A DNA stretch of 64,000 bases from Bacteroidota bacterium (GCA_030684395.1 JAUXTT010000004.1:186001-250000), one strand, 5' to 3'. Positions 1 to 64,000 are shown, numbered from the stretch's first letter. Notes: generated by a model from the letters alone, not told the origin. Numbers and translations: made by a program.

Positions 1-132
1 GAGGAATTGCCCTTTGTTATTAAAAACAAATACAGATATCGCACGGTGCAGCTTTGCCTCACGGTGCGCCTGAAGTTTTTCCATCGCTCCGATTTCTTCA
101 TCACTCTCGTTAACCAAAATAACCTGTTCCAT
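1..132 (-). CDS. idi: Isopentenyl-diphosphate delta-isomerase, type 1 (5' part only)
   Basis: The first 44 codons of a minus-strand gene run off the left edge of the window. The start ATG is at 132. The visible protein starts MEQVILVNESDEEIGAMEK and continues into AHREAKLHRAISVFVFNNKG, the usual N-terminus of type 1 (Nudix) IPP isomerases, where the LHRA(F/I)SVF segment opens the Nudix fold. The enzyme interconverts IPP and DMAPP in isoprenoid synthesis in the cytoplasm. The catalytic Cys and Glu lie outside the window, so activity cannot be judged. A generic Nudix hydrolase is the alternative, but the N-terminal VDE-type segment favours Idi. Confidence 0.82.
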   Translation of the reverse strand, partial: MEQVILVNESDEEIGAMEKLQAHREAKLHRAISVFVFNNKGQFL

Positions 133-320
133 AGTCTTTTATCCTCTGCTAAATTACTAATATTCTCAAACAAAGTCTCCTTAATAGAGAGATTCAGCTC
201 CAATTTGCTTCAAATTTCTATGTTTGAGGAAATGAAAACCCAAAGGTTAATAACTACTTTCTTCTCGCTTCAAACAAAGGAAACGGCACAGTATTTTTGA
301 AGAAACCGTTTTTTAAGAAT

Positions 321-1499
321 ATGTCAGATATAGCTCACTATTTTACACCCATCAATTTAGTTGAAATCAGTAACGATACTATATATGATGCAACTCAAAT
401 TGGGGGTTCTATGACCGCATTTACCAACAGCGAAGATTTTCCTGAGCTGGAAGGCATTGACATTGCTATTATTGGGGTTTGCGAGGACAGAAGAAGCGAA
501 AAAAGTTTAGGGGCTTCAAATGCGCCTGATGAAGTGAGAAAATTCCTTTATCAATTGTATCCCGGAAGTATTGATCCAAAAATGATCGATCTTGGGAATA
601 TTAATGCCGGCTTTGAAGTAGAAGATACTTATTATGCATTGGCAAATACCATTGAAGTTTTAGTAAAAAAGAATATCATCCCGATCATTATCGGTGGCTC
701 ACAAGATCTTACTTACGCTCAATTCAGAGGGTACGAAAAACTGGAGCAAACCATTAACATTGCAACTGTAGATGCAGAGTTTGATCTGGGCAATCCCGAA
801 GAAAAACTAACGAATAAAAGCTACTTAGGAAAAATTATTTTACATCAACCGAACTACCTTTTTAATTACAGTAATATCGGATACCAAACTTATTTAGTGA
901 GTCCTGCTTCCATTAACATGATGACGAAACTATATTTCGACAGTTATCGTTTAGGGCAGATCCGTGATAATATTCAGGAAGCAGAACCTATTATTCGTCA
1001 TGCCGACATGTTGAGTTTTGATTTCTCCTGCATCAAACATGCCGATGCACCGGCACAAAGTGATGCACAGCCAAATGGGTTTTATGCGGAAGAAGCCTGC
1101 CAAATGATGCGTTATGCGGGGATGAATGACAAACTAACATCCATAGGTATCTACGAATTAAATCCATCTTTTGATGAGAGAGGGAAAACAGCCCGTTTAG
1201 CAGCTCAAATGATCTGGTGTTTTATGGATGGGTTTTACAATAGAAAAAAAGATTATCCTACCCGTACAAGTGCTGACTACACCAGGTTTCATGTTTTTTT
1301 ACAGGAAAATAAATACGAGATCAATTTCTTTAAGAGCAATAAAAGTGACCGTTGGTGGATGGAGGTTCCATACCCAAGTCACGAAAAATTGAAATTTGAG
1401 AGGCACACCTTAGTTCCCTGTTCATATAAAGACTATGAAACAGCTTGTAAAGATGAGATTCCCGACAGATGGTGGCAAACCTATCAGAAATTAAGTTAA
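321..1499 (+). CDS. Arginase/formiminoglutamase-fold protein with degenerate metal-binding motifs
   Basis: A 392-residue protein of the ureohydrolase (arginase) superfamily, often labelled formimidoylglutamase in Bacteroidota. ATG 321 (MSDIAHYFTPIN) is preferred to an in-frame TTG at 297. The three metal-ligand motifs of the family are altered: the GG(D/N)H motif reads GGSQDLTY, the DAHxD motif reads DAEFDLG, and the SxDxDxxDP motif reads SFDFSCIKHADAP. Most His/Asp ligands of the binuclear manganese site are therefore missing, and arginase or formiminoglutamase activity is doubtful. The C-terminal 80 residues (SNKSDRWWMEVPY, then HTLVPCSYKDYETAC and IPDRWWQTYQ) form a Trp-rich extension absent from true arginases. 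It is followed one base later by the YggS gene. The fold assignment is firm; the function is unknown. Confidence 0.8.
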   Translation: MSDIAHYFTPINLVEISNDTIYDATQIGGSMTAFTNSEDFPELEGIDIAIIGVCEDRRSEKSLGASNAPDEVRKFLYQLYPGSIDPKMIDLGNINAGFEVEDTYYALANTIEVLVKKNIIPIIIGGSQDLTYAQFRGYEKLEQTINIATVDAEFDLGNPEEKLTNKSYLGKIILHQPNYLFNYSNIGYQTYLVSPASINMMTKLYFDSYRLGQIRDNIQEAEPIIRHADMLSFDFSCIKHADAPAQSDAQPNGFYAEEACQMMRYAGMNDKLTSIGIYELNPSFDERGKTARLAAQMIWCFMDGFYNRKKDYPTRTSADYTRFHVFLQENKYEINFFKSNKSDRWWMEVPYPSHEKLKFERHTLVPCSYKDYETACKDEIPDRWWQTYQKLS

Positions 1500-1500
1500 G

Positions 1501-2151
1501 ATGAGTTCTGTAAAAAAGAATTTAGAAGAAATAAAAGGAAACATTCCTTCACACGTAACGCTGGTTGCAGTGTCTAAAACCTATCCTACCGAAGTGGTGA
1601 TGGAGGCTTACAATGCCGGTCAACGTGTATTTGGAGAGAACAAAGTTCAGGAACTCTGTGAAAAAAGAGATCAGATGCCGGATGATGTTGAATGGCACCT
1701 GATAGGCCATTTACAAACAAACAAAGTAAAGTATATTGCTCCCTTTGTTTCCATGATCCACTCCATCGATAGTTTAAAATTATTGCAAGAGGTAAACAAA
1801 TATGCTCACAGATATGATCGGGTAATCAATTGCCTGCTACAAATTCATATTGCACAGGAAGAAACAAAATTTGGACTATCGTTTGAAGAATGTACAGATC
1901 TTTTAAAATCAGAAGAATTTAAAGCATTAAAAAATATTCGCATCGTTGGCCTGATGTCGATGGCCAGTAATACTGATGACCCTAATCAAATAAGAAAAGA
2001 GTTCAAATCCTTAAAACAGTTTTACGACAAACAGCCTTCACTTTATATACTCAGCATTGGCATGAGCAGCGACTACAAAATTGCTATTGAAGAAGGCTCA
2101 ACCATGATACGTGTGGGAAGCAGTATTTTTGGGAAAAGAAATTACGCATAA
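1501..2151 (+). CDS. YggS/PROSC family pyridoxal-phosphate homeostasis protein
   Basis: A 216-residue single-domain PLP-binding protein of the YggS/PLPBP family, a fold-type III TIM barrel that buffers free pyridoxal phosphate and influences amino-acid pools; no catalytic reaction is established for the family. The PLP lysine is K26 in VAVSKTYP. The family signatures FGENKVQEL, WHLIGHLQTNK and the phosphate-binding SIGMSSDYKIAIEEGSTMIRVG with GSSIFGKR near the C-terminus are all present. The length is typical. It begins one base after the stop of the arginase-fold gene and ends 13 bases before the TerC gene, so the three are probably co-transcribed. Confidence 0.93.
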   Translation: MSSVKKNLEEIKGNIPSHVTLVAVSKTYPTEVVMEAYNAGQRVFGENKVQELCEKRDQMPDDVEWHLIGHLQTNKVKYIAPFVSMIHSIDSLKLLQEVNKYAHRYDRVINCLLQIHIAQEETKFGLSFEECTDLLKSEEFKALKNIRIVGLMSMASNTDDPNQIRKEFKSLKQFYDKQPSLYILSIGMSSDYKIAIEEGSTMIRVGSSIFGKRNYA

Positions 2152-2164
2152 ATAAATTACCACC

Positions 2165-2962
2165 ATGTCTGAAATATTTTCAACCGAAGCCCTATTAAGT
2201 TTGATTCCATTAACACTGATGGAAATTTTATTGGGAATTGATAATGTGATATTTGTTTCCATTGTTCTCGGACGTTTAAATAAAACAGAAGCAAAAAGAG
2301 CAGGATTTATATGGATGATCGCAGGTATCTTCATGCGCATTTTATTCTTGTTTATTTTAGGCTATTTGATAAAAGGCGAACAAGAACTTTTCAAACTGTT
2401 TGATCATCCGGTTGCATTAAAAGATATCATTATGCTCGCCGGTGGTTTGTTCCTTTTGGTAAACTCAACCTTAGAGATCCACAACAAACTGGAGGGCGAA
2501 GATCCGGATGAAAAATTAAAAAACGACAAGAAAAAACCATCCTCTTTTAAATCCATTATGATACAAATTGTGCTTATTGATATGGTATTTAGTATTGACG
2601 GAATCGTGACCGCAATTGGTATGGCAAATAATATTGTCATCATGATGGTCGCTATTTTGATAAGCATGGCAGTAATGTTTTATTTTGCTCCAAAAATCTC
2701 CGCCTTTGTGCACAAACATCCAACCTTCAAAATACTTGCTTTATCCTTTCTGGTACTGATTGCAGTATTGCTTGTTGTTGAAGGTGTTCACGTTGATACC
2801 ATACATCTACCCAAAGGTTACATCTACTTTGCAATGGCTTTCTCTTTCTCAGTAGAAATATTGAATTTGAAACTTCGCAAAAAAACAACGCCACCCGTTG
2901 AGTTACGTTCTCCTACTCTTATAGAGGAGGTTGAACAAAAAGGATCCGATGCCTTGCATTAA
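2165..2962 (+). CDS. TerC family integral membrane protein
   Basis: A 265-residue polytopic inner-membrane protein of the TerC family (tellurite-resistance-associated or manganese-exporter-like). The first half has the family motif LGIDNVIFVSIVLGRL and the second half the matching IDMVFSIDGIVTAIGM; these two acidic intramembrane motifs are the conserved core and likely ion path. About seven hydrophobic segments are visible, with a charged Lys/Asp-rich loop near residues 112-126 (GEDPDEKLKNDKKKPSS). Manganese or other metal export is known for some relatives; the substrate here cannot be told. It follows yggS at a 13-base gap. Confidence 0.9.
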   Translation: MSEIFSTEALLSLIPLTLMEILLGIDNVIFVSIVLGRLNKTEAKRAGFIWMIAGIFMRILFLFILGYLIKGEQELFKLFDHPVALKDIIMLAGGLFLLVNSTLEIHNKLEGEDPDEKLKNDKKKPSSFKSIMIQIVLIDMVFSIDGIVTAIGMANNIVIMMVAILISMAVMFYFAPKISAFVHKHPTFKILALSFLVLIAVLLVVEGVHVDTIHLPKGYIYFAMAFSFSVEILNLKLRKKTTPPVELRSPTLIEEVEQKGSDALH

Positions 2963-3052
2963 CATACTTCCCAAAATGCGATTATATACGCTTTGCATAA
3001 CTCCATTACTATTGCCCTTATGAGATAATTTGTCTATATTTATTATAGGTAA

Positions 3053-6000
3053 ATGATCCTTTATGAAAAAGTCATAAAAAATCTGCTTCTATTGTGTTTT
3101 GCTTTTACACAGTGCTATTCCTTTGCCCAAAATCCTCATCTAAGAGACTCTCTGCAAAAATTCCTAAAAACCGCACCCCAAGACAGTAACAAAGTAAATG
3201 CTCTTATTGAGCTCAGCCATCAGTTTGTTCAATATGATCTTGAGAAAGCTGAATCAGCTGCAAAAGAAGCTGTCCGAATCTCGCAAATACTCAAATTTCC
3301 AAAAGGAGAAGCGCAAGCCCTGTTGGTATCATCAAGGGTTAAACGTCAAAAAAGTAATTATGCAGAGGCTCTTTCGCAAACCTTTTTGGCCATCAATATA
3401 TTTGAAAAAATAAATGATCAGGAAGGAAGTGCGAAATGCTATTTTGAATTAGGGTACATATATAAGTATTTAGAGGACTATCCAAAGTCAATTAATGCCT
3501 TTTCAAAAGCATCAGCACTTTACAAAACATTGAAAAACGAAAAAAACAATGCGTTGTGTGAAACAGTTTTAGGCCATGTAAATACTGATATCGGATTAAA
3601 ATTAAATGACAGTAGCTATTACAAAAAGGCACTTATTCACTACAATGAGGTATTGTCGTACTACAAAAAAATCAATAATCGGGAGCGAATTTGCGTGGCA
3701 CTTTTAAACCTTGCCAACCTACAATTATCATTCAATAAATCCTTTCCTTCAGAAAAAAATCTCACAAAGTCTTTGGAGTATTCTACCCAGGCACTTGAAA
3801 TAAGCAGGCAACTTGATGATGTTTTGCGAATTGGCATTAACCTCGAAAACATTGGCGAAGTACACTATGAAAGAAAGCAATACGAAAAAGCTCTTGAATA
3901 CTATTTCGAAGCAAACACTTATTTGGAAAAAAGCGGCAACATAGATTATATACTTGAAAACCTCTATTCTATTACAAACATATTTAAAAATATCGGCGAC
4001 TACAACAGGGCACTGGAGTACGCTAAAAAACACGGTGATTTAGCGCTCTCAGAAAAATACAATTCGAGTCTGTGCGATCATTATAAGATACTCGCTGATA
4101 TATATACTGCTCAGAAAAATCCTGAAAAAGCATATCAGGCAAGGTTATTATATGAAAACTATAAGGATAGCACTTTGAATGAAGAAAAAGCATTTGCCCT
4201 TTTAAAACTTGAAGTAGAATATGAAACCAGGCAAAAAGATAAGGAGATTGCTTTACTTAATCAGGAAAGAGCCTTGAAAGAAATCAAACTGAACCAACAA
4301 CAAACCAGTCGCAATTTTTTTATCGCCACAACAATACTTGTTGTAGTTCTGTTATTAGGTTTATTTAATCGTTTCCGTTTTAAACAAAAGCAACATTTAA
4401 TAATCAACGAAAAAAATATAGAGTTGGAGAAACTTTCCATTGTTGCCCGGGAAACTGCCAATGGTGTTTTTATTACAGATGCCGGAGGTAATATAGAATG
4501 GTTCAACGAAGGTTTCTCAAAATTATTTGGTTGGGAATCTATAGAAGAATACAAAAAAAGCAGAGGCTCTAATATTATTGATGTAAGCGGAAATAAAGAC
4601 ATTAATTTACTGATTGAAAAAAGTATCCGCTCCAAAGCTTCTGTTACTTACGAAAATGATACACCTGATAAAAACGGAAATTCCCTTTGGATAAAAACAA
4701 CCCTTTCCCCGGTATTTGATAAACATGGTAATTTGCAAAAAATGATTTTTGTAGAAACTGATGTAACCGAGCTTAAAAAAGCAAAAGAAACCGCCATACA
4801 AAGCTTACAGATTCAGGAGCAGTTTCTTGCCAACACCAGTCATGAGATTCGCACTCCTATGAATGGAGTATTAGGCATGATCCGACAACTTCAGGAAACT
4901 CCTTTAAATCATGAACAAACAGAATTTATTCAGGCAATTAAAGAATCATCCAACAACCTTTTACACGTAGTAAACGACATATTAGATATTTCAAAAATAC
5001 GTGCGGGAAAAATCACTTTCGAAAAAATTGACTTCAGACTACCTGATCTTTTTAGATCCCTTTTGTTCATGCTTCAATATAAAGCTGAGGAAAAAGGTAT
5101 TTATTTAAAATCAGACATCGGCAAAAACATCCCCTCTGTATTAAAAGGAGATCCAATACGTCTTAATCAAGTGTTATTAAATCTTGCAAGTAACGCTATC
5201 AAATTTACAGAGAACGGTGGAGTCACAATTTCGTGCACTCTTGTTAGAACTGAAGGTAACACCAACATTATTCAATTTTGCATTATTGATACAGGCATTG
5301 GAATTCCTGAAGAGAAACTCGATTACATTTTCGAAACTTTTGCCCAGGCGGAAACCCACACCACACGTAAATATGGAGGCACCGGATTAGGTTTGAGTAT
5401 TTCGAAATTTATAGTAGAACAACAAGGAGGTACAATTGAAGTAAACAGTGAAATAGGAAAGGGGTCTTCTTTTTGTTTCACACTCGGTTTTGAAACAGGG
5501 GATCCTGAATGGAAAGGCAATATCATTCAACAAATTGAGGGAATTCCTGTGAATGTTGATTTGAGTCACATCCATGTTCTCTTAGTAGAAGATAATTTAA
5601 TTAACCAGCGTGTTGCGGTACACGAGCTTTCTAAATGGAAAACAAACACAGATGTGGCCAATAACGCAAATGAAGCTTTTGAAAAACTTACCGTTCAACA
5701 GGCTCAGGGTAAAAAATACAACCTGATCCTAATGGACATCTCTATGCCCGGAATGGATGGACTGGAAGCTACACGAAAAATACGTGCTGATTTTCCTGCA
5801 CCCGCTAATCAAACCTCTATTGTTGCTATGACCGCATCAGCTCTAGCAGGAGAAAAAGAAAAATGCTATGAAGCCGGCATGAATGATTACTTATCCAAAC
5901 CTTTTGATCCGGTTGTATTATACACTAAGTTATTAAAATGGGGGCAGGGAGAAAACGCTCAACTTTTGGAAACACAAACAGGCACGCAGGAAAAAACAAA

Positions 6001-6355
6001 CGCAAAAAACAAAGCAACCGATTTAAGTACATTATTAGAAAACGCAGCAGGAGATATTGTTTACATCAGGGAAATGATAGAAATATATTTACAATCCATG
6101 CCCGAATACCTCAATGAACTCAATTTTTATTTTAAACAAAAAAACTGGCTGGAAGTAAAGAGACATGCACATAAAATGAGATCTCCCACTACTTATTTTG
6201 GAGCTCACGAACTGAGCGATCTTTTATACAGAGTAGAGATCTATACTTCTCGAAATTCTTCCACCGGTTTATTTACAACTGCTGTTCAACGTGTGAACGA
6301 CCTGTGCTTAGAAACTTTTAAAGAGTTAGAAGAAGAATTGAAAAAGCTAGGTTGA
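3053..6355 (+). CDS. Large TPR-PAS hybrid histidine kinase with receiver and HPt domains
   Basis: A 1100-residue membrane-anchored phosphorelay protein. In order: signal peptide (1-26), tetratricopeptide repeats in the periplasm (about 35-390), coiled coil and one membrane helix (about 421-441), PAS domain (about 460-575), HisKA with phospho-acceptor His in ANTSHEIRTPMNG (about 595), HATPase with DTGIGIP and GGTGLGLSIS boxes (about 696-814), receiver with phospho-acceptor Asp in LILMDISMPGMDG (about 840-964), and a C-terminal HPt domain with the likely His in RHAHKMRS (about 1038). All three phospho-sites of an intramolecular relay are on one chain, so the final regulator must lie elsewhere. 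It ends two bases before the convergent TPR-SpoIIE gene. The periplasmic TPR region implies protein-protein sensing; the ligand is unknown. Confidence 0.92.
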   Translation: MILYEKVIKNLLLLCFAFTQCYSFAQNPHLRDSLQKFLKTAPQDSNKVNALIELSHQFVQYDLEKAESAAKEAVRISQILKFPKGEAQALLVSSRVKRQKSNYAEALSQTFLAINIFEKINDQEGSAKCYFELGYIYKYLEDYPKSINAFSKASALYKTLKNEKNNALCETVLGHVNTDIGLKLNDSSYYKKALIHYNEVLSYYKKINNRERICVALLNLANLQLSFNKSFPSEKNLTKSLEYSTQALEISRQLDDVLRIGINLENIGEVHYERKQYEKALEYYFEANTYLEKSGNIDYILENLYSITNIFKNIGDYNRALEYAKKHGDLALSEKYNSSLCDHYKILADIYTAQKNPEKAYQARLLYENYKDSTLNEEKAFALLKLEVEYETRQKDKEIALLNQERALKEIKLNQQQTSRNFFIATTILVVVLLLGLFNRFRFKQKQHLIINEKNIELEKLSIVARETANGVFITDAGGNIEWFNEGFSKLFGWESIEEYKKSRGSNIIDVSGNKDINLLIEKSIRSKASVTYENDTPDKNGNSLWIKTTLSPVFDKHGNLQKMIFVETDVTELKKAKETAIQSLQIQEQFLANTSHEIRTPMNGVLGMIRQLQETPLNHEQTEFIQAIKESSNNLLHVVNDILDISKIRAGKITFEKIDFRLPDLFRSLLFMLQYKAEEKGIYLKSDIGKNIPSVLKGDPIRLNQVLLNLASNAIKFTENGGVTISCTLVRTEGNTNIIQFCIIDTGIGIPEEKLDYIFETFAQAETHTTRKYGGTGLGLSISKFIVEQQGGTIEVNSEIGKGSSFCFTLGFETGDPEWKGNIIQQIEGIPVNVDLSHIHVLLVEDNLINQRVAVHELSKWKTNTDVANNANEAFEKLTVQQAQGKKYNLILMDISMPGMDGLEATRKIRADFPAPANQTSIVAMTASALAGEKEKCYEAGMNDYLSKPFDPVVLYTKLLKWGQGENAQLLETQTGTQEKTNAKNKATDLSTLLENAAGDIVYIREMIEIYLQSMPEYLNELNFYFKQKNWLEVKRHAHKMRSPTTYFGAHELSDLLYRVEIYTSRNSSTGLFTTAVQRVNDLCLETFKELEEELKKLG

Positions 6356-6357
6356 TC

Positions 6358-8445
6358 TTAAAGGCGAATACCAATGATGCAGACGTCATCTATCTGTTCA
6401 AGTTGTCCTCTCCATTCCTGAAAACGATGCTCCAATTTTTTACCCTGTTCGTTCATTGGTAAGTTTTGAATTCCCAACAGAAATTGTTCCAGCTGTTTGT
6501 ACTTAAATTTCTTTCCTTGTTCTCCACCAAACTGATCCGGATAACCATCGGTATACAAATAAAGCAGATCTCCTTTTTTCGCTTCAATACTGTATAAGGC
6601 AAAGTCTTCCACCTTTTCACCTTTACCTACAGGCATTTTATCCGCTTTCAAATGAAGTAATTCCCCGTTTCTGATCAGGAGTGGTGCATTGTGTGCAGCA
6701 GCGTAATCTATCTTCATGTTTTCACCTGATCCAATAAATCGCATTAACACTGCATCCATACCATCTTGTCGGCCTTCCATACTTTCTATAAGGCGTTTTC
6801 TGACATGATCAAAAACTTCGTTTGGCTGATGGATCTCTTTCTCATTAATAGTTTCATTTAAAAAAGAAATGTTCAACAAACTCATAAAGGCACCGGGAAC
6901 ACCATGCCCTGTGCTATCAGCAACGGTAAGATATAATTGTTCAACGCCGCTTTTATTTTGTGTGTGAGTAGCCCAGTAAAAATCACCACTTACAATATCT
7001 TTTGGTTGAAAATAAACAAAGCTATCAGGAATGACACGATTAACCACATCGTGATTAGCCAGCAACGTTTTCTGAATTCTTTCTGCATAGTGTATGGAAT
7101 CAAGAATTTCTTTTTGCTTCTCTTCCACCATTGCTTTTTGAAGGCTGATGATCTTGTTCTGTCCTTTATTGCGTTTCAGGTTTCTGTAGATCAGCAAAGC
7201 AACTATTCCCAACAATATAAAACCTGTGCATACCGAATAAAGGATCACCCGTTGTTTTTCCTTTTCTTCCATGGCAAGAGCCGCAATTTTTTCCTGTTCA
7301 GCTTTTTGGAGAGCTTCTTTCTTTTCAAATTCAAAATTTAATTGTTTCTGTGTTATTTCCCTTTGTTTTGCTTCGCCTGACATACTGTCTTTTGCGACAA
7401 TATATTTTTCATACTGTTCCAGTGCAAGGTCTTGCTTTCCAATTGCCTTGTACGCCATATACAATACATTTCTTGCATCCAGTTCAGAAGAAATGATTCC
7501 TAATTCAATTGCTACGGCAAGCCCCTTTTCTCCAAAGTTGATCGCCTTGTTGTAATCTTTATTTCGAAGATATAACTCTGCAAGTGAGCTGTAAGTTGAG
7601 CCGATAAATTCTTTGTTCCCGATTTCCTCACATACTTTTATCGCTTCAAAAAAGTATTCTTCTGCCTTGCTTTTATCTCCGGCATCACTTGCATTTAAAC
7701 CAAGGTTTCCCAAAAGCACCATCAGTGTTCTTTTGTTATTATCTCTTCTGCATATTTCCAGTGCCTTCAATAAATAATAATCAGATGAATCACGCTTATT
7801 AAAAAGCACGAATGCATTAGCAATGTTGATATACGTATTTGCAAGCTGATCATCGGATGTATGAACTGCTATAGCTAAACACTTTCTGTATTCAGCCATT
7901 GCCTTATCACGATCCTTCATTTTCGCATAAAGATTGCCAATGTTTGAACGGGTTGAAATGATTCCGGTAGAATCTTTCATCTCCTCTTTTATCTTTAAAC
8001 TTTCCAGCAAATAGTCCAAAGCTTTGGGGTAATTTCCCTGCTTTATAAAAACAGTTCCCATCGCCGATAAACATTGTGGATAAAGCTTTTCGTACTCTTT
8101 TCCATTTTTTATAGCATAATCAAGATACTCAAACGCTTTATCATAATCCGATAGTAAAATACATGCTTTTCCTGCGTGATAATATTGATTAATCTTTTGT
8201 CGCCCCAATTTTAAACGCTCAGCCATCGCTATTCCTTTCTTAGCGTAATCTAAAGAACCCTGCGGATTATTTTCTTCCAGATAAGCCACGCATATCCGGT
8301 GAATTGTTTTAACTGCATTGGTATCTTCCGGTTGTGATTTAAGCACAGCTATCAGGGAATCTGTTTTTGATTGAGCCACAAAACTCACATTGCATAATAC
8401 AATGAGAATAAAGGTTATAAGGTTCTTTTTAGTAAGGAATGACAT
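6358..8445 (-). CDS. TPR protein with C-terminal SpoIIE/PP2C-type phosphatase domain
   Basis: A 695-residue protein: signal peptide (about 1-25), about eight tetratricopeptide repeats (30-360), a coiled coil, one membrane helix (about 400-420, VILYSVCTGFILLGIVALLI), a second short coiled coil and a SpoIIE-type Ser/Thr phosphatase domain (about 450-695). The metal-binding acidic motifs are present: SGDFYWA, DSTGHGVPGAFMS, YTDGYPDQFGG and the terminal DDVCIIGI. Such proteins act as output modules that dephosphorylate regulators, often anti-sigma antagonists. The layout (signal peptide, TPR, TM, output domain) mirrors that of the convergent hybrid kinase two bases away. The substrate is unknown. 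Confidence 0.92.
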   Translation of the reverse strand: MSFLTKKNLITFILIVLCNVSFVAQSKTDSLIAVLKSQPEDTNAVKTIHRICVAYLEENNPQGSLDYAKKGIAMAERLKLGRQKINQYYHAGKACILLSDYDKAFEYLDYAIKNGKEYEKLYPQCLSAMGTVFIKQGNYPKALDYLLESLKIKEEMKDSTGIISTRSNIGNLYAKMKDRDKAMAEYRKCLAIAVHTSDDQLANTYINIANAFVLFNKRDSSDYYLLKALEICRRDNNKRTLMVLLGNLGLNASDAGDKSKAEEYFFEAIKVCEEIGNKEFIGSTYSSLAELYLRNKDYNKAINFGEKGLAVAIELGIISSELDARNVLYMAYKAIGKQDLALEQYEKYIVAKDSMSGEAKQREITQKQLNFEFEKKEALQKAEQEKIAALAMEEKEKQRVILYSVCTGFILLGIVALLIYRNLKRNKGQNKIISLQKAMVEEKQKEILDSIHYAERIQKTLLANHDVVNRVIPDSFVYFQPKDIVSGDFYWATHTQNKSGVEQLYLTVADSTGHGVPGAFMSLLNISFLNETINEKEIHQPNEVFDHVRKRLIESMEGRQDGMDAVLMRFIGSGENMKIDYAAAHNAPLLIRNGELLHLKADKMPVGKGEKVEDFALYSIEAKKGDLLYLYTDGYPDQFGGEQGKKFKYKQLEQFLLGIQNLPMNEQGKKLEHRFQEWRGQLEQIDDVCIIGIRL

Positions 8446-8481
8446 GTTTTAAAAATTAGATAAAAGTAGCGTTTTTTACCT

Positions 8482-8489
8482 TAAATTTG
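8482..8489 (+). promoter_or_regulatory. Bacteroidota -7 box for gltX
   Basis: TAAATTTG matches TAnnTTTG exactly and ends 17 bases before the gltX ATG. No clear TTTG -33 box is seen at the usual distance. Confidence 0.6.
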
Positions 8490-8506
8490 CACCTCAATTT
8501 TTTGAT

Positions 8507-10042
8507 ATGGAAAACAAAAGAGTTCGCGTACGTTTTGCTCCCAGCCCAACAGGTGGTTTACACATGGGTGGTGTTAGGGTAGCATTGTTCAATTATTTAT
8601 TTGCCAAAAAACATGGTGGTGATTTTATCTTACGTATTGAAGATACAGATCAAACACGTTTTGTTGCAGGCGCAGAAGAATACATTATCAATTCTTTGAA
8701 ATGGTGCGGTATTGAACCTAATGAAGGCGTTGGTTTTGGTGATGGTCCGCATGCGCCTTATCGTCAAAGTGAAAGAAAAGAACAGGGTATTTATAAAAAA
8801 TATGCCGATCAATTGGTAGCAAGTGAACATGCTTATTATGCTTTTGATACATCAGAAGAATTGGATGAAATGCGTAAACGTTTGGAAGCGGCAAAGGTAG
8901 CAGCCCCTCAGTATAATGCTGTTTCCCGTCAGAATATGCGCAATTCACTTACTTTAAGTGAAGATGAAGTAAAAAGATTGTTGGAAGCCGGAACTCCTTA
9001 TGTGATCCGTTTAAAAGTGCCACGTAATGAAGAAATTCGTTTTCATGATATTATCCGCGGTTGGGTTGTTGTAAACTCAAGCCAGGTTGATGATAAAGTA
9101 TTATTGAAAAGCGATGGAATGCCAACATACCATTTAGCACATATTGTAGATGATGTGGAGATGAAAATTTCTCATGCTATGCGTGGAGAAGAGTGGTTAC
9201 CAAGTGCACCTGCACATATTTTAATTTACCGTTATTTAGGCCTGGAGGATCAAATGCCACAACTGGCGCACCTTCCATTGATTTTAAAGCCCGATGGAAA
9301 CGGAAAATTAAGTAAACGTGATAAATCAGGATTACCGATGTTCCCTTTGAATTGGAGCGATCCACGTGATAATACAGATTATGTTGGCTATAAAGAAACC
9401 GGATTTTTCCCTGAAGCATTTATCAATATGTTAGTGTTACTTGGATGGAACCCGGGTGATAACAAAGAGATCATGAGTAAGGATGAATTGATACAATTGT
9501 TTTCTTTAGAACGTATCAATAAAGCAGGTGCTAAATTCGATCCTGAAAAAACAAAATGGTTCAACCAACAATATTTGCGTAAAAAAACGGACGAGGAATT
9601 AGCTGATCTGTTTATGCCGATGTTGAAAGAGCAGGGCTTTGAGGTTAAAAAAGACTTTGCCGTAAAAGTGTGTAAGCTTGTAAAAGAGAAAGCTCATTTT
9701 GTAACGGAGTTCTGGAGTTTAGGTTCTTTCTTATTTATTACACCTGAAACATTTGATGCAGGTGTACTGGAAAAACGTTTGAATCCTCAAACACATGGTT
9801 TTATTGCGGAATTAAAAAACGCATTGAATGATGTAAGTAACTTCAACGCAATTGATACTGAAGCTGCATTAAAAGCAACCTGCGAAAAAACAGGAATTGC
9901 AACAGGTCAGATCATGCAATTGTTTCGTGTTGCTTTAACTGGTTTAGCAGGCGGGCCTTCTTTGTTTGAAACAATGGAATTGATAGGTAAAGAAGAAACG
10001 ATTAAAAGACTGAATTTCTTTCTGGAGAAGAATAAGGTTTAG
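8507..10042 (+). CDS. gltX: Glutamate--tRNA ligase
   Basis: A 511-residue class I aminoacyl-tRNA synthetase that charges tRNA-Glu (and tRNA-Gln in organisms using the amidotransferase route). The HIGH-type motif is PSPTGGLHMGG near residue 12, and the KMSKS-type motif is GKLSKRDKSG near residue 267. The tRNA-CP segment (RIEDTDQTR, MRGEEWLPSAP) and the helical C-terminal anticodon-binding part are intact, and the length matches the bacterial discriminating/non-discriminating GltX family. It is monocistronic: its own -7 box lies 5' and a strong hairpin terminator 3'. Confidence 0.98.
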   Translation: MENKRVRVRFAPSPTGGLHMGGVRVALFNYLFAKKHGGDFILRIEDTDQTRFVAGAEEYIINSLKWCGIEPNEGVGFGDGPHAPYRQSERKEQGIYKKYADQLVASEHAYYAFDTSEELDEMRKRLEAAKVAAPQYNAVSRQNMRNSLTLSEDEVKRLLEAGTPYVIRLKVPRNEEIRFHDIIRGWVVVNSSQVDDKVLLKSDGMPTYHLAHIVDDVEMKISHAMRGEEWLPSAPAHILIYRYLGLEDQMPQLAHLPLILKPDGNGKLSKRDKSGLPMFPLNWSDPRDNTDYVGYKETGFFPEAFINMLVLLGWNPGDNKEIMSKDELIQLFSLERINKAGAKFDPEKTKWFNQQYLRKKTDEELADLFMPMLKEQGFEVKKDFAVKVCKLVKEKAHFVTEFWSLGSFLFITPETFDAGVLEKRLNPQTHGFIAELKNALNDVSNFNAIDTEAALKATCEKTGIATGQIMQLFRVALTGLAGGPSLFETMELIGKEETIKRLNFFLEKNKV

Positions 10043-10061
10043 AATTTTTGTTATTTTATAC

Positions 10062-10097
10062 AAAAATGCCTCTTCGAAAAATCGAAGAGGCATTTTT
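10062..10097 (+). terminator. Intrinsic terminator of gltX
   Basis: A perfect 16-bp stem (AAAAATGCCTCTTCGA and its complement) with a four-base AAAA loop, the 3' arm ending in a T-run. It starts 19 bases after the gltX stop. Confidence 0.9.
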
Positions 10098-10223
10098 ATT
10101 TGTACATTTTTACAAAAAGTATAAAATAAAGTTATCCTTAATAAAATTAATTGAAAAGAATTTCAAATTGAGGTTACCTTTTAATTGTTTTTGTAATTAA
10201 TCGAAACCAAAACAATTAAAACC

Positions 10224-10502
10224 ATGACAAAAGAAAAAACCAGTGAAATTGAACTAATCATTGATGATTTAATTTACGAAGGAATACCTAAGAATTACAA
10301 CTTACTTCTAAGTATAATCTGGGAATTAGCTACAGAAGTGATGCCATATAAAGAAAACGAAGAAGCAATAACAACACTACGTAATCTCCATATGCACCTT
10401 GAAGGTTATGAAGCTGCTGAAGAAAAACAAAGAAGAGCTGCTTTTGATTATGTAAAAACTAATTTATTAGATGTCCTACAAAGTATTAAAACAACTAATT
10501 AA
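10224..10502 (+). CDS. Small predicted helical protein, function unknown
   Basis: A 92-residue protein, acidic and almost wholly helical by composition, starting MTKEKTSEIELIIDDLIYEG. It has no signal peptide, membrane segment or cysteine. A stretch of hydrophobic heptads (LLLSIIWELATEVM) suggests a helical bundle or dimer. I do not recognise the family. It stands alone between the gltX terminator and its own terminator nine bases after the stop, so it is an independent transcription unit, which supports it being a real gene. Confidence 0.75.
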   Translation: MTKEKTSEIELIIDDLIYEGIPKNYNLLLSIIWELATEVMPYKENEEAITTLRNLHMHLEGYEAAEEKQRRAAFDYVKTNLLDVLQSIKTTN

Positions 10503-10511
10503 ATTCTTTTT

Positions 10512-10547
10512 AAACCCTCCTCATGATAATTGTCAAGAGGAGGGTTT
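10512..10547 (+). terminator. Intrinsic terminator after the 92-residue gene
   Basis: An 11-bp perfect stem, AAACCCTCCTC with GAGGAGGGTTT, and a 14-base loop, followed by TTATAAAA. It begins nine bases after the stop codon. Confidence 0.85.
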
Positions 10548-10613
10548 TATAAAACATATAGCGTATTGCATTTAGCCGCGAACCTAAAAATGTTTTTAGA
10601 TAAATTATATTAT

Positions 10614-11966
10614 CTACTTCCGTATCACCACTTTCCTATTCACCACTCCCGCTCCTTTGATCACCTTCACAATATAAATTCCATCATACAAAGTTTGCAC
10701 ATCAAAATAAGCGATAGTTGTTCCCTGATAGATCACACTTTCTTTTATTAGTTTCCCATTGATATCATACAATTGCACCTGAACATCTTCTTTGTTTATA
10801 TTTCCAACTTGTACTGCAATAATATCGTTCGCAGGATTAGGGAATACACCAACATTAGATTCAGTTATTGAGTTAGTTTGCAAACCAACAGCAGGTGGAG
10901 TGTAAGTTGTTACTGATTCAGTGATTGAAGTTACCTTTGCAGCCGTCTTCACACCATAGAAATACGGACCTACTGCATATGGATATGCTGAATTCCAATT
11001 TGCATCTACAGTAGCAAAATATGCATAAGTTCCTGCAGGATATTCAGGAGTAACACAAAATCTTCCGTTGTGCGCATCTAAATATTCCGGTTGAGCATTA
11101 GCAATGAATTCATAATCTTCTCTGTATTTTCCTAAGAAATAGGTTGAATTTACAGGAGGCCCATCCGTTACGTTTGTTCCGTCAGCATAATGTGTTCTAA
11201 CAGTAATGTTTCTTAAGTAGTAGCTTGATCTGATACGAGCAATTCCTCCGGTACCATTTGTGTTCTTATATCCATAAGCTCCATAGATCGGGAAGCCATC
11301 ATAAGCAAAACCTATTAATGGTGAATGTTGTGTACTATCAATTGCATACAAACCATCTGCAGCATATAAATTACAAACCGTAGAGATAACATTCAGATCT
11401 AAATTATATGCACTTGGGTTTTGATGATGATGGTAGTTACCCATAGCAGGATGTCCTTTCGAACAATCGAATCCTGCTCTTTCAGCAACAATAGCATCCC
11501 TGTTCCAAATCCCATCTCCCGTTCCACCCAGTGGTCCACCTGCCTCTGCTCCCGTCGAATTTTTATACGAAACGCCATCTCTGTAATCGAACAATGCAAC
11601 ACCGTTAATAAACACCCCAATATTTCCCATAGTTGTAGAAGTTGGTGTACCCGTGTTTTGTACCGGATTTAATGGGAATTTAAAGATCGCATTTTGACTG
11701 GTTGCCAACGAAGGGTTTCCGTCCATAAAAGGGCCCGTCACATAAGCCGGAATTCCTTTGGTGCTCGCATAAACAAAATTTCCGGAATACTGAACGGTTT
11801 GAACATTTACCAATGTTGCATCATTAATTGGAGTTGAATTTCCTGACACATAATGTCTTCCGGTAACACTTGTGTTTTGCAACCAGGAGGTAATTGCAGG
11901 ACTTAACTGTGCATCTGCAAAATAACTTGCAAGCATCAGCGATGATAAAATGAGTGTTTTCTTCAT
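10614..11966 (-). CDS. Secreted YHYH-domain protein with T9SS sorting domain
   Basis: A 450-residue exported protein: signal peptide (1-19, ...ASYFADA), a central YHYH-type domain (about 60-340) and a C-terminal type A T9SS sorting domain (about 375-450, from VGVFPNPANDIIAVQV to NRKVVIRK). The name-giving motif is seen as GNYHHHQNPSAYN, with an upstream FDCSKGHPA and a downstream GFPIYGAYGY typical of YHYH proteins. The biochemical role of the domain is not established; the His cluster is compatible with metal or cofactor binding. It is the last gene of a minus-strand cluster with an ECF sigma factor, MbnP and MbnH, and it has its own copy of the cluster's ECF-type promoter (11998-12026). Export through T9SS to the surface or medium is inferred from the sorting domain. 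Confidence 0.88.
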   Translation of the reverse strand: MKKTLILSSLMLASYFADAQLSPAITSWLQNTSVTGRHYVSGNSTPINDATLVNVQTVQYSGNFVYASTKGIPAYVTGPFMDGNPSLATSQNAIFKFPLNPVQNTGTPTSTTMGNIGVFINGVALFDYRDGVSYKNSTGAEAGGPLGGTGDGIWNRDAIVAERAGFDCSKGHPAMGNYHHHQNPSAYNLDLNVISTVCNLYAADGLYAIDSTQHSPLIGFAYDGFPIYGAYGYKNTNGTGGIARIRSSYYLRNITVRTHYADGTNVTDGPPVNSTYFLGKYREDYEFIANAQPEYLDAHNGRFCVTPEYPAGTYAYFATVDANWNSAYPYAVGPYFYGVKTAAKVTSITESVTTYTPPAVGLQTNSITESNVGVFPNPANDIIAVQVGNINKEDVQVQLYDINGKLIKESVIYQGTTIAYFDVQTLYDGIYIVKVIKGAGVVNRKVVIRK

Positions 11967-11997
11967 ATATATGTTGTTTTGTTTAATCGTTTAGTAA

Positions 11998-12026
11998 TTA
12001 GATGCTACTTGTTTCAAAAACTTGCG
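11998..12026 (-). promoter_or_regulatory. ECF-type promoter copy C, in front of the YHYH gene
   Basis: On the minus strand the site reads CGCAAGTT (12026-12019), 16 bases, then TCTAA (12002-11998). Both halves and the spacing are identical in the two other copies at 14554-14582 and 15181-15209. The predicted transcript starts near 11991, about 25 bases before the ATG. The site begins within the 3' spacer of the MbnH gene. Confidence 0.72.
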
Positions 12027-12037
12027 CTTGGCTTAAA

Positions 12038-13072
12038 TTATTTTTTCCGGGAGGACAGTAAGATATGTTTAGGATATGAGTAATTTTGATCGAATAAGAA
12101 TTTTTTATCCGTTAAAGTGAGCATAAATGCAATGAGATCAACCTTTTCGTTGCTTGTTAATTTGATCTGCTGTTGCAGGTGAGGAGAAAGTGTTTTACTC
12201 GTTTGTACTCCATCCGTATAATGGTCCAAAACCTGTTTCAGTTTTTTGAAACGCCCGTCATGCATATAAGGCATAGAAAATTCAACATTACGAAGAGTAG
12301 GTACTTTGAATTTTAAAGAATCGTTTGGGTCTTTCGAAATACTTACTCTTCCATAGTCATTTAATAAAGTATCCACCGTTAATCCATTGTTCTCAAACTC
12401 CCCATTTGTAAACAAAGGTTCTTTATGGCAGTTACCACAGTTTTTCTGAAACAATTTGTATCCGTTGGTTTCCTGTGAAGAGAACGCCGCTTGTTTCCGC
12501 ATTACGCTATCGTATTTGGAATCTTTACTCACCAAGGTAAGCATGAATTGTGAAATTGCTTTTAATGTATGCTGACCCGTTATGACGCTATCTCCGAATG
12601 CCTCCAAAAAAAGTTGAGGATAAATTTTTGAGCTTTGCAGTTTAGCAACTACATTCTCTATTTTCTCATCCATCTCCAAATGATTACTGATCGGTCCGAG
12701 TGCTTGTACATCCAAATGATTGATAGCACCATCCCACATAAATATTTTTTGCCATGCTAGGTTCATTAAAGCCGGTGAATTACGAGTGCCTATCCTGTCT
12801 TCTATTCCGTGACTCAAAGCATGATCTACATGTGTGAAAGCTGTGTACTGTGAATGGCAACTTGCACAAGAGATAGTATTGTTCTTGGAAAGTATCGGAT
12901 CATAAAACAATGCTCTTCCTAATTCTATTTTTTCTTCCGTTAAAGGGTTTTTAGAAAAATCATATTGCGGTTTGGGCCAATTAGCCGGAGTTTCAAAAAG
13001 CCGCATTTTCATTTGCATAAAAGCAGACAAAAGAACAGGTATCAATATAAAAATCGAGATCTTATTTTTCAT
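12038..13072 (-). CDS. Diheme cytochrome c peroxidase family protein (MbnH-like)
   Basis: A 344-residue periplasmic diheme c-type protein: signal anchor (about 1-20), first heme motif CASCH with downstream FTHVDHALSHG, second heme motif CGNCH, and a late PYMHDGRF segment typical of the CcpA/MbnH superfamily. Family members reduce hydrogen peroxide. The MbnH branch instead uses a high-valent diheme state to oxidise a tryptophan of its partner MbnP to kynurenine. The ATG overlaps the stop of the MbnP gene by four bases (ATGA), so the two are translationally coupled; this pairing is the main reason for preferring MbnH over a plain peroxidase. The length fits the family. Confidence 0.88.
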   Translation of the reverse strand: MKNKISIFILIPVLLSAFMQMKMRLFETPANWPKPQYDFSKNPLTEEKIELGRALFYDPILSKNNTISCASCHSQYTAFTHVDHALSHGIEDRIGTRNSPALMNLAWQKIFMWDGAINHLDVQALGPISNHLEMDEKIENVVAKLQSSKIYPQLFLEAFGDSVITGQHTLKAISQFMLTLVSKDSKYDSVMRKQAAFSSQETNGYKLFQKNCGNCHKEPLFTNGEFENNGLTVDTLLNDYGRVSISKDPNDSLKFKVPTLRNVEFSMPYMHDGRFKKLKQVLDHYTDGVQTSKTLSPHLQQQIKLTSNEKVDLIAFMLTLTDKKFLFDQNYSYPKHILLSSRKK

Positions 13073-13779
13073 TGAGCCTGAACACTAAAAGTTTTTGAAA
13101 TTTTCTGAGCCAATACTACAGCTTCTGCACTTGGCGACATAATATGATCTTGTTTTGAAAGATCAATACCACTTAGTAATTCTTTTATATCAATTTCAAT
13201 TTTATTTGATCTTTTACAATCTAAGGTTACTGTTTGAAAAGCATTAAAAGGTGATTCATATCCACCCACGTGATATTGAAATTCTTGGTTTTTAGATTTA
13301 CAGACATTACTTATACCTTCCAGTTTAAAATTTATATAACCACTTTGCCAGGTCCAGTACATTCCTTTGGTAGGATCCAGGTCACCGCCCATAGCACCGG
13401 AAACGTTAATAGTACTATCGATTCCAATGTTAAATTTTATTTGGTCGCAAATAATAGAAGAAGACCTTTTCAATATAACACTCATTGTTTTTTCCTGAGA
13501 AGCATCTATCAAATGAAAACTGTTTTCTTCTTTCCAAACTGGTTTACCTTTATTCAAAAACTCAATTCCTGAAATATAAAATTTTAATACGTCAAATTGA
13601 ATACTGTCTTTGTCATTTAATTTATAAGAGTATGTGCTAAGTACTAAAGTAGAGTCTCCAAACATCGGCTGAAACACAAGCGTATCCATCTTCTTTACCT
13701 GTGCAGGCAGAAAATGTGAACCCATTACTAAGGTCAGAATGATATATAGATTTTTTCTTTTCAACTTTTTAATCTGCAA
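13069..13779 (-). CDS. MbnP family copper-binding protein
   Basis: A 236-residue exported protein with the family hallmark SGAMGGDLDPTKGMYWTWQS followed by YINFKLEG, then YHVGGYESPF and a late MSPSAEAV. In characterised MbnP/CorA/MopE-type proteins a tryptophan is oxidised to kynurenine, which helps bind Cu(I). The two Trp of YWTWQSGY are candidates, but which residue aligns with the modified one needs an alignment. The start is TTG at 13779, preceded by GGGGAGAT about 11 bases upstream and giving a plausible signal peptide (KKLKRKNLYIILTLVMGS); no upstream ATG exists. It starts seven bases after the stop of the CpxP-like gene and overlaps the MbnH gene. Confidence 0.88.
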   Translation of the reverse strand: MQIKKLKRKNLYIILTLVMGSHFLPAQVKKMDTLVFQPMFGDSTLVLSTYSYKLNDKDSIQFDVLKFYISGIEFLNKGKPVWKEENSFHLIDASQEKTMSVILKRSSSIICDQIKFNIGIDSTINVSGAMGGDLDPTKGMYWTWQSGYINFKLEGISNVCKSKNQEFQYHVGGYESPFNAFQTVTLDCKRSNKIEIDIKELLSGIDLSKQDHIMSPSAEAVVLAQKISKTFSVQAQ

Positions 13780-13786
13780 ATTTGAT

Positions 13787-14254
13787 TTATCTCCCCGGTG
13801 GTGGCCCCATTTGTCCTGATGGCGGCGGTGCCATCTTCATCATGGTTTCTTTAATTAGTCCGTCAAATTTTTTCTTTTGCTCTTCGGTACAAATAGCTCG
13901 TATCCTTTTAAAGTGATAGAAAGTACTTAGCTCCTGCACTTTTTGAAATGCAGCTATTGAATCGGCCATGCGTTCAACCAATAAAGAATCATTTCCTTTT
14001 AATGCATCAAAAAAATCGTCGTGTAGTTTTTTACCTTTTTCTCTGAGTGGCTTGTGACTTGCCCTGTGTTCATCACGCAAAGTTTTGAACTGTTGTTGTT
14101 GTGATTCGCTCAGATTTAATTCTTTGGTAAGGTATTCCAAAGCACCTTCACCTCTTGGTTGCTTATCCTGTTGAATCCACATGTAAGTAAGTGTGGCAAT
14201 ATTTATCAATACCAACAAAGCAATTATTCTTTTTAAGAATTTTTCTCCTTTCAT
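13787..14254 (-). CDS. Membrane-anchored Spy/CpxP/CnrX-like periplasmic sensor
   Basis: A 155-residue protein with one N-terminal membrane anchor (about 9-27, IIALLVLINIATLTYMW) and a helical periplasmic domain with two LTxxQ-type repeats, LSESQQQQF (about 48-56) and CTEEQKKKF (about 121-129), as in Spy, CpxP, ZraP and CnrX. The tail MMKMAPPPSGQMGPPPGR is rich in Met and Pro. CnrX-type members sense metal ions and release an ECF sigma factor via a membrane anti-sigma. The position five bases after the small membrane protein and downstream of an ECF sigma gene fits that role. Copper as the signal is inferred from the neighbours, not shown. Confidence 0.82.
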   Translation of the reverse strand: MKGEKFLKRIIALLVLINIATLTYMWIQQDKQPRGEGALEYLTKELNLSESQQQQFKTLRDEHRASHKPLREKGKKLHDDFFDALKGNDSLLVERMADSIAAFQKVQELSTFYHFKRIRAICTEEQKKKFDGLIKETMMKMAPPPSGQMGPPPGR

Positions 14255-14259
14255 GATTT

Positions 14260-14547
14260 TTAATATTGATTATTTAAATAAGAGAAATATTCTTTTTCAA
14301 AAGCATTGCTTTCGCTGCTCTTTGAACCACCACTATACTGTTTCGCTGAAAACACATTCAGGGTGATTAATAATACTATTCCAGCTGCAATCGACCATCG
14401 CTGCATTGGCGACATGTCAACAATTTTTGCCTCCACTGATTCAACACTCTTCATGATCCTGTCGACCAACAAAGGACTAGCGACCGGACGTTTGATCCCG
14501 TTTAAGCCATTCATTGTGTTTTCGATATTGGTATCTTCTGTGTTCAT
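14260..14547 (-). CDS. Small single-pass membrane protein, probable anti-sigma factor
   Basis: A 95-residue protein: cytoplasmic N-terminal stretch of about 50 residues, one membrane helix (about 52-67, SIAAGIVLLITLNVFS) and a short periplasmic tail. Size and topology match CnrY-type anti-sigma factors, but I see no zinc-binding (ZAS) His/Cys motif. It lies between the ECF sigma gene and the CpxP-like sensor gene, the expected place for an anti-sigma. A separate copy of the ECF-type promoter lies directly in front (14554-14582), so close that the transcript would start at or within a base or two of the ATG. The role is inferred from context. Confidence 0.7.
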   Translation of the reverse strand: MNTEDTNIENTMNGLNGIKRPVASPLLVDRIMKSVESVEAKIVDMSPMQRWSIAAGIVLLITLNVFSAKQYSGGSKSSESNAFEKEYFSYLNNQY

Positions 14548-14553
14548 ATTCTA

Positions 14554-14582
14554 TTAGATGTTAGTTGTATTAAAAACTTGCG
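14554..14582 (-). promoter_or_regulatory. ECF-type promoter copy B, in front of the probable anti-sigma gene
   Basis: CGCAAGTT (14582-14575), 16 bases, TCTAA (14558-14554) on the minus strand. It sits immediately after the sigma-factor stop codon. The predicted start of transcription falls at about 14547, the first base of the downstream ATG. Confidence 0.72.
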
Positions 14583-14583
14583 T

Positions 14584-15162
14584 TTATTTCTCATTTTTAT
14601 GATAATATTCTTTTAAATATTCCTGTAAATTTTGTTTAGCCCTGAATAAAAGAGATTCTACGGAAGAAACGGAAAGCTCCATTACCTCTGCAATTTCAGC
14701 ATAACTAAGGTCTTCAGTTTTACTCAGAATGAAAGCAGTTCTTTGTCTCTCAGGTAATTTATCTATAGCCAAATAAAGAATGGCCGCTCGCTCCTTATTC
14801 TCCAATTGTACTCCCGGATGATAAAAGTGCGGTGTATCAACTTTAGGTGCATTGTCCTCTGCCCCAAACAAAGTCTGAACAAATGCAAAACGTTTTTTGC
14901 GATTTTTCTTTCTTTGAAAATCGAGTGATTTTGTAACGGTTATTCTGTAAATCCAAGTAGAAAGTTTAGACTCCCCCTTGAAATTTTTGACAGAATTGAA
15001 CACTTCTACAAAAACTTCCTGAGTAATATCTTCAGCATCCTCCACATTTTGAAGAATACTTATAGCTGTATTGAACACCCTGTCTTTGAGATCAAGAACA
15101 AGTTTATTAAAGGCATCTCTGTTGCCTTCCTTCAGGGATGCTATTAATTCGATTTCGTTCAA
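14584..15162 (-). CDS. ECF-family RNA polymerase sigma factor
   Basis: A 192-residue sigma-70 family ECF factor: region 2 (about 10-85) with EDAEDITQEVFVEVF and STWIYRITVTKSLDF, and region 4 (about 125-182) with LPERQRTAFILSKTEDLSYA, EIAEVMELSVSSVESLLFRA. The start is TTG at 15162; there is no in-frame ATG upstream and the predicted transcript begins only about 12 bases before. A CGCAAGTT-N16-TCTAA promoter upstream is repeated before two other genes of the cluster, suggesting autoregulation. Its -10 half (GCGTCTAA here) is like many ECF promoters. The neighbouring genes suggest control by the small membrane protein and the CpxP-like sensor. Confidence 0.93.
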   Translation of the reverse strand: MNEIELIASLKEGNRDAFNKLVLDLKDRVFNTAISILQNVEDAEDITQEVFVEVFNSVKNFKGESKLSTWIYRITVTKSLDFQRKKNRKKRFAFVQTLFGAEDNAPKVDTPHFYHPGVQLENKERAAILYLAIDKLPERQRTAFILSKTEDLSYAEIAEVMELSVSSVESLLFRAKQNLQEYLKEYYHKNEK

Positions 15163-15180
15163 AAACAGGGATAATATAGG

Positions 15181-15209
15181 TTAGACGCTATGTATAAAAT
15201 TAACTTGCG
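15181..15209 (-). promoter_or_regulatory. ECF-type promoter copy A, in front of the sigma-factor gene
   Basis: CGCAAGTT (15209-15202), 16 bases, TCTAA (15185-15181) on the minus strand. A second, imperfect copy of the -35-like half with flank (TTTGGCGCAGGTT, 15244-15232) lies exactly 30 bases upstream of TTTGGCGCAAGTT (15214-15202) but has no TCTAA at the right distance. Confidence 0.74.
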
Positions 15210-15244
15210 CCAAATCAGGAAAAAAAATCTGAACCTGCGCCAAA
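15202..15244 (-). repeat. Direct repeat TTTGGCGCA(A/G)GTT, 30-base period
   Basis: Two 13-base copies differing by one base lie between the lysyl oxidase stop and the sigma-factor start. The inner copy is the -35-like half of promoter A; the outer copy could be a second polymerase or regulator contact. Confidence 0.6.
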
Positions 15245-15245
15245 C

Positions 15246-17594
15246 CTATCTTTTCACAACCAATTTTTTTCCTACAGTTCCAAAGTCCGATTTTATATTG
15301 ATGGTATAAACTCCTGTTTGTAAGAAAGTAACATCAATAGTTTGTTCTTCAAAAGCAGTTTTTAATGTTCCCTGAGCAACTTCTCTACCCATTAGATCTA
15401 CAATAGAATAGTTCAGATAAGCAGCTCCTCTGAAATAAGGTTTCACTGTAACCTGATCACTTGCAGGGTTTGGAGTCAAGGTGAAATTATTTCCATTCAC
15501 GTAAGTTTTAACACTTACAGAATTTGGAACCATAACACAAGTGTCACCAATTTCTTTAGCAACGGTTTCAAAATTTTTGTTCACCACATCAATGATGCTA
15601 GCAATACAAATACTTGAATCAGTAAGCACCGAATAATAAACACGACATAATTTTGTTGGAACGTACTTTTTATTGATGGCTGAATCTACATATGAAATTC
15701 CGATCACTTTGCTTCCGCCAACCAAAAACTCTGGTGTGATAGGATAATCAGAGGCAGGAATCATGTTTGTAACATTTAAGATTTGAACTCCACTGAAATC
15801 AATTTCGTAAGCAAGAATCTGATTATTTGGATTAATTATAGTAACATCAAAAAACTGATTGGTTACATCGAGGTTCTCAACACCTAATACCGCAACTTCA
15901 TTTGGATTATGTGCACCTCTCGGGAAATTACACAAAGTATTATTAGATGCTCCATGTCCGGCACACTGATTTACTAATGCAGCGTCAAATACTGTAATAC
16001 TTCCATTAGCATTCAGATCCGTACAAGAAGAAATTGTAGTTGTACTATTTAATATTTGCGAAACATACATCTGCGCATCAGCTGTTTGTTGCATGGTATT
16101 ATTATCAAGGTCTCCACGCTTTGCTCCACCACCGCAAGATCCATTACAATCAACTACTGAATTTCCAAAAGGTGTTCCGGCACAATCTACATAAGCAGGG
16201 CAATTAGTAACTGTATAAAAATTCTTCACACCTGCTGTTTCGCCAATATGAATGCATACCTGAGCCCAGTTGTTTACATAATTTGTTTCGTAATGACCTA
16301 AAGCATCGGGAGACTGATCCCAATTAACTTTTACAGCTAAAGTATAAAAACCGGTATCTACATCCGTAATATCAATCCACTGACAACTTAATCCTGAATT
16401 ATAGATATCCGCGCAACCCGCGGTAATTCCCATATTGCTACATCCGTATTGAGCAGGAATACCAACGGGGCAATCAAGATCCATTACACAGAAACCATTT
16501 TTTCTTCCAATTGGTAATGCATTACCGTTTACATCATACAGTACATAATCTGCATAACCTTCGTAATGCGCATGCCCGTGACAGTTCACAAAATTAAATT
16601 GCGAAGGATTGTTGGTAGGGTTTCCAACATAATAATCCTGCTGCCCAATGTTTTCAATACGGGTATCAAAACGTAAAATAGTTCTGTTTCCGTAACCAGC
16701 TAAACAACCTTCTACCACTTCACAATTGGATGCTGTTGTGTTTCCGATATTTAATGAGTTGATGATACTTTGTTGATTTATGATAAGATCTGGTCCTATA
16801 CAATTCGGGCTCGGAGAATAATAACATGTTCCGGCAACAGTTGCCATTGGATTGTAATTACATGCACTCACATCCATACAACCAACAATTCCACCGGTAT
16901 AATTAACTGCAAAAGCTATAGGACTTGATCCGCAAGCACTTGTTGCATCACCAACACGGATATAATAAACGGTATTAGAATCAAGGGCCGCATTGATAAC
17001 AGCTTTAATTCCACAACCTCCATTATTATCATCATAATAAAGTGTTCCTGTATTTGTTTCATTGATATTTCCTGTACAATTAGCATACACCCACAGTTTT
17101 GTATCGCAGGTATTTGAAGGGAAACAAGTAGTGATCTCATACATTCCGTTTACATCCGGCTGAAAAGTGTACCAGTAATTATGCATAGGAGCAACATAAC
17201 TCCCGGTATCTACCGCAATTGCCTGATTGCAATTACTTCCCGGAGGACAATTAAATGATGTTATTTCCTGTGTGGTGTATTGTCCACCGCTGGCTACTGT
17301 AACTCCGTCATAAGTAACAGTATAAGAACCTGTTCCATAGTTACAGCAGATCCCATCCCCGAATGAATCAAAAATACTGAAGGTTAAACAATTTGTGGTA
17401 TCAACACACACACTGGATCCCGCACTGGTTCCGGATGCTAAAGTGTTACCTGCATTATCTTTCAAATTCCAGGTTATCTCTGCGGGATAATTATCGGGTA
17501 CGATGGTAACAACAACTTGTTTTTGTCCCGCAGGACACTGAGCAAAAACATAAGAAGATAATACACAAAATAAGGCTAGTAATTTTTTCATCAT
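15246..17594 (-). CDS. Secreted lysyl oxidase-domain protein with T9SS sorting domain
   Basis: A 782-residue exported protein. In order: signal peptide (about 1-18), a Cys-rich module with DSFGDGICC (about 20-115), a second extracellular module (about 120-235), a lysyl oxidase domain (about 267-452), a dockerin-like segment with Ca-binding loops GDLDNN and DLNANGSIT (about 494-545), and a type A T9SS domain at the end. The copper-binding motif is CHGHAH (338-343), the pattern C-H-x-H-x-H of animal LOX. Both precursors of the lysine tyrosylquinone cofactor have equivalents: K365 in GRKNGFC and Y398 in ADIYNSGLSCQWIDITDV, the last nine residues being the LOX signature. Copper amine oxidase activity on exported or environmental amines or proteins is inferred. 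ATG 17594 is used; an upstream TTG at 17612 overlaps the promoter box. Confidence 0.9.
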   Translation of the reverse strand: MMKKLLALFCVLSSYVFAQCPAGQKQVVVTIVPDNYPAEITWNLKDNAGNTLASGTSAGSSVCVDTTNCLTFSIFDSFGDGICCNYGTGSYTVTYDGVTVASGGQYTTQEITSFNCPPGSNCNQAIAVDTGSYVAPMHNYWYTFQPDVNGMYEITTCFPSNTCDTKLWVYANCTGNINETNTGTLYYDDNNGGCGIKAVINAALDSNTVYYIRVGDATSACGSSPIAFAVNYTGGIVGCMDVSACNYNPMATVAGTCYYSPSPNCIGPDLIINQQSIINSLNIGNTTASNCEVVEGCLAGYGNRTILRFDTRIENIGQQDYYVGNPTNNPSQFNFVNCHGHAHYEGYADYVLYDVNGNALPIGRKNGFCVMDLDCPVGIPAQYGCSNMGITAGCADIYNSGLSCQWIDITDVDTGFYTLAVKVNWDQSPDALGHYETNYVNNWAQVCIHIGETAGVKNFYTVTNCPAYVDCAGTPFGNSVVDCNGSCGGGAKRGDLDNNTMQQTADAQMYVSQILNSTTTISSCTDLNANGSITVFDAALVNQCAGHGASNNTLCNFPRGAHNPNEVAVLGVENLDVTNQFFDVTIINPNNQILAYEIDFSGVQILNVTNMIPASDYPITPEFLVGGSKVIGISYVDSAINKKYVPTKLCRVYYSVLTDSSICIASIIDVVNKNFETVAKEIGDTCVMVPNSVSVKTYVNGNNFTLTPNPASDQVTVKPYFRGAAYLNYSIVDLMGREVAQGTLKTAFEEQTIDVTFLQTGVYTINIKSDFGTVGKKLVVKR

Positions 17595-17609
17595 GCAAAG
17601 GGGTTTTAC

Positions 17610-17641
17610 CAAATTTATTGAAACTAAATCGGTTTTCCAAA
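17610..17641 (-). promoter_or_regulatory. Housekeeping promoter of the lysyl oxidase gene
   Basis: On the minus strand TTTG (17641-17638), 20 bases, TAAATTTG (17617-17610): both halves match the Bacteroidota consensus. Transcription should start near 17603, which supports ATG 17594. Confidence 0.7.
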
Positions 17642-17867
17642 AAATTTTCTACTAAACAGTGGTTTTTAACTATCGATCAACCCAAAACCTGAACAAAATC
17701 GTTCATATTTGATGAACGTGCGAGCTTCAGTTATTCCATTGTTCTCAAACGAGATGAAATAATCGAATAGGAATGTTCTTCGAAATCATATTATTGCTCG
17801 CGAAATTTTGTTAATAAACCCGTTGATTATATTCAGCATTCCTTTATTCCTGACCTTTGCGGTGCTT

Positions 17868-17875
17868 TATCTTTG
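17868..17875 (+). promoter_or_regulatory. -7 box for the double ligase gene
   Basis: TATCTTTG matches TAnnTTTG; transcription would begin near 17881, in agreement with ATG 17899 and against a TTG start at 17857. The preceding spacer has only a short inverted repeat, GTTCAT-N5-ATGAAC at 17701-17717. Confidence 0.6.
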
Positions 17876-17898
17876 GGTATATTAAATTCAGCAGTAGT

Positions 17899-20592
17899 AT
17901 GGACAAAATTCGTGTAGGTATTATATTTGGCGGACGTTCAAAAGAGCGTGAAATTTCTTTTGCAGGTGGAAGAACAGTTTATGATAATTTAAACAAATCC
18001 ATCTTCGAAGCCGTTCCTCTTTTTGTAGATTCATTTGGAAATTTTGTTTTACTCGATTGGAATTTCGTTTACAAAGGAACTATCCGCGATTTTTATCCTC
18101 CGGTAGAATTTCTTCCTGCAACTGATTCTGAGTTTCAATACTACGCCGAAAACCTTGGAGATCTAAGCCAGGAACAACAGGACGCAATGATCAACAAGAT
18201 CGGAAAAAAAGTTGCCGTTACTGAATTTAAACAATTATTCGATTTTGCCTTTTTATGTTTACACGGACCTTATGGTGAAGACGGAAAAATCCAAGGTCTC
18301 TTAGAATATTTACAGATTCCTTATTCAGGTTCAGGCATACTTCCTTCTGCAATTGGAATTGATAAAAGCGTTCAGAAAAAAATGATGGTGAATGCAGGAT
18401 TTAATTCGCCTGCTTTTTTTAGCATCAACAGAAATGCCTGGATCAACGGAACGGAGAAGGGCTTGTGGGATAAGGCAAAAAAAGAAATTGGTTTTCCGAT
18501 GGTGATCAAACCTGCTAATCAGGGTTCATCCATTGGTGTCACTATTTTATTGGAAGACAGTGAATTCAAATTCATGGAAGCTGTTGAAAAAGCATTATTT
18601 ACACGTTGGGTAGATAGTAAAGAGTGGTTAGCAATGTCGAATGAAGCAAAGAAAATCTATATTCAATCGTTAGCCGACATCCGCGAAGGAATGGGTGTAC
18701 CGGTAAAAATAAATAATACGGTAATTTACAATCCTGATCAGTTAACTACTTACTTAAATAAAAACGCATCCGAACATGAAGGCTTTGTAGTGGAGGCTTT
18801 GGATGGAGAAAGCACTGTATTGATTGAAGGATTTATTGAAGGAAAAGAATTCTCTTGTATTGTAGTTGAAGATGAGAACGGAAAAGCAATTGCATTACCT
18901 CCAACAGAAATCAGAAAAGGAAAAGAACTGTTTGATTACCGCAGCAAATACCTTCCGGGCTTATCAAGAAAGATCACACCTATTGAAGAAAATGATGAAA
19001 CCATTCATGCGATCAGAAAAGAGTGTGAGAAACTATTTTACGCATTGAACTTTGATGTGTATGCACGTATTGATGGTTTCTTAAGTTCGAACGGAAAAAT
19101 ATTTTTGAATGATCCGAACACTACTTCGGGGATGATGCCTTCTTCTTTTTTCTTTCATCAGGCAGCAGAGATCGGTTTGAACCCTTCACAGTTCCTTACG
19201 TTCATCATTCGTACTTCTTTGGCAAAACGTATCCAACATGCAAAAGGTGAGATCGTTTACAATGCTACTTTAGAAAAACTGGATGCATTTTTAGAAAACG
19301 AAAAGTCACAAACAACGAATAAAATAAATGTTGCTGTGATATTGGGAGGTTATTCTTCTGAAAGACATATCTCTGTAGAAAGTGGGAGAAACATTTACGA
19401 AAAACTCGCATCCTCAGTAAAGTATGCACCTATTCCCGTATTCCTTACCGGAAGTAGTAACAATCACAAAATGTACAAAGTGCCGATCAATGCATTATTA
19501 AAAGACAATGCAGATGATATAAGAGAAAAAGTAGAACATTGGAAAGTACATCCTGCGATCAAACAAATTGTAAGTGAATGCGCTTCTATCACCAATAAGT
19601 ATGCGCCCATAAATACAATTCTGGAACCCAAAGAATTAAATTACAACGAGCTTGCGAAAGAAGTATCGGAAGTGTTTATTGCATTACACGGCCGTCCGGG
19701 TGAAGATGGCGATATACAAGAGAAATTAGAAGCAGTTGGTTTATCATATAACGGTTCGGGCAAAGACAGCTCTTCTATCACCATCGACAAATACAAAACC
19801 AACGAGATCCTGATGAAAAACGGGTTATTGGTTGCGAAGCATGCACTAATAACTTGCGACGATTGGAACGCAAAAAAAGAAGAAATAAAAAACACTTTGC
19901 AAAATGAGTATCACTATCCATTTATTGCAAAGCCCGTAGATGATGGTTGCAGTAGCGCAGTAAAAAAAATAAAATCGTTTGAAGAGTTTGAAGCCTTTGC
20001 TAAATTAATTTTTAGAACAAGTGAAGAACTGGATCCACAGGCTGCAGCATTCTTACACATCAAACCAAAAGAAGAGTTCCCGCAAAAACCAGTGATATTG
20101 GTGGAAGAGTTAATTTCGAAAAAAGACGCAAAACACTTTTTAGAAATTACCGGCGGAATGCTTACTAAATTCAATAGCAAAGGTGAAATTGAATACGAAG
20201 TGTTCGAAGCAAGCGAAGCATTATCAGAAGGTGACGTATTAAGTTTAGAAGAAAAATTTTTAGCGGGTCAAGGTCAAAACATCACTCCTGCACGTTATTC
20301 AAGAGATCTAAAAGAAAGACATGCTATTTCTGACAAAGTAAAAGTAGAATTGGAAAAAGCTGCTAAAGCATTAAACGTAATTGGTTATTGTCGTATAGAT
20401 GCATTTGTTCGTGTGTTCGATAACTTAAAAGTAGAAGTAATTTTTATTGAAGTGAACAGCTTGCCGGGCATGACACCTGCAACTTGTATCTACCATCAGG
20501 CAGCAATTAATAATTACAAGCCCTACGAGTTTATAGATAATATTCTTGATTTCGGAGTGAAGAGAAAAGAGCGGAAGATGGTTGGGGCTTAG
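17899..20592 (+). CDS. Tandem D-alanine--D-alanine ligase-like fusion (two ATP-grasp ligase units)
   Basis: An 897-residue protein of two Ddl-like units in one chain. Unit 1 (about 1-455) has GIIFGGRSKEREIS, HGPYGEDGKIQGLLE, PMVIKPANQGSS and FLNDPNTTSGMMPSS. Unit 2 (about 467-897) has VILGGYSSERHISVESG, LHGRPGEDGDIQEKLE, PFIAKPVDDGCSS and IEVNSLPGMTPA. A single Ddl is about 310-370 residues, so both units are complete and enlarged. In unit 2 the metal/substrate motif E-x-N-S-L-P-G-M-T is canonical; in unit 1 it reads D-P-N-T-T-S-G-M, with Asp for Glu and Ser for Pro, so unit 1 may be altered or regulatory. The likely role is joining two D-Ala for peptidoglycan; unit 1 may use another acceptor. 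It is transcribed alone. Confidence 0.88.
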   Translation: MDKIRVGIIFGGRSKEREISFAGGRTVYDNLNKSIFEAVPLFVDSFGNFVLLDWNFVYKGTIRDFYPPVEFLPATDSEFQYYAENLGDLSQEQQDAMINKIGKKVAVTEFKQLFDFAFLCLHGPYGEDGKIQGLLEYLQIPYSGSGILPSAIGIDKSVQKKMMVNAGFNSPAFFSINRNAWINGTEKGLWDKAKKEIGFPMVIKPANQGSSIGVTILLEDSEFKFMEAVEKALFTRWVDSKEWLAMSNEAKKIYIQSLADIREGMGVPVKINNTVIYNPDQLTTYLNKNASEHEGFVVEALDGESTVLIEGFIEGKEFSCIVVEDENGKAIALPPTEIRKGKELFDYRSKYLPGLSRKITPIEENDETIHAIRKECEKLFYALNFDVYARIDGFLSSNGKIFLNDPNTTSGMMPSSFFFHQAAEIGLNPSQFLTFIIRTSLAKRIQHAKGEIVYNATLEKLDAFLENEKSQTTNKINVAVILGGYSSERHISVESGRNIYEKLASSVKYAPIPVFLTGSSNNHKMYKVPINALLKDNADDIREKVEHWKVHPAIKQIVSECASITNKYAPINTILEPKELNYNELAKEVSEVFIALHGRPGEDGDIQEKLEAVGLSYNGSGKDSSSITIDKYKTNEILMKNGLLVAKHALITCDDWNAKKEEIKNTLQNEYHYPFIAKPVDDGCSSAVKKIKSFEEFEAFAKLIFRTSEELDPQAAAFLHIKPKEEFPQKPVILVEELISKKDAKHFLEITGGMLTKFNSKGEIEYEVFEASEALSEGDVLSLEEKFLAGQGQNITPARYSRDLKERHAISDKVKVELEKAAKALNVIGYCRIDAFVRVFDNLKVEVIFIEVNSLPGMTPATCIYHQAAINNYKPYEFIDNILDFGVKRKERKMVGA

Positions 20593-20599
20593 TCTTTTC

Positions 20600-20713
20600 A
20601 ACACAGAGAGCGCAGAGATAAAAGAGTTCCACAGAGAATGCTATATCTGTTTCATCAATAATACTTGCTTTAAAACTCAGTGAAACTCTGTTTCCTCCCT
20701 AAACTCTGTGTTA
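20600..20713. repeat. Imperfect inverted repeat made of CACAGAG-type words
   Basis: The left arm (20600-20636) repeats CAGAG words (ACACAGAGAGCGCAGAG...CCACAGAG) and the right arm (20682-20712) repeats their complement (AACTCTG...AACTCTGTGTTA). It lies between the double ligase and thioesterase genes and may fold into a long imperfect hairpin. Confidence 0.6.
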
Positions 20714-20720
20714 AATTTAA

Positions 20721-20752
20721 ATTGCTTTTCCTTTCCTAAATCACTAGATTTG
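20721..20752 (+). promoter_or_regulatory. Promoter of the thioesterase-acs operon
   Basis: TAGATTTG (20745-20752) is an exact TAnnTTTG box; ATTG at 20721-20724 lies 20 bases upstream and resembles the -33 TTTG. The ATG follows 19 bases after the box. Confidence 0.65.
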
Positions 20753-20771
20753 CTATTCACTTCCAATTCTT

Positions 20772-21224
20772 ATGTCACATACAATTTGGTACGGAAATCC
20801 TGTTTTAGCAGACCTTGAGTGGATGAATAAAAACACCCTTGCTCAATCATTAGATATTCGTATCACCGAAATAGGAAAAGACTTTTTAAAAGGTACCATG
20901 CCGGTTGATGAACGTACCAAACAACCATTTGGTTTATTACATGGCGGCGCTTCCGTTGCATTGGCAGAAACACTTGGTAGTGTTGCTTCCTGGTTAGTAG
21001 TAAACAGAGAACTTTTTATAGGTGTTGGAATTGAGATCAATGCCAATCACGTAAAAGCCGTGACTTCAGGATTAGTAACAGCAATTTGCAAACCCGTGCA
21101 TGTAGGAGGAAGAAATCATATTTGGGACATAAGAATTACAAACGACAAAAACGAATTGTGTTGTATCAGTCGTTTACCTGCACCGTTATTCAAAAAGACA
21201 GAATTAAAAAATAATATATTATGA
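20772..21224 (+). CDS. PaaI-type hotdog-fold acyl-CoA thioesterase
   Basis: A 150-residue single hotdog domain. The signature LLHGGASVALAETLGSVAS holds the active-site region of the PaaI/MenI group, with the acidic residue in AETLG; GIEINANHVKAV and a C-terminal RNHIWDIRI follow. Members cleave acyl-CoA thioesters; MenI acts on dihydroxynaphthoyl-CoA in menaquinone synthesis, and others act on phenylacetyl-type CoA. The substrate cannot be decided. Its stop overlaps the acs start (ATGA), suggesting translational coupling with acetyl-CoA synthetase. Confidence 0.88.
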   Translation: MSHTIWYGNPVLADLEWMNKNTLAQSLDIRITEIGKDFLKGTMPVDERTKQPFGLLHGGASVALAETLGSVASWLVVNRELFIGVGIEINANHVKAVTSGLVTAICKPVHVGGRNHIWDIRITNDKNELCCISRLPAPLFKKTELKNNIL

Positions 21225-23122
21225 GCTATCCTTATCAAATCACATCCATGGAAGCGTACAAAACAGCGTATGCAAAAAGTGTTGAACATCCTCAGCAATT
21301 TTGGGAAGAAATAGCTCAACATTTTGTGTGGAAAAAGAAATGGGACAGAGTATTGGACTGGAATTTTGACGAACCCGATATTCATTGGTTTCGCGGAGCT
21401 AAATTAAATATTACAGAAAATTGTTTGGATCGTCATCTTGCAAAAAACGGAGATACGCCAGCGATTATATGGGAATCAAACGATCCTAAGGAAACATCAC
21501 GTACACTTACCTACAAACAACTGCATGAAGAGGTGTGTAAGTTTGCAAACGTTCTAAAAAAGAATGGAGTAAAAAAAGGTGATCGTGTTTGTATTTATAT
21601 GGGAATGATCCCTGAACTGGCAATTGCAACTTTAGCGTGTGCAAGAATCGGTGCAATTCATTCTGTAATCTTCGGAGGTTTCTCTGCGCAAGCTATTTCT
21701 GATCGTGTAGAAGATGCAAAAGCAAGCTGTATAATTACAAGTGATGGCAGTTACCGCGCTGCAAAAGACATACAATTAAAAGCTGTTGTTGATGAAGCCT
21801 TAAAAAATAATACTACTGTTAAACGTGTGATCGTGAACAAACGTACAGGAACTCCTGTTACCATGAAAGCTGATCGTGATGTTTGGTGGGAAGAAGAAAT
21901 TAAAACGGTATCAGTTGATTGCCCCGCAGAAACAATGGATGCAGAAGATATATTGTTTATACTTTATACATCGGGTTCAACAGGAAAACCGAAAGGCGTT
22001 GTACATACCACTGCCGGTTATATGGTGTGGACCACTTATACTTTTGTAAATGTGTTTCAATACCAACCCGGACAAATACATTTTTGCACTGCTGATATTG
22101 GTTGGATAACAGGTCACAGCTACATTGTTTACGGACCATTAAGTGCCGGCGCAACTTCATTAATGTTTGAGGGCGTACCTACTTATCCTGATGCTGGCCG
22201 TTTCTGGGACATCGTACAAAAATATAAAGTAGATATTTTATACACCGCACCAACTGCCATTCGTAGTTTAATGGGATTTGGATTAGATCCATTAAAAGGA
22301 AAAGACTTAAGTTCATTAAAAGTATTAGGCTCTGTTGGAGAACCCATCAACGATGAAGCATGGCATTGGTACCACGAACACATCGGAAATAAAAATTGTC
22401 CGGTTGTAGACACCTGGTGGCAAACCGAAACAAGTGGAATTTTAATTTCAAACTTAGCAGGAGTAACTCCGCACAAACCATCTTTTGCAACCCTTCCACT
22501 TCCGGGAGTACAGCCTTGTTTAGTAGATGAGCAAGGAAATGAACTGGAAGGAAATGATGTAAGCGGAAACTTATGTATCAAATTTCCGTGGCCGGGAATT
22601 ATTCGCACAACCTATGGAGATCACGAGCGATGCCGGCAAACGTATTTCTCTGCATATAAAGGAAAATATTTTACAGGTGATGGTTGCTTGAGAGATCATG
22701 AAGGAAACTACAGGATCACCGGAAGAGTAGATGATGTATTAAATGTAAGTGGTCACCGTATCGGAACTGCTGAAGTAGAAGATGCCATTAACAACCACGA
22801 TCTCATTATAGAAAGTGCAGTTGTTGGTTATCCTCACGACATCAAAGGTCAGGGAATTTATGCCTATGTAATTGCAGAAGGAAAAGTTGATGACGTTGTC
22901 AAATTACGTCAGGAAATTATGCAGATGGTTGCGAAAGTTATTGGTCCTATTGCAAAGCCGGATAAAATTCAGGTTGTTCCCGGCTTACCAAAAACGCGTT
23001 CAGGAAAAATTATGCGCAGAATTTTACGTAAGATTGCTGAAGGTGATACCTCTAATTTAGGAGATACAAGTACTTTACTTGATCCTTCTTTAGTAGATAT
23101 AATTAAGAACGAAGCGTTGTAG
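21221..23122 (+). CDS. acs: Acetyl-coenzyme A synthetase
   Basis: A 633-residue AMP-forming ligase that converts acetate, ATP and CoA to acetyl-CoA. The P-loop-like motif YTSGSTGKPKGVVH, the VDTWWQTETSG motif, the hinge DDVLNVSGHRIGTAEVEDA and the C-terminal PKTRSGKIMRRILRKIA, whose Lys is the acetylation target in Acs enzymes, are all intact, and the length is typical. It is coupled to the preceding thioesterase gene by a four-base overlap. In this window it could use acetate from the aldehyde dehydrogenase/deoC genes and feed polymer or biomass synthesis, but that link is inferred. Confidence 0.97.
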   Translation: MSYPYQITSMEAYKTAYAKSVEHPQQFWEEIAQHFVWKKKWDRVLDWNFDEPDIHWFRGAKLNITENCLDRHLAKNGDTPAIIWESNDPKETSRTLTYKQLHEEVCKFANVLKKNGVKKGDRVCIYMGMIPELAIATLACARIGAIHSVIFGGFSAQAISDRVEDAKASCIITSDGSYRAAKDIQLKAVVDEALKNNTTVKRVIVNKRTGTPVTMKADRDVWWEEEIKTVSVDCPAETMDAEDILFILYTSGSTGKPKGVVHTTAGYMVWTTYTFVNVFQYQPGQIHFCTADIGWITGHSYIVYGPLSAGATSLMFEGVPTYPDAGRFWDIVQKYKVDILYTAPTAIRSLMGFGLDPLKGKDLSSLKVLGSVGEPINDEAWHWYHEHIGNKNCPVVDTWWQTETSGILISNLAGVTPHKPSFATLPLPGVQPCLVDEQGNELEGNDVSGNLCIKFPWPGIIRTTYGDHERCRQTYFSAYKGKYFTGDGCLRDHEGNYRITGRVDDVLNVSGHRIGTAEVEDAINNHDLIIESAVVGYPHDIKGQGIYAYVIAEGKVDDVVKLRQEIMQMVAKVIGPIAKPDKIQVVPGLPKTRSGKIMRRILRKIAEGDTSNLGDTSTLLDPSLVDIIKNEAL

Positions 23123-23128
23123 CCGGTT

Positions 23129-23221
23129 TACCACTAAGACACTCAGCGCACTAAGAAACACTTAGAATAGTTTAATTTTCTCTGTCTTAGTGTACCTTTG
23201 TGTACTCCGTGCCTTAGTGGT
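23129..23221. repeat. Imperfect inverted repeat made of CACTAAG-type words
   Basis: Arms at 23129-23165 (TACCACTAAGACACT...CTAAG) and 23180-23221 (CTTAGTG...GCCTTAGTGGT) are complementary. It sits between acs and hemL and could terminate acs transcription. Confidence 0.62.
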
Positions 23222-23239
23222 GAAGTGATGAAAAACTCC

Positions 23240-23247
23240 TATCTTTG
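23240..23247 (+). promoter_or_regulatory. -7 box for hemL
   Basis: TATCTTTG, an exact TAnnTTTG match, 17 bases before the ATG. Confidence 0.6.
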
Positions 23248-23264
23248 CCCCCACAATTATTATT

Positions 23265-24554
23265 ATGCAAAGAGAAAGATCAAAACAATTATATGAAGAA
23301 GCTGTAAAGTTTTTTCCGGGCGGAGTTAACTCACCTGTACGCGCATTCAGAAGTGTTGGTGGAACTCCACTATTCATTAAAAAAGGAAAAGGTTCCCGCA
23401 TTTGGGATGCCGATAATAATGAGTTTGTAGATTATTGTGCAAGCTGGGGCCCGCTTATTTTAGGACATGCGAATACCGCAGTATTAAATCGTGTACAGGA
23501 AACCATGCAAAATGGAACTTCTTTTGGTGCGCCAACTGAATTAGAGAATGATCTGGCAAAACTTATTTTAAGCAATAATTCTTTCATCGAAAAAATTCGT
23601 TTCGTTAGTAGTGGGACTGAAGCGGTGATGAGCGCGATCCGTTTGGCTCGTGGTTTTACAGGCAAAACAAAAATTTTAAAATTTGAAGGTTGTTATCACG
23701 GGCACAGTGATTCATTATTAGTGAAGGCTGGTTCCGGATTAGTAACATTCGGAAATAGCTCATCTGCTGGTGTTCCTGAAAGTGTAGTGAATGATACAAT
23801 AGTTGTTTCCTTAAATAATAAAGATGCAGTTAAACAAGCATTCGAACAATTTGGAAATGATATTGCCTGTATCATCATTGAACCTATTCCTGCGAATAAT
23901 GGTTTATTATTACAGGATAAAGAATATTTGCAATTCCTTCGTGATATCACTAAGCAGCACAAATCACTTCTAATTTTTGATGAAGTAATCTCCGGTTTCC
24001 GTATTGGATTTACAGGTGCTGCGGGTTATTACGACATTGCTCCTGATATTATTACTTACGGTAAAATTATTGGTGGTGGTTTCCCTGTTGGAGCTTATGG
24101 TGCAAGCAAAGAAATCATGGCTTGTATTTCTCCCGATGGAAATGTTTACCAGGCAGGGACATTGAGTGGAAATCCGGTTGCTATGGCGGCAGGTATTGCA
24201 CAATTGAACGAATGTTTGAAACCCGGATTCTATCAGGGCCTTGAGAACAAAACAAAAAAATTAATTGAAGGTATTATTGCTGCATACAAACATCCTACTA
24301 TTCCATTTAAAATTTTCAGTATTGGTTCTATCTTTTGGATCGCATTTACAAAGGCAGAAAAAATTCAATCTGCAGAAGAGATCGACGGAGACAGCATGAA
24401 CTATTTCAGGCAATTACACGCATCTTTGTTAGAGCAGGGAGTTTACCTTGGACCATCAGGTTACGAAGTTGGATTTATGGGTGAAGCTCATACTGATGTT
24501 GATATTCAAAAAACAATTGATGCTTTTGCAAAAGCATTTGAAACATTAAATTAA
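23265..24554 (+). CDS. hemL: Glutamate-1-semialdehyde 2,1-aminomutase
   Basis: A 429-residue PLP enzyme (class III aminotransferase fold) that makes 5-aminolevulinate for heme. Diagnostic stretches are FPGGVNSPVRAF, FVSSGTEAVMSAIRLARG, CYHGHSDSLL, the Asp-containing LLIFDEVISGFR and the PLP-Lys motif TYGKIIGGGFPVGAYG. The length is standard. The C5 pathway fits Bacteroidota. It opens a four-gene chain with overlapping or touching ends: its TAA overlaps the next ATG by one base (TAATG). Confidence 0.97.
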   Translation: MQRERSKQLYEEAVKFFPGGVNSPVRAFRSVGGTPLFIKKGKGSRIWDADNNEFVDYCASWGPLILGHANTAVLNRVQETMQNGTSFGAPTELENDLAKLILSNNSFIEKIRFVSSGTEAVMSAIRLARGFTGKTKILKFEGCYHGHSDSLLVKAGSGLVTFGNSSSAGVPESVVNDTIVVSLNNKDAVKQAFEQFGNDIACIIIEPIPANNGLLLQDKEYLQFLRDITKQHKSLLIFDEVISGFRIGFTGAAGYYDIAPDIITYGKIIGGGFPVGAYGASKEIMACISPDGNVYQAGTLSGNPVAMAAGIAQLNECLKPGFYQGLENKTKKLIEGIIAAYKHPTIPFKIFSIGSIFWIAFTKAEKIQSAEEIDGDSMNYFRQLHASLLEQGVYLGPSGYEVGFMGEAHTDVDIQKTIDAFAKAFETLN

Positions 24555-25147
24555 TGAATAAGAAAAACCAAAATACTCTGTTATTAACTGCACTTGTTTG
24601 TTTGATAGTGGTATTTTGTTCTTTCATCTCTGTTTCCTTTTTTCCTGAGCACTTACAGAATACGAATATTGCAAAGCTAAAGGAAGTCGATTCGCTTCTT
24701 TATTTTCAATGTCATTCCGAAGTTGTTAAAGAACAAAAAGTAACGACAACCGATGGAAAGGTTATTGAACTAAAAGGTAAAAATCAATTCATTACGATCA
24801 CTGAAAAATTCAAATTGTTTAAGAACGGAGAAGTATACCGCTTATTACATTACAATTCTCCGACTACTTATTATCCCAATAAAAAATACGCTTATTTAAA
24901 ACTTACGGAAAAAGACTATTGGGGGTTTAGTTTAGACATGGACACCATTCTTCCAAAAGAAGATGTGTTAAGACTTGCAGCGTATGAAACAAAATTACGT
25001 TCCATTACTGAATATGATTTTAAGGTGATGAATACCAACGGACCTCAACTCATCATCAACGGGAAAAAAATCTCCGAACAATTTCGTTTGACCGAAAACA
25101 TTTTACTCTCTAATTCATTAAGTGTTTTCAATAATGGCAAAAAATAA
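24554..25147 (+). CDS. Single-pass membrane-anchored protein of unknown function
   Basis: A 197-residue protein with one N-terminal membrane helix (about 9-30, LLLTALVCLIVVFCSFISVSFF) and a mainly beta periplasmic or exported domain of about 165 residues. I recognise no family. Visible features include DSLLYFQCHSEVVKEQ and a run of aromatic residues near the middle (YRLLHYNSPTTYY). The start overlaps the hemL stop by one base, and the end overlaps the following gene by 14 bases, so it is tightly co-translated, although a link to heme synthesis is unproven. Confidence 0.72.
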   Translation: MNKKNQNTLLLTALVCLIVVFCSFISVSFFPEHLQNTNIAKLKEVDSLLYFQCHSEVVKEQKVTTTDGKVIELKGKNQFITITEKFKLFKNGEVYRLLHYNSPTTYYPNKKYAYLKLTEKDYWGFSLDMDTILPKEDVLRLAAYETKLRSITEYDFKVMNTNGPQLIINGKKISEQFRLTENILLSNSLSVFNNGKK

Positions 25148-25502
25148 AGTTACCATTTATCATAAAAGCAGTTGTTCTAAAAGTAATTGCGCACTTAACT
25201 GGCTTCACGAAAATGGTTATGAAACTGAGATAAGAGAATACCTTAAAGAAGTTCCAACAAAAAAAGAGTTAAAAGAAATACTAGCAAAACTGGGTGCAAA
25301 ACCTATTGACATTGTCAGAAAGAAAGAGCCTCTTTTTATCGAAAAATTTAAAGGAAAGAATTTTACAGATGCGGAGTGGTTACAAATTCTTATTGAAAAC
25401 CCTAACCTGATCGAACGTCCAATTGTTGTAGACGGCTACAATGCTATCATTGCTCGTCCGCATGATGTACTGGAAGATTTTTTGAACAGAAAGAAAAAGT
25501 AA
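25134..25502 (+). CDS. ArsC/Spx/YffB-family thioredoxin-fold protein (arsenate reductase-like)
   Basis: A 122-residue ArsC-type protein. The N-terminal strand and active-site loop read KVTIYHKSSCSKSNCALNWL; CSKSN is the usual ArsC catalytic-loop sequence. Then follow IREYLKEVPTKKEL, KKEPLFIEK and the conserved Arg/Pro strand LIERPIVVDGYNAIIARP. Glutaredoxin-linked ArsC enzymes reduce arsenate, but many relatives (YffB, Spx) do other thiol chemistry, so the substrate is uncertain. ATG 25134 (MAKNKV) is preferred to GTG 25122. It overlaps the previous gene by 14 bases and the next by one. Confidence 0.87.
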   Translation: MAKNKVTIYHKSSCSKSNCALNWLHENGYETEIREYLKEVPTKKELKEILAKLGAKPIDIVRKKEPLFIEKFKGKNFTDAEWLQILIENPNLIERPIVVDGYNAIIARPHDVLEDFLNRKKK

Positions 25503-26110
25503 TGACTCTCCTGTCCACCGCATACTTCCCTCCTATTGACTACATGCATTATGTATTGAGTGGGAATCAGATTTACATTGAAGCGCAAGAAAACTTCATC
25601 AAACAAACTTATCGTAACCGTTGCTGTATTGTTACTGCTAATGGTGCATTAGACCTAAGTGTTCCATTGATTAACGAAGGAAACAAAACCCTCATCACTG
25701 AAAAGAAAATAAGTTATTCCGAGAATTGGCAAACCAAACATTGGCGGGCGATTGAGAGCACATATAACAATTCACCCTATTTCGAATTTTTTGAAGACGA
25801 CATTAAATCGATTTTTTTAAAGGAGCATGAATTTTTATTTGACCTCAATAAACAAAGTCTGCAAAGTATATTGGATATCCTCCGCGTAAAAGTTGACATC
25901 AGTTATACAACAGAATATAAAAGCACTATTGAAAATAGTATTGACCTAAGATCATCCATTTCTCCAAAAGAAAAAAGCAGGATGGAATTCCCTGCTTATT
26001 ACCAGCCCTTTTCGGAGCGCAACGGGTTTACCGCAAACGCAAGCACGTTGGACCTGCTATTTAACGAAGGTTTGGGAGCTTTATCGTATTTGAAAAAGCT
26101 CAATTTCTGA
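25502..26110 (+). CDS. WbqC-like family protein
   Basis: A 202-residue protein of the WbqC-like family. It starts with LLSTAYFPPIDYMHYVLSG and has QTYRNRCCIVTANGALDLSVP, then NWQTKHWRAIESTYNNSPYFEF, the best conserved block. Relatives sit in O-antigen gene clusters or with lepB in Bacteroidota; the biochemical role is not established. The ATG overlaps the stop of the ArsC-like gene (TAATG), the last link of the hemL chain. Confidence 0.88.
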   Translation: MTLLSTAYFPPIDYMHYVLSGNQIYIEAQENFIKQTYRNRCCIVTANGALDLSVPLINEGNKTLITEKKISYSENWQTKHWRAIESTYNNSPYFEFFEDDIKSIFLKEHEFLFDLNKQSLQSILDILRVKVDISYTTEYKSTIENSIDLRSSISPKEKSRMEFPAYYQPFSERNGFTANASTLDLLFNEGLGALSYLKKLNF

Positions 26111-26150
26111 TTCCTGAAAGATCTTACTTACTGTAAGCCGGATCTTCCCA

Positions 26151-26339
26151 TCAATTCATCACGTTCATAATAACACCTGTATTGGAACTGCTCATTGGTT
26201 TTAATGCCTTTGAGTAGTTAAGGATGTTCTGAAGCGTTTCTTCTGAAGGCTCACAAGTTGAAGTGTTCAACTTACGTTTTTTTAGCTTTTCAGTGTCAGA
26301 TGAAGGAATAACTTGATTAAGAGTAATTGTTCTTACCAT
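26151..26339 (-). CDS. Small conserved-looking protein, function unknown
   Basis: A 62-residue protein starting MVRTITLNQVIPSS; ATG 26339 is used rather than a TTG six bases upstream. The region EETLQNILNYSKALKPMSS resembles short Bacteroidota proteins with a Leu-rich NFSKAL/NYSKAL helix, from memory only. There is no signal peptide or membrane segment. It lies convergent with the wbqC-like gene. Confidence 0.55.
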   Translation of the reverse strand: MVRTITLNQVIPSSDTEKLKKRKLNTSTCEPSEETLQNILNYSKALKPMSSSNTGVIMNVMN

Positions 26340-26479
26340 AGGCAAAATTTGGGGTTTATGTATAGATAACGCACCCAGTTCCTTATTATTGCATGAGCTT
26401 CAATTTTTTTGTAATTTAGATACGTTCTGAATTAAACCATTTGATAGATTTACAGTCGTATTAAGCAAAACAAGTCAAG

Positions 26480-27784
26480 ATGCGCATAAAAGGCCATATT
26501 TATATAGTTATAGCACTCCTATTTGGCTTAAATCCATTGCTAAAAGCACAAAGTACCTACTTCCCTCCTTCTTTTTCAACAAACTGGGACACTGTGCATC
26601 CTTCCTCCATTGGATGGTGCCAAAACAAAGTAGATTCGCTTACCCAATATGTTGGAAACACAAACGCAAAAGCCTTTATTATTTTAAAAGGAGGAAAAAT
26701 TGCCCTTGAGCAGTATTATGGAACATTTACCATGGACAGTCTTTGGTTTTGGGCTTCGGCAGGTAAATCACTCGCTTCTGTTATGATTGGAAAAGCTCAG
26801 CAGGATGGAATTCTGAATATCAATGATTCTACTTCTCACTATTTAGGAGCAGGCTGGACCTCTTGTACTTCTGCTCAGGAAGGAGCAATTACATTGAAAG
26901 ACCAATTACAGATGACCACGGGCTTAAATGATAATGTTCCTAATCAGGATTGCACTGTTGATACTTGTTTAATCTATCTTTCAGATGCAGGAACACGATG
27001 GGCGTATCACAACGCTCCTTATCATTTATTACATGATGTTATTGAACAAGCTTCCGGACTTACACTTCAACAATATACCAATCAAAAAATAAAAACACCT
27101 ACAGGTATGGGTTCGGGATTTTGGTTTGATCATGTTTATTATTCAAAACCGAGAGACATGGCTCGATTTGGTTTATTGTGTGCCGCTAATGGCAATTGGA
27201 ATGGAACTCCTGTTTTAAGTGATCCCACTTATTTGAACGACATGAAAAACACTTCCAACCCACACAACCTTTCTTATGGATACTTGTGGTGGCTTAATGG
27301 AAAATCGAGTTTTATGGTTCCTCAAACACAATTTGTATTTACCGGAAGTTTGATCCCTAATGCTCCTGCTGATATGTATTGTGCATTAGGAAAGTATGAT
27401 CAAAAAATATACATCGTTCCTTCGTTGGACATTGTAGTAGTAAGAATGGGAAATGCCGGATCAACAGCTGCACTGGCTATTTCAGCCTATGACAATGTAT
27501 TATGGGAGAAAATAATGGATATGTATTGTACTACTTCTATAGAAACACGCACAACTAAAAACATCAACATGTTTCCAAATCCTGCTTCTGATGTGGTTTA
27601 CATAGAGTCAGATAATTTTAATGCTAATGAGAAAATCAGCGTGACAGATATTTTAGGAAAAAATTGGGAAGTAAGTATTACTAAAGAAAATACTTCAAGG
27701 ATAAAAATTGATGTGAGTGGATTGAGCAAAGGAGTTTACTTTATAAAGGGAAATCAGTGGCAACAAAAAGTAGTGATAGAGTAA
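26480..27784 (+). CDS. Secreted beta-lactamase-family serine hydrolase with T9SS sorting domain
   Basis: A 434-residue exported enzyme: signal peptide (1-23), class C beta-lactamase/DD-peptidase fold (about 35-350) and type A T9SS domain (about 360-434, MFPNPASDVVYIES ...). The catalytic SxxK motif is SAGKS and the YxN motif is YHNA; a GYLWWLNG stretch follows. Such proteins are esterases, D-amino-acid peptidases or lactamases; no substrate can be assigned. T9SS export to the cell surface is inferred from the sorting domain. Its stop abuts the convergent barrel gene. Confidence 0.9.
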   Translation: MRIKGHIYIVIALLFGLNPLLKAQSTYFPPSFSTNWDTVHPSSIGWCQNKVDSLTQYVGNTNAKAFIILKGGKIALEQYYGTFTMDSLWFWASAGKSLASVMIGKAQQDGILNINDSTSHYLGAGWTSCTSAQEGAITLKDQLQMTTGLNDNVPNQDCTVDTCLIYLSDAGTRWAYHNAPYHLLHDVIEQASGLTLQQYTNQKIKTPTGMGSGFWFDHVYYSKPRDMARFGLLCAANGNWNGTPVLSDPTYLNDMKNTSNPHNLSYGYLWWLNGKSSFMVPQTQFVFTGSLIPNAPADMYCALGKYDQKIYIVPSLDIVVVRMGNAGSTAALAISAYDNVLWEKIMDMYCTTSIETRTTKNINMFPNPASDVVYIESDNFNANEKISVTDILGKNWEVSITKENTSRIKIDVSGLSKGVYFIKGNQWQQKVVIE

Positions 27785-28498
27785 CTACTTTATCTTCCCT
27801 AAACCAATATACATTTCCAATCCAATGATCCAATAGGATGCGTTGCCCGAAGTACTGAATTTACTTACATCCGGGTCGGTATCTCGCATATTGATCTGAT
27901 CCGGATCAAACTGCCAAAGCATATAATTGTAACCGAAATAAAATCCCAGCGTCATACGTTCTTCTGCAAAAAAATTGATACTGTAATTAGGTTGTATAAA
28001 TGCAGTACGCACATTCAGGTTGTGAGGTTTGGTGTCCTGATTGGTAACACTGGTATAAAAACCGTGCATGTACCCGCTATTTAAATATATGGAACTAAAC
28101 ACTTTTGCCGAATGGTATTTATCGTAACCAATTCGGGCATACGCACTATTGGTTTGAAATTTAGTATGATTACCAAATTTGGTGCGATTAGAAACAGAAA
28201 ACAATGCATTTTTATATCCAATCCCTGCGTACATATACTTACCTAAACGCAAAGTCACAGAAACATTTGCTTCATAGATGCCAATCATGCGTTTACGAAA
28301 CAACTGACTACTTAAAGGATTTGGAACGCCACCATTTAATCGAATCGAAACAGGATGAATACTTTTCGGCGGTTCACTTGGTGGACTGTCTTCGTAACTC
28401 TGAGGTTTGGGAATACTATCCTCATCTTCCTGCGAAAACATCAGATGCGTATTACACAAAGCAATTACAAATAGTATGAGCCTAACAGCATTCTTCAC
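27785..28498 (-). CDS. Predicted outer-membrane beta-barrel protein
   Basis: A 237-residue protein with signal peptide (about 1-23, ...LCNTHLMFSQ), an acidic linker, then alternating amphipathic strands with aromatic girdles and a C-terminal YWIIGLEMYIGLGKIK, which fit a small beta barrel. The start is GTG at 28498; no upstream ATG is available and the GTG is preceded by TAGAGG. The family is not recognised. It begins about 70 bases beyond the phaC terminator and is co-oriented with the PHA genes but separated from them. Confidence 0.68.
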   Translation of the reverse strand: MKNAVRLILFVIALCNTHLMFSQEDEDSIPKPQSYEDSPPSEPPKSIHPVSIRLNGGVPNPLSSQLFRKRMIGIYEANVSVTLRLGKYMYAGIGYKNALFSVSNRTKFGNHTKFQTNSAYARIGYDKYHSAKVFSSIYLNSGYMHGFYTSVTNQDTKPHNLNVRTAFIQPNYSINFFAEERMTLGFYFGYNYMLWQFDPDQINMRDTDPDVSKFSTSGNASYWIIGLEMYIGLGKIK

Positions 28499-28566
28499 CC
28501 TCTAAAGATAATTATAAATTACAAACGCGTATAGGAGCAAAATTATTGCTTATTGTAAAAAAACAA

Positions 28567-28608
28567 AAAAGCCCCGATCCCTGAGCGTAGTCGAAGGGTG
28601 GGGCTTTT
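28567..28608 (-). terminator. Terminator after phaC, containing a shared palindromic core
   Basis: On the minus strand the stem AAAAGCCCC / GGGGCTTTT is followed by a T-run. The hairpin holds, on the plus strand, CCCTGAGCGTAGTCGAAGG, a word also found in the hairpins at 29704-29753 and, as a variant, at 46011-46059. Confidence 0.85.
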
Positions 28609-28626
28609 CATTATTTGCCGGTTGAA

Positions 28627-29676
28627 TTACTTATCTCTCTTCTTCAAAAACTCAGCAACTTTAGGCGCTAGTTCTTTTTGAGATTTGCTTCCTACAAACA
28701 CTCCAATGTGCCCGCCTTTGAAAGCTACATCTTCTTTATCGGTCACACTTAAATAACTCGTAAAAGTTTTAGAAGCTGCAGGAGGAACCAAATGATCTTC
28801 GGTTGCATAAATATTTAAAACAGATGCTTTGATGTGAGCCAGGTTTACTTTTTTACCGCCTACCATCAATTCTCCCTTTACCAATTTATTTTCCTGATAA
28901 AGATCTTTCATAAACTGACGGAAACATTCTCCTGCCTGAGCCGGACTGTCTGCAATCCATTTCTCCATACGAAGGAACATCAATAATTTTTCTTTATCAT
29001 CAATGCTCGCAACCATTGATTGTTGTTTCTGAAATTTCATCATTGGCTTTAACTGTGCAAATCCTTCATTCAAAAACTCTCCCGGGATCAAGCCATTGTA
29101 TCCATCAACCAATTTATCGTAGTCTATATCTTTACTCCATTTGAAAAGCAAACCATCGTTTGTATCAAAATCAATCGGAGTAACCTGTGTTACCAGGTTC
29201 TTTATTTTACTTGGATGTAAAGCTGAATAGATAGTACTTAATGTTCCACCCTGGCAAATACTGATGATATTGATCTTATCAGTTTTATGTTTTTTACGAA
29301 TCACATCCACACAATTGTTTATGTATCCGTTTACATAATCATCAATACTTAAATAGCGATCAACTTTTGTTGGATATCCCCAATCGATCAGATAAATATC
29401 CAATCCAAGATTCATCAGGTTTTTGATATAACTTCTGTCTTCTTGCAGATCAAGCATTTTGTAGGTGTTCACCAATGCGTAAACGATCAATACAGGAGTT
29501 TTTACTTCCGCTTCTGTTGTTCTGTCGTAATGATAAAGCTTCAATTTATCTTCTGCATACACTTCCGTTTTTGGGGTAGTTGCAATATCTACTTCCTTAA
29601 TCTGAGAAAGTGTCTCATAACTCTTAATCATCTTCTGATTCACATCAGCTATTTCCCTCAGCAATTTACTTTCCAT
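28627..29676 (-). CDS. phaC: Class III polyhydroxyalkanoate synthase, PhaC subunit
   Basis: A 349-residue alpha/beta-hydrolase-fold polymerase subunit. The active-site Cys is C141 in ISICQGGTLST, the lipase-box-like element of PHA synthases; Asp in IYATEDHLVPP and His in GGHIGVFVGSKSQKEL complete the triad. The short length and the presence of a PhaE subunit identify class III, active as a PhaC-PhaE complex that polymerises (R)-3-hydroxyacyl-CoA into granules. It is encoded after phaE, from which it is separated by a hairpin with a T-run, and it is followed by its own terminator. Confidence 0.93.
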   Translation of the reverse strand: MESKLLREIADVNQKMIKSYETLSQIKEVDIATTPKTEVYAEDKLKLYHYDRTTEAEVKTPVLIVYALVNTYKMLDLQEDRSYIKNLMNLGLDIYLIDWGYPTKVDRYLSIDDYVNGYINNCVDVIRKKHKTDKINIISICQGGTLSTIYSALHPSKIKNLVTQVTPIDFDTNDGLLFKWSKDIDYDKLVDGYNGLIPGEFLNEGFAQLKPMMKFQKQQSMVASIDDKEKLLMFLRMEKWIADSPAQAGECFRQFMKDLYQENKLVKGELMVGGKKVNLAHIKASVLNIYATEDHLVPPAASKTFTSYLSVTDKEDVAFKGGHIGVFVGSKSQKELAPKVAEFLKKRDK

Positions 29677-29703
29677 AATGCAATGATTTTAAATTTTGTA
29701 AAT

Positions 29704-29753
29704 AAAAAAGCCGCTTCGGTCCCTGAGCGTAGTGGAAGGAGAAGCGGCTCTTT
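29704..29753 (-). terminator. Hairpin between phaE and phaC
   Basis: Stem AAAAAAGCCGCTTC / GAAGCGGCTCTTT with an inner CCCTGAGCGTAGTGGAAGG. On the minus strand it is followed by a T-run, so it can act as a terminator or partial attenuator between phaE and phaC. It could set the subunit ratio. Confidence 0.8.
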
Positions 29754-29772
29754 AAATTACTATTACCGTTTA

Positions 29773-31131
29773 TTATTTCTTTTTACGTGCACTTTTCTCT
29801 TCTTCATCTAACTCAATGTTTGCTGCTCCCATTGCTGCTAAACGAGTTTCAAGAGTTTTAACCTGTTTCTTAAGATCATGAATAGTCTTTGTTAATTCAT
29901 CCACTTCAGAACGGAAAGCAACAGGATAAGCACTAAATGTGTTCTCGAATTGTTTTTCGAAATGAGATTTAACATCCATTCCAATATTCATTACATCTCC
30001 TTTAAGTTTAGAGAATTCATCAGAAGCGAATAGTTCTGTAAATTGACCTTCATTGATCTTCAACCACTCGTTGTAGAAATCGTTAAAGCTTTGAATATCG
30101 TTTACGTTAGTAGCTCCTTCTTTCATTTTCTCGAAGGCTGTCTTTGCAGCAGCTTCCATAGCTTTTTGAGAAGTAGTATAAAAATAATATTGCATTTCAG
30201 TTTGTTTTACTGAGTATTCAGCAATCTTATCCAACAAAGCAATGTTTGCTTCGATAGTTTCTTTTTCTTTACCCGGAGTTGCTAATTTCATCAAAGGCTC
30301 AAATGTTTTTCCAAACACATTGTTTACCTCATTGTAAAGAGCAGATACTTTAGCGAAATCTCCACTGATTAAATTAGGGAAGTCTTTAGAGATATTTTGC
30401 ATTTGAGCATAATACTCTTTAGACAAGTTGTTGTTGTTTGAGAAAAATTCATGAATATTTTTAATAGAAGCATCAAAAACATCTTTCATGTTAGTAGTTT
30501 GGAACATGTTACCGAACATTTGTTCAGTTACTTGTTTGTAAGACTCAGGTTTGAAAAAAGTTTTGAAAGTCTCAGCAGAAAAATCACCGTTTTGGAATGA
30601 TTTGAAAGCCGGTTGCCAGAACTGTTGTAGTTTTAAATATACCTGACTTGATTCAAACATATTTTTGAAAGCATCCTGATTTGTTGGATTCGGGATGTTT
30701 TTCATAAAAGTTCCGTAAGAATTATTCAACGTATTCATCCAGTTGTTGTAGATGTTAGTCCACGCACCGTTCATAGATGAAAAATTATTGATATAATCGT
30801 TAGCCGGTCTACCGAAATTGGTAACGCTGCTATAGATGCTTTGGTTGAAATCAGTCATTTTTTTGATCCCGTCCATTTGCTGAGAATACCAGTTTTTGAA
30901 AAACTCTTCCGGTTTAGCGAAAGAACCTGCTGTTTCTTCAGTTGTTGCTTTCATTCCGTTGAACAAATTCATTTGCTTATCCATCCAGTCTTTGTAGATG
31001 TTTTGACCTTCATTTGCCACATTTCCGCCTGTAAAAGCTTGTTGAAATTTTTGAGTTGACTCAACCCAATTGTTAATTGTTTGAGATTGAACATCTAAGA
31101 TGTTGTCGATTATAGGATTATTTGTTTTCAT
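29773..31131 (-). CDS. phaE: Class III polyhydroxyalkanoate synthase, PhaE subunit
   Basis: A 452-residue helical protein of the PhaE family, the partner needed for class III PhaC activity. It has repeated helices with NxW, FKNW and QQMDGIKKM patterns through the first 200 residues and ends in a coiled coil (VDELTKTIHDLKKQVKTLETR) and a Lys-rich tail (EEEKSARKKK). It is longer than many PhaE proteins (around 350). It is the first gene of the minus-strand PHA pair and divergent from the MaoC hydratase gene. Confidence 0.86.
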   Translation of the reverse strand: MKTNNPIIDNILDVQSQTINNWVESTQKFQQAFTGGNVANEGQNIYKDWMDKQMNLFNGMKATTEETAGSFAKPEEFFKNWYSQQMDGIKKMTDFNQSIYSSVTNFGRPANDYINNFSSMNGAWTNIYNNWMNTLNNSYGTFMKNIPNPTNQDAFKNMFESSQVYLKLQQFWQPAFKSFQNGDFSAETFKTFFKPESYKQVTEQMFGNMFQTTNMKDVFDASIKNIHEFFSNNNNLSKEYYAQMQNISKDFPNLISGDFAKVSALYNEVNNVFGKTFEPLMKLATPGKEKETIEANIALLDKIAEYSVKQTEMQYYFYTTSQKAMEAAAKTAFEKMKEGATNVNDIQSFNDFYNEWLKINEGQFTELFASDEFSKLKGDVMNIGMDVKSHFEKQFENTFSAYPVAFRSEVDELTKTIHDLKKQVKTLETRLAAMGAANIELDEEEKSARKKK

Positions 31132-31207
31132 GCTGATTTAGGAAGGGTATTATTTCCGGGTGCAAAGGTCTCACATTTTTCGGGAAGAATAAAAATTTTC
31201 TGTTACT

Positions 31208-31242
31208 TTTTTGTTAAATTATTCGAATAATTTGCATCTTTG
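31208..31242 (+). promoter_or_regulatory. Likely promoter of the MaoC hydratase gene
   Basis: CATCTTTG (31235-31242) is one base off TAnnTTTG; the TTTTTTG run ending at 31213 is 21 bases upstream as a -33 candidate. The 164-base spacer shared with the divergent phaE gene has no other feature I can support. Confidence 0.45.
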
Positions 31243-31295
31243 TCGAGTAGTAAACGCTGTTAATCGATTTAGTACCCCCTTAAAAGAACCTTTTT

Positions 31296-31703
31296 ATGAT
31301 AGCAAAAGACCAAACTTACACGCATGATTTTCGTTTTTCACAGGATGAAGTGACCCGTTTTGCGGAAGTTACAGGCGATAAAAATCCTGTTCATATTGAT
31401 GCTGACTATGCTGCAAAAACAATGTTCAAGAAACCGATCATGCACGGAATGTTGTCTGCTTCTTTGTTCTCAAAGGTTTTCGGTACACTTTTTCCGGGAG
31501 AAGGAACTATTTACCTGAAACAATCACTCAACTTCCTGAAACCGATGTATGTGGAAACTGATTACGTTGCTGAATTCATTGTAAAAGACGTGATCAAGGA
31601 TAAAAACCGTGCTATTATTGAAACACTGATAAAAGACAAGAACACTAATCTTGTTTGCACAAGTGGTGAAGCAGTTGTAATGAATGTGACGGCTATTAAT
31701 TAG
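31296..31703 (+). CDS. MaoC-like (R)-specific enoyl-CoA hydratase (PhaJ-type)
   Basis: A 135-residue hotdog-fold hydratase. The hydratase-2 motif is EVTGDKNPVHIDADYAAKTM, then KKPIMHGMLSASLF; the Asp and His are the catalytic pair of MaoC/PhaJ proteins. PhaJ turns trans-2-enoyl-CoA from fatty-acid breakdown into (R)-3-hydroxyacyl-CoA for PHA synthase. The divergent position beside phaE-phaC supports this role; a general fatty-acid role is the alternative. No phaA or phaB is seen nearby, so this may be the local precursor route. Confidence 0.87.
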   Translation: MIAKDQTYTHDFRFSQDEVTRFAEVTGDKNPVHIDADYAAKTMFKKPIMHGMLSASLFSKVFGTLFPGEGTIYLKQSLNFLKPMYVETDYVAEFIVKDVIKDKNRAIIETLIKDKNTNLVCTSGEAVVMNVTAIN

Positions 31704-31715
31704 GGGCACTATAAT

Positions 31716-34169
31716 TTATTCGTTTAACTCTATCAAAAACTCGGTTCCTTTATTTACGGTACTGTTTGCAGTAATTTTTCCTCCCAGGATTTCAACCTGA
31801 GTTTTTGTCATATACAAACCAATTCCCTTACCTTCAGTGTGAAAATGAAACTTATTATATAATCCGAAAAGTTTGTTTCCTTGCATTGTCAGGTCAATTC
31901 CCAAACCATTATCCTTAAACGATAAAATTATTTTATTATTGGCTTTCCGGCTGATAATTTCAATTACTGGTGTTACGCCATTTCGGTATTTTATACTATT
32001 TGTGATAAGATTAAAAAAGATGCTATATAAATAACTTTTTAATGTAGTCATCTGGTCTATTTCAGAGAAGTCTGTTTTTATAACTGCACTTTCTTTTTGC
32101 ATCAAATTTTCGATACTTATTTTAATGTCTGCAACCATTTCTGAAAACGAAATTGATTCTTTCTTTTCATTAATTTCGCGACGCACCTGAAGAATATGGT
32201 TTATATCTTTGATGACATTATCCAGCTTATGTGCAGATAAAAGAAGCCCGTTTGTGCACTCCTTCAATTCTTTTTCATTCAGTTCAGAATCAAGTTGAAT
32301 CAGGTTTACCAGTCCAATTATATTTGCAACCGGCGATCGGAGATTATGTGAAACGATATAGGAAAATTGCTCCAAATCCCTATTCCGTTGTAAAAGATCT
32401 GAAGTAATTTTATCACGCTCTATTGAAAGTGTTTTTTCATCTGTTATATCTCTCATGGCACCTACCAAACGAATAGCTTTATGTTCTTCATCTCTGATAA
32501 TGTATCCGCGATCCTTTACATAAGCTATTTCTCCGTTTGCTTTATAAAACCTATACTCTTCTTCCCATAAAATGGCGGTAGAGTCGTTTATCTTTTTAAT
32601 AATGGATTGTTGTACCCTTTCCCTGTCTTCCTGATGAATGTTGTCTACCCATGAGTCCGTATATATATTGTCTTTAAAATTTGAATATCCAAATACGTCT
32701 TTGTACTTTTCTGATCTATATATTTTTTTACTTGCAAAATTCCAATCCCATATAACATCTCTGGTTGCTTTGGTTACTAATTCGTATCGTTCATTACTTT
32801 TTTTTATTCGTTCTTCCGTTTTTTTTCTGTCAGTAATATCCGTAAAGGCTATACTTAATCCAAGAACTCTTTTGTTTTCGCTAAAAACAGGATACATACT
32901 AATGTAAAACCACTTAGCGGAATTGTTTCTTTGCGGGTAACTAGCTTCATATTTAATTTCTTTTTCGTTTATTAGCAATTCTTCAATCCTACTTTTCATT
33001 TCACTTCTTTTTTCCTGTAGTAAACTATTTACATAGTTTTCTCCCACTTCCAGTAATTCTCCTGTTTCATCCAACGCCATTTGCTGCGCAATTTTATTGT
33101 AAGAAAGTATATCGGCTTTTCTATCCAATAATACGTAAGCAGTGTCGGTGTTTTCCAGGATATTCCTTAAATTTGCTTCAGATGTAAGGAGTGATTTTTC
33201 TGCCTGTTTTCTTGTCGTAATATCCTGAACAACTGCAATTACAAATTGCACCTGCTTTGCTTCATTCTTAACACAAGTAACACTTAGTTCCACCCAAATA
33301 ATCTGATTTGATTTTGTTACGTACCTTTTTTCCAGTTGATAATTGTCAATTTCACCCTTTTCCATTTTATCAATGAAATGGATTTCCTTTTTCAGGTCAG
33401 AGGGATGAGTAAATTTTGAAAAATGTGTGTTGCTAATTTCCTGCTGTGTGTACCCTAACAAAGCACAAAAGGCCTTATTTGCATTAATAATCCAACCCTC
33501 CAATGTACCAAGGGCAACTCCAAGAAATGGGTTTTCAAATACCAACCTGTATCTTTTCTCAGACTCCACAAGCATTTCCTCAGCGTTTTTTCTTTCGGTT
33601 ATATCACTGGTTATACCATCCAAACGTATAAGATTTCCCACCTCATCCATTGTGGGAATAACTTTATTCTCAACCCATCTTATACTTCCTTCCTTGTGTA
33701 TTATCCTGTATTGATTTAAAACTTTTTTACCCGAATAGAGCGCTTTAACTTGTTGTTCAGAAATGTGTTTATCATCCGGATGAATAACATTTTGCCAAAG
33801 GTTTGTGTTGGTGTAAAACTCTTCGGGTGTGTATCCGTATATTTTTTCGCAGGCATGGGACATCTGTATAATTTTAAATAACTTCATGTCTACTGAAAAA
33901 AAAGTTTCATCGATGTTTTCAAACAGCGTTCCCAGTTCATGATGTGCCGTTTTCAGTTTTTTTGTTTCCTCTCTTAACTCCCTATTTAGCTCTATCATTT
34001 CAGTTGAACTAAGGTCAATAGCACGCTCCAACATGCTGTGATCCTTTTCATAATGATCATATGCTTCGCTAACAGCGATTAAAAATTTCTGGAGATCTTC
34101 CGGAACATTATCCGGCCCTCCAAAATGCTTTTGTATCTGCCGTAATAAGAGTTTATTTAACATCATCAT
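31716..34169 (-). CDS. Multi-PAS sensor histidine kinase
   Basis: An 817-residue soluble-looking kinase: an N-terminal helix region (LLLRQIQKHFGG...SEAYDHYEKD) and coiled coil, four PAS/PAC units, a HisKA domain with IVSHNLRSPVANIIG as phospho-acceptor region and a HATPase with FKDNGLGI and GKGIGLYMTKT. The H-N-L-R-S-P box and lack of a receiver are typical of Bacteroidota PAS kinases. ATG 34169 overlaps the stop of the FIST gene (ATGA), so that start is chosen over 34220. The FIST protein upstream is likely its sensory input. Confidence 0.91.
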   Translation of the reverse strand: MMMLNKLLLRQIQKHFGGPDNVPEDLQKFLIAVSEAYDHYEKDHSMLERAIDLSSTEMIELNRELREETKKLKTAHHELGTLFENIDETFFSVDMKLFKIIQMSHACEKIYGYTPEEFYTNTNLWQNVIHPDDKHISEQQVKALYSGKKVLNQYRIIHKEGSIRWVENKVIPTMDEVGNLIRLDGITSDITERKNAEEMLVESEKRYRLVFENPFLGVALGTLEGWIINANKAFCALLGYTQQEISNTHFSKFTHPSDLKKEIHFIDKMEKGEIDNYQLEKRYVTKSNQIIWVELSVTCVKNEAKQVQFVIAVVQDITTRKQAEKSLLTSEANLRNILENTDTAYVLLDRKADILSYNKIAQQMALDETGELLEVGENYVNSLLQEKRSEMKSRIEELLINEKEIKYEASYPQRNNSAKWFYISMYPVFSENKRVLGLSIAFTDITDRKKTEERIKKSNERYELVTKATRDVIWDWNFASKKIYRSEKYKDVFGYSNFKDNIYTDSWVDNIHQEDRERVQQSIIKKINDSTAILWEEEYRFYKANGEIAYVKDRGYIIRDEEHKAIRLVGAMRDITDEKTLSIERDKITSDLLQRNRDLEQFSYIVSHNLRSPVANIIGLVNLIQLDSELNEKELKECTNGLLLSAHKLDNVIKDINHILQVRREINEKKESISFSEMVADIKISIENLMQKESAVIKTDFSEIDQMTTLKSYLYSIFFNLITNSIKYRNGVTPVIEIISRKANNKIILSFKDNGLGIDLTMQGNKLFGLYNKFHFHTEGKGIGLYMTKTQVEILGGKITANSTVNKGTEFLIELNE

Positions 34170-35308
34170 TTGCTTTCTGTAAAGGTTGTAACAGTCATCG
34201 TTTGGTTGTGTAATCCGCATTTCATGAAATTAAATGAAGGCGAAATCTCGCCATAAGAATAAAAACCGGCGACAGCGGTTTTATCTCCATAGATTGCCCT
34301 GATTACTTCAATTTCCTCCTCTACCCGCTGATTTAGAACCAGTTTTCTGCCAACACAGCTAATTAAAATAGCCAGGTCAGGTTTCTGAGTTGTATCGGTA
34401 AGGCTATTTTGCGCAGCACGTGAGGCTCCTTCAATCAATTTGTTAAAGTTGGCATTCATAAGCCGGGCATAAGTTCCTTCGGGCATATTTCCGGCAAAAG
34501 TTAAACTGCTGTTTTCTTCATTAACAGCCAAAATTGTTCTTACTAAAGAATTCTCCGACCCGTCTACACGAATGCTTAGCGGAAATAACAAACCTGAACC
34601 GGGTAATTCATTTGCATGCTCGCCTAAATAGAGTTTATAAACACCAAGTGCAGGTTTTCCATCAAGCTCATATAAAACATTTCCTTTTGACTTTGTGATT
34701 AATCTCTCGGGACCAAATGGACTCCAGCCACCAATACTGCCATAGGTGGTGAGAATATGATCTCCGTAAAATCCAATCGCAACGATTCTTCCTTCAATAG
34801 GTGTTTCGTTCAATCCTACTATGGTTTTTTCGAACCTGTCCCCGTCTCCGGCTAAGCCACCTGTAATGATAGTATCCGGGGGTAAAGATTCCTGAAGGCC
34901 TATAACAAGTTCGCTTCCGTTTACCTTTTGCCCATCCGAAATAACCATTACATGTTTAAGATTGACATGGTCGAGCAAACCGGCCAGATTTTTTCCGGCA
35001 TCTAAACTGTTTCCCACTTTTTCAATATCTACTCCACATGCCTTAATCTTTGTTTTCTCGAACCAAATTGCTGTTAATGATATGGTGTCATCATTTACTT
35101 GTGTATCAATTATTTCGCCGGATGTTGAACTCAAAATAATTTCAGCCAAAGGGTAATTCCTTCGTAATGAATTATATACTGTTGCATCGGAAAGAATTTC
35201 CCTGCTTCCAAACACAAGTACAAAATTACATAATGCCTGATTAAAGTTTTCGTCTCTTATGTTTTCCCATCCATTGGTTTTGGAAAATTTTTTCTGTATA
35301 ATTTTCAT
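34166..35308 (-). CDS. FIST-domain (FIST_N/FIST_C) sensor protein
   Basis: A 380-residue cytoplasmic protein of the FIST family, a proposed small-ligand-binding sensory module often paired with kinases or chemotaxis proteins. FIST_N covers about 30-220 (IILSSTSGEIIDTQVNDDTI, GGLAGDGDRFEKT) and FIST_C about 225-365 (YELDGKPALGVYKLYLG, LISCVGRKLVLNQRVEEE). The start is ATG 35308 (MKIIQKKFS), matching the usual N-terminus; a TTG at 35419 would add 37 unlikely residues. A -7 box (TAAATTTG, 35446-35439) lies upstream, giving a leader of about 125 bases. The stop overlaps the kinase start, indicating one functional unit. Confidence 0.9.
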   Translation of the reverse strand: MKIIQKKFSKTNGWENIRDENFNQALCNFVLVFGSREILSDATVYNSLRRNYPLAEIILSSTSGEIIDTQVNDDTISLTAIWFEKTKIKACGVDIEKVGNSLDAGKNLAGLLDHVNLKHVMVISDGQKVNGSELVIGLQESLPPDTIITGGLAGDGDRFEKTIVGLNETPIEGRIVAIGFYGDHILTTYGSIGGWSPFGPERLITKSKGNVLYELDGKPALGVYKLYLGEHANELPGSGLLFPLSIRVDGSENSLVRTILAVNEENSSLTFAGNMPEGTYARLMNANFNKLIEGASRAAQNSLTDTTQKPDLAILISCVGRKLVLNQRVEEEIEVIRAIYGDKTAVAGFYSYGEISPSFNFMKCGLHNQTMTVTTFTESK

Positions 35309-35671
35309 ACTAAGCATTTTAAAAGTTTGTGAGAATCGGATCACAACGAATAAGGGTAGAATGGTATTCGTGTTTAATTTTTTAGGCTCTAAGGATTGAT
35401 ACTTATTGCTACTTCTCAATATCCTGTTTCACCTTAACCAAATTTAAGGCTGAAAAAATGACTTTTACTTTCAAATAGTGTACAAACATTACATATGCAA
35501 GGTTTTTCCTGTTTTTGGGTAAATATGGTTATGATTAAGATTAATAAGAAGGGCAGAAGTATTGTGTAGATCAAAGCACCGCACATTCCCTTGAGTCAAG
35601 CCAATTGAGTATAGAAGAGAGGTTGTTTATCCGTTCGAGATTATTACTTTATTTTAGGAACTAGTACAAAA
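35309..35671. other. Intergenic region between the FIST gene and the tRNA terminator
   Basis: Minus-strand leader of the FIST gene up to about 35435 with a TAAATTTG box at 35446-35439. From about 35460 to 35671 I see no convincing gene, repeat or RNA structure. Confidence 0.5.
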
Positions 35672-35702
35672 ACAAAAACCCCCTGAAAAATCAGAGGGTT
35701 TG
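35672..35702 (-). terminator. Terminator of tRNA-Lys
   Basis: On the minus strand AACCCTCTGA pairs, with one mismatch, with TCAGGGGGTT around an AT-rich loop, followed by TTTGTTTTTG. It lies about 33 bases downstream of the tRNA 3' end. Confidence 0.75.
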
Positions 35703-35734
35703 TTATTCTTTAAAGGTGAAAGAATCACTTATTG

Positions 35735-35807
35735 TGATCCCGCTGGGATTCGAACCCAGGACCCCTACATTAAAAGTGTAATGCTCTACCGGCTGAGCTA
35801 CGGAATC
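35735..35807 (-). tRNA. tRNA-Lys (anticodon UUU)
   Basis: A 73-base cloverleaf. The acceptor stem GATTCCG pairs with CGGGATC (one G-T pair) and the discriminator base is A. The D arm contains GCTCAGCCGGTAGAGC, the anticodon stem TTACA / TGTAG encloses the loop CTTTTAA (anticodon TTT), and the T arm is CTGGGTTCGAATCCCAG. The 3' CCA is not encoded (the genome reads CAA after the discriminator). Confidence 0.96.
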
Positions 35808-35984
35808 GTTACCTATCACTTTTTACGTGGTATAATTTATTTCACTGTTTTAAAGAACTTGTTCCTTTTTTAATCGGGGTGCAAATATAGATAGTTATTT
35901 TATTTCTGCAAAATTTTTTTCTACTGTTTTGCGATTTTTTTTCCCTCTTAAAATAAGATATTTCAGTAATTTCGAAATCAAATT

Positions 35985-36443
35985 ATGGAGTTTATACTAT
36001 TACCCTTAAAAGGCTTTAATACACTCAGCTTTGGATGTACTCCCAAAGAGTTTACAGCTGTTTATGGCGAGCCCACTGAAATAGAAGAGCTAAACGATGA
36101 GGTTTTTAATGACCACGCAAGGGTTTACCATTATTGGGATCATGGATTTTCCGCCTTTTTTTCTACACAACCCGCTGAGAAACTTACTAGTATAGAAATT
36201 GACAATAAAGAATCAGTGATGTTCGGTAAAAAAATATTCGAACTCAATGAAAAAGAAGTGATTACATTGTTTAAAGAACAATCTTACACCCTATCGGAAA
36301 GCGAAATGCACGAATGGGGTGAAAAACGGTTGAGTTTTGATGATGCCGGGGTAGATCTTTATTTTGCCAATAACAAGCTGACTTCTATTAATTACGGTAT
36401 CACAACTGATATTGCTGGTCCGTTCTATTATTTTCCAAATTGA
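35985..36443 (+). CDS. Conserved-looking protein of unknown function
   Basis: A 152-residue protein, acidic, with no signal peptide or membrane segment. It starts MEFILLPLKGFNTLSFGC, then FTAVYGEPTEIEEL and YHYWDHGFSAFFST, and ends YGITTDIAGPFYYFPN. The alternating beta pattern and the VYGEPTE-like turn recall small alpha/beta immunity-like folds, but I cannot assign a family. It precedes aroK by 31 bases on the same strand. Confidence 0.75.
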   Translation: MEFILLPLKGFNTLSFGCTPKEFTAVYGEPTEIEELNDEVFNDHARVYHYWDHGFSAFFSTQPAEKLTSIEIDNKESVMFGKKIFELNEKEVITLFKEQSYTLSESEMHEWGEKRLSFDDAGVDLYFANNKLTSINYGITTDIAGPFYYFPN

Positions 36444-36474
36444 TACGAAAGAGTGTAAGGGAGGGTTTGAGGAA

Positions 36475-36993
36475 ATGAAAAAAATTTATTTGATAGGAAT
36501 GCCTGGTTCGGGTAAAACAACCATTGGGAAAAAAATTGCCAGAGAATTGAAATTGGATTTTATTGATCTTGATTCTTTTATTGAAAAAAAGGAAAATTGT
36601 TCTATTCATGATATTTTCAAATATCAGGGTGAAAAATATTTTCGCCAGGTTGAGTCTACTTACCTAAAAGAAGTTTCCGAAATAAATTCACGCTATGTTG
36701 TATCATTAGGCGGCGGAACTCCTTGTTTTAATGATAATATGGATGTTGTGCTGGCAAGTGGGTTATCTGTATATATAAAAGCCAACGAAAAAATACTCTT
36801 GAACCGATTAGAAAATGCCAAATCACAACGTCCTTTGTTTTGGGGTTTAACGAAAGTAGAGATCGAAAAAAAATTATCGCAACTAATCGAAAGTCGCTCT
36901 CCCTTTTATGATAGGGCTAATATTATTATTCATGCAGCAAATATGAACGAAAAGGATATTGTTCGTGCGATTAATGATTACAAAGCACCTTAA
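36475..36993 (+). CDS. aroK: Shikimate kinase
   Basis: A 172-residue P-loop kinase that phosphorylates shikimate in aromatic amino-acid synthesis. Walker A is GMPGSGKTTIGKK (about 8-20), the shikimate-binding Asp lies in FIDLDSFIEKK, the GGGTP loop is present, and the lid Arg is in SQRPLFWG. The length is typical. ATG 36475 is preferred to an in-frame upstream start at 36412, because GAGG lies just before it and the fold starts immediately. The end overlaps the convergent nadD stop by four bases. Confidence 0.95.
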   Translation: MKKIYLIGMPGSGKTTIGKKIARELKLDFIDLDSFIEKKENCSIHDIFKYQGEKYFRQVESTYLKEVSEINSRYVVSLGGGTPCFNDNMDVVLASGLSVYIKANEKILLNRLENAKSQRPLFWGLTKVEIEKKLSQLIESRSPFYDRANIIIHAANMNEKDIVRAINDYKAP

Positions 36994-37562
36994 ACTTCGT
37001 AATAATGCATCTCCTCAATGTATTTCCAAACGGCAGGTGGTAAGTAATATTCAATGTTCTTTTTATCTGCAATTGCTTTTCGGATAAATGAAGAAGATAT
37101 CTCCATGATCGGAGCTTCTGTTATTCTTACCGACGGGTGTTTAGAAAGCTCACCACCTTCATAGCCGGGACGTGGATAAACCAATATTGTCTGACGCTTT
37201 AAGATCTCTTCGTAATTTTTCCACTTATGAAAAGTCTCCAGATTATCAGAACCCATGATAAGTGCAAATTTTTTCTTAGGATATTTCTCTTTAAGATGTG
37301 CCAGAGTATTTACCGTGTAAGAAGGTTGCGGCATATTAAATTCAATATCGCTTGCCTTCATTTTGGGATTATCCCCAATAGCCAAATTCACCATGTGCAA
37401 ACGATGGCGATGATGTAATAAAGTTCCTTTATCTTTTAATGGATTGTGAGGCGACACCACAAACCACAACTCATTTAATCCTTCAAACTCAAGCATGTAA
37501 TTTGCCAGCGCCATGTGGCCTATGTGTATAGGGTTAAAAGAACCAAAAAACAAACCAACCAT
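36990..37562 (-). CDS. nadD: Nicotinate-nucleotide adenylyltransferase
   Basis: A 190-residue nucleotidyltransferase that adenylates nicotinate mononucleotide in NAD synthesis. The (H/T)xGH-type motif is FGSFNPIHIGHMALA; the second nucleotide-binding motif is SSSFIRKAI near the C-terminus, with GSDNLETFHKWKN in the middle. The length is standard. It is in tandem with the S41 protease gene, 12 bases after its predicted end, so it is probably co-transcribed. Confidence 0.95.
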   Translation of the reverse strand: MVGLFFGSFNPIHIGHMALANYMLEFEGLNELWFVVSPHNPLKDKGTLLHHRHRLHMVNLAIGDNPKMKASDIEFNMPQPSYTVNTLAHLKEKYPKKKFALIMGSDNLETFHKWKNYEEILKRQTILVYPRPGYEGGELSKHPSVRITEAPIMEISSSFIRKAIADKKNIEYYLPPAVWKYIEEMHYYEV

Positions 37563-37574
37563 CTCTTTATCAGC

Positions 37575-39263
37575 TTAAAATTTCTTATTGGGACTGAATG
37601 GGCGTTTAGGCTTTTCGATGGTGGTTAAAATGGTCTTAATACGCTCATTGTCGCTTGCCAATTTTAATGCCTCTGCAATTTCCGTATCGTATTTTATTCC
37701 TGCCTCCATTCTGCCACTTTCGTAACCAGAGCGTGAAACAATTTCTTCTTCAACCAACCGCTTGATCTCCATTTTAAACTTATTGAAATCATCCTTCTTC
37801 GATTGCTGCATTTTTGTTTTCAATGCAATGAATTGGGCTTTGATGTCATCGTACTGCTTTTCCTTTTCAGCGCTTTTTTTCAAATCATCCAGATTGTTTT
37901 CTGTTTCTGTTGTGTAAGAGTAATCCGTTTGTTTTGCGTAGGTAACAAAATCTTCGTACTCTGCATCTGTTAGTGCAAAATCCTTGGCTGTACCTCTCAG
38001 CTTCGGATTTTTCATCACATATAAATTTGCATATTCAAAAATGTGATTCTTTACAATTAATGTAAATGCAATATTGCTCATACTTTCTGATTCGATTTGT
38101 ACATCCGGTAAAATGCCCGCACCATCGTATACAATACGTCCGCCCTTGGTTTTAAATGCAGTAGTAAGTGAATCAGGAACTTTTAAAACGGCTCCTTCTT
38201 CTGTTTTGGTAGAATAATCCAATGCCTGAATACATCTTCCGCTTGGAATGTAATACTTTGCAACTGTTACTTTCATGGCAGAATTATACGACAGGTTTCT
38301 TGTTTGTTGAACCAGGCCTTTTCCATAAGTACGTTCGCCAATAATTACAGCTCTGTCCAGATCCTGTAAAGCACCTGACACAACTTCTGAAGCCGAGGCA
38401 GAGTTTCTGTCTACCAATACAACCAATGGCATTGTTAAGTCCATAGGATTGTTCACTGCTTTAAAAGTAGCATCCCATTCTTTTATTTTTCCTTTTGTGG
38501 TAGAAACGATCTGTCCTTTTTCCGTAAAAATATTTACTATATCAACTGCCTGTTGCAACAAGCCGCCACCGTTTCCGCGAAGATCGAGAACCAAAGATTT
38601 ACAATTTTCGGTCTTTAGTTTGGTAAAAGCGTCTTTTACTTCTTTAGCTGCTTCCTGTGTGAAACCAGTAAGTTTAATATATCCAACCTCATTGTTTAAC
38701 ATTCCATAATAAGGTACATCTTTTACTTTTATTTCTTCACGAACTAAAGAATAATCCGTTGTTTTTGTTTCACCATAATGTTGAACGGTAAGTTTAACGG
38801 CTGATCCCGGCTGACCTTTTAAAATCTTACTGATGTCGTCTGAATTTTTATTGTCGAGTTTTATTCCATTAACCGCAACAATAATATCTCCTGCTTTTAT
38901 CCCCGCTTTGTGTGCCGGCGAACCTTCGTACGGCTCGGTAATCACCATTTTGCCGCCAATGTCTTTTACCGCTGCGCCAATACCGCCGTACTGACCGGTG
39001 GTCATAAATTTATATTCTTCTATATCTGATTCTGGATAGTAAACGGTGTAGGGGTCAAGGGATGACAGCATAGCGTCTATCCCTTTTTTCATCAGATCGC
39101 CCGGTTTGGTATCGTCAACATAATAAATATTGAGCTCACGGTAGAGTGTGGCAAAAATGTCGAGGTTTTTGGATACTTCAAAATAATCTTCGGTAAAGGC
39201 CGAACCTACAAATCCAATAAGAGCAATTGATACAGCTATGATGCTGATTTTAAGTTTACGCAT
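37575..39263 (-). CDS. S41 family C-terminal processing peptidase with PDZ domain
   Basis: A 562-residue envelope protease: signal peptide or anchor (about 1-22), a short N-terminal domain, a PDZ domain (about 85-165, AHKAGIKAGDIIVAVNG) and an S41 catalytic core (about 190-360). The nucleophile Ser lies in NSASASEVVSGAL and the general base Lys in ERTYGKGLVQQ. Tail-specific peptidases of this type trim exported proteins. A C-terminal helical tail of about 200 residues is common in Bacteroidota members. A TATATTTG -7 box (39295-39288) lies upstream. Confidence 0.93.
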   Translation of the reverse strand: MRKLKISIIAVSIALIGFVGSAFTEDYFEVSKNLDIFATLYRELNIYYVDDTKPGDLMKKGIDAMLSSLDPYTVYYPESDIEEYKFMTTGQYGGIGAAVKDIGGKMVITEPYEGSPAHKAGIKAGDIIVAVNGIKLDNKNSDDISKILKGQPGSAVKLTVQHYGETKTTDYSLVREEIKVKDVPYYGMLNNEVGYIKLTGFTQEAAKEVKDAFTKLKTENCKSLVLDLRGNGGGLLQQAVDIVNIFTEKGQIVSTTKGKIKEWDATFKAVNNPMDLTMPLVVLVDRNSASASEVVSGALQDLDRAVIIGERTYGKGLVQQTRNLSYNSAMKVTVAKYYIPSGRCIQALDYSTKTEEGAVLKVPDSLTTAFKTKGGRIVYDGAGILPDVQIESESMSNIAFTLIVKNHIFEYANLYVMKNPKLRGTAKDFALTDAEYEDFVTYAKQTDYSYTTETENNLDDLKKSAEKEKQYDDIKAQFIALKTKMQQSKKDDFNKFKMEIKRLVEEEIVSRSGYESGRMEAGIKYDTEIAEALKLASDNERIKTILTTIEKPKRPFSPNKKF

Positions 39264-39287
39264 GAAATACAGTTTTAAACCTTAGAA

Positions 39288-39295
39288 CAAATATA
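39288..39295 (-). promoter_or_regulatory. -7 box for the S41 peptidase gene
   Basis: TATATTTG on the minus strand, an exact TAnnTTTG match 24 bases before the ATG. Confidence 0.55.
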
Positions 39296-39368
39296 ACGGA
39301 AAAACGGCTTCAAGGTTTTAATTATTGTATGAACGGCATGCACAAAAGAGGTTAAAAAGCAACCGGCA

Positions 39369-39773
39369 TTAGTCTTTAAACACCCTGTCCTTCCCATCAA
39401 AGAAAGGTGCCTGAATCGACAATACTTTTAGGGCCGATTTTTTAGAGATGCTCATAACCGAATGAAATGTTTCTTTTGGAATAAAAATAATATCCCCCTT
39501 TTTAATTTTGAATTTCTTATCTCCAAGTGTCATCATTCCCATACCTTCCAGCACCATCACGTGTTCTGCGTGTGATACATGTTTATGTGTTTTCACTTCG
39601 TTTCTTATGAAAATCACATAACTGGAAACATCAGCCGAATCCATGTATAAAGCACGAACGTAAACGTTTTCGTAATTAGCCGGAGCTTTTATGGTGTCGA
39701 GGGATTGGTAAGATGATTGGGAGAAGGCGGTGAATGTGAGCACAGAAAAAAGAAATGTAATAAAACGTTGCAT
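39369..39773 (-). CDS. Exported cupin-domain protein
   Basis: A 134-residue protein with a signal peptide (about 1-19, ...LTFTAFSQ) and one small cupin barrel. Motif 1 is HKHVSHAEHVMVLEGMG, with several His that could bind metal; motif 2 is GDIIFIPKETFHSV. The substrate is unknown; many such proteins are dioxygenases, isomerases or ligand binders. It starts eight bases after the stop of the 57-residue gene. Confidence 0.85.
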   Translation of the reverse strand: MQRFITFLFSVLTFTAFSQSSYQSLDTIKAPANYENVYVRALYMDSADVSSYVIFIRNEVKTHKHVSHAEHVMVLEGMGMMTLGDKKFKIKKGDIIFIPKETFHSVMSISKKSALKVLSIQAPFFDGKDRVFKD

Positions 39774-39781
39774 TATTATAA

Positions 39782-39955
39782 TTACTTTAGATTTTTTAAA
39801 AGCTCTTTTGCTTTTACCCTAACAATCTTTCCGTTTTCCGAAAAAATAAGTTCGCCATCTACACTTGCTTTTTCTCTTACAAGTTTGTCAAAGGACTTTT
39901 TTAATCCCTCAGCTATCTTAAGAGTAAGTTCAGATATTTTCGGTTTATTTTCCAT
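39782..39955 (-). CDS. 57-residue protein next to the toxin-antitoxin pair
   Basis: A short frame from ATG 39955 to TAA 39782. It begins MENKPKISELTLKIAEG and has a Lys-rich helix, a central GELIFSENGKIVRVKA hairpin and ends ELLKNLK. It lies 31 bases after the antitoxin gene and eight bases before the cupin gene. The base order and Lys/Glu content look like coding sequence. The function is unknown; it may be a third component of the operon or a separate small conserved protein. Confidence 0.6.
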   Translation of the reverse strand: MENKPKISELTLKIAEGLKKSFDKLVREKASVDGELIFSENGKIVRVKAKELLKNLK

Positions 39956-39986
39956 TTGGAATTTGAATAGCCTGCTGTTTACCTTC

Positions 39987-40313
39987 CTATGTAAGCTGAA
40001 TAAATTGTTTTTCCAGTTTTACATTAAAATGGATCTCAGCTTTTAATGCCTTAAACACTTTTAATATAGTATCTATTGTTGCGCTGTTTGTACTGCTTTC
40101 GAGTTTTGAGATCTGCGATTTTTGAACGCCGACTAATTGCCCTAATTGCTCCTGAGTTAAGTTACGTTCTTTCCTTGCGGTTTTTATCATACTTCCCAAA
40201 ACATCCATACGAAGTTCGTATTCATACTCATCCCTTGCAGCTGTTCCGGCTTTTCCTATATACTTGTCCTTCATTTCGGCAAGCGAGGTCGATTTTATAT
40301 TTTTCTTTGCCAT
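39987..40313 (-). CDS. XRE-family antitoxin (HigA-like)
   Basis: A 108-residue protein with a C-terminal helix-turn-helix (about 45-100, LGSMIKTARKERNLTQEQLG, QLVGVQKSQISKLESS) and a charged N-terminus. ATG 40313 is preferred to a TTG at 40331 that would overlap the toxin by 14 bases. It follows the toxin gene by four bases; HigBA-type modules place toxin before antitoxin. Antitoxins of this kind neutralise the toxin and repress the operon. Confidence 0.88.
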   Translation of the reverse strand: MAKKNIKSTSLAEMKDKYIGKAGTAARDEYEYELRMDVLGSMIKTARKERNLTQEQLGQLVGVQKSQISKLESSTNSATIDTILKVFKALKAEIHFNVKLEKQFIQLT

Positions 40314-40317
40314 GTTT

Positions 40318-40650
40318 TTATTTGTTTTCAAAATACTGTGCTCTAATTCTTACCGCTCTCTCAATTTCGTTCTTTGGTACTTTATCTACTTTCTTTATAA
40401 ATCCGTGCGTTGCAAAAACCAGGGTTTCTTTCCCGCTGCTTTTATCCCAAAATGCAAGTAGTCTTATTTGAAGCCCGACATACTTGGTGCGGAATTCCCA
40501 AATATCATTTTGCAATTTTTTTAAAAGCTTTGGGTCATTGGTTTGCTCAGCAAGATCTATATTATATAATATTTTCTTTATCGTCTTAGCATCCAGTCCC
40601 GCAATGAACTTTTCGGCTTCTTCTAAAAATCTGGTTTGAAAATAATGCAT
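40318..40650 (-). CDS. RelE/Gp49-family toxin (HigB-like)
   Basis: A 110-residue protein with a RelE-type ribonuclease fold: DIWEFRTKYVGLQIRLLAFW and FATHGFIKKVDKVPKNEIERA match the phage Gp49/HigB toxin family. ATG 40650 is used rather than TTG 40665. Members usually cleave mRNA at the ribosome. A TATCTTTG box (40670-40663) and a GTTG near-match at a 20-base spacing make a plausible promoter. Confidence 0.88.
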   Translation of the reverse strand: MHYFQTRFLEEAEKFIAGLDAKTIKKILYNIDLAEQTNDPKLLKKLQNDIWEFRTKYVGLQIRLLAFWDKSSGKETLVFATHGFIKKVDKVPKNEIERAVRIRAQYFENK

Positions 40651-40662
40651 AGTTTCTCGGAA

Positions 40663-40694
40663 CAAAGATAAACAAAGTTTCCAAATATAGCAAC
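40663..40694 (-). promoter_or_regulatory. Promoter of the toxin-antitoxin operon
   Basis: On the minus strand GTTG (40694-40691), 20 bases, TATCTTTG (40670-40663), 12 bases before the toxin ATG. Confidence 0.55.
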
Positions 40695-40881
40695 TTTTTG
40701 ATTGCCTGTTTTATCCTAGGTAAGATTGTGACAATAGTATTATCAACAATTTAATTAAACTTCTTTCGGGGCTATGAACATCCGCCTGTGAATTGAAGAT
40801 AAGTGTTTGAAAAGTCTAAATGAGCTTAACATAAGTTCCGAATACGATGCTCCATTATTGTATAACCTAAATCAATACAAC

Positions 40882-41040
40882 ATGAGCGCAACATCACAAG
40901 ACTACAATTTCATCAGAGCAATGATAAAAATCGGAAATCCAACATGGACAGCTGAACAAATAGATGCAGCACTGCAAAAGAGAATCGAAGAAATGAACAA
41001 TCCACAGAACGATAGTTCCTGTGAAATGTGTTCGGGATAA
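40882..41040 (+). CDS. Short hypothetical protein with a CxxC tail
   Basis: A 52-residue frame starting MSATSQDYNFIRAMIKIG, with the helix WTAEQIDAALQKRIEEM and the ending SSCEMCSG. ATG 40882 is chosen over TTG 40807. It lies alone between the toxin promoter and the convergent HEPN-like gene. No clear promoter or terminator is seen, so reality as a gene is uncertain. Confidence 0.42.
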   Translation: MSATSQDYNFIRAMIKIGNPTWTAEQIDAALQKRIEEMNNPQNDSSCEMCSG

Positions 41041-41084
41041 TATGACTTCAAAAAAAATCACTGCTTCTTAAAGGAGCGGAGATT

Positions 41085-41693
41085 CTAATATTCAGCGTCC
41101 TTTTTTGTTTCCCACTTGCCTTTATTATATTCCATAAGATCCATTATTATATTTTCATACTTTGCATAAGTTACACGTTTAAATCCGTGTTGAGTTCCGA
41201 ATGTTTTAACAGATAGTTCGTTCATTACCTTCTCATACTCACCAATTACTTTTTTAATTTCCTCTATTGACAAACTATAATTTTCCCTATTCCTATCCAA
41301 ATGAGCGTAATGTTTGTCTCTGACGCCTTTTATCCTCTCAATTTCATTTACAAACTCTGTTGCATTCAATAAATCTAAATATTCATTTAACTCATTCTTA
41401 TTGACCTTCCCTCCCCATTCCGCAGTTTTATAATTTTCAACCATTTTGTTTAATAATTTAGGAATACTATAATGTTCTGTCTTATCAGAAAGTATACAAA
41501 CTTGCAAAACTAAATGATTCCAAAGCCCACCTAAAACTCTATCGAAAACACCATTATATCTGTACTCAAAAACCTCATCTGTGTTTTCAAGCGAATCAAC
41601 TATAGCCTCAATATCTGTTATATCTTGATTTGCATCTAGTATAATTTGGATTATTTGCTGCTGTTGTCTTTTTAATTCTTCTAAGGTCTGCAT
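41085..41693 (-). CDS. HEPN-domain protein resembling AbiU2
   Basis: A 202-residue helical protein from ATG 41693 (MQTLEELKRQQQ). The sequence IERIKGVRDKHYAHLDRN carries the R-x(5)-H pattern of HEPN domains (RDKHYAH), and the context resembles AbiU2-type abortive infection proteins. HEPN domains are often RNases or nucleotide-modifying toxins; no partner nucleotidyltransferase is seen next to it. It lies immediately downstream of the mreB terminator. The AbiU2 link is from memory of the family motif. Confidence 0.68.
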   Translation of the reverse strand: MQTLEELKRQQQQIIQIILDANQDITDIEAIVDSLENTDEVFEYRYNGVFDRVLGGLWNHLVLQVCILSDKTEHYSIPKLLNKMVENYKTAEWGGKVNKNELNEYLDLLNATEFVNEIERIKGVRDKHYAHLDRNRENYSLSIEEIKKVIGEYEKVMNELSVKTFGTQHGFKRVTYAKYENIIMDLMEYNKGKWETKKDAEY

Positions 41694-41732
41694 GAAATAA
41701 ATTTTATGCCCATTCAAATTTACAAAACAAAA

Positions 41733-41754
41733 AAGCCACAATCTCTTGTGGCTT
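41733..41754 (-). terminator. Terminator of the purH-mreB unit
   Basis: A perfect 9-bp stem AAGCCACAA / TTGTGGCTT around TCTC, followed on the minus strand by a T-run. It begins seven bases after the mreB stop. Confidence 0.88.
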
Positions 41755-41760
41755 CATTTC

Positions 41761-42783
41761 TTATTTTATCAAGAAAGGGAACTTATGAATGTTCTTTAAT
41801 GCGATACCTGTACCGCGGGCTACAGCACGCAGTGGGTCTTCTGCAATGTGTACCGGTAATTTTGTTTTCATAGAGATACGTTTATCCAAACCACGAAGTA
41901 AGGATCCACCACCCGCTAAATAAATACCTGTACGGAAAATATCTGCAGACAACTCAGGAGGAGTCATCTCTAATGCGTTCAATATCGCCTCTTCAATTTT
42001 AGCAATTGATTTATCCAACGCATGTGCTATCTCTACATAAGAAACGTGAATTTCTTTTGGAATACCTGTCATTAGATCACGTCCGTGCACGGCGTAATCC
42101 TGTGGTGGATTCTCTAATTCAGTTAATGCAGCACCTACTTCAATTTTTACACGCTCAGCAGAACGCTCACCAATTAAGATGTTGTGTTGACGACGCATGT
42201 ACTCTTCAATATTCGCAGTAAAATCATCACCCGCAATACGAATTGATTTATCACAAACGATCCCACCTAATGCAATAACGGCGATCTCAGAAGTACCACC
42301 ACCAATATCAATGATCATGTTGCCCATCGGCTCTTCTACATCGATACCCATACCAATAGCAGCTGCCATAGGTTCGTGGATCATGTAAACCTCTTTTGCA
42401 CCAGCGTGTTCAGCACTATCACGTACCGCACGTTTCTCTACCTCGGTAATACCTGATGGAATACAAATTACCATTCTTAATGAAGGCTGAAAAACACGTT
42501 TACCCGGATTGATCATTTTGATCATTCCTTTGATCATTTCTTCAGCCGCCTGGAAATCCGCGATAACTCCATCTTTCAAAGGACGAATAGTTTTGATATT
42601 CTCATGCGTTTTACCATGCATTTGCTGCGCTTGTTTACCAACCGCAATTACTTTTCCTGTGGTACGATCAACTGCAACAATAGAAGGCTCATCCACTACC
42701 ACCTTATCGTTCGCGATAATGATGGTATTAGCCGTTCCTAAGTCAATTGCAATCTCTTGCGTCAAAAAATCAAAAAAACCCAT
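41761..42783 (-). CDS. mreB: Rod shape-determining protein MreB
   Basis: A 340-residue bacterial actin. The phosphate-1 motif is IAIDLGTANTIII, the phosphate-2 region IDIGGGTSEIAVIAL and the adenosine motif YLAGGGSLLRGLD. It forms membrane-associated filaments that guide peptidoglycan synthesis. It follows purH by 19 bases in the same direction, an arrangement known in Bacteroidota. The usual mreC, mreD, pbp2 and rodA genes do not follow; a terminator and a HEPN-like gene do. Confidence 0.97.
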   Translation of the reverse strand: MGFFDFLTQEIAIDLGTANTIIIANDKVVVDEPSIVAVDRTTGKVIAVGKQAQQMHGKTHENIKTIRPLKDGVIADFQAAEEMIKGMIKMINPGKRVFQPSLRMVICIPSGITEVEKRAVRDSAEHAGAKEVYMIHEPMAAAIGMGIDVEEPMGNMIIDIGGGTSEIAVIALGGIVCDKSIRIAGDDFTANIEEYMRRQHNILIGERSAERVKIEVGAALTELENPPQDYAVHGRDLMTGIPKEIHVSYVEIAHALDKSIAKIEEAILNALEMTPPELSADIFRTGIYLAGGGSLLRGLDKRISMKTKLPVHIAEDPLRAVARGTGIALKNIHKFPFLIK

Positions 42784-42802
42784 AATATTTTTCTTTATCT
42801 AA

Positions 42803-44329
42803 TTAATGTTTAAAATGTCTTGTACCCGTGAATACCATTGATAATCCTGCACCGTTGCAATAGTCAATACTTCCCTGATCTTTGATCGATCCGCCCGGTT
42901 GAATAACTGCTGTGATCCCTGCTTTGTGTGCCAACTCTACACAATCAGGAAACGGAAAAAACGCATCACTTGCCATAACTGCACCTTTTAAGTCGAAACC
43001 AAAATTATGTGCTTTATCAACAGCTTGTTTCAATGCATCTACACGAGATGTCTGTCCTGTTCCACTTGCGATCAATGTATTGTTCTTTACAAAAACAATG
43101 GTATTTGATTTTGTATGTTTCACTAGTTTGTTTGCGAACAATAGATCATTTACCTCAGCTGCTGTAGGAGCAGTGTTGGTAACTGTTTTAAGATCTTCGG
43201 CTGTTTCTACTTTCGCATCTTTGTCTTGCTGAATAACTCCGTTCAACAAAGTACGGAATGATGTCTTTGGCATTTCAACTTGTTTTTGAATAAGTATAAT
43301 GCGATTCACTTTTGTCTTTAAAATAGTCAATGCTGCTTCATCGTAAGCCGGTGCAATGATGACTTCAAAAAATAATTTATTTATTTCTTCAGCTGTTGCG
43401 GCATCTACTTTTGCATTGGTAATTAAAATTCCACCGAATGCAGAAGTTGGGTCACAAGCCAAAGCTACGTTCCATGCTTCCAATACTGTTTTGCGAGATG
43501 CGACACCACAAGCATTGTTATGTTTTAAAATCGCGAATGTTGTTTCTTTAAAATCAGCGATCAATGAAACAGCTGCGTCAACATCTAACAAATTGTTGTA
43601 CGATAATTCTTTTCCATGCAACTTATCAAACAACTCATTCATCTTACCGAAGAACATTCCTTTTTGGTGTGGGTTCTCACCGTAACGTAAAGGATAACTT
43701 TCAGTCTCTGCAACACGAAGTGCAGGAATGTTTTCTGTCTGATTAAAATAATTGAAGATAGCTGAATCGTAATGGCTACTCATGGCAAAAGCTTTAGCAG
43801 CGAAATGTTTTCTATCAGCTAAGTCAGATGAACCACCTTTTTCTTCGAGTAATTTCAATAATGATGAATAATCATTTCGTGAAGAAACAATGATCACATC
43901 GTTGAAATTTTTTGCCGCAGCACGGATCAATGAAATTCCACCAATATCAATTTTCTCAATAATATCTTCTTCAGAAGCACCTTTTAAAACTGTTTCTTCA
44001 AACGGATAAAGATCAACAATTACCAAGTCGATATTCGGAATCTCATGCAGTTCCATTTGGTCTACATCGCTTTGTAGTTCACGTCTTCCAAGGATTCCAC
44101 CAAAAATTTTCGGATGCAATGTTTTTACCCTTCCTCCCAAAATTTCGGGAAACGAAGTAAGGCTTTCTACTGCAACCACAGGAATATTTAATTTCTCTAT
44201 AAAGGCCTGGGTTCCGCCTGTACTGTACAATACAACACCTTGCTCGTGTAATTTTTTAATTACAGGTTCAAGATTGTCTTTGTAAAACACAGAAACAAGG
44301 GCACTTTTTATTTTCTTTGACTGACTCAT
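42803..44329 (-). CDS. purH: Bifunctional AICAR transformylase/IMP cyclohydrolase
   Basis: A 508-residue enzyme for the last two steps of IMP synthesis. The N-terminal MGS-like IMP cyclohydrolase domain (about 1-190) has YSTGGTQAFIEKL and KTLHPKIFGGILG; the C-terminal transformylase (about 190-508) has LKHNNACGVAS, DAFFPFPDCVELAHKAG and GSIKDQGSIDYCN. ATG 44329 (MSQSKK) is chosen over 44383: the shorter start is the normal N-terminus and the -7 box at 44349-44342 would lie inside the longer frame. Confidence 0.97.
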   Translation of the reverse strand: MSQSKKIKSALVSVFYKDNLEPVIKKLHEQGVVLYSTGGTQAFIEKLNIPVVAVESLTSFPEILGGRVKTLHPKIFGGILGRRELQSDVDQMELHEIPNIDLVIVDLYPFEETVLKGASEEDIIEKIDIGGISLIRAAAKNFNDVIIVSSRNDYSSLLKLLEEKGGSSDLADRKHFAAKAFAMSSHYDSAIFNYFNQTENIPALRVAETESYPLRYGENPHQKGMFFGKMNELFDKLHGKELSYNNLLDVDAAVSLIADFKETTFAILKHNNACGVASRKTVLEAWNVALACDPTSAFGGILITNAKVDAATAEEINKLFFEVIIAPAYDEAALTILKTKVNRIILIQKQVEMPKTSFRTLLNGVIQQDKDAKVETAEDLKTVTNTAPTAAEVNDLLFANKLVKHTKSNTIVFVKNNTLIASGTGQTSRVDALKQAVDKAHNFGFDLKGAVMASDAFFPFPDCVELAHKAGITAVIQPGGSIKDQGSIDYCNGAGLSMVFTGTRHFKH

Positions 44330-44341
44330 AAAATTCATTCG

Positions 44342-44349
44342 CAAAATTA
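44342..44349 (-). promoter_or_regulatory. -7 box for purH-mreB
   Basis: TAATTTTG on the minus strand, an exact TAnnTTTG match ending 12 bases before the purH ATG. Confidence 0.55.
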
Positions 44350-44437
44350 ACCAAATAAAGCAGCGTAAAGCCTGTATTATCAAATTGTTGAAAAAAGATA
44401 TTTATTGTTTAAAACAAGGACAATCGGGTTAATGGAA

Positions 44438-44475
44438 CGTAGATGGCGCGGATTAGGCGGATTCGCACTGATCTT
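44438..44475. repeat. Degenerate GCGGATTA repeat element
   Basis: A run of GGCGCGGATTAGGCGGATT with GCACTGATC following, preceded by AATGGAACG. A related degraded piece (ATTTTACTGATTTTTATTG) and another AATGGAACG copy lie at 45245-45350, on the other side of the YiiX-like gene. Confidence 0.45.
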
Positions 44476-44597
44476 TTAAAATGAAAGTTCAAAGCTGGGA
44501 TTTTCCACCTGAATTTCTATTCTCATTTTCTACATTTTTAACTTATTAAAGTCAAACTTTATGTGTTGACTTTCTATCTTAGTATAAATCTAAAATC

Positions 44598-45242
44598 ATG
44601 AAAAAATTACTTCTGCTTTTAAGTGTACTAATCACGGTAAGCTTTATCTGGCTTGGCTTTGATGATGGAGGCAAAAAGAAAGTTAAAACCTCGACCGATT
44701 ATTCCTGGTTAAAGGAAGGTGATGTGGTGTTTCAGGATTTTGAGGGAGATTTTGGAGAAGCGATAAAACTGGCAACCAAATCAAATTACAGTCATTGCGG
44801 CATGATCCTGAAAAAAGACGGTAAACTGATGGTTTATGAAGCTGTTGGACCTGTAAAATATACGCCTGTGGACGAATGGGTAAAACACGGGAGTAAAAAA
44901 TCCTTTGTTGCAAAGCGTCTCACCGATTCTGAAAAAATTGGAACGGAGGTTATCAAAAACTGGAACGAAAAGGCAGATAAATACTCAGGAAAGGCTTATG
45001 ATCATGTATTTGGCTGGACCGATGAAAAAATCTATTGTTCTGAACTCGTTTGGAAAATGTATAAGAATGGTTTGAACATAGAGTTATCAAAGCCCAAGAA
45101 GCTTAAGGAATTTGACCTTTCCCACCCATTGGTAAAACAGCAATTGGAAATGCGCTATGGCAAAGATGTTCCCTACGAAGAAAGCGTAGTTTCTCCTCAA
45201 GACCTGTTTGAATCGAAACTGCTGATTGAAGTGAAAAAGTGA
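44598..45242 (+). CDS. YiiX-like permuted NlpC/P60 cysteine hydrolase
   Basis: A 214-residue protein with an N-terminal signal anchor (about 1-18) and a permuted papain-like fold of the YiiX/YebB family. The His is in NYSHCGMILKKDG and the Cys in EKIYCSELVWKMY; GDVVFQDFEGDFGEAI precedes. Such proteins are envelope hydrolases of uncertain substrate, perhaps acyl or peptide bonds. It is transcribed alone and flanked by fragments of the same degenerate repeat. Confidence 0.86.
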   Translation: MKKLLLLLSVLITVSFIWLGFDDGGKKKVKTSTDYSWLKEGDVVFQDFEGDFGEAIKLATKSNYSHCGMILKKDGKLMVYEAVGPVKYTPVDEWVKHGSKKSFVAKRLTDSEKIGTEVIKNWNEKADKYSGKAYDHVFGWTDEKIYCSELVWKMYKNGLNIELSKPKKLKEFDLSHPLVKQQLEMRYGKDVPYEESVVSPQDLFESKLLIEVKK

Positions 45243-45502
45243 TAATGGAACGCGCCTGTCCAAAATACTGAGTTTCTTCCTTCAAGTGGTGATGATAAAG
45301 CTCCGATAGCCCTGCCTGTAAACCTGATTTTACTGATTTTTATTGATTCTGAGATTTTTTCTGCTTACCCTATTCATAAAGGTCAAGTTACGCAAAGTTA
45401 GCCTGCATCTGAATAAAATTGTTGAACATTCTTTTTGAAGGGAACTTTCCATTTCAAAAAATCTTTTATCTTTATCTCTTAAACCAATAAACCAATTTAA
45501 AA

Positions 45503-45988
45503 ATGAAAAAAGTTTTATTAAGCTTAACTGTAGTTGTTGCATTAGTTGTTGCTTCATGCGGTGGAAAAAAAGTAGAAAGTCCAATTGTTGGAAAATGGAA
45601 ATTAACAAACATCGACATTGCTCCGGTTGACCTTACTTCAAATGTTGAAACTAATATTGACTCTGCAGGTATTACAGGAGTTGATACGGCTGTAAAAGCT
45701 ATGACAAAAGGAGTTGAAGACATGACAAATGCTATGACCGGAATGGGTGAAGCACTGGCTAATAGTTTCTTAAAAGGATCTATTTACAATTTTAAAGACA
45801 ACGGAACAGTTGAGGTTACTGTATTATTTGCTACTCAAAAAGGTGAATTTACTGTTAGTGCTGATAACAAAACAGTAGAAACTACAATTGAAGGTAAAAA
45901 AGAGTCCTTTACTATTGAATCAGTTACTGAAACAGAATTAAAACTTGCTAAATCTACAGGTGAAATGTGGGTTTTCGTTAAGAAATAA
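45503..45988 (+). CDS. Predicted lipocalin-like lipoprotein
   Basis: A 161-residue lipoprotein: signal peptide with lipobox VVASCGG (Cys about 20), then IVGKWKLTNIDIAP, a helical insert rich in Met/Ala (about 60-90), and a beta-strand C-terminal half (NFKDNGTVEVTVLF ... MWVFVKK). GKWKL and the strand pattern fit lipocalin-like families. The function is unknown. A terminator follows 22 bases after the stop. Confidence 0.78.
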   Translation: MKKVLLSLTVVVALVVASCGGKKVESPIVGKWKLTNIDIAPVDLTSNVETNIDSAGITGVDTAVKAMTKGVEDMTNAMTGMGEALANSFLKGSIYNFKDNGTVEVTVLFATQKGEFTVSADNKTVETTIEGKKESFTIESVTETELKLAKSTGEMWVFVKK

Positions 45989-46010
45989 TCCTTAAAAAAA
46001 ATACATTCAT

Positions 46011-46059
46011 AAAAAACCACTGTCACCCTGAAATTGTCGAAGGGTGACAGTGGTTTTTT
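46011..46059. terminator. Bidirectional terminator with palindromic core
   Basis: A perfect 19-bp stem (AAAAAACCACTGTCACCCT and complement) between the lipoprotein gene and the convergent DUF1571 gene, with A- and T-runs on both strands. The core CACCCTGAAATTGTCGAAGG is a variant of the word at 28577-28597. Confidence 0.9.
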
Positions 46060-46074
46060 ATTTTTAGTCAATTC

Positions 46075-46935
46075 TTAAAATCCGTACCCGGGAAATTTTT
46101 TGGTGAATTCGGCATCTTCAAAAATGGGATTCAACTGAAGATTAAGATAATCGTATTGCTCAAATAATCCGTTTTGGTCATGAATTCTGCTTCCTACTGG
46201 TAAGAAGTTCTCTTTATCCAAATATATTACCACATGCTTTGCGTAAGAGTTAGGCACTTTTATAACCTGCCCTGCTTTTACGTCCTTATAATCATCAATT
46301 TTTTTGTTGTTTTCCAATATCATTTGCTCTGCCACATGTAATTTACGAGCTATGGTTACTACTGATTCGCCTTTAGCCACTGTATAATCTACAAACTTAA
46401 AGTCGGGGTTATCAATAGTGAACTTATAACATGCGCGTCCATTAAGGGTTTCTTCAGTTTCCAATTTAAAAAACTTATCGAACTCCGCTCCGGCTTTTAA
46501 TACGTTATAAACTATGATATTTCCAAAATAATCAAATCCCATTTCATTTATAGTGTGATGTTGCCCTTCGCGCATAAGGCTTCCCATAGGATCTAAATTA
46601 AGGTTTACATACGGAAATGAATTTGGTTTTACCAAAGCCTGCCCCTTATTTGTTCCCTGAATCCAAAGAACCTCAATACCATTGGTGGTAAGGTACAACT
46701 TACGTGGAACTTTGTTTAGCTTAACTGATGAAGAGAAATGATTGAATTTTCCATTTGTACGCTCTGTTATCTTTAAACTGTATTTTAACCTATCTACATC
46801 ATTTATGGCTTTTATCATTTTCATAACAATCTCCTTGCAACTCAATACAGGAGAAACAGTTGCGGTTGTTTTAAAGGATTGAAATCCCTCGAAACATAAC
46901 AGTAAACAAACAATCAGGTAAACTTTATTTTTCAC
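46075..46935 (-). CDS. Exported DUF1571 protein with embedded LysM domain (paralogue 1)
   Basis: A 286-residue protein: signal peptide (about 1-22), DUF1571 (LKYSLKITERTNGKFNH ... LYLTTNGIEVLWIQGTNKG and LNLDPMGSLMREGQHHTI), then a LysM motif (YTVAKGESVVTIARKLHVAE, about 182-228) followed by the last DUF1571 strands (VVIYLDKENFLPVGSRIHD). LysM implies peptidoglycan contact. The start is GTG 46935, four bases after a TATCTTTG box (46947-46940), so the transcript may be leaderless. It lies 23 bases after the stop of its paralogue. Confidence 0.82.
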   Translation of the reverse strand: MKNKVYLIVCLLLCFEGFQSFKTTATVSPVLSCKEIVMKMIKAINDVDRLKYSLKITERTNGKFNHFSSSVKLNKVPRKLYLTTNGIEVLWIQGTNKGQALVKPNSFPYVNLNLDPMGSLMREGQHHTINEMGFDYFGNIIVYNVLKAGAEFDKFFKLETEETLNGRACYKFTIDNPDFKFVDYTVAKGESVVTIARKLHVAEQMILENNKKIDDYKDVKAGQVIKVPNSYAKHVVIYLDKENFLPVGSRIHDQNGLFEQYDYLNLQLNPIFEDAEFTKKFPGYGF

Positions 46936-46939
46936 GGGG

Positions 46940-46947
46940 CAAAGATA
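46940..46947 (-). promoter_or_regulatory. -7 box abutting the GTG of DUF1571 paralogue 1
   Basis: TATCTTTG on the minus strand with only CCCC between it and GTG 46935; transcription would begin at the start codon. Confidence 0.5.
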
Positions 46948-46958
46948 ATATTAATACG

Positions 46959-47825
46959 CTAGTCTTTGTAAAATTTACCAAAGTCGTCGGCAGTGAATTT
47001 TTTATTGATTTTAATGTTGCTGTATTCGTAATTTTCGTAAAGCCCCACCTCATCAAAAATAGTAATTGTAACGGGCAAAAGCGTATGTTCGTCTAAGTAC
47101 ATAACCATGCGTTTGCAATAATTGGTCGGTATTTTTAATTTTTTTCCGGGCTTAATTGTTCCATAAAAACTGTTCAGATCATTCTTCAAACGAATTTGGT
47201 ATTCGCTAACGTTAAATTTAGTGGCCAAAGAATTTACGCTCTCGCTTTTTTCGGTCACATGTTCAAAATAGGAAAAATTAGGGTCTTCAAAATTGATTCC
47301 TACGCAAGGCTTTCCGCCAATTATCTTTTTCCCTATCAATTTCAGGTTTTGTGAAATGTGTGTTTTATCCTTTAATAAGGCATTGGTCATGGTTTTTGCA
47401 AAGTACTCAAAGCCTAACTCATGAATGGTGTAATGTTGGTTCTTACGCATCATGTTACCAAAAGGGTCTAAAGATACAGTGGCGTTCATCAATGCCTTTG
47501 CTTTCACCAAAGCTTTGTTTTCATTTGCCCCGGCAACATACATCACTGAGATCTTTCTTTTTTCGTTCCTGAAATAAAGTGCTTTAGGGTAAACGTTCAG
47601 TTTCACATACGACTCCGCACTCAGGTACTCGCCCTTTTCCACCCGCTCTAAAGCTTTGAGATTAAATTCATACGATTTTATTTTCTTAATGGAATCGAGC
47701 ATTGCGAGCACAATTTTTATGGGCTGCTGGTCATAACTCTTTCTTTTCTTCAAAGAGAAAGAACTAAACGCAACAATCCCAAGCAAAGAAAATAAAAGGA
47801 AAATCTTAGGATAACGATACAACAT
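46959..47825 (-). CDS. Exported DUF1571 protein with degenerate LysM (paralogue 2)
   Basis: A 288-residue protein with the same plan as its neighbour: signal peptide (about 1-24), DUF1571 (YEFNLKALERVEKGEYL ... VMYVAGANENKALVKA, VSLDPFGNMMRKNQHYTIHE), LysM-like segment (VTEKSESVNSLATKFNVSE) and the closing strands (MVMYLDEHTLLPVTITIFDE). The two are tandem duplicates that have diverged widely. A TAACTTTG box (47849-47842) lies 16 bases upstream of the ATG. Confidence 0.8.
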   Translation of the reverse strand: MLYRYPKIFLLFSLLGIVAFSSFSLKKRKSYDQQPIKIVLAMLDSIKKIKSYEFNLKALERVEKGEYLSAESYVKLNVYPKALYFRNEKRKISVMYVAGANENKALVKAKALMNATVSLDPFGNMMRKNQHYTIHELGFEYFAKTMTNALLKDKTHISQNLKLIGKKIIGGKPCVGINFEDPNFSYFEHVTEKSESVNSLATKFNVSEYQIRLKNDLNSFYGTIKPGKKLKIPTNYCKRMVMYLDEHTLLPVTITIFDEVGLYENYEYSNIKINKKFTADDFGKFYKD

Positions 47826-47841
47826 TGCTCTTGAGTGAGTA

Positions 47842-47849
47842 CAAAGTTA
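47842..47849 (-). promoter_or_regulatory. -7 box for DUF1571 paralogue 2
   Basis: TAACTTTG on the minus strand, an exact TAnnTTTG match. Confidence 0.5.
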
Positions 47850-47895
47850 AAATTTAAAACTCACTTAACGTGTTAAGCAAATTTAAAACATCTAA

Positions 47896-49371
47896 TTACA
47901 TACTTAAATACCCCGACAAACCATGCAAACCACCTTCTCTACCGAAACCTGATTCTTTATATCCACCAAAAGGAGAACTTGGATCAAATTTATTGTAAGT
48001 GTTTGCCCAAACAACACCTGCACGCATTTTTGAAGTAAGATTAAAGATCTTAGAACCTTTATCCGTCCATACACCTGCAGATAAACCGTAAGGGATATTA
48101 TTGGCTTTTTCTATCACCTCTTCAATAGTGCGGAACGTTTGGATAGTTAGAACCGGCCCAAAAATTTCTTCCTGCACTAACCTGCTGGATTGAGCTGTAT
48201 TAATGAAAAGAGTTGGCCTACAGAAGAAGCCTTTGTTTGGAATACCGCATGAACTCTGATAAAAATCGTTTCCCTCATCTTTTCCTATTTTAATGTAGTC
48301 CTGGATTTTCAGTAATTGTTCTTTGGAGTTGATAGCCCCAATATCGGTATTCTTATCCATTGGATCACCTACTATCAACGTTTCGATGCGTTGTTTTAAT
48401 TTACGGATCACTTCATCCGCAACACCTTCTTGTACAAACAAACGGGAGCCCGCACAGCATACATGCCCCTGATTAAAGAAAATACCGTTAACAATACCTT
48501 CTACAGCCTGATTAATTGGTGCGTCATCGAAAATAATATTCGCTGCTTTTCCACCTAACTCAAGTGTTACTTTTTTGTTGGTACCTGCAATAGACCTTTG
48601 AATCAGTTTTCCGACATCGGTACTTCCTGTGAATGCTACTTTACTTACATTCGGATGATTAACTATAGCGGCTCCGGTTTTTCCGTGACCTGTGATAATA
48701 TTTACAACGCCATCAGGCAATCCTGATTCCTGAATAATCTCAGCAAGTTTAAGAGCAGTTAATGAAGTAGTTTCGGCTGGCTTAAGAACAACTGTATTTC
48801 CGGTTGCCAATGCAGGTGCTATTTTCCAGGCTGCCATCAGCAACGGAAAGTTCCAGGGAATAATTTGTCCTGCAACACCTAATGATTGTGGCTTTCTGTT
48901 TGGAAATGCGTATTCCAGTTTATCAGCCCATCCTGCGTAATAGAAAAAATGATTTGCTGCTAAAGGCACATCCACATCACGGCTTTCCCGAATTGGTTTA
49001 CCGCCATCCATACTTTCGATCACAGAGAATTCGCGTGCACGCTCCTGGATCATACGTGCAATGCGGAAAATATATTTTGCCCTTTCTTTTGCAGGAAGTT
49101 TTTTCCAAACTTTGTCATAAGCATTTTTAGCGGCTGTTACCGCACTGTCTACATCTTTTTCATCAGCTTCAGCAACGTCCGCTAATTTTTCTTCCGTTGC
49201 AGGATTGATGGTATCAAAGTATTTTCCTTTCGCAGGTTTTACAAATTTACCATTAATGAAAAGGTCATATTTTTTATTCAAACGAATGTGTTTGTTATCC
49301 TCCGGCGCCGGAGCGTATTTCCAATCCGTTAAGAAGTCCGAGCCTTGATTTTTAGTTTCTTGTTTTGCCAT
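47896..49371 (-). CDS. NAD(P)-dependent aldehyde dehydrogenase
   Basis: A 491-residue class 1/2-type aldehyde dehydrogenase that oxidises aldehydes to acids. Catalytic Cys is in NQGHVCCAGSRLFV and the general base Glu in VTLELGGKAANII; GNTVVLKPAETT and EEIFGPVLTIQTF are standard. An N-terminal lead of about 30 residues precedes the fold. The gene lies downstream of deoC on the same strand, separated by a CAAAG inverted repeat. DeoC releases acetaldehyde, so conversion of it to acetate is a likely job. Confidence 0.94.
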   Translation of the reverse strand: MAKQETKNQGSDFLTDWKYAPAPEDNKHIRLNKKYDLFINGKFVKPAKGKYFDTINPATEEKLADVAEADEKDVDSAVTAAKNAYDKVWKKLPAKERAKYIFRIARMIQERAREFSVIESMDGGKPIRESRDVDVPLAANHFFYYAGWADKLEYAFPNRKPQSLGVAGQIIPWNFPLLMAAWKIAPALATGNTVVLKPAETTSLTALKLAEIIQESGLPDGVVNIITGHGKTGAAIVNHPNVSKVAFTGSTDVGKLIQRSIAGTNKKVTLELGGKAANIIFDDAPINQAVEGIVNGIFFNQGHVCCAGSRLFVQEGVADEVIRKLKQRIETLIVGDPMDKNTDIGAINSKEQLLKIQDYIKIGKDEGNDFYQSSCGIPNKGFFCRPTLFINTAQSSRLVQEEIFGPVLTIQTFRTIEEVIEKANNIPYGLSAGVWTDKGSKIFNLTSKMRAGVVWANTYNKFDPSSPFGGYKESGFGREGGLHGLSGYLSM

Positions 49372-49393
49372 AACACTTTTAATTTCTTTATTT

Positions 49394-49491
49394 AATCTTT
49401 GCGGTCTTTGTGTAAACCTTTGTGTTCTTTGCGGTTAAAAATCTAACCACAAAGGTCTCGAAGAAAATACACACAAAGAGCGCAAAGAATT
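49394..49491. repeat. Imperfect inverted repeat made of CAAAG-type words
   Basis: Arms AATCTTTGCGGTCTTTGTG... (49394-49437) and TAACCACAAAGG...AGAGCGCAAAGAA (49444-49490) lie between the deoC and aldehyde dehydrogenase genes. The word structure parallels the CAGAG and CTAAG elements. Confidence 0.6.
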
Positions 49492-49502
49492 TTTAGTTCA
49501 TC

Positions 49503-50411
49503 TTAATCAATGCTGATATAATCTTTTGAGTAATACACTCCTTTTGCCTCTTTCTCCAGTTGCAGGATAATATCATTTGCCAAACTACTAGCTCCAAAAC
49601 GGAACCACTCGTTTGTGAGCCATTTTGATCCTAAGGTTTCGTGAACCATTACAAGATATTGCAAAGCACCTTTAGCAGTAGAGATTCCGCCTGCTGGTTT
49701 CATGCCTATCATGATTCCGGTTTTGTCGTAATGATCTTTGATAGCTTGTAACATCACTAACGATACAGGCATTGTTGCAGCAGGAGAAATTTTTCCGGTA
49801 GATGTTTTAATGAAATCGGCTCCGGCATAAATAGCTATATCGCTTGCCCTGCGTACATTGTCTAAAGTAGAAAGTTCCCCTGTTTCAAAAATAACTTTTA
49901 ATCGTATTTTTCCACAGATCTCCTTTATTTTGGCTATCTCATCAAAAACAAAATTATAATTGCCTTTTAAAAACTCACCTCGTGAAATTACCATGTCAAT
50001 CTCATCGGCACCGTTATCAATGGCAAATTTTGTGTCTTCTGCTTTTATTTTAAAAGGTGCATTTCCGCTAGGGAATGCTGTTGATACGGATGCTACTTTT
50101 ACATTCGAGCCTTTTAAAGCTGCTTTAGCTGTTTTTACAAAGGTTGGATAAACACAAACCGCTGCCACTGTTGGTAAACCGGGAAGTGCATCGTGTGGAT
50201 GCATGGCTTTGTAACACATTTGTTTTACTTTAGCGTCGGTATCTTTACCTTCCAGTGTTGTAAGATCTATCATGTTAAGAGCGAGTTTAAGACCTTGTAA
50301 CTTGGAAGCTTTTTTAATACTTCTGGTATTAAGCCTTGCTATGCGTTCTTCTATGCCCACTTGGTCAACAACCGGGGTGTTTTTGAAATCAGGAATTATC
50401 ACGTTTGCCAT
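49503..50411 (-). CDS. deoC: Deoxyribose-phosphate aldolase
   Basis: A 302-residue class I aldolase that splits 2-deoxyribose-5-phosphate to acetaldehyde and glyceraldehyde-3-phosphate. Catalytic residues are the Lys of DFIKTSTGK, the Lys of GMKPAGGIS and the Asp of ADEIDMVISRG. The protein is longer than E. coli DeoC (about 250) because of an N-terminal extension. A TATTTTTG box (50434-50427) lies 16 bases upstream. The aldehyde dehydrogenase downstream fits nucleoside catabolism. Confidence 0.95.
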   Translation of the reverse strand: MANVIIPDFKNTPVVDQVGIEERIARLNTRSIKKASKLQGLKLALNMIDLTTLEGKDTDAKVKQMCYKAMHPHDALPGLPTVAAVCVYPTFVKTAKAALKGSNVKVASVSTAFPSGNAPFKIKAEDTKFAIDNGADEIDMVISRGEFLKGNYNFVFDEIAKIKEICGKIRLKVIFETGELSTLDNVRRASDIAIYAGADFIKTSTGKISPAATMPVSLVMLQAIKDHYDKTGIMIGMKPAGGISTAKGALQYLVMVHETLGSKWLTNEWFRFGASSLANDIILQLEKEAKGVYYSKDYISID

Positions 50412-50426
50412 AATTTGTTAATCATT

Positions 50427-50434
50427 CAAAAATA
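50427..50434 (-). promoter_or_regulatory. -7 box for deoC
   Basis: TATTTTTG on the minus strand, an exact TAnnTTTG match. Confidence 0.55.
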
Positions 50435-50481
50435 GCAATAAAAACGGAATTTTATACCCGTTTTTCCAGACTTAATTTTAC

Positions 50482-50489
50482 TAAATTTG
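50482..50489 (+). promoter_or_regulatory. -7 box for the acyltransferase gene
   Basis: TAAATTTG, 14 bases before ATG 50504; together with the deoC box it forms a compact divergent promoter region. Confidence 0.58.
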
Positions 50490-50503
50490 ACCTCCACATT
50501 TAC

Positions 50504-51739
50504 ATGGCTTTTTGCAACACCATAGATAGTATAATAGGTACTAACAGAAAAAGAAAATTATCTGAAGGTTTTTCATTCTCATTGTATAGCAAAGCATCTT
50601 CTATACCTGAAGAAGCGTGGAAAGAAGCGAATGAAGAGGGGGACTTTTTTCTTGAAAAAAAATACCTGCAAGCTACCGAGATCCTGCATGAGGACAATGT
50701 TTCTTTTAGATATGTGTTAGTTTATAAGCATCAAAAACCTATACTAATAGCTTATTTTCAGATAAATGATTTTACTGCAGATGTTTTTGGTGATATGGTT
50801 CAAATGCAACTAAACGATATTCAGTCGAAAAGAGCAAAGCTATTTGAACACTATCTGGATCACAAGAAGGATAGTGTAGTAATGCGTTTGGTAACTTGTG
50901 GCAACAACTTCATTAGTGGCGAGCATGCTTTTGCCTACAACAAACTAATAAGCAAAAAAGAGGCTTGTGAATTAATGTCTCTGATAACCGACTCAATTGG
51001 AAAATCTGTAAAACTCCGTGGAAAAATTTCAGCCATGTTGGTGAAAGATTTTTACAAAGATTGCTTGCCGCAAAGCCCCATGTTCAACGATAAGTTTATG
51101 GAGTTTTCGGTGGAGCCTAACATGGTGATTACCATTCCTGAAAACGTAAATAGCCTGGCTGATTATATTGCACTCTTCTCAAAAAAGTACAGGAACAGGG
51201 TTAAGAGCATATTCAAACATAAAGATGGCATAGAAGTTAGAGAACTTTCTTTTGAAGACATAAAGAAGCACAATGCAAGTATTTATAACCTTTACGAAAA
51301 GGTATTTATGAATGCTAAATTTAAACTGGTGAAGTTATCATATGATTATTTTACCGAAATGAAACGCCTTTTTCCGGAGGAATTTAAGGTATATGGATTT
51401 TTTAAAGATGGAGAATTAGTCGCCTTCAATTCTTCCATTTTGCTAAAAGAAATGCTGGAAGCTCATTTTATTGGATTTAACTACGGCCTGAACAAAGAAT
51501 TCGAATTGTATCAAAATCTTCTTTATCATTTTATCGAACTTGCTATCTTAAATAAAAAGAAAACTGTTGGAATGGGAAGGACGGCTTCGGAAATAAAAAG
51601 TACCACCGGTGCCAAAGCCAACGAACTTGTATGTTACATAAAGCCTCAAAACACTGTAAGTAAAGTTATTTTAAAACCTTTTATTTCATTTTTACAACCA
51701 ACGGAATGGATTCCAAGAAATCCTTTTAAAGAGGAGTAA
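50504..51739 (+). CDS. GNAT/FemAB-like acyltransferase family protein
   Basis: A 411-residue protein with the two-lobed GNAT-type layout of the COG3146-like peptidogalycan biosynthesis/FemAB-like group: an N-terminal lobe (IPEEAWKEANEEGDFFLEKK) and a C-terminal acetyltransferase lobe with KKYRNRVKSIFKHKDGIEVR, YNLYEKVFMNAKFKL and GFFKDGELVAFNSSIL. It ends with a basic MGRTASEIKSTTGAKANE segment. The acyl donor and acceptor are unknown. It is transcribed from its own box, divergent from deoC. Confidence 0.75.
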   Translation: MAFCNTIDSIIGTNRKRKLSEGFSFSLYSKASSIPEEAWKEANEEGDFFLEKKYLQATEILHEDNVSFRYVLVYKHQKPILIAYFQINDFTADVFGDMVQMQLNDIQSKRAKLFEHYLDHKKDSVVMRLVTCGNNFISGEHAFAYNKLISKKEACELMSLITDSIGKSVKLRGKISAMLVKDFYKDCLPQSPMFNDKFMEFSVEPNMVITIPENVNSLADYIALFSKKYRNRVKSIFKHKDGIEVRELSFEDIKKHNASIYNLYEKVFMNAKFKLVKLSYDYFTEMKRLFPEEFKVYGFFKDGELVAFNSSILLKEMLEAHFIGFNYGLNKEFELYQNLLYHFIELAILNKKKTVGMGRTASEIKSTTGAKANELVCYIKPQNTVSKVILKPFISFLQPTEWIPRNPFKEE

Positions 51740-51775
51740 AATGCCCGGGTGTTTATTAAGATTTATTTTTTGAAC

Positions 51776-53947
51776 TTACTTTTGAGTTCCTAAAATTTCC
51801 AAAGCTTCCTGAATAGAGATCACTTCCCCTTTGAACATAGCTATCACAAAGGCATCGTTAAACCCTTTTTCAGCTAAACCGGATTTTGCCTGCACCGCCT
51901 GGTTGTAGTTGGTATAAGAGCCGGAAGTGTACCTAACCAAGCCCGTTGTTGTAACAATCTTTTCTACATTACTCACGTCTTTAATTCTCTCTTCAAACGC
52001 CGAATCATTTGCCTTTTTAAGTGCCCCAATTTGCACACGGAAAGTAACCAGTGTTTTATCAAAAGCATTTACATTGTTTTTCGATTCATCAAGAATCTCG
52101 TTTTTAGCGTCGTTCTTATTTTCAAAAGTAGCACCGGCTTCACTCAAGCTTATACGCTTACCATCTTTATACGCCGAAACGAATGCATCGCTATACCCTT
52201 CCAAAATCACATCCGCTTTAGCAATCATGGCCCTGTCAAAAGAATTGAAAGATTCGGTTACGTACTTATAGTAGCCGTCATCTGTTTTTAATTCAATGAT
52301 TTTTCCAACGTGTTTAAATAAACTTGCAGATAGCGGTTGTTTGTACGCTCCCAACTGAACCCTGTATATAACACCTTTAACAGTTCCGGCTGTAACGGTA
52401 GCATTCGAAGTGTTTGCAGCGGATTCTGCAATTTCCTTGTTCAATTCTGCTTCCGTTTTTATTTCATAATATTGTCCCCCCTTAAAATACCCAACCTTTG
52501 CATCTTTTATACCTTCTGCTACAAATTCATCTTTACGTTGAATGGCCATTTTAATATCAGCGTAACTTCCTGCAGTGTATATTACAATTTCATCTCCTAC
52601 AGTTGTTGATCGTACGTCTCCAATGCTCAGCAAGTAAGCCATTATATCGCTTGGTACACCACCTTTAAACCGGGCGAGTTCAACCGTGTAATCCTTTTTC
52701 ATGCTGTTGGGATCAACAATTCCAGCTTTTTGCTTCGCTGCCGAATCCAGATCAATAGTTTTTGCAAACATTCCTGTAGAGTCGTAATACACATCATACC
52801 AATCCTGAGCCATATCATCAGTTATTCCAATACCTACAACATTTGCTATCATGCTTGAAGGCGTTGGTAATTCTTCATCATAATAATCAGGAGTTAAATC
52901 TTTATCATCATCCACCGGGCAACCTTTTTTATCAACTTTTGCTACTTTAGGTGTTTTGTGGCAATCATCCTGAAAATCATTTACACCGTCACCATCTTCA
53001 TCATCGTTATCGAAAGCAAGCATATCCACATTGTCGTAATAATCGTCAGGTAAGGTGTCTGTTTTCTTTTTGGTCACCAAATCATAATGGATAGAAAAAG
53101 AAGTCATCACAAACTTGTCCTTCGCTTTTGTTCCTGCTCTGTCACCAACGCTGGAATTACTTATACCGTCTAAATAATCGGTAAAGGTTAAGTGGAAAGT
53201 AGTTCCTATTTTAAAAGTTGCTCTGTCATTCAGGTGTAATAAAACTCCTCCACCTATTGGAACTGCCCAGGAGCGCTCAGGGTATTTACCAAAGCCATCC
53301 GCATTTAACTCGCGCACATCTGTTTCATAAGTATAATCCCTGATTAAATTGATTGCACTGGCTGCACTGGGATCAGTTTCTGCCATGTTTTTTATGGTCC
53401 CATCACTCCAATAATAATATTTGTAACCTGCATTATCGCGAAGATCGGTTTTGGTAAGAAACTCAAATCCTTCAACACCGGTTTCTATCCATGGACGCCA
53501 ATTATGTTTATCAGTTTTAAACAAATGTGAGAAATCATACATTACTCTTAATCCACCCATTCTTATCTCTGACTGGAAGTTTTCGTTTCTTATCCCCAGG
53601 CGTTCGTTTGCCCCTAATTTCCCGTATAAGCCATAAAAGTTAAGGTGAAACGATTTACTAAGCGGCTGGGAAACGATTAATTCATACCCAATGCGGGATG
53701 TAGAAAAAGGTTGTGCGTGTTTTGTATAAAGATCGCCGTAATAAGAAAGCATTCCAACGCCTAAACCAACAGTAGGTTTGTAGATATCTCCCAAAACCGG
53801 TGGAAGAACTTCTGCTGTATCTTTTTGTTTTTTTTTATCGGCAGGTTTAGGGAGCTCCTCCGATTTAGCAATACTATCGTTTTGTGAATACAATTCACTA
53901 GTGGCAAACGCACCAAATAATAGTATAACTAATAGTTTTCTTAGCAT
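51776..53947 (-). CDS. Outer-membrane barrel with TSP3 repeats and three SPOR-like modules
   Basis: A 723-residue protein: signal peptide (about 1-21), outer-membrane beta barrel (about 55-290, GVGMLSYYGDLY ... FSIHYDLVTKKK), thrombospondin type-3 calcium repeats (about 310-360, DEDGDGVNDFQDDC, DDDKDLTPDYYD) and three SPOR-like repeats with cores YTVELARFKGG, YRVQLGAYKQP and FRVQIGALKKA (about 405-723), each with the aromatic GSY/YYKYVTESF strands. SPOR domains usually bind denuded peptidoglycan glycans. ATG 53947 is used; a TTG at 53962 precedes it. A TACATTTG box (53977-53970) lies upstream. Confidence 0.82.
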   Translation of the reverse strand: MLRKLLVILLFGAFATSELYSQNDSIAKSEELPKPADKKKQKDTAEVLPPVLGDIYKPTVGLGVGMLSYYGDLYTKHAQPFSTSRIGYELIVSQPLSKSFHLNFYGLYGKLGANERLGIRNENFQSEIRMGGLRVMYDFSHLFKTDKHNWRPWIETGVEGFEFLTKTDLRDNAGYKYYYWSDGTIKNMAETDPSAASAINLIRDYTYETDVRELNADGFGKYPERSWAVPIGGGVLLHLNDRATFKIGTTFHLTFTDYLDGISNSSVGDRAGTKAKDKFVMTSFSIHYDLVTKKKTDTLPDDYYDNVDMLAFDNDDEDGDGVNDFQDDCHKTPKVAKVDKKGCPVDDDKDLTPDYYDEELPTPSSMIANVVGIGITDDMAQDWYDVYYDSTGMFAKTIDLDSAAKQKAGIVDPNSMKKDYTVELARFKGGVPSDIMAYLLSIGDVRSTTVGDEIVIYTAGSYADIKMAIQRKDEFVAEGIKDAKVGYFKGGQYYEIKTEAELNKEIAESAANTSNATVTAGTVKGVIYRVQLGAYKQPLSASLFKHVGKIIELKTDDGYYKYVTESFNSFDRAMIAKADVILEGYSDAFVSAYKDGKRISLSEAGATFENKNDAKNEILDESKNNVNAFDKTLVTFRVQIGALKKANDSAFEERIKDVSNVEKIVTTTGLVRYTSGSYTNYNQAVQAKSGLAEKGFNDAFVIAMFKGEVISIQEALEILGTQK

Positions 53948-53969
53948 ATACGCTAATTTCAATTATCTT

Positions 53970-53977
53970 CAAATGTA
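53970..53977 (-). promoter_or_regulatory. -7 box for the TSP3/SPOR barrel gene
   Basis: TACATTTG on the minus strand, exact match to TAnnTTTG, 22 bases before ATG 53947. Confidence 0.5.
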
Positions 53978-54001
53978 GTAATTTTTGCGAAAAAAGAGAA
54001 A

Positions 54002-55405
54002 TTACCTCAACCATTTTTGGTTAGAGATCATCAACGCTTCCTGCACAGTAATTCTCTTTCCGTTGTTGTAAACGGTAACGAAAGCGCCTGATACTTTTCC
54101 TTTCACACTCTCTCTTTTATCCCTTGCGCCTTTATACTCGGAATAGCTGCCAATTAAAAACTTAGTATAACCCTCGTGCATATCCGTTCTTATATTGTCA
54201 TTAATATTATAAACCGATGCGATTCTATCTACACTTATATTATTACGAAATGCCCCGATTTGTACCTGGAAGTTAAGGCTTGCATTTGTTATTTTTGTAA
54301 CGTTGGTTTCAGGAACAATTGTATTAGTAGCTACAGGATCAACAGTGTTGGTTGTTGCAGTTACAGTGTTTGTTTCGGGTACAACAGTATTAGTAGCTGC
54401 TACCGTATTTGTAGTTGGGGTAACCGTGTTGGTTTCCGGAACTACGGTGTTGGTTGGAGTAACCGTATTAGTAACAACCGGGGTTTCCTCCTGCGGTAAA
54501 TTTACTGTAGTTTCAGGTGCCACTATCTTTTGTGTTTGATCATTTTCCAAATAAGAAAACTCTCCGCTAATTACCGGATTAGCATCAGGCTTTGTATCCA
54601 TAATTAATTTATAGGAGATTTGAAGCTCTTCTGCTGAGGGTAGAGAAACCCAAACAAATTTAGCAACCTGGTCGCTAAAAGAAAACGAAGCCCCATTTGT
54701 TTTTATCCCTGTTGCTTTAAATCCCGCAGGTATTTTATCGGTGTATTTAGCAAAACCTTTTATGTTTTCCTTCTTGATTTCAATAACAACATCGTACTCA
54801 GTTGCACTTATATTGGTAATCCGTCTGTTACTACTAACTGCTGCATTCGGGTCTTTTGGCGGACTGAATGATTCAGGTACTTTTCCATCTCCGGAAGGTG
54901 TAGTTGTATTTGTGGTGGTGGTGGCAGCCACAGTATTAGTTGGAACAGACGTGTTAGTAATAACTGCACTTGTACCCGCGCCATCCATTATAATATCAAC
55001 AGGTCCGAAATCAACCTGTTGTTTAGTATTATTGAGGATGTATGAAAATTTTCCCTGAACAGTTTTCGTCCCTTCACTGCTAGCATCTGCAACGATAATG
55101 AATTTAACAGTGAACTCTTCATCGGCAGGCAAAGCGGTCCAAATGTATTTAACAGCTCCGTTAACAAATGAAAAGGTACCCCCTTTACTTTCTAATTCCT
55201 TAGCAGTGAATCCTTGTGGAAGATCTATCTGAAGTTTTGAGAAGCCACCAATAGAACCCTTTTTAATCACCATCTCTGCCGTAAACTCCGTTCCGGGCTT
55301 TGCGTTAGCAGGTAATTTAGGAGTAATGGTCACTCCATCGCCGAAGAAAATGTTATAAAATAATATCGAAATCGAATTAATTAATAAAATTATATACTTC
55401 AGCAT
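54002..55405 (-). CDS. Envelope protein with duplicated beta domain, TNTV repeat linker and SPOR-like module
   Basis: A 467-residue protein: signal anchor (about 1-18), two copies of a beta domain (about 22-135, KKGSIGGFSKLQIDLPQGF, and about 195-300, KKENIKGFAKYTDKIPAGF), a low-complexity linker of T-N-T-V units (about 305-370) and a SPOR-like module (FQVQIGAFRNN, about 377-467). The duplicated domains keep the same FSF-G/Q-W-P pattern, so they arose by internal duplication. I know of similar domains in Bacteroidota but no function. It lies between two barrel-TSP3 genes on the same strand. Confidence 0.78.
   Translation of the reverse strand: MLKYIILLINSISILFYNIFFGDGVTITPKLPANAKPGTEFTAEMVIKKGSIGGFSKLQIDLPQGFTAKELESKGGTFSFVNGAVKYIWTALPADEEFTVKFIIVADASSEGTKTVQGKFSYILNNTKQQVDFGPVDIIMDGAGTSAVITNTSVPTNTVAATTTTNTTTPSGDGKVPESFSPPKDPNAAVSSNRRITNISATEYDVVIEIKKENIKGFAKYTDKIPAGFKATGIKTNGASFSFSDQVAKFVWVSLPSAEELQISYKLIMDTKPDANPVISGEFSYLENDQTQKIVAPETTVNLPQEETPVVTNTVTPTNTVVPETNTVTPTTNTVAATNTVVPETNTVTATTNTVDPVATNTIVPETNVTKITNASLNFQVQIGAFRNNISVDRIASVYNINDNIRTDMHEGYTKFLIGSYSEYKGARDKRESVKGKVSGAFVTVYNNGKRITVQEALMISNQKWLR
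54303..54480 (-). repeat. Coding low-complexity T-N-T-V repeat region
   Basis: About ten imperfect 9-18 base units encoding TNTVxP and ATNTV-type words inside the 467-residue protein gene. The near-repeats could change length by slipped mispairing. Confidence 0.7.
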
Positions 55406-55423
55406 GGTTTTTTATTTATGAAA

Positions 55424-56719
55424 TTACTGCTCAAAGAAGTAATCAATGAGTTGGTTGATTGTATCAACCGTAAAATCATTGGTTCCTTCAAAGAATGCAT
55501 CTATTGTTTTTGTAATTTCATCAGCAGATATATATCCGTCGCTATTAATATCTCCCTGCTTTAGGGCAGGAGGTATAGTATTCACGTTTGCTTTTGTAGT
55601 AGTTTTCGCTTTATTTTCAATTTCTTTCAGGTATTCCAAACTAGGTGCCTCGTTAAATTTGTCGCTTCTTTCAACTGCAAGGGAATCCCATTCCAATTGA
55701 TGTTTAGCTAATTCATTTTCATCTATCGTCATACCGAAGCCATCCACCTTTGCCCCTTTTTTGCTCTTAGGCTCTTTGTCCATATAATCTGCCACACCGT
55801 CTCCATCCGAATCAAACGGGCAGCCATGGTTATCAACCAATACTCCTTTAGGTGTTCCTAAACAGCGATCTTTATCATCACCTATTCCATCATGATCATT
55901 ATCATCATGATCTACGGCATAAAAATCAACGTTATCTGATTGTGTCTTCTTTTTCTTTCTAAATTCATATTGAATACCAACATTCGCTTGCACATAGCTG
56001 TCGTTTCCACCGCTCTTATAGTTGTCAATATAATCGCTTAAACACATTACATAATTAGCCCCAACAGAAGCAACCCAACGCTCACCAATGTGAAAGTTAA
56101 TACCACCACCCATTGGAAACATTAATGAAGCTCTGGTGTAATTAGTTGTTGAATCCTTTAATTTACTTTCATAAGTATAGTCTCTTTTTATGACAGTAGC
56201 TGTTAATTGATTAGCAGGAGTTTCTACCTGATCGCGAATGGAGCCATCATCCCAGTAATTATAGCTAACAGAGCCTCTTTTTAGGTCTCCTTTTGGATCA
56301 AACATCATATAACCCACTCCGGCATTCAAAAAAGGAGAAACCGTTGGATCATCATGAATAACTTTATCAAAATTTGCAGTAATCAACAGTTCACCTTGCA
56401 TAATAACCGATTCAAAATTTCGGTGTGATGTTTTGGAGTTATCTGTACCGGCCATCTTTCCATACAAACCGCCTAAAGATACGCCAAGTATTTTCCCGAA
56501 ACGTTGTTCAACAGCCAGATAATATCCCAAACGTGTGTCTAACATTGGGCTTACGTCGGTTTGCTTACCCACATCGCCAGTAAATTTTAGCGCACTTACA
56601 CCGATGGTGAGAGAAGGCTTATGTTTAATAGGTTCATCCTGCGCCTTCATAGCAATTGAAGTAACAGAAACCAATAACAATAGTATAGCCTTTTTTGACA
56701 ACATAAATTTTGATTTCAT
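55424..56719 (-). CDS. Outer-membrane barrel with TSP3 repeats and an EF-hand tail
   Basis: A 431-residue paralogue of the larger barrel protein: signal peptide (about 1-27), beta barrel (about 40-265, LYGKMAGTDNSKTSHRNFES, with GVQYEFRKKKK as last strands), TSP3 repeats (about 270-320, DHDDNDHDGIGDDKDRC, DSDGDGVADYMDKE) and a C-terminal EF-hand-like loop GDINSDGYISADEI (about 390). The barrels of both proteins share LYGK and the Y-x-Y/W-x-DG(T/S)I-R pattern. ATG 56719 (MKSKFMLS) is used for the signal peptide; ATG 56752 is also possible. A TAGTTTTG box lies at 56773-56766. Confidence 0.82.
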   Translation of the reverse strand: MKSKFMLSKKAILLLLVSVTSIAMKAQDEPIKHKPSLTIGVSALKFTGDVGKQTDVSPMLDTRLGYYLAVEQRFGKILGVSLGGLYGKMAGTDNSKTSHRNFESVIMQGELLITANFDKVIHDDPTVSPFLNAGVGYMMFDPKGDLKRGSVSYNYWDDGSIRDQVETPANQLTATVIKRDYTYESKLKDSTTNYTRASLMFPMGGGINFHIGERWVASVGANYVMCLSDYIDNYKSGGNDSYVQANVGIQYEFRKKKKTQSDNVDFYAVDHDDNDHDGIGDDKDRCLGTPKGVLVDNHGCPFDSDGDGVADYMDKEPKSKKGAKVDGFGMTIDENELAKHQLEWDSLAVERSDKFNEAPSLEYLKEIENKAKTTTKANVNTIPPALKQGDINSDGYISADEITKTIDAFFEGTNDFTVDTINQLIDYFFEQ

Positions 56720-56765
56720 AAAATGTTCGTTTGTTAACGTGAATATAATCATTTTATGAGTATAG

Positions 56766-56773
56766 CAAAACTA
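56766..56773 (-). promoter_or_regulatory. -7 box for the TSP3/EF-hand barrel gene
   Basis: TAGTTTTG on the minus strand, exact TAnnTTTG match. Confidence 0.5.
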
Positions 56774-56976
56774 TTTCAAAAACTTAGTGACTAACAGTTC
56801 CATTTTTTTAATTGTAAACACTTGGTTGTTAATTGGGAAGTGGGTAGTATTTAACTTTCCTTTGTTTTCAGTAGCTACACAGGTATTTGTTTTGGGAGGA
56901 TTTATCTGAGAAAACCGGTAATTCGGGGAAATAAAATTTATGTAAAGCCAATCTAATCAAGGTTAAACAATATTCG

Positions 56977-56984
56977 TAGTTTTG
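56977..56984 (+). promoter_or_regulatory. -7 box abutting the helicase start
   Basis: TAGTTTTG, exact match to TAnnTTTG, with six bases to GTG 56991. A TTG start at 56982 would fall inside the box, so it is unlikely. Confidence 0.55.
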
Positions 56985-56990
56985 CAAACT

Positions 56991-58940
56991 GTGAACGGCA
57001 ACACAAATACCTCTGTAGTTTATCTTCAAAACATTCAGCGTTTACTGGCTATTGAACGCGAGGAAGACAATAAACAATTTAAAGAAGAGTTTTTACGCGC
57101 TGATGTGAACAAACGCCGCGAGAACGGGGTAACATGGTATCCGGTGGTGATCAACAATGAAGAACCTACTTTAAGTAACACTGTTTTAATAGAGGTTGAA
57201 CGGAGTACTTTTTTGGACAAACCTCACCAATTCAGTGGCGGGAAAAACATCCTTTTCTTTTCTAATAAAAATAATGAACTAAATGAAATAAGCGGAACCA
57301 TTAAAAGTGTTTACCGCAATAGCATGAAGATTGTTGTTAATTGCGAAGACCTTCCTGATTGGGCCTATGAAGGCAAATTGGGGATTAATCTTCAGTTTGA
57401 TGACAATACTTATAATGAGATGGAGTTGGCTCTTGGCAGGGTAATTAGCGCTAAGGGCAATCGGACTGAAGAACTAAGAGAGCTCATCCACGGAAACGGA
57501 ACACCTCAGTTTGAAACCATAGATGAAAGTATTTTGTTGCCAGGGCTAAATCTTTCCCAAAACAGGGCCGTTAGAAAAGTAATGGCCGCAAAGGATGTTG
57601 CTGTTATACACGGACCTCCCGGCACAGGAAAAACAACCACGCTTGTACAAGCTATCAGGCTATCCGTTCAACAGGAAAAACAAGTATTGGTATGTGCCCC
57701 AACAAATACTGCTGTTGATTTGTTGACCGAAAAATTACTGGAGCAAGGAGTTAATGTGCTACGTCTTGGTAACCCGGCAAGGGTTTCGGATGAACTCGTT
57801 TCTTCAACATTGGATGGAAAAATAATTGCCAGCGAATATTATAAAGACATAAAAAGTTTACGAAAAAACGCGGAAGAGTACTTTAAGATGGCGAGTAAAT
57901 ACAAACGCACTTTTGGGAGAGAAGAAATTGCGCAACGTGCCTTGTACTACGCAGAAGCAAAAAATTGTGTGAAGGAGGCCAACTTATTGGAAGATTACAT
58001 TACCTCCCAACAACTGGAGAATGCACAAGTAATAGCTTGTACACCTGTTACAGCTTCTTCACGCATGATGCGTGACCGCCGGTTTAAAACTTTGTTTTTT
58101 GATGAGGCATCGCAAGCGTTGGAACCAATTACCTGGATTCCCTTATTAAAATGCCAGCGAATTATTTTAGCCGGCGATCATTTTCAGTTGCCTCCGGTTG
58201 TGAAAAGCAGAGAGGCTGAACAAGGCGGATTAAAAATTACTATGCTGGAAAAATGTATGGAGAAAGAAAATATTTCTGTTTTGCTAACTATTCAATACCG
58301 CATGCATAATGCTATTATGGAATTCTCAAATGAAATGTTTTATAATAATCAATTGCAGGCCGATATTAGTGTAAAAGATGTTTTATTAAGCAATGATGAA
58401 AATTATCCGGCATTGAACAGAGCTATTGATTTTGTAGATACTGCAGGTTGCGGCTACGATGAGTTACAAAACCCGGAGACATTGAGTTTATATAACCCTG
58501 AGGAAGCAAGTTTGTTATGGAAACACCTTAGTAAACTGCTGGCTGATTATAAACTTGCTACAGGGAAAGAAACACTTGATATCAGCATTGGAATTATAGC
58601 GCCTTATAAAAGCCATATCGAGCTTTTAAAGGAACAACTGAGTGAGATTGAGTTAAGCGATGATATAAAAAAACGAATCGCAGTTAAAACCATTGACGGG
58701 TTTCAGGGCGAAGAACGCGATGTTATTTACATCAGCTTTGTAAGAAGTAATAACGAAGGTGAAATTGGTTTTTTATCGGACATCAGGCGAACAAACGTAG
58801 CACTGACCCGCGCAAAGAAAAAATTGGTAATGATAGGAGATTCAGCCACTTTGGCGAACAATAATTTTTACAAAAAACTCATCGATTTTTGTGAAGCGAA
58901 GAATTGTTATACTTCGGCCTGGGAGTACATTTCCTTATAA
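56991..58940 (+). CDS. UPF1/IGHMBP2-type superfamily 1 helicase
   Basis: A 649-residue superfamily I helicase of the SMUBP-2/UPF1 group. Walker A is IHGPPGTGKTTTLVQA (about 210-225), motif Ia VLVCAPTNTAVDLL, Walker B LFFDEASQALEP, motif III LAGDHFQLPPVV, motif IV QYRMHNAIMEFS, motif V TIDGFQGEERDVIYIS and motif VI RRTNVALTRAKKKLVM. It probably unwinds DNA or RNA 5'-3'; the substrate is unknown. The start is GTG 56991, which with the box at 56977-56984 implies a leaderless message. It is divergent from the barrel gene. Confidence 0.9.
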   Translation: MNGNTNTSVVYLQNIQRLLAIEREEDNKQFKEEFLRADVNKRRENGVTWYPVVINNEEPTLSNTVLIEVERSTFLDKPHQFSGGKNILFFSNKNNELNEISGTIKSVYRNSMKIVVNCEDLPDWAYEGKLGINLQFDDNTYNEMELALGRVISAKGNRTEELRELIHGNGTPQFETIDESILLPGLNLSQNRAVRKVMAAKDVAVIHGPPGTGKTTTLVQAIRLSVQQEKQVLVCAPTNTAVDLLTEKLLEQGVNVLRLGNPARVSDELVSSTLDGKIIASEYYKDIKSLRKNAEEYFKMASKYKRTFGREEIAQRALYYAEAKNCVKEANLLEDYITSQQLENAQVIACTPVTASSRMMRDRRFKTLFFDEASQALEPITWIPLLKCQRIILAGDHFQLPPVVKSREAEQGGLKITMLEKCMEKENISVLLTIQYRMHNAIMEFSNEMFYNNQLQADISVKDVLLSNDENYPALNRAIDFVDTAGCGYDELQNPETLSLYNPEEASLLWKHLSKLLADYKLATGKETLDISIGIIAPYKSHIELLKEQLSEIELSDDIKKRIAVKTIDGFQGEERDVIYISFVRSNNEGEIGFLSDIRRTNVALTRAKKKLVMIGDSATLANNNFYKKLIDFCEAKNCYTSAWEYISL

Positions 58941-58956
58941 AAAGAGCTAAAAAGCC

Positions 58957-59598
58957 TTACCTTACCTTGATCTTCTTACTATAGATCTTATTATTAGAAG
59001 ATGCGGTGATCAAATATTCGCCGGGTTTCAGAGTTCTTTCCGGATCCAGTGCAGCAAGATAATGTTGGGTTGCACTTAAAAACACTTTTGAAAAATACTC
59101 GTTACCTGCTTTATCTCTTAGTACAATCAATACTTCCTTACCTTCAAAACCCTTTAATAATAAATTAAACTCCTGATCCGGAGTAGCGGGGTTTTGAGAA
59201 ACAGCAATATCAGCCGTTGTAACCGGCTCTGCAGGTTTAAAATAATTAACTACAATATTGGAGTGAATCAGGTTTTCGCTGCTTTCTGTAACTTGCTTTA
59301 AACGATAGTAGGAAATTCCTTCTGCAGGCGCATAATCTGCATCAAAATACTCCATGTAAAAATTACCTTTTCCATTGCCCGGCATTCTTATCACTTCTTC
59401 GTAAACTTTTCCATCTTTGGAGCGTTCTACTACAAAATAGGAGTTAACAAACTCCGCTTTGGTAACCCATTTAATATCAACTTTGTTATTGTTCTGTAGT
59501 ACTTCAAAGCTAACTAAGTCAATCAGTGATGTAGGATTTACATCTGAAAAACCAACGGCACATACAAATGTGAATAATGCTAAAAACGTCTTTTTCAT
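58957..59598 (-). CDS. Small exported protein with a T9SS-like C-terminal strand region
   Basis: A 213-residue secreted protein: signal peptide (about 1-18, MKKTFLALFTFVCAVGFS), a beta-rich fibronectin-like part (DIKWVTKAEFVNSYFVVERS, then YYRLKQVTESSEN, typical of exported Bacteroidota proteins) and a C-terminal tail (FNLLLKGFEGKEVLIVLRDK ... YSKKIKVR) that resembles T9SS type A domains but lacks a clear FPNP motif. ATG 59598 is preferred to the longer frame from 59652. The role is unknown; the VxR ending fits cargo release. Confidence 0.72.
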   Translation of the reverse strand: MKKTFLALFTFVCAVGFSDVNPTSLIDLVSFEVLQNNNKVDIKWVTKAEFVNSYFVVERSKDGKVYEEVIRMPGNGKGNFYMEYFDADYAPAEGISYYRLKQVTESSENLIHSNIVVNYFKPAEPVTTADIAVSQNPATPDQEFNLLLKGFEGKEVLIVLRDKAGNEYFSKVFLSATQHYLAALDPERTLKPGEYLITASSNNKIYSKKIKVR

Positions 59599-59690
59599 TC
59601 CCTCGCTATTTAAGTTGAGCAAGATTGCCCAAAAAACCGAGAAAACCAACACGTAAACTAAACCGTGTTAAGTACTTATTAACAGGTTAT

Positions 59691-61583
59691 CTACTTAAAA
59701 CTTTGCATATCGTACAAACGTTTGTAGGTACCGTTAATTTCAAGCAATTGTTTATGATTACCCCGCTCAATAATTTCGCCTTGTTGAAGCACAATAATCT
59801 CATCGGCATGTACAATAGTAGAAAGGCGGTGTGCAATAATTACGGAAGTTCTATTTTTCATCAAGCTATTTAACGCATCCTGAACAACACGCTCGCTTTC
59901 GGTATCTAAAGCTGAAGTAGCCTCATCAAGGATTAGTATAGGAGGGTTTTTTAAGATTGCGCGTGCAATAGAGATACGTTGCTTTTGCCCTCCACTTAAT
60001 TTACTTCCTCTGTCGCCTACGTTACTATCGTATCCATTTGGCATCTGAGAAATAAACTCGTGAGCGTTTGCAATTTTAGATGCTTCTATAACCTGTTCAC
60101 GGGTTGCGTTCTCCATACCAAAAGCGATGTTGTTATGAATACTATCATTGAACAAAACAGATTCCTGAGAAACAATCCCCATCAAATTCCGCACATTTCT
60201 CAGGCTCATGTCTTTTAATAAAACACCGTCTAGGTAAATCCCGCCTGCACTTGGATCATAAAAACGAGGAAGCATATCGGCCAAAGTAGTTTTTCCGGAA
60301 CCTGATTGACCAACTAATGCTATTGTTTTCCCTTTTTCAATAATGAGGTTTATTTTTTTGAGTACGTGACCGGTATCACCTTTTGTGTATGCAAAAGACA
60401 TATTCTTGTATTCAATGTTTTTTGTGAATTCTTTTACATAAACAGGTTTTTCAATTTCGGTGATCTGTAATTCAGCGTGTAATATTTTTTCGATTCGCTC
60501 TTCGGAAGCAATGCCTTTTTGAATGCTATTGTATGCAACCGTTATTTGTTTTATGGGTGGTAATATTTGTGAAGCCACAGCAAAATACCCCATAAAGGCT
60601 GCGGCGGTTAATCCCTTGGCCGCTGTAATTAGTCCGGCTTCAGTATCCAACACCATTTTCCCACCCAAAAACATAACGACCATCAAAACCGCAACTACCA
60701 CGGATTCACTTACAGGGGAAGTAAGATCTGTTTTTCTGTATATGCCAACTGATAATTTAAAATGTTTTTGATTTACTTCTTCAAATTTCCGCTGAATGAA
60801 TCTTTCGCCGGTAAATGCCTTTATCACTTTAAGTGCTCCAAGTGTTTCTTCCATTATGCTAAACAGGGTTCCTAATACCTCTTTGCTTTTTACCGCTGAT
60901 TTTTTTAAACTTTTACCTATGATAGCAACTATCAGACCCGCAATTGGCAAAAGTAATAATACATATAGTGTTAAATAAGGGCTTATTCCAATCAGCATTG
61001 TAAGAGAAATAATAATGAGCAATGGCTCTCTGAACATGAGTTCGAGTGTTTGCATAATACTCCATTCAATTTCCTGTACATCAGTTGTCATTCTGCTCAT
61101 GATATCTCCTTTGCGTTCGTCACTATAATAAGAAAGAGGAAGTTCCAATGATTTCTTTAGCATCTTGTTTCTAAGATCGCGAACAACGCCATTACGAATA
61201 GGCGCTAAAAAAAACATGGCGCAATAACGAAATAAGTTCTTAAAGAAAATAAGCACAACAACTGAAATACAAATGAAGAGTAATGCTTCTCTTTTTCCCT
61301 GTGCAATTTGAGCAGCTTCCGTTCCGTACTGAGTTATGTAACTCGACATTTTGTAATAAAAATAATCGGAGACAGATGAAGTGGAAAGAGAAAGAACCGG
61401 CTCCGCTTTTTGGCTATAGGAAATCAATTTTTCATAGGGCTGAAAAAGTAAGTCCAAAAAGGGAATCACGAGCGTAATAGAAAACACAGAAAAGAAAGAG
61501 AAAAACACGTTGAATAAAATATTCAACCATGCATATCTCCAATAACCTTTAATGTATTTAAAAACCCTGAAAAGTTTGCCCAT
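59691..61583 (-). CDS. MsbA-like ABC exporter, fused permease and ATPase
   Basis: A 630-residue ABC half-transporter that works as a homodimer. The membrane domain (about 1-330) has six helices; the ATPase (about 385-630) has Walker A ALVGQSGSGKTTLADML, the Q-loop, signature LSGGQKQRIS, Walker B ILILDEATSALD and the His loop IIAHRLSTI. MsbA flips lipid A; other relatives export lipids or drugs. The long N-terminal periplasmic loop with the KRE region is larger than in E. coli MsbA. Confidence 0.92.
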   Translation of the reverse strand: MGKLFRVFKYIKGYWRYAWLNILFNVFFSFFSVFSITLVIPFLDLLFQPYEKLISYSQKAEPVLSLSTSSVSDYFYYKMSSYITQYGTEAAQIAQGKREALLFICISVVVLIFFKNLFRYCAMFFLAPIRNGVVRDLRNKMLKKSLELPLSYYSDERKGDIMSRMTTDVQEIEWSIMQTLELMFREPLLIIISLTMLIGISPYLTLYVLLLLPIAGLIVAIIGKSLKKSAVKSKEVLGTLFSIMEETLGALKVIKAFTGERFIQRKFEEVNQKHFKLSVGIYRKTDLTSPVSESVVVAVLMVVMFLGGKMVLDTEAGLITAAKGLTAAAFMGYFAVASQILPPIKQITVAYNSIQKGIASEERIEKILHAELQITEIEKPVYVKEFTKNIEYKNMSFAYTKGDTGHVLKKINLIIEKGKTIALVGQSGSGKTTLADMLPRFYDPSAGGIYLDGVLLKDMSLRNVRNLMGIVSQESVLFNDSIHNNIAFGMENATREQVIEASKIANAHEFISQMPNGYDSNVGDRGSKLSGGQKQRISIARAILKNPPILILDEATSALDTESERVVQDALNSLMKNRTSVIIAHRLSTIVHADEIIVLQQGEIIERGNHKQLLEINGTYKRLYDMQSFK

Positions 61584-61636
61584 AATGAAGTCGTAAAGAT
61601 AAGGGTTTTAGAGATTTCTTTTACATCCTGCAAAAT

Positions 61637-62389
61637 CTAAGGCAACAGAGCAATGCCATTAACTCTCAACTCTAATGCAGTTCTGAACTGGTAGGTTTTG
61701 CCCGCCACATTCTCATAATTAGCTTTCGTAAACCATATTTGCATAAATAAGCTGCTTCCCGTAAAACCATTTAATTCCGCAGGAGTAACTACAATCTCCG
61801 TAACCGGCATATTGAGGTTTTTCGTCAATGTTTTTGAGAGTGTGCTCACGAAAAATTTTATCTCATTGCAACCCTGTAATCCGTTTATTGGCAGAGTGAA
61901 TCCTTGGGATAAATACACGGTGTCGGGTATATCCAAATATCCCTGATATACCGGAAAACTATCATTTACTGTATAATTCATTTGAGGCACAGTATTACTT
62001 CCACTTACAGTCCAATTCTGAACGGGACTATTAATAGTATTGGTAGTATCTGAGTAATGCTTTGGAATCGACGTGTTCTTAAATTTTAACGTGGTCCCAT
62101 TTGCAGTAACTGTACCAGCTGAAACATCTGTTCCCGAAACAATTCTTCCATTCTCAAATGGTTGAAAACTGAAAAGTGCTGCTACAGAAATAGTCGTGTC
62201 TAAACAAGCTATTGGATTGGTGCTAATAAAGGCGAAAAATTCAGTTTTAGTAGTATTTAATTCCCCATAACGCCTTGCCGGATCGGCTACATTACTTATC
62301 TGAGATGTTGGAGTTTCCTCATTAACTTTTTCTTTTTTGCATGCAAAAAAACACGAGACAAATGCAATTAAAACAATAAGCCTTTTCAT
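61637..62389 (-). CDS. Predicted lipoprotein of unknown function
   Basis: A 250-residue lipoprotein: signal peptide with lipobox VSCFFAC (Cys about 17), a charged linker KKEKVNEETPTSQ, and a beta-rich body with no recognised family. Regular strands and the ending FRTALELRVNGIALLP suggest a beta-sandwich. It is between the ABC exporter and recO genes, on the same strand, at gaps of 53 and 30 bases. Confidence 0.72.
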   Translation of the reverse strand: MKRLIVLIAFVSCFFACKKEKVNEETPTSQISNVADPARRYGELNTTKTEFFAFISTNPIACLDTTISVAALFSFQPFENGRIVSGTDVSAGTVTANGTTLKFKNTSIPKHYSDTTNTINSPVQNWTVSGSNTVPQMNYTVNDSFPVYQGYLDIPDTVYLSQGFTLPINGLQGCNEIKFFVSTLSKTLTKNLNMPVTEIVVTPAELNGFTGSSLFMQIWFTKANYENVAGKTYQFRTALELRVNGIALLP

Positions 62390-62419
62390 AATACTACGAA
62401 TATATAAATTATCTCTGGT

Positions 62420-63145
62420 TTAACTAAACGTATCTCTTAAAACCGCCAAGGATTTTATTTCATGAACCCCGGCAACATGTAAGCGATAAAAAAGCAACAA
62501 ATTATTTAGCAGATCGTCTCTCTCAGCTTTGGAAATATTGTAATAACGAATATTCCGAAGATCCACCATCAGTAAGTCTGACAATAACATTCCGCTTTCA
62601 AGGCTCAAATAATTGGGGTGTTGCGGAATCTTTTCTACAAAGGCTCCCTCTTCCAGATCAAAATAAGGATGCTCGGTAGTATAATTATTCTGTGGATAGA
62701 AGCCCAAATGTTTAGAGAGTTCGATCAAAAAATATAAATGAAAATTAGTGATGTGTTCGTGGCTTTGGTCTAACCATTGAAATGCAGCTGAAATAAAGTG
62801 GAACATGTTTTCATTCGGTTCTTCTTCGCGCACAGAAGCATATAACACTTCATTCAAAAAAACCGAAATGGTATTTTTATAAATATTTGTTTGCAGATCG
62901 GAGTAATGATAAAAGCAACGGATGTCGTTTATTTTTGCAAATTGTTTGTTTATGCGCTGCGTTGTTTCTAACTCCAACTGTGTAAGCGGTTGCAACAGAG
63001 CAGATCTTATTTTTGATTTGGGAGATTTTCCCACTTGCACAAAAAACGACTGCAGGCCGTGCTGATCGGTATATATCTTTACGATCAGTTTTTTATCGTC
63101 GTACCTAATGCTCTTAAAAACAATTCCGAGAGATTTACTTAGCAT
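62420..63145 (-). CDS. recO: DNA repair protein RecO
   Basis: A 241-residue RecF-pathway protein that helps load RecA by displacing SSB. The N-terminal OB fold has GIVFKSIRYDDKKLIVKIYT and the body is helical (NTISVFLNEVLYASVREEEP, FHFISAAFQWLDQSH), with a typical Bacteroidota length. The zinc Cys motif of some RecO proteins is absent, as in related ones. It begins four bases after the stop of the cysteine desulfurase gene on the same strand. Confidence 0.9.
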   Translation of the reverse strand: MLSKSLGIVFKSIRYDDKKLIVKIYTDQHGLQSFFVQVGKSPKSKIRSALLQPLTQLELETTQRINKQFAKINDIRCFYHYSDLQTNIYKNTISVFLNEVLYASVREEEPNENMFHFISAAFQWLDQSHEHITNFHLYFLIELSKHLGFYPQNNYTTEHPYFDLEEGAFVEKIPQHPNYLSLESGMLLSDLLMVDLRNIRYYNISKAERDDLLNNLLLFYRLHVAGVHEIKSLAVLRDTFS

Positions 63146-63149
63146 CTTT

Positions 63150-64000
63150 TTACAACAAAGTTTTTTTGATCACATCCACTGCTTTTTCTACTTCTTCCTG
63201 TGTATTGTATTTCCCAAAACTAAAACGAATAGAAGCATAACAGTCTTCTTCGCTCAAACCCATTGCTTCCAATACATACGAAGGTTTTGCCAAAGCGGAA
63301 CTGCAGGCCGATCCGGTAGAAACAGAAAAATACGGGTTCCATTCACCAATCAGCTTAGCAGAAGACTGACCCGAAAAGCACAAACTACTGGTATTGTATA
63401 AACGATGTTTTGTGCTCCCGTTAATTCTTAAGCTTGGAATATCCAGCAACTGATGTTCCAAATAACCTCTTAATTTCGACACATGCACATTGTTATCCCA
63501 CTGCTCAACAGCGGCAATCTCACATGCTTTTCCCAAACCAACAATTCCAGGTACATTTAAAGTTCCTGAACGCAAACCTCTTTCGTGTCCGCCACCATGA
63601 AACAATGGGCTTAACGTTACTCTTGGATTTTTTCTTCTTATATAAAGTGCTCCCACTCCTTTTGGGCCATAAAATTTATGTCCCGATAAACACATCAGAT
63701 CAATTCCGGATTCGCTTACATCCAACATCGTTTTGCCCACAGCCTGAGTAGCATCACAAAAGAAAATACTTTTTTTAGCGTGAACAATTTCACTGATCTC
63801 CTCTATTGGTTGAATAACCCCGGTTTCGTTATTAGCATACATTACGGCAACTAAAATTGTTTTATCAATAATGGCATTTTCTAATTGTTGTAGATCAATT
63901 AAACCTGCAGCATCTACATCCAGGTATGTTATTTCCGCACCCTTTTGTTGAAGATACTCGCAGGTATCTATAACAGCTTTATGTTCGGTTTTAACTGTAA
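63150..64000 (-). CDS. Cysteine desulfurase (NifS/IscS type), 5' end outside the window
   Basis: The C-terminal about 283 residues of a PLP enzyme; the frame is open to the right edge. It makes alanine and an enzyme-bound persulfide from cysteine for Fe-S clusters or tRNA thiolation. The visible N-terminal TVKTEHKAVIDTCEYL holds the conserved His, FFCDATQAVGK precedes, SGHKFYGPKGVGALY holds the PLP Lys, and TGSACSSALAKPSYVL holds the catalytic Cys. This is the end of an otherwise complete gene; the start is not seen. RecO follows it after four bases. Confidence 0.94.
   Translation of the reverse strand, partial: TVKTEHKAVIDTCEYLQQKGAEITYLDVDAAGLIDLQQLENAIIDKTILVAVMYANNETGVIQPIEEISEIVHAKKSIFFCDATQAVGKTMLDVSESGIDLMCLSGHKFYGPKGVGALYIRRKNPRVTLSPLFHGGGHERGLRSGTLNVPGIVGLGKACEIAAVEQWDNNVHVSKLRGYLEHQLLDIPSLRINGSTKHRLYNTSSLCFSGQSSAKLIGEWNPYFSVSTGSACSSALAKPSYVLEAMGLSEEDCYASIRFSFGKYNTQEEVEKAVDVIKKTLL

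Follow-up and report, generated by a model that had tools for sequence, protein, structure and literature searches.

Does a run of neighboring genes on one strand of a Bacteroidota genome constitute a single circuit that senses copper in the periplasm, and which of the genes belong to it? The locus lies at 17594-10614 on the minus strand of the window, by which we mean the whole stretch of 64,000 nucleotides that was analyzed. The preliminary description had listed seven genes, all of which were recovered as open reading frames with the place, strand, and order claimed: a lysyl oxidase (LOX), an ECF sigma factor, a small protein, an LTXXQ sensor, MbnP, MbnH, and a YHYH protein. Pfam profile searches assigned all of them except the 95-residue small protein to a family above the curated cut-off (Table 1). 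The overlap of the MbnP and MbnH genes by the bases ATGA, also claimed previously, was confirmed at 13072/13069. The small protein had no family match in Pfam or NCBIfam. Its family comprises 35 members, whose genes adjoin ECF and sensor genes, and by analogy with the size and role position of CnrY it is probably an anti-sigma factor.

Table 1. Genes and promoter-like elements of the locus in order of transcription, with coordinates in the window
Feature	Position	Strand	Properties
Lysyl oxidase LOX, judged a neighbor outside the unit	15246..17594	-	PF01186, 107.6 bits (cut-off 20.4)
ECF promoter-like element CGCAAGTT-N14-CGTCTAA	15181..15209	-	Upstream of ECF gene
ECF sigma factor	14584..15162	-	192 aa, TTG start; Sigma70_r2 + Sigma70_r4_2; own ECF-type promoter upstream
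ECF promoter-like element CGCAAGTT-N14-CATCTAA	14554..14582	-	Upstream of small-sensor-MbnP-MbnH operon
Small single-pass protein	14260..14547	-	95 aa, ATG at 14547; one hydrophobic segment
CnrX-fold sensor (predicted fold)	13787..14254	-	155 aa, membrane-anchored, periplasmic; LTXXQ, 42.5 bits (cut-off 24.3)
MbnP	13069..13779	-	PF20243, 146.8 bits (cut-off 27); M140-x-W142-x-W144 + H170
MbnH di-haem enzyme	12038..13072	-	CCP_MauG PF03150, 186.9 bits (cut-off 25.6); CxxCH at C69-H73 and C212-H216
ECF promoter-like element CGCAAGTT-N14-CATCTAA	11998..12026	-	Upstream of YHYH gene
Secreted YHYH protein	10614..11966	-	450 aa; PF14240, 196.6 bits (cut-off 25); Por_Secre_tail, 53.4 bits (cut-off 27)

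The conservation of this arrangement was assessed at YHYH loci drawn from relatives and from a named-genome collection, which gave 98 distinct loci once duplicates had been removed. The named records were Bacteroidota or members of that phylum, nearly all of them metagenome assemblies, with a single cultured strain, Flavobacterium sedimenticola (L144); the remaining labels were one Candidatus Kapaibacterium and a few reading just "bacterium." Additional YHYH matches to other secreted proteins were mostly cross-matches between T9SS tails, and the anchor YHYH protein of each locus was picked by score. The MbnP and MbnH genes adjoin YHYH in 72 of 90 testable loci and the ECF gene does so in only 41 of 73. 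All four of ECF, sensor, MbnP, and MbnH are present in 37 of the 73 testable loci, and about 27 of the 98 distinct loci preserve the exact order of the six genes. These counts are not population frequencies because the sample favors close relatives of the YHYH protein. A T9SS-tailed multicopper oxidase is encoded inside the cluster in about ten loci of relatives, in some of them between MbnH and YHYH, which strengthens the link of the cluster to copper. Of the seven families whose adjacency had been proposed, six thus stay together in dozens of Bacteroidota loci, and LOX is the one that does not (discussed below).

In the 4.87-Mb genome, CGCAAGTT-N14-CRTCTAA matches perfectly at exactly three sites and with one mismatch at none. 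All three fall at this locus, correctly oriented, in the gaps upstream of the ECF, small, and YHYH genes. Because the three promoter elements are unique to the locus, they tie the ECF gene, the operon, and the YHYH gene together. We take the -10 part of the element to resemble promoters of the ECF/sigma-E type, and the pattern would be recognized by the sigma factor encoded here. A version of the motif with a 15-base spacer gave only background in the scan, the spacer being 14 bases, and a scan for sites of the sigma-70 type found no excess of sites.

A cross-species form of the element ([CA]A[AG]G.., spacer, C[AG]TC[TA]AA), whose spacer measures 14 bases at 57 out of 63 counted sites, was found upstream of the small gene in 17/33 loci and upstream of YHYH in 34/99 loci (Fisher p = 3e-20 and 1e-27, respectively, versus other genes). 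As a control, 11 of 893 other neighboring genes carry a match upstream. Genes internal to the operon are nearly devoid of the element (sensor 0/44, MbnH 1/80), and the type of -35 sequence, CAAG or AAGG, agrees between the small-gene and YHYH promoters of one genome in 10 of 10 cases. When the whole of this genome and of ten more, among them G021 with its cluster split across two contigs, was scanned, the element gave 22 matches, 19 of them inside the cluster, against one match for the reversed pattern. The unit consists of six genes, encoding the ECF sigma factor, the small transmembrane protein, the CnrX-fold sensor, MbnP, MbnH, and the YHYH protein, and it is a real conserved regulon.

The AlphaFold2 model of the sensor has a pLDDT of 90.4, with a helix at residues 2-30 as the N-terminal membrane anchor. 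A Foldseek search of the PDB with this model returned CnrX at all of ranks 1-11, with a TM score (target) of up to 0.80. CnrX also leads the VIA-align list with a Z-score of 11.3 and a root mean square deviation of 2.8 Å over 101 residues, values that are modest for a helical bundle, and it stands above CpxP and Spy in the structural ranking. Because the Foldseek E-values are near 0.01 at best and helical bundles readily score well, the argument for the fold rests on the ranking and not on the E-value. The sensor, as modeled, has the CnrX fold with an N-terminal membrane anchor.

The metal ligands of CnrX are for the most part not retained in the sensor. When the CnrX sequence from pMOL28 is aligned with it, the five ligands H42, H46, E63, H119, and M123 fall on L39, T43, R60, H114, and I118, so that only H119 is kept (as H114); the residue ranges of the VIA alignment are consistent with this mapping. 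Other residues are conserved instead: in a set of 30 sequences of the sensor family every one has H63 and C122 and at least 90% have H114, and in a larger set of 45 sequences H63, C122, and H114 are found at 96, 98, and 84%. Judged from sequence conservation, H63, H114, and C122 form a candidate Cys-His-His set that would suit Cu(I).

The regulatory genes invite comparison with CnrYXH of Cupriavidus metallidurans (pMOL28), which has in common with the cluster an ECF sigma factor, a 95-residue single-pass protein, and a sensor with the CnrX fold that is anchored in the membrane. The ECF protein is 28% identical to CnrH (E = 4e-16), and the small protein has no detectable sequence similarity to CnrY. 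An LFGAE string common to this ECF protein and CnrH is not retained by the ECF proteins of the cluster and was given no weight. The gene order is Y-X-H in CnrYXH but sigma-small-sensor in the cluster; the RND pump CnrCBA is the output of the former, whereas that of the latter is MbnP, MbnH, and YHYH; and the sensor keeps one of the five CnrX ligands while H63 and C122 are newly conserved. With two defining features failing, namely the ligands and the order and targets, the cluster is not filed as CnrYXH. The CnrYXH-like control of MbnPH that had been proposed is nevertheless supported by the conserved adjacency, by the three promoter elements, and by CnrX being the best structural match of the sensor: it is control of the CnrYXH type in a variant with other ligands, order, and targets.

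The proteins placed under this control retain the residues expected of their families. M140, W142, W144, and H170 of MbnP are kept in 72/72 homologues, and both CxxCH motifs of MbnH in 78/78. MbnH also matches the solved structure 6e1c at 5e-39. In NCBIfam the haem protein is matched best by "MbnH family di-heme enzyme" (TIGR04039) at 219.3 bits, under the equivalog cut-off of 362.85, and MbnP scores 40.5 bits against the equivalog TIGR04052, under the cut-off of 140; the two proteins are therefore divergent members. MbnH reportedly turns the first Trp of the WxW motif of MbnP into kynurenine, a change said to be needed for Cu(I) binding. In the YHYH protein the invariant Tyr and His residues are H172, Y178, H179, H181, and H214. 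A literature search turned up no functional study of the YHYH family, and a comparison of the MbnP and YHYH sequences with solved structures yielded nothing except T9SS tails. The structure model of YHYH is weak (pLDDT 69), its best matches span only a domain of the size of a T9SS tail, and no fold is claimed. Its Por_Secre_tail domain, its adjacency, and the shared promoter element uphold the earlier view of YHYH as a T9SS-exported partner of the system.

We consider it rather probable that the six genes form a complete ECF regulon of their own, directed at copper in the periplasm. As long as the cell is at rest, the sigma factor would be kept at the inner membrane by the small protein, which itself probably docks to the membrane-anchored sensor. 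The signal would be copper, most likely excess Cu(I), and its binding to the Cys/His/His set of the sensor would release the sigma factor. Freed sigma would read the three promoters and so raise the production of sigma itself, of the operon for anti-sigma, sensor, MbnP, and MbnH, and of YHYH. Because the anti-sigma and sensor genes share an operon with MbnP and MbnH, the brake would be made together with the output. MbnH would oxidize the first Trp of the WxW motif, Trp142, to kynurenine, and MbnP, which is probably periplasmic, would then bind Cu(I) in that compartment. YHYH would leave through the T9SS and might act on copper or on a copper-dependent surface process.

The same circuit could operate with the opposite sign, so that the sensor frees sigma on loss of copper and MbnP and YHYH scavenge the metal for cuproenzymes during shortage, as is thought for CorA/MopE in methanotrophs. 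There is precedent in CorA, a kynurenine Cu(I) protein, and CorB, its di-haem partner, both of which are produced when copper is low (PMC3912023), and in the methanobactin copper-acquisition operons, which contain MbnPH (PMC3621798). We nonetheless judge this reading rather unlikely: CnrX frees sigma upon metal binding (PMC7689651), no uptake transporter stood out among the recurrent neighbors, and the multicopper oxidases of relatives suit detoxification at least equally.

It is also conceivable, if improbable, that the ECF-small-sensor trio is a general sensor of envelope stress, redox state, or another metal (Ag, Ni, Co, or Zn), with Cys122 as a thiol switch and MbnPH as just one of its outputs. 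The LTXXQ sensor family takes in CpxP and Spy, but it is CnrX that the structural ranking places over both. One trio with the same H/H/C set (L246) lies beside non-copper genes; the same genome, however, bears an unlinked MbnP-MbnH-YHYH group with an element-like site preceding MbnP, and this trio may therefore act in trans. In L261, a related trio with a Cys-less sensor, the short flank contains no copper genes, which also speaks against a general role, as does the near confinement of the element to the cluster. Two loci (L079 and L088) have YHYH with ECF and sensor genes and no adjacent MbnPH, and the output set of the circuit is therefore not fixed; YHYH may remain under ECF control without MbnPH.

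On the reading that we favor, excess copper sensed in the periplasm, the cluster can be set beside other kynurenine copper proteins. Methanobactin and other operons (PMC3621798) contain MbnP/MbnH pairs of the same families, which are likewise tightly joined and have the M-x-W-x-W motif with a His and two CxxCH motifs. The cluster differs from these pairs in that no methanobactin genes were noticed in it, its regulators are a CnrX-type trio and not a FecIR-like MbnIR pair, its scores lie under the equivalog cut-offs, and a T9SS-exported YHYH follows. CorA/CorB and MopE/SACCP of methanotrophs (PMC3912023) have in common with it an exported Cu(I) protein with a Trp-derived kynurenine and a di-haem enzyme transcribed together with that protein. 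CorA/CorB is copper-repressed, and the portion of that source considered makes no mention of an ECF trio.

We tentatively propose that a retooled Cys-His-His sensor of the CnrX fold is dedicated in Bacteroidota to sensing Cu(I) in the periplasm, driving a kynurenine copper protein and a T9SS-exported YHYH copper protein, joined in some lineages by a secreted multicopper oxidase. Such a copper route from periplasm to surface would be new as far as the literature was searched, and it would place ligands of a copper type on the CnrX fold. A match to MbnP occurs in 298 of 395 genomes of the class; MbnP/MbnH pairs are common there, and having a sensor, a sigma factor, and a promoter to point to makes their role outside the methanotrophs testable. 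The regulon likewise lends the YHYH family a regulatory context. MbnP and MbnH are paired once more in this genome, on another contig, where the short flank covered contains no YHYH and no ECF gene.

The lysyl oxidase had been counted as part of the copper circuit, and that claim did not hold. That it belongs there, as a copper oxidase acting outside the cell and served by MbnP and YHYH, is scarcely credible. It comes from a copper enzyme family, bears a T9SS tail (49.4 bits, cut-off 27), and lies on the same strand as the cluster, 84 bases from the ECF start. Yet it occurs in none of the 98 distinct cluster loci, and the 20 loci of strong LOX homologues all lack MbnP and MbnH as well as a small gene, sensor, or ECF of the cluster type. 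No CGCAAGTT-N14-CRTCTAA element lies upstream of it, and none of the 14 same-family genomes listed besides this one has LOX, including several with the cluster. Membership in the unit was thus rejected from both directions, and the failure of co-location together with the lack of the element makes LOX a chance neighbor. Matches to the LOX profile, many of them weak, occur in 97 of 395 genomes of the class. The LOX gene presumably has a housekeeping-like promoter of the Bacteroidota type, TTTG ... TAAATTTG, located by eye at about 17641-17610, some 16-50 bases before the ATG.

The ECF sigma factor gene, the small gene, the sensor gene and the YHYH gene, together with both promoters, were retained at L079 (genome G001, of the same genus) and L088 (genome G016). 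MbnPH was not adjacent at either locus; G001 carries three MbnP genes at other places in its genome. The second MbnP-MbnH pair of the source genome had neither a YHYH gene nor an ECF gene within the short flank seen. This pair adjoins a regulator of the SpoIIE-like phosphatase type, named by eye.

At the second promoter element, only six bases separate the end of the -10 from the ATG of the small gene, and a further in-frame ATG lies 11 codons downstream. With so short a spacing, the small gene may have a leaderless transcript, or its translation may begin at that downstream ATG. Additional element sites were found outside the cluster, as a divergent pair in genome G003 and as a further site in genome G021; these are possible further members of the regulon.

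Coordinates of the features described (window positions unless a genome and contig are named)
Feature	Position	Strand
Second element, -10 end to small-gene ATG	14554-14547	
Lysyl oxidase with T9SS tail	15246-17594	-
911-aa ORF	17857-20592	+
Second MbnP-MbnH pair (L002)	G000:C29:308992-309585	
Divergent element sites (L229, L234)	G003:C68:11983-12069	
Additional element site (L225)	G021:C7:25912	

In several relatives (L118, L130, L112, L115, L103 and L135), the YHYH gene is flanked by one sulfatase-like and one thioredoxin-like gene, both labels being assigned by eye, and a multicopper oxidase is often present too.

Long proteins like the window lysyl oxidase were found again in about 20 relatives. 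Judged by eye, the strings CHxHxHY, GxKxxFC and YVNN in the window protein resemble the residues for copper and LTQ in animal lysyl oxidases. The single 911-aa ORF comprises two D-Ala-D-Ala ligase modules in tandem, with the N-terminal domain matched twice and the C-terminal domain in four stretches, an unusual fusion.
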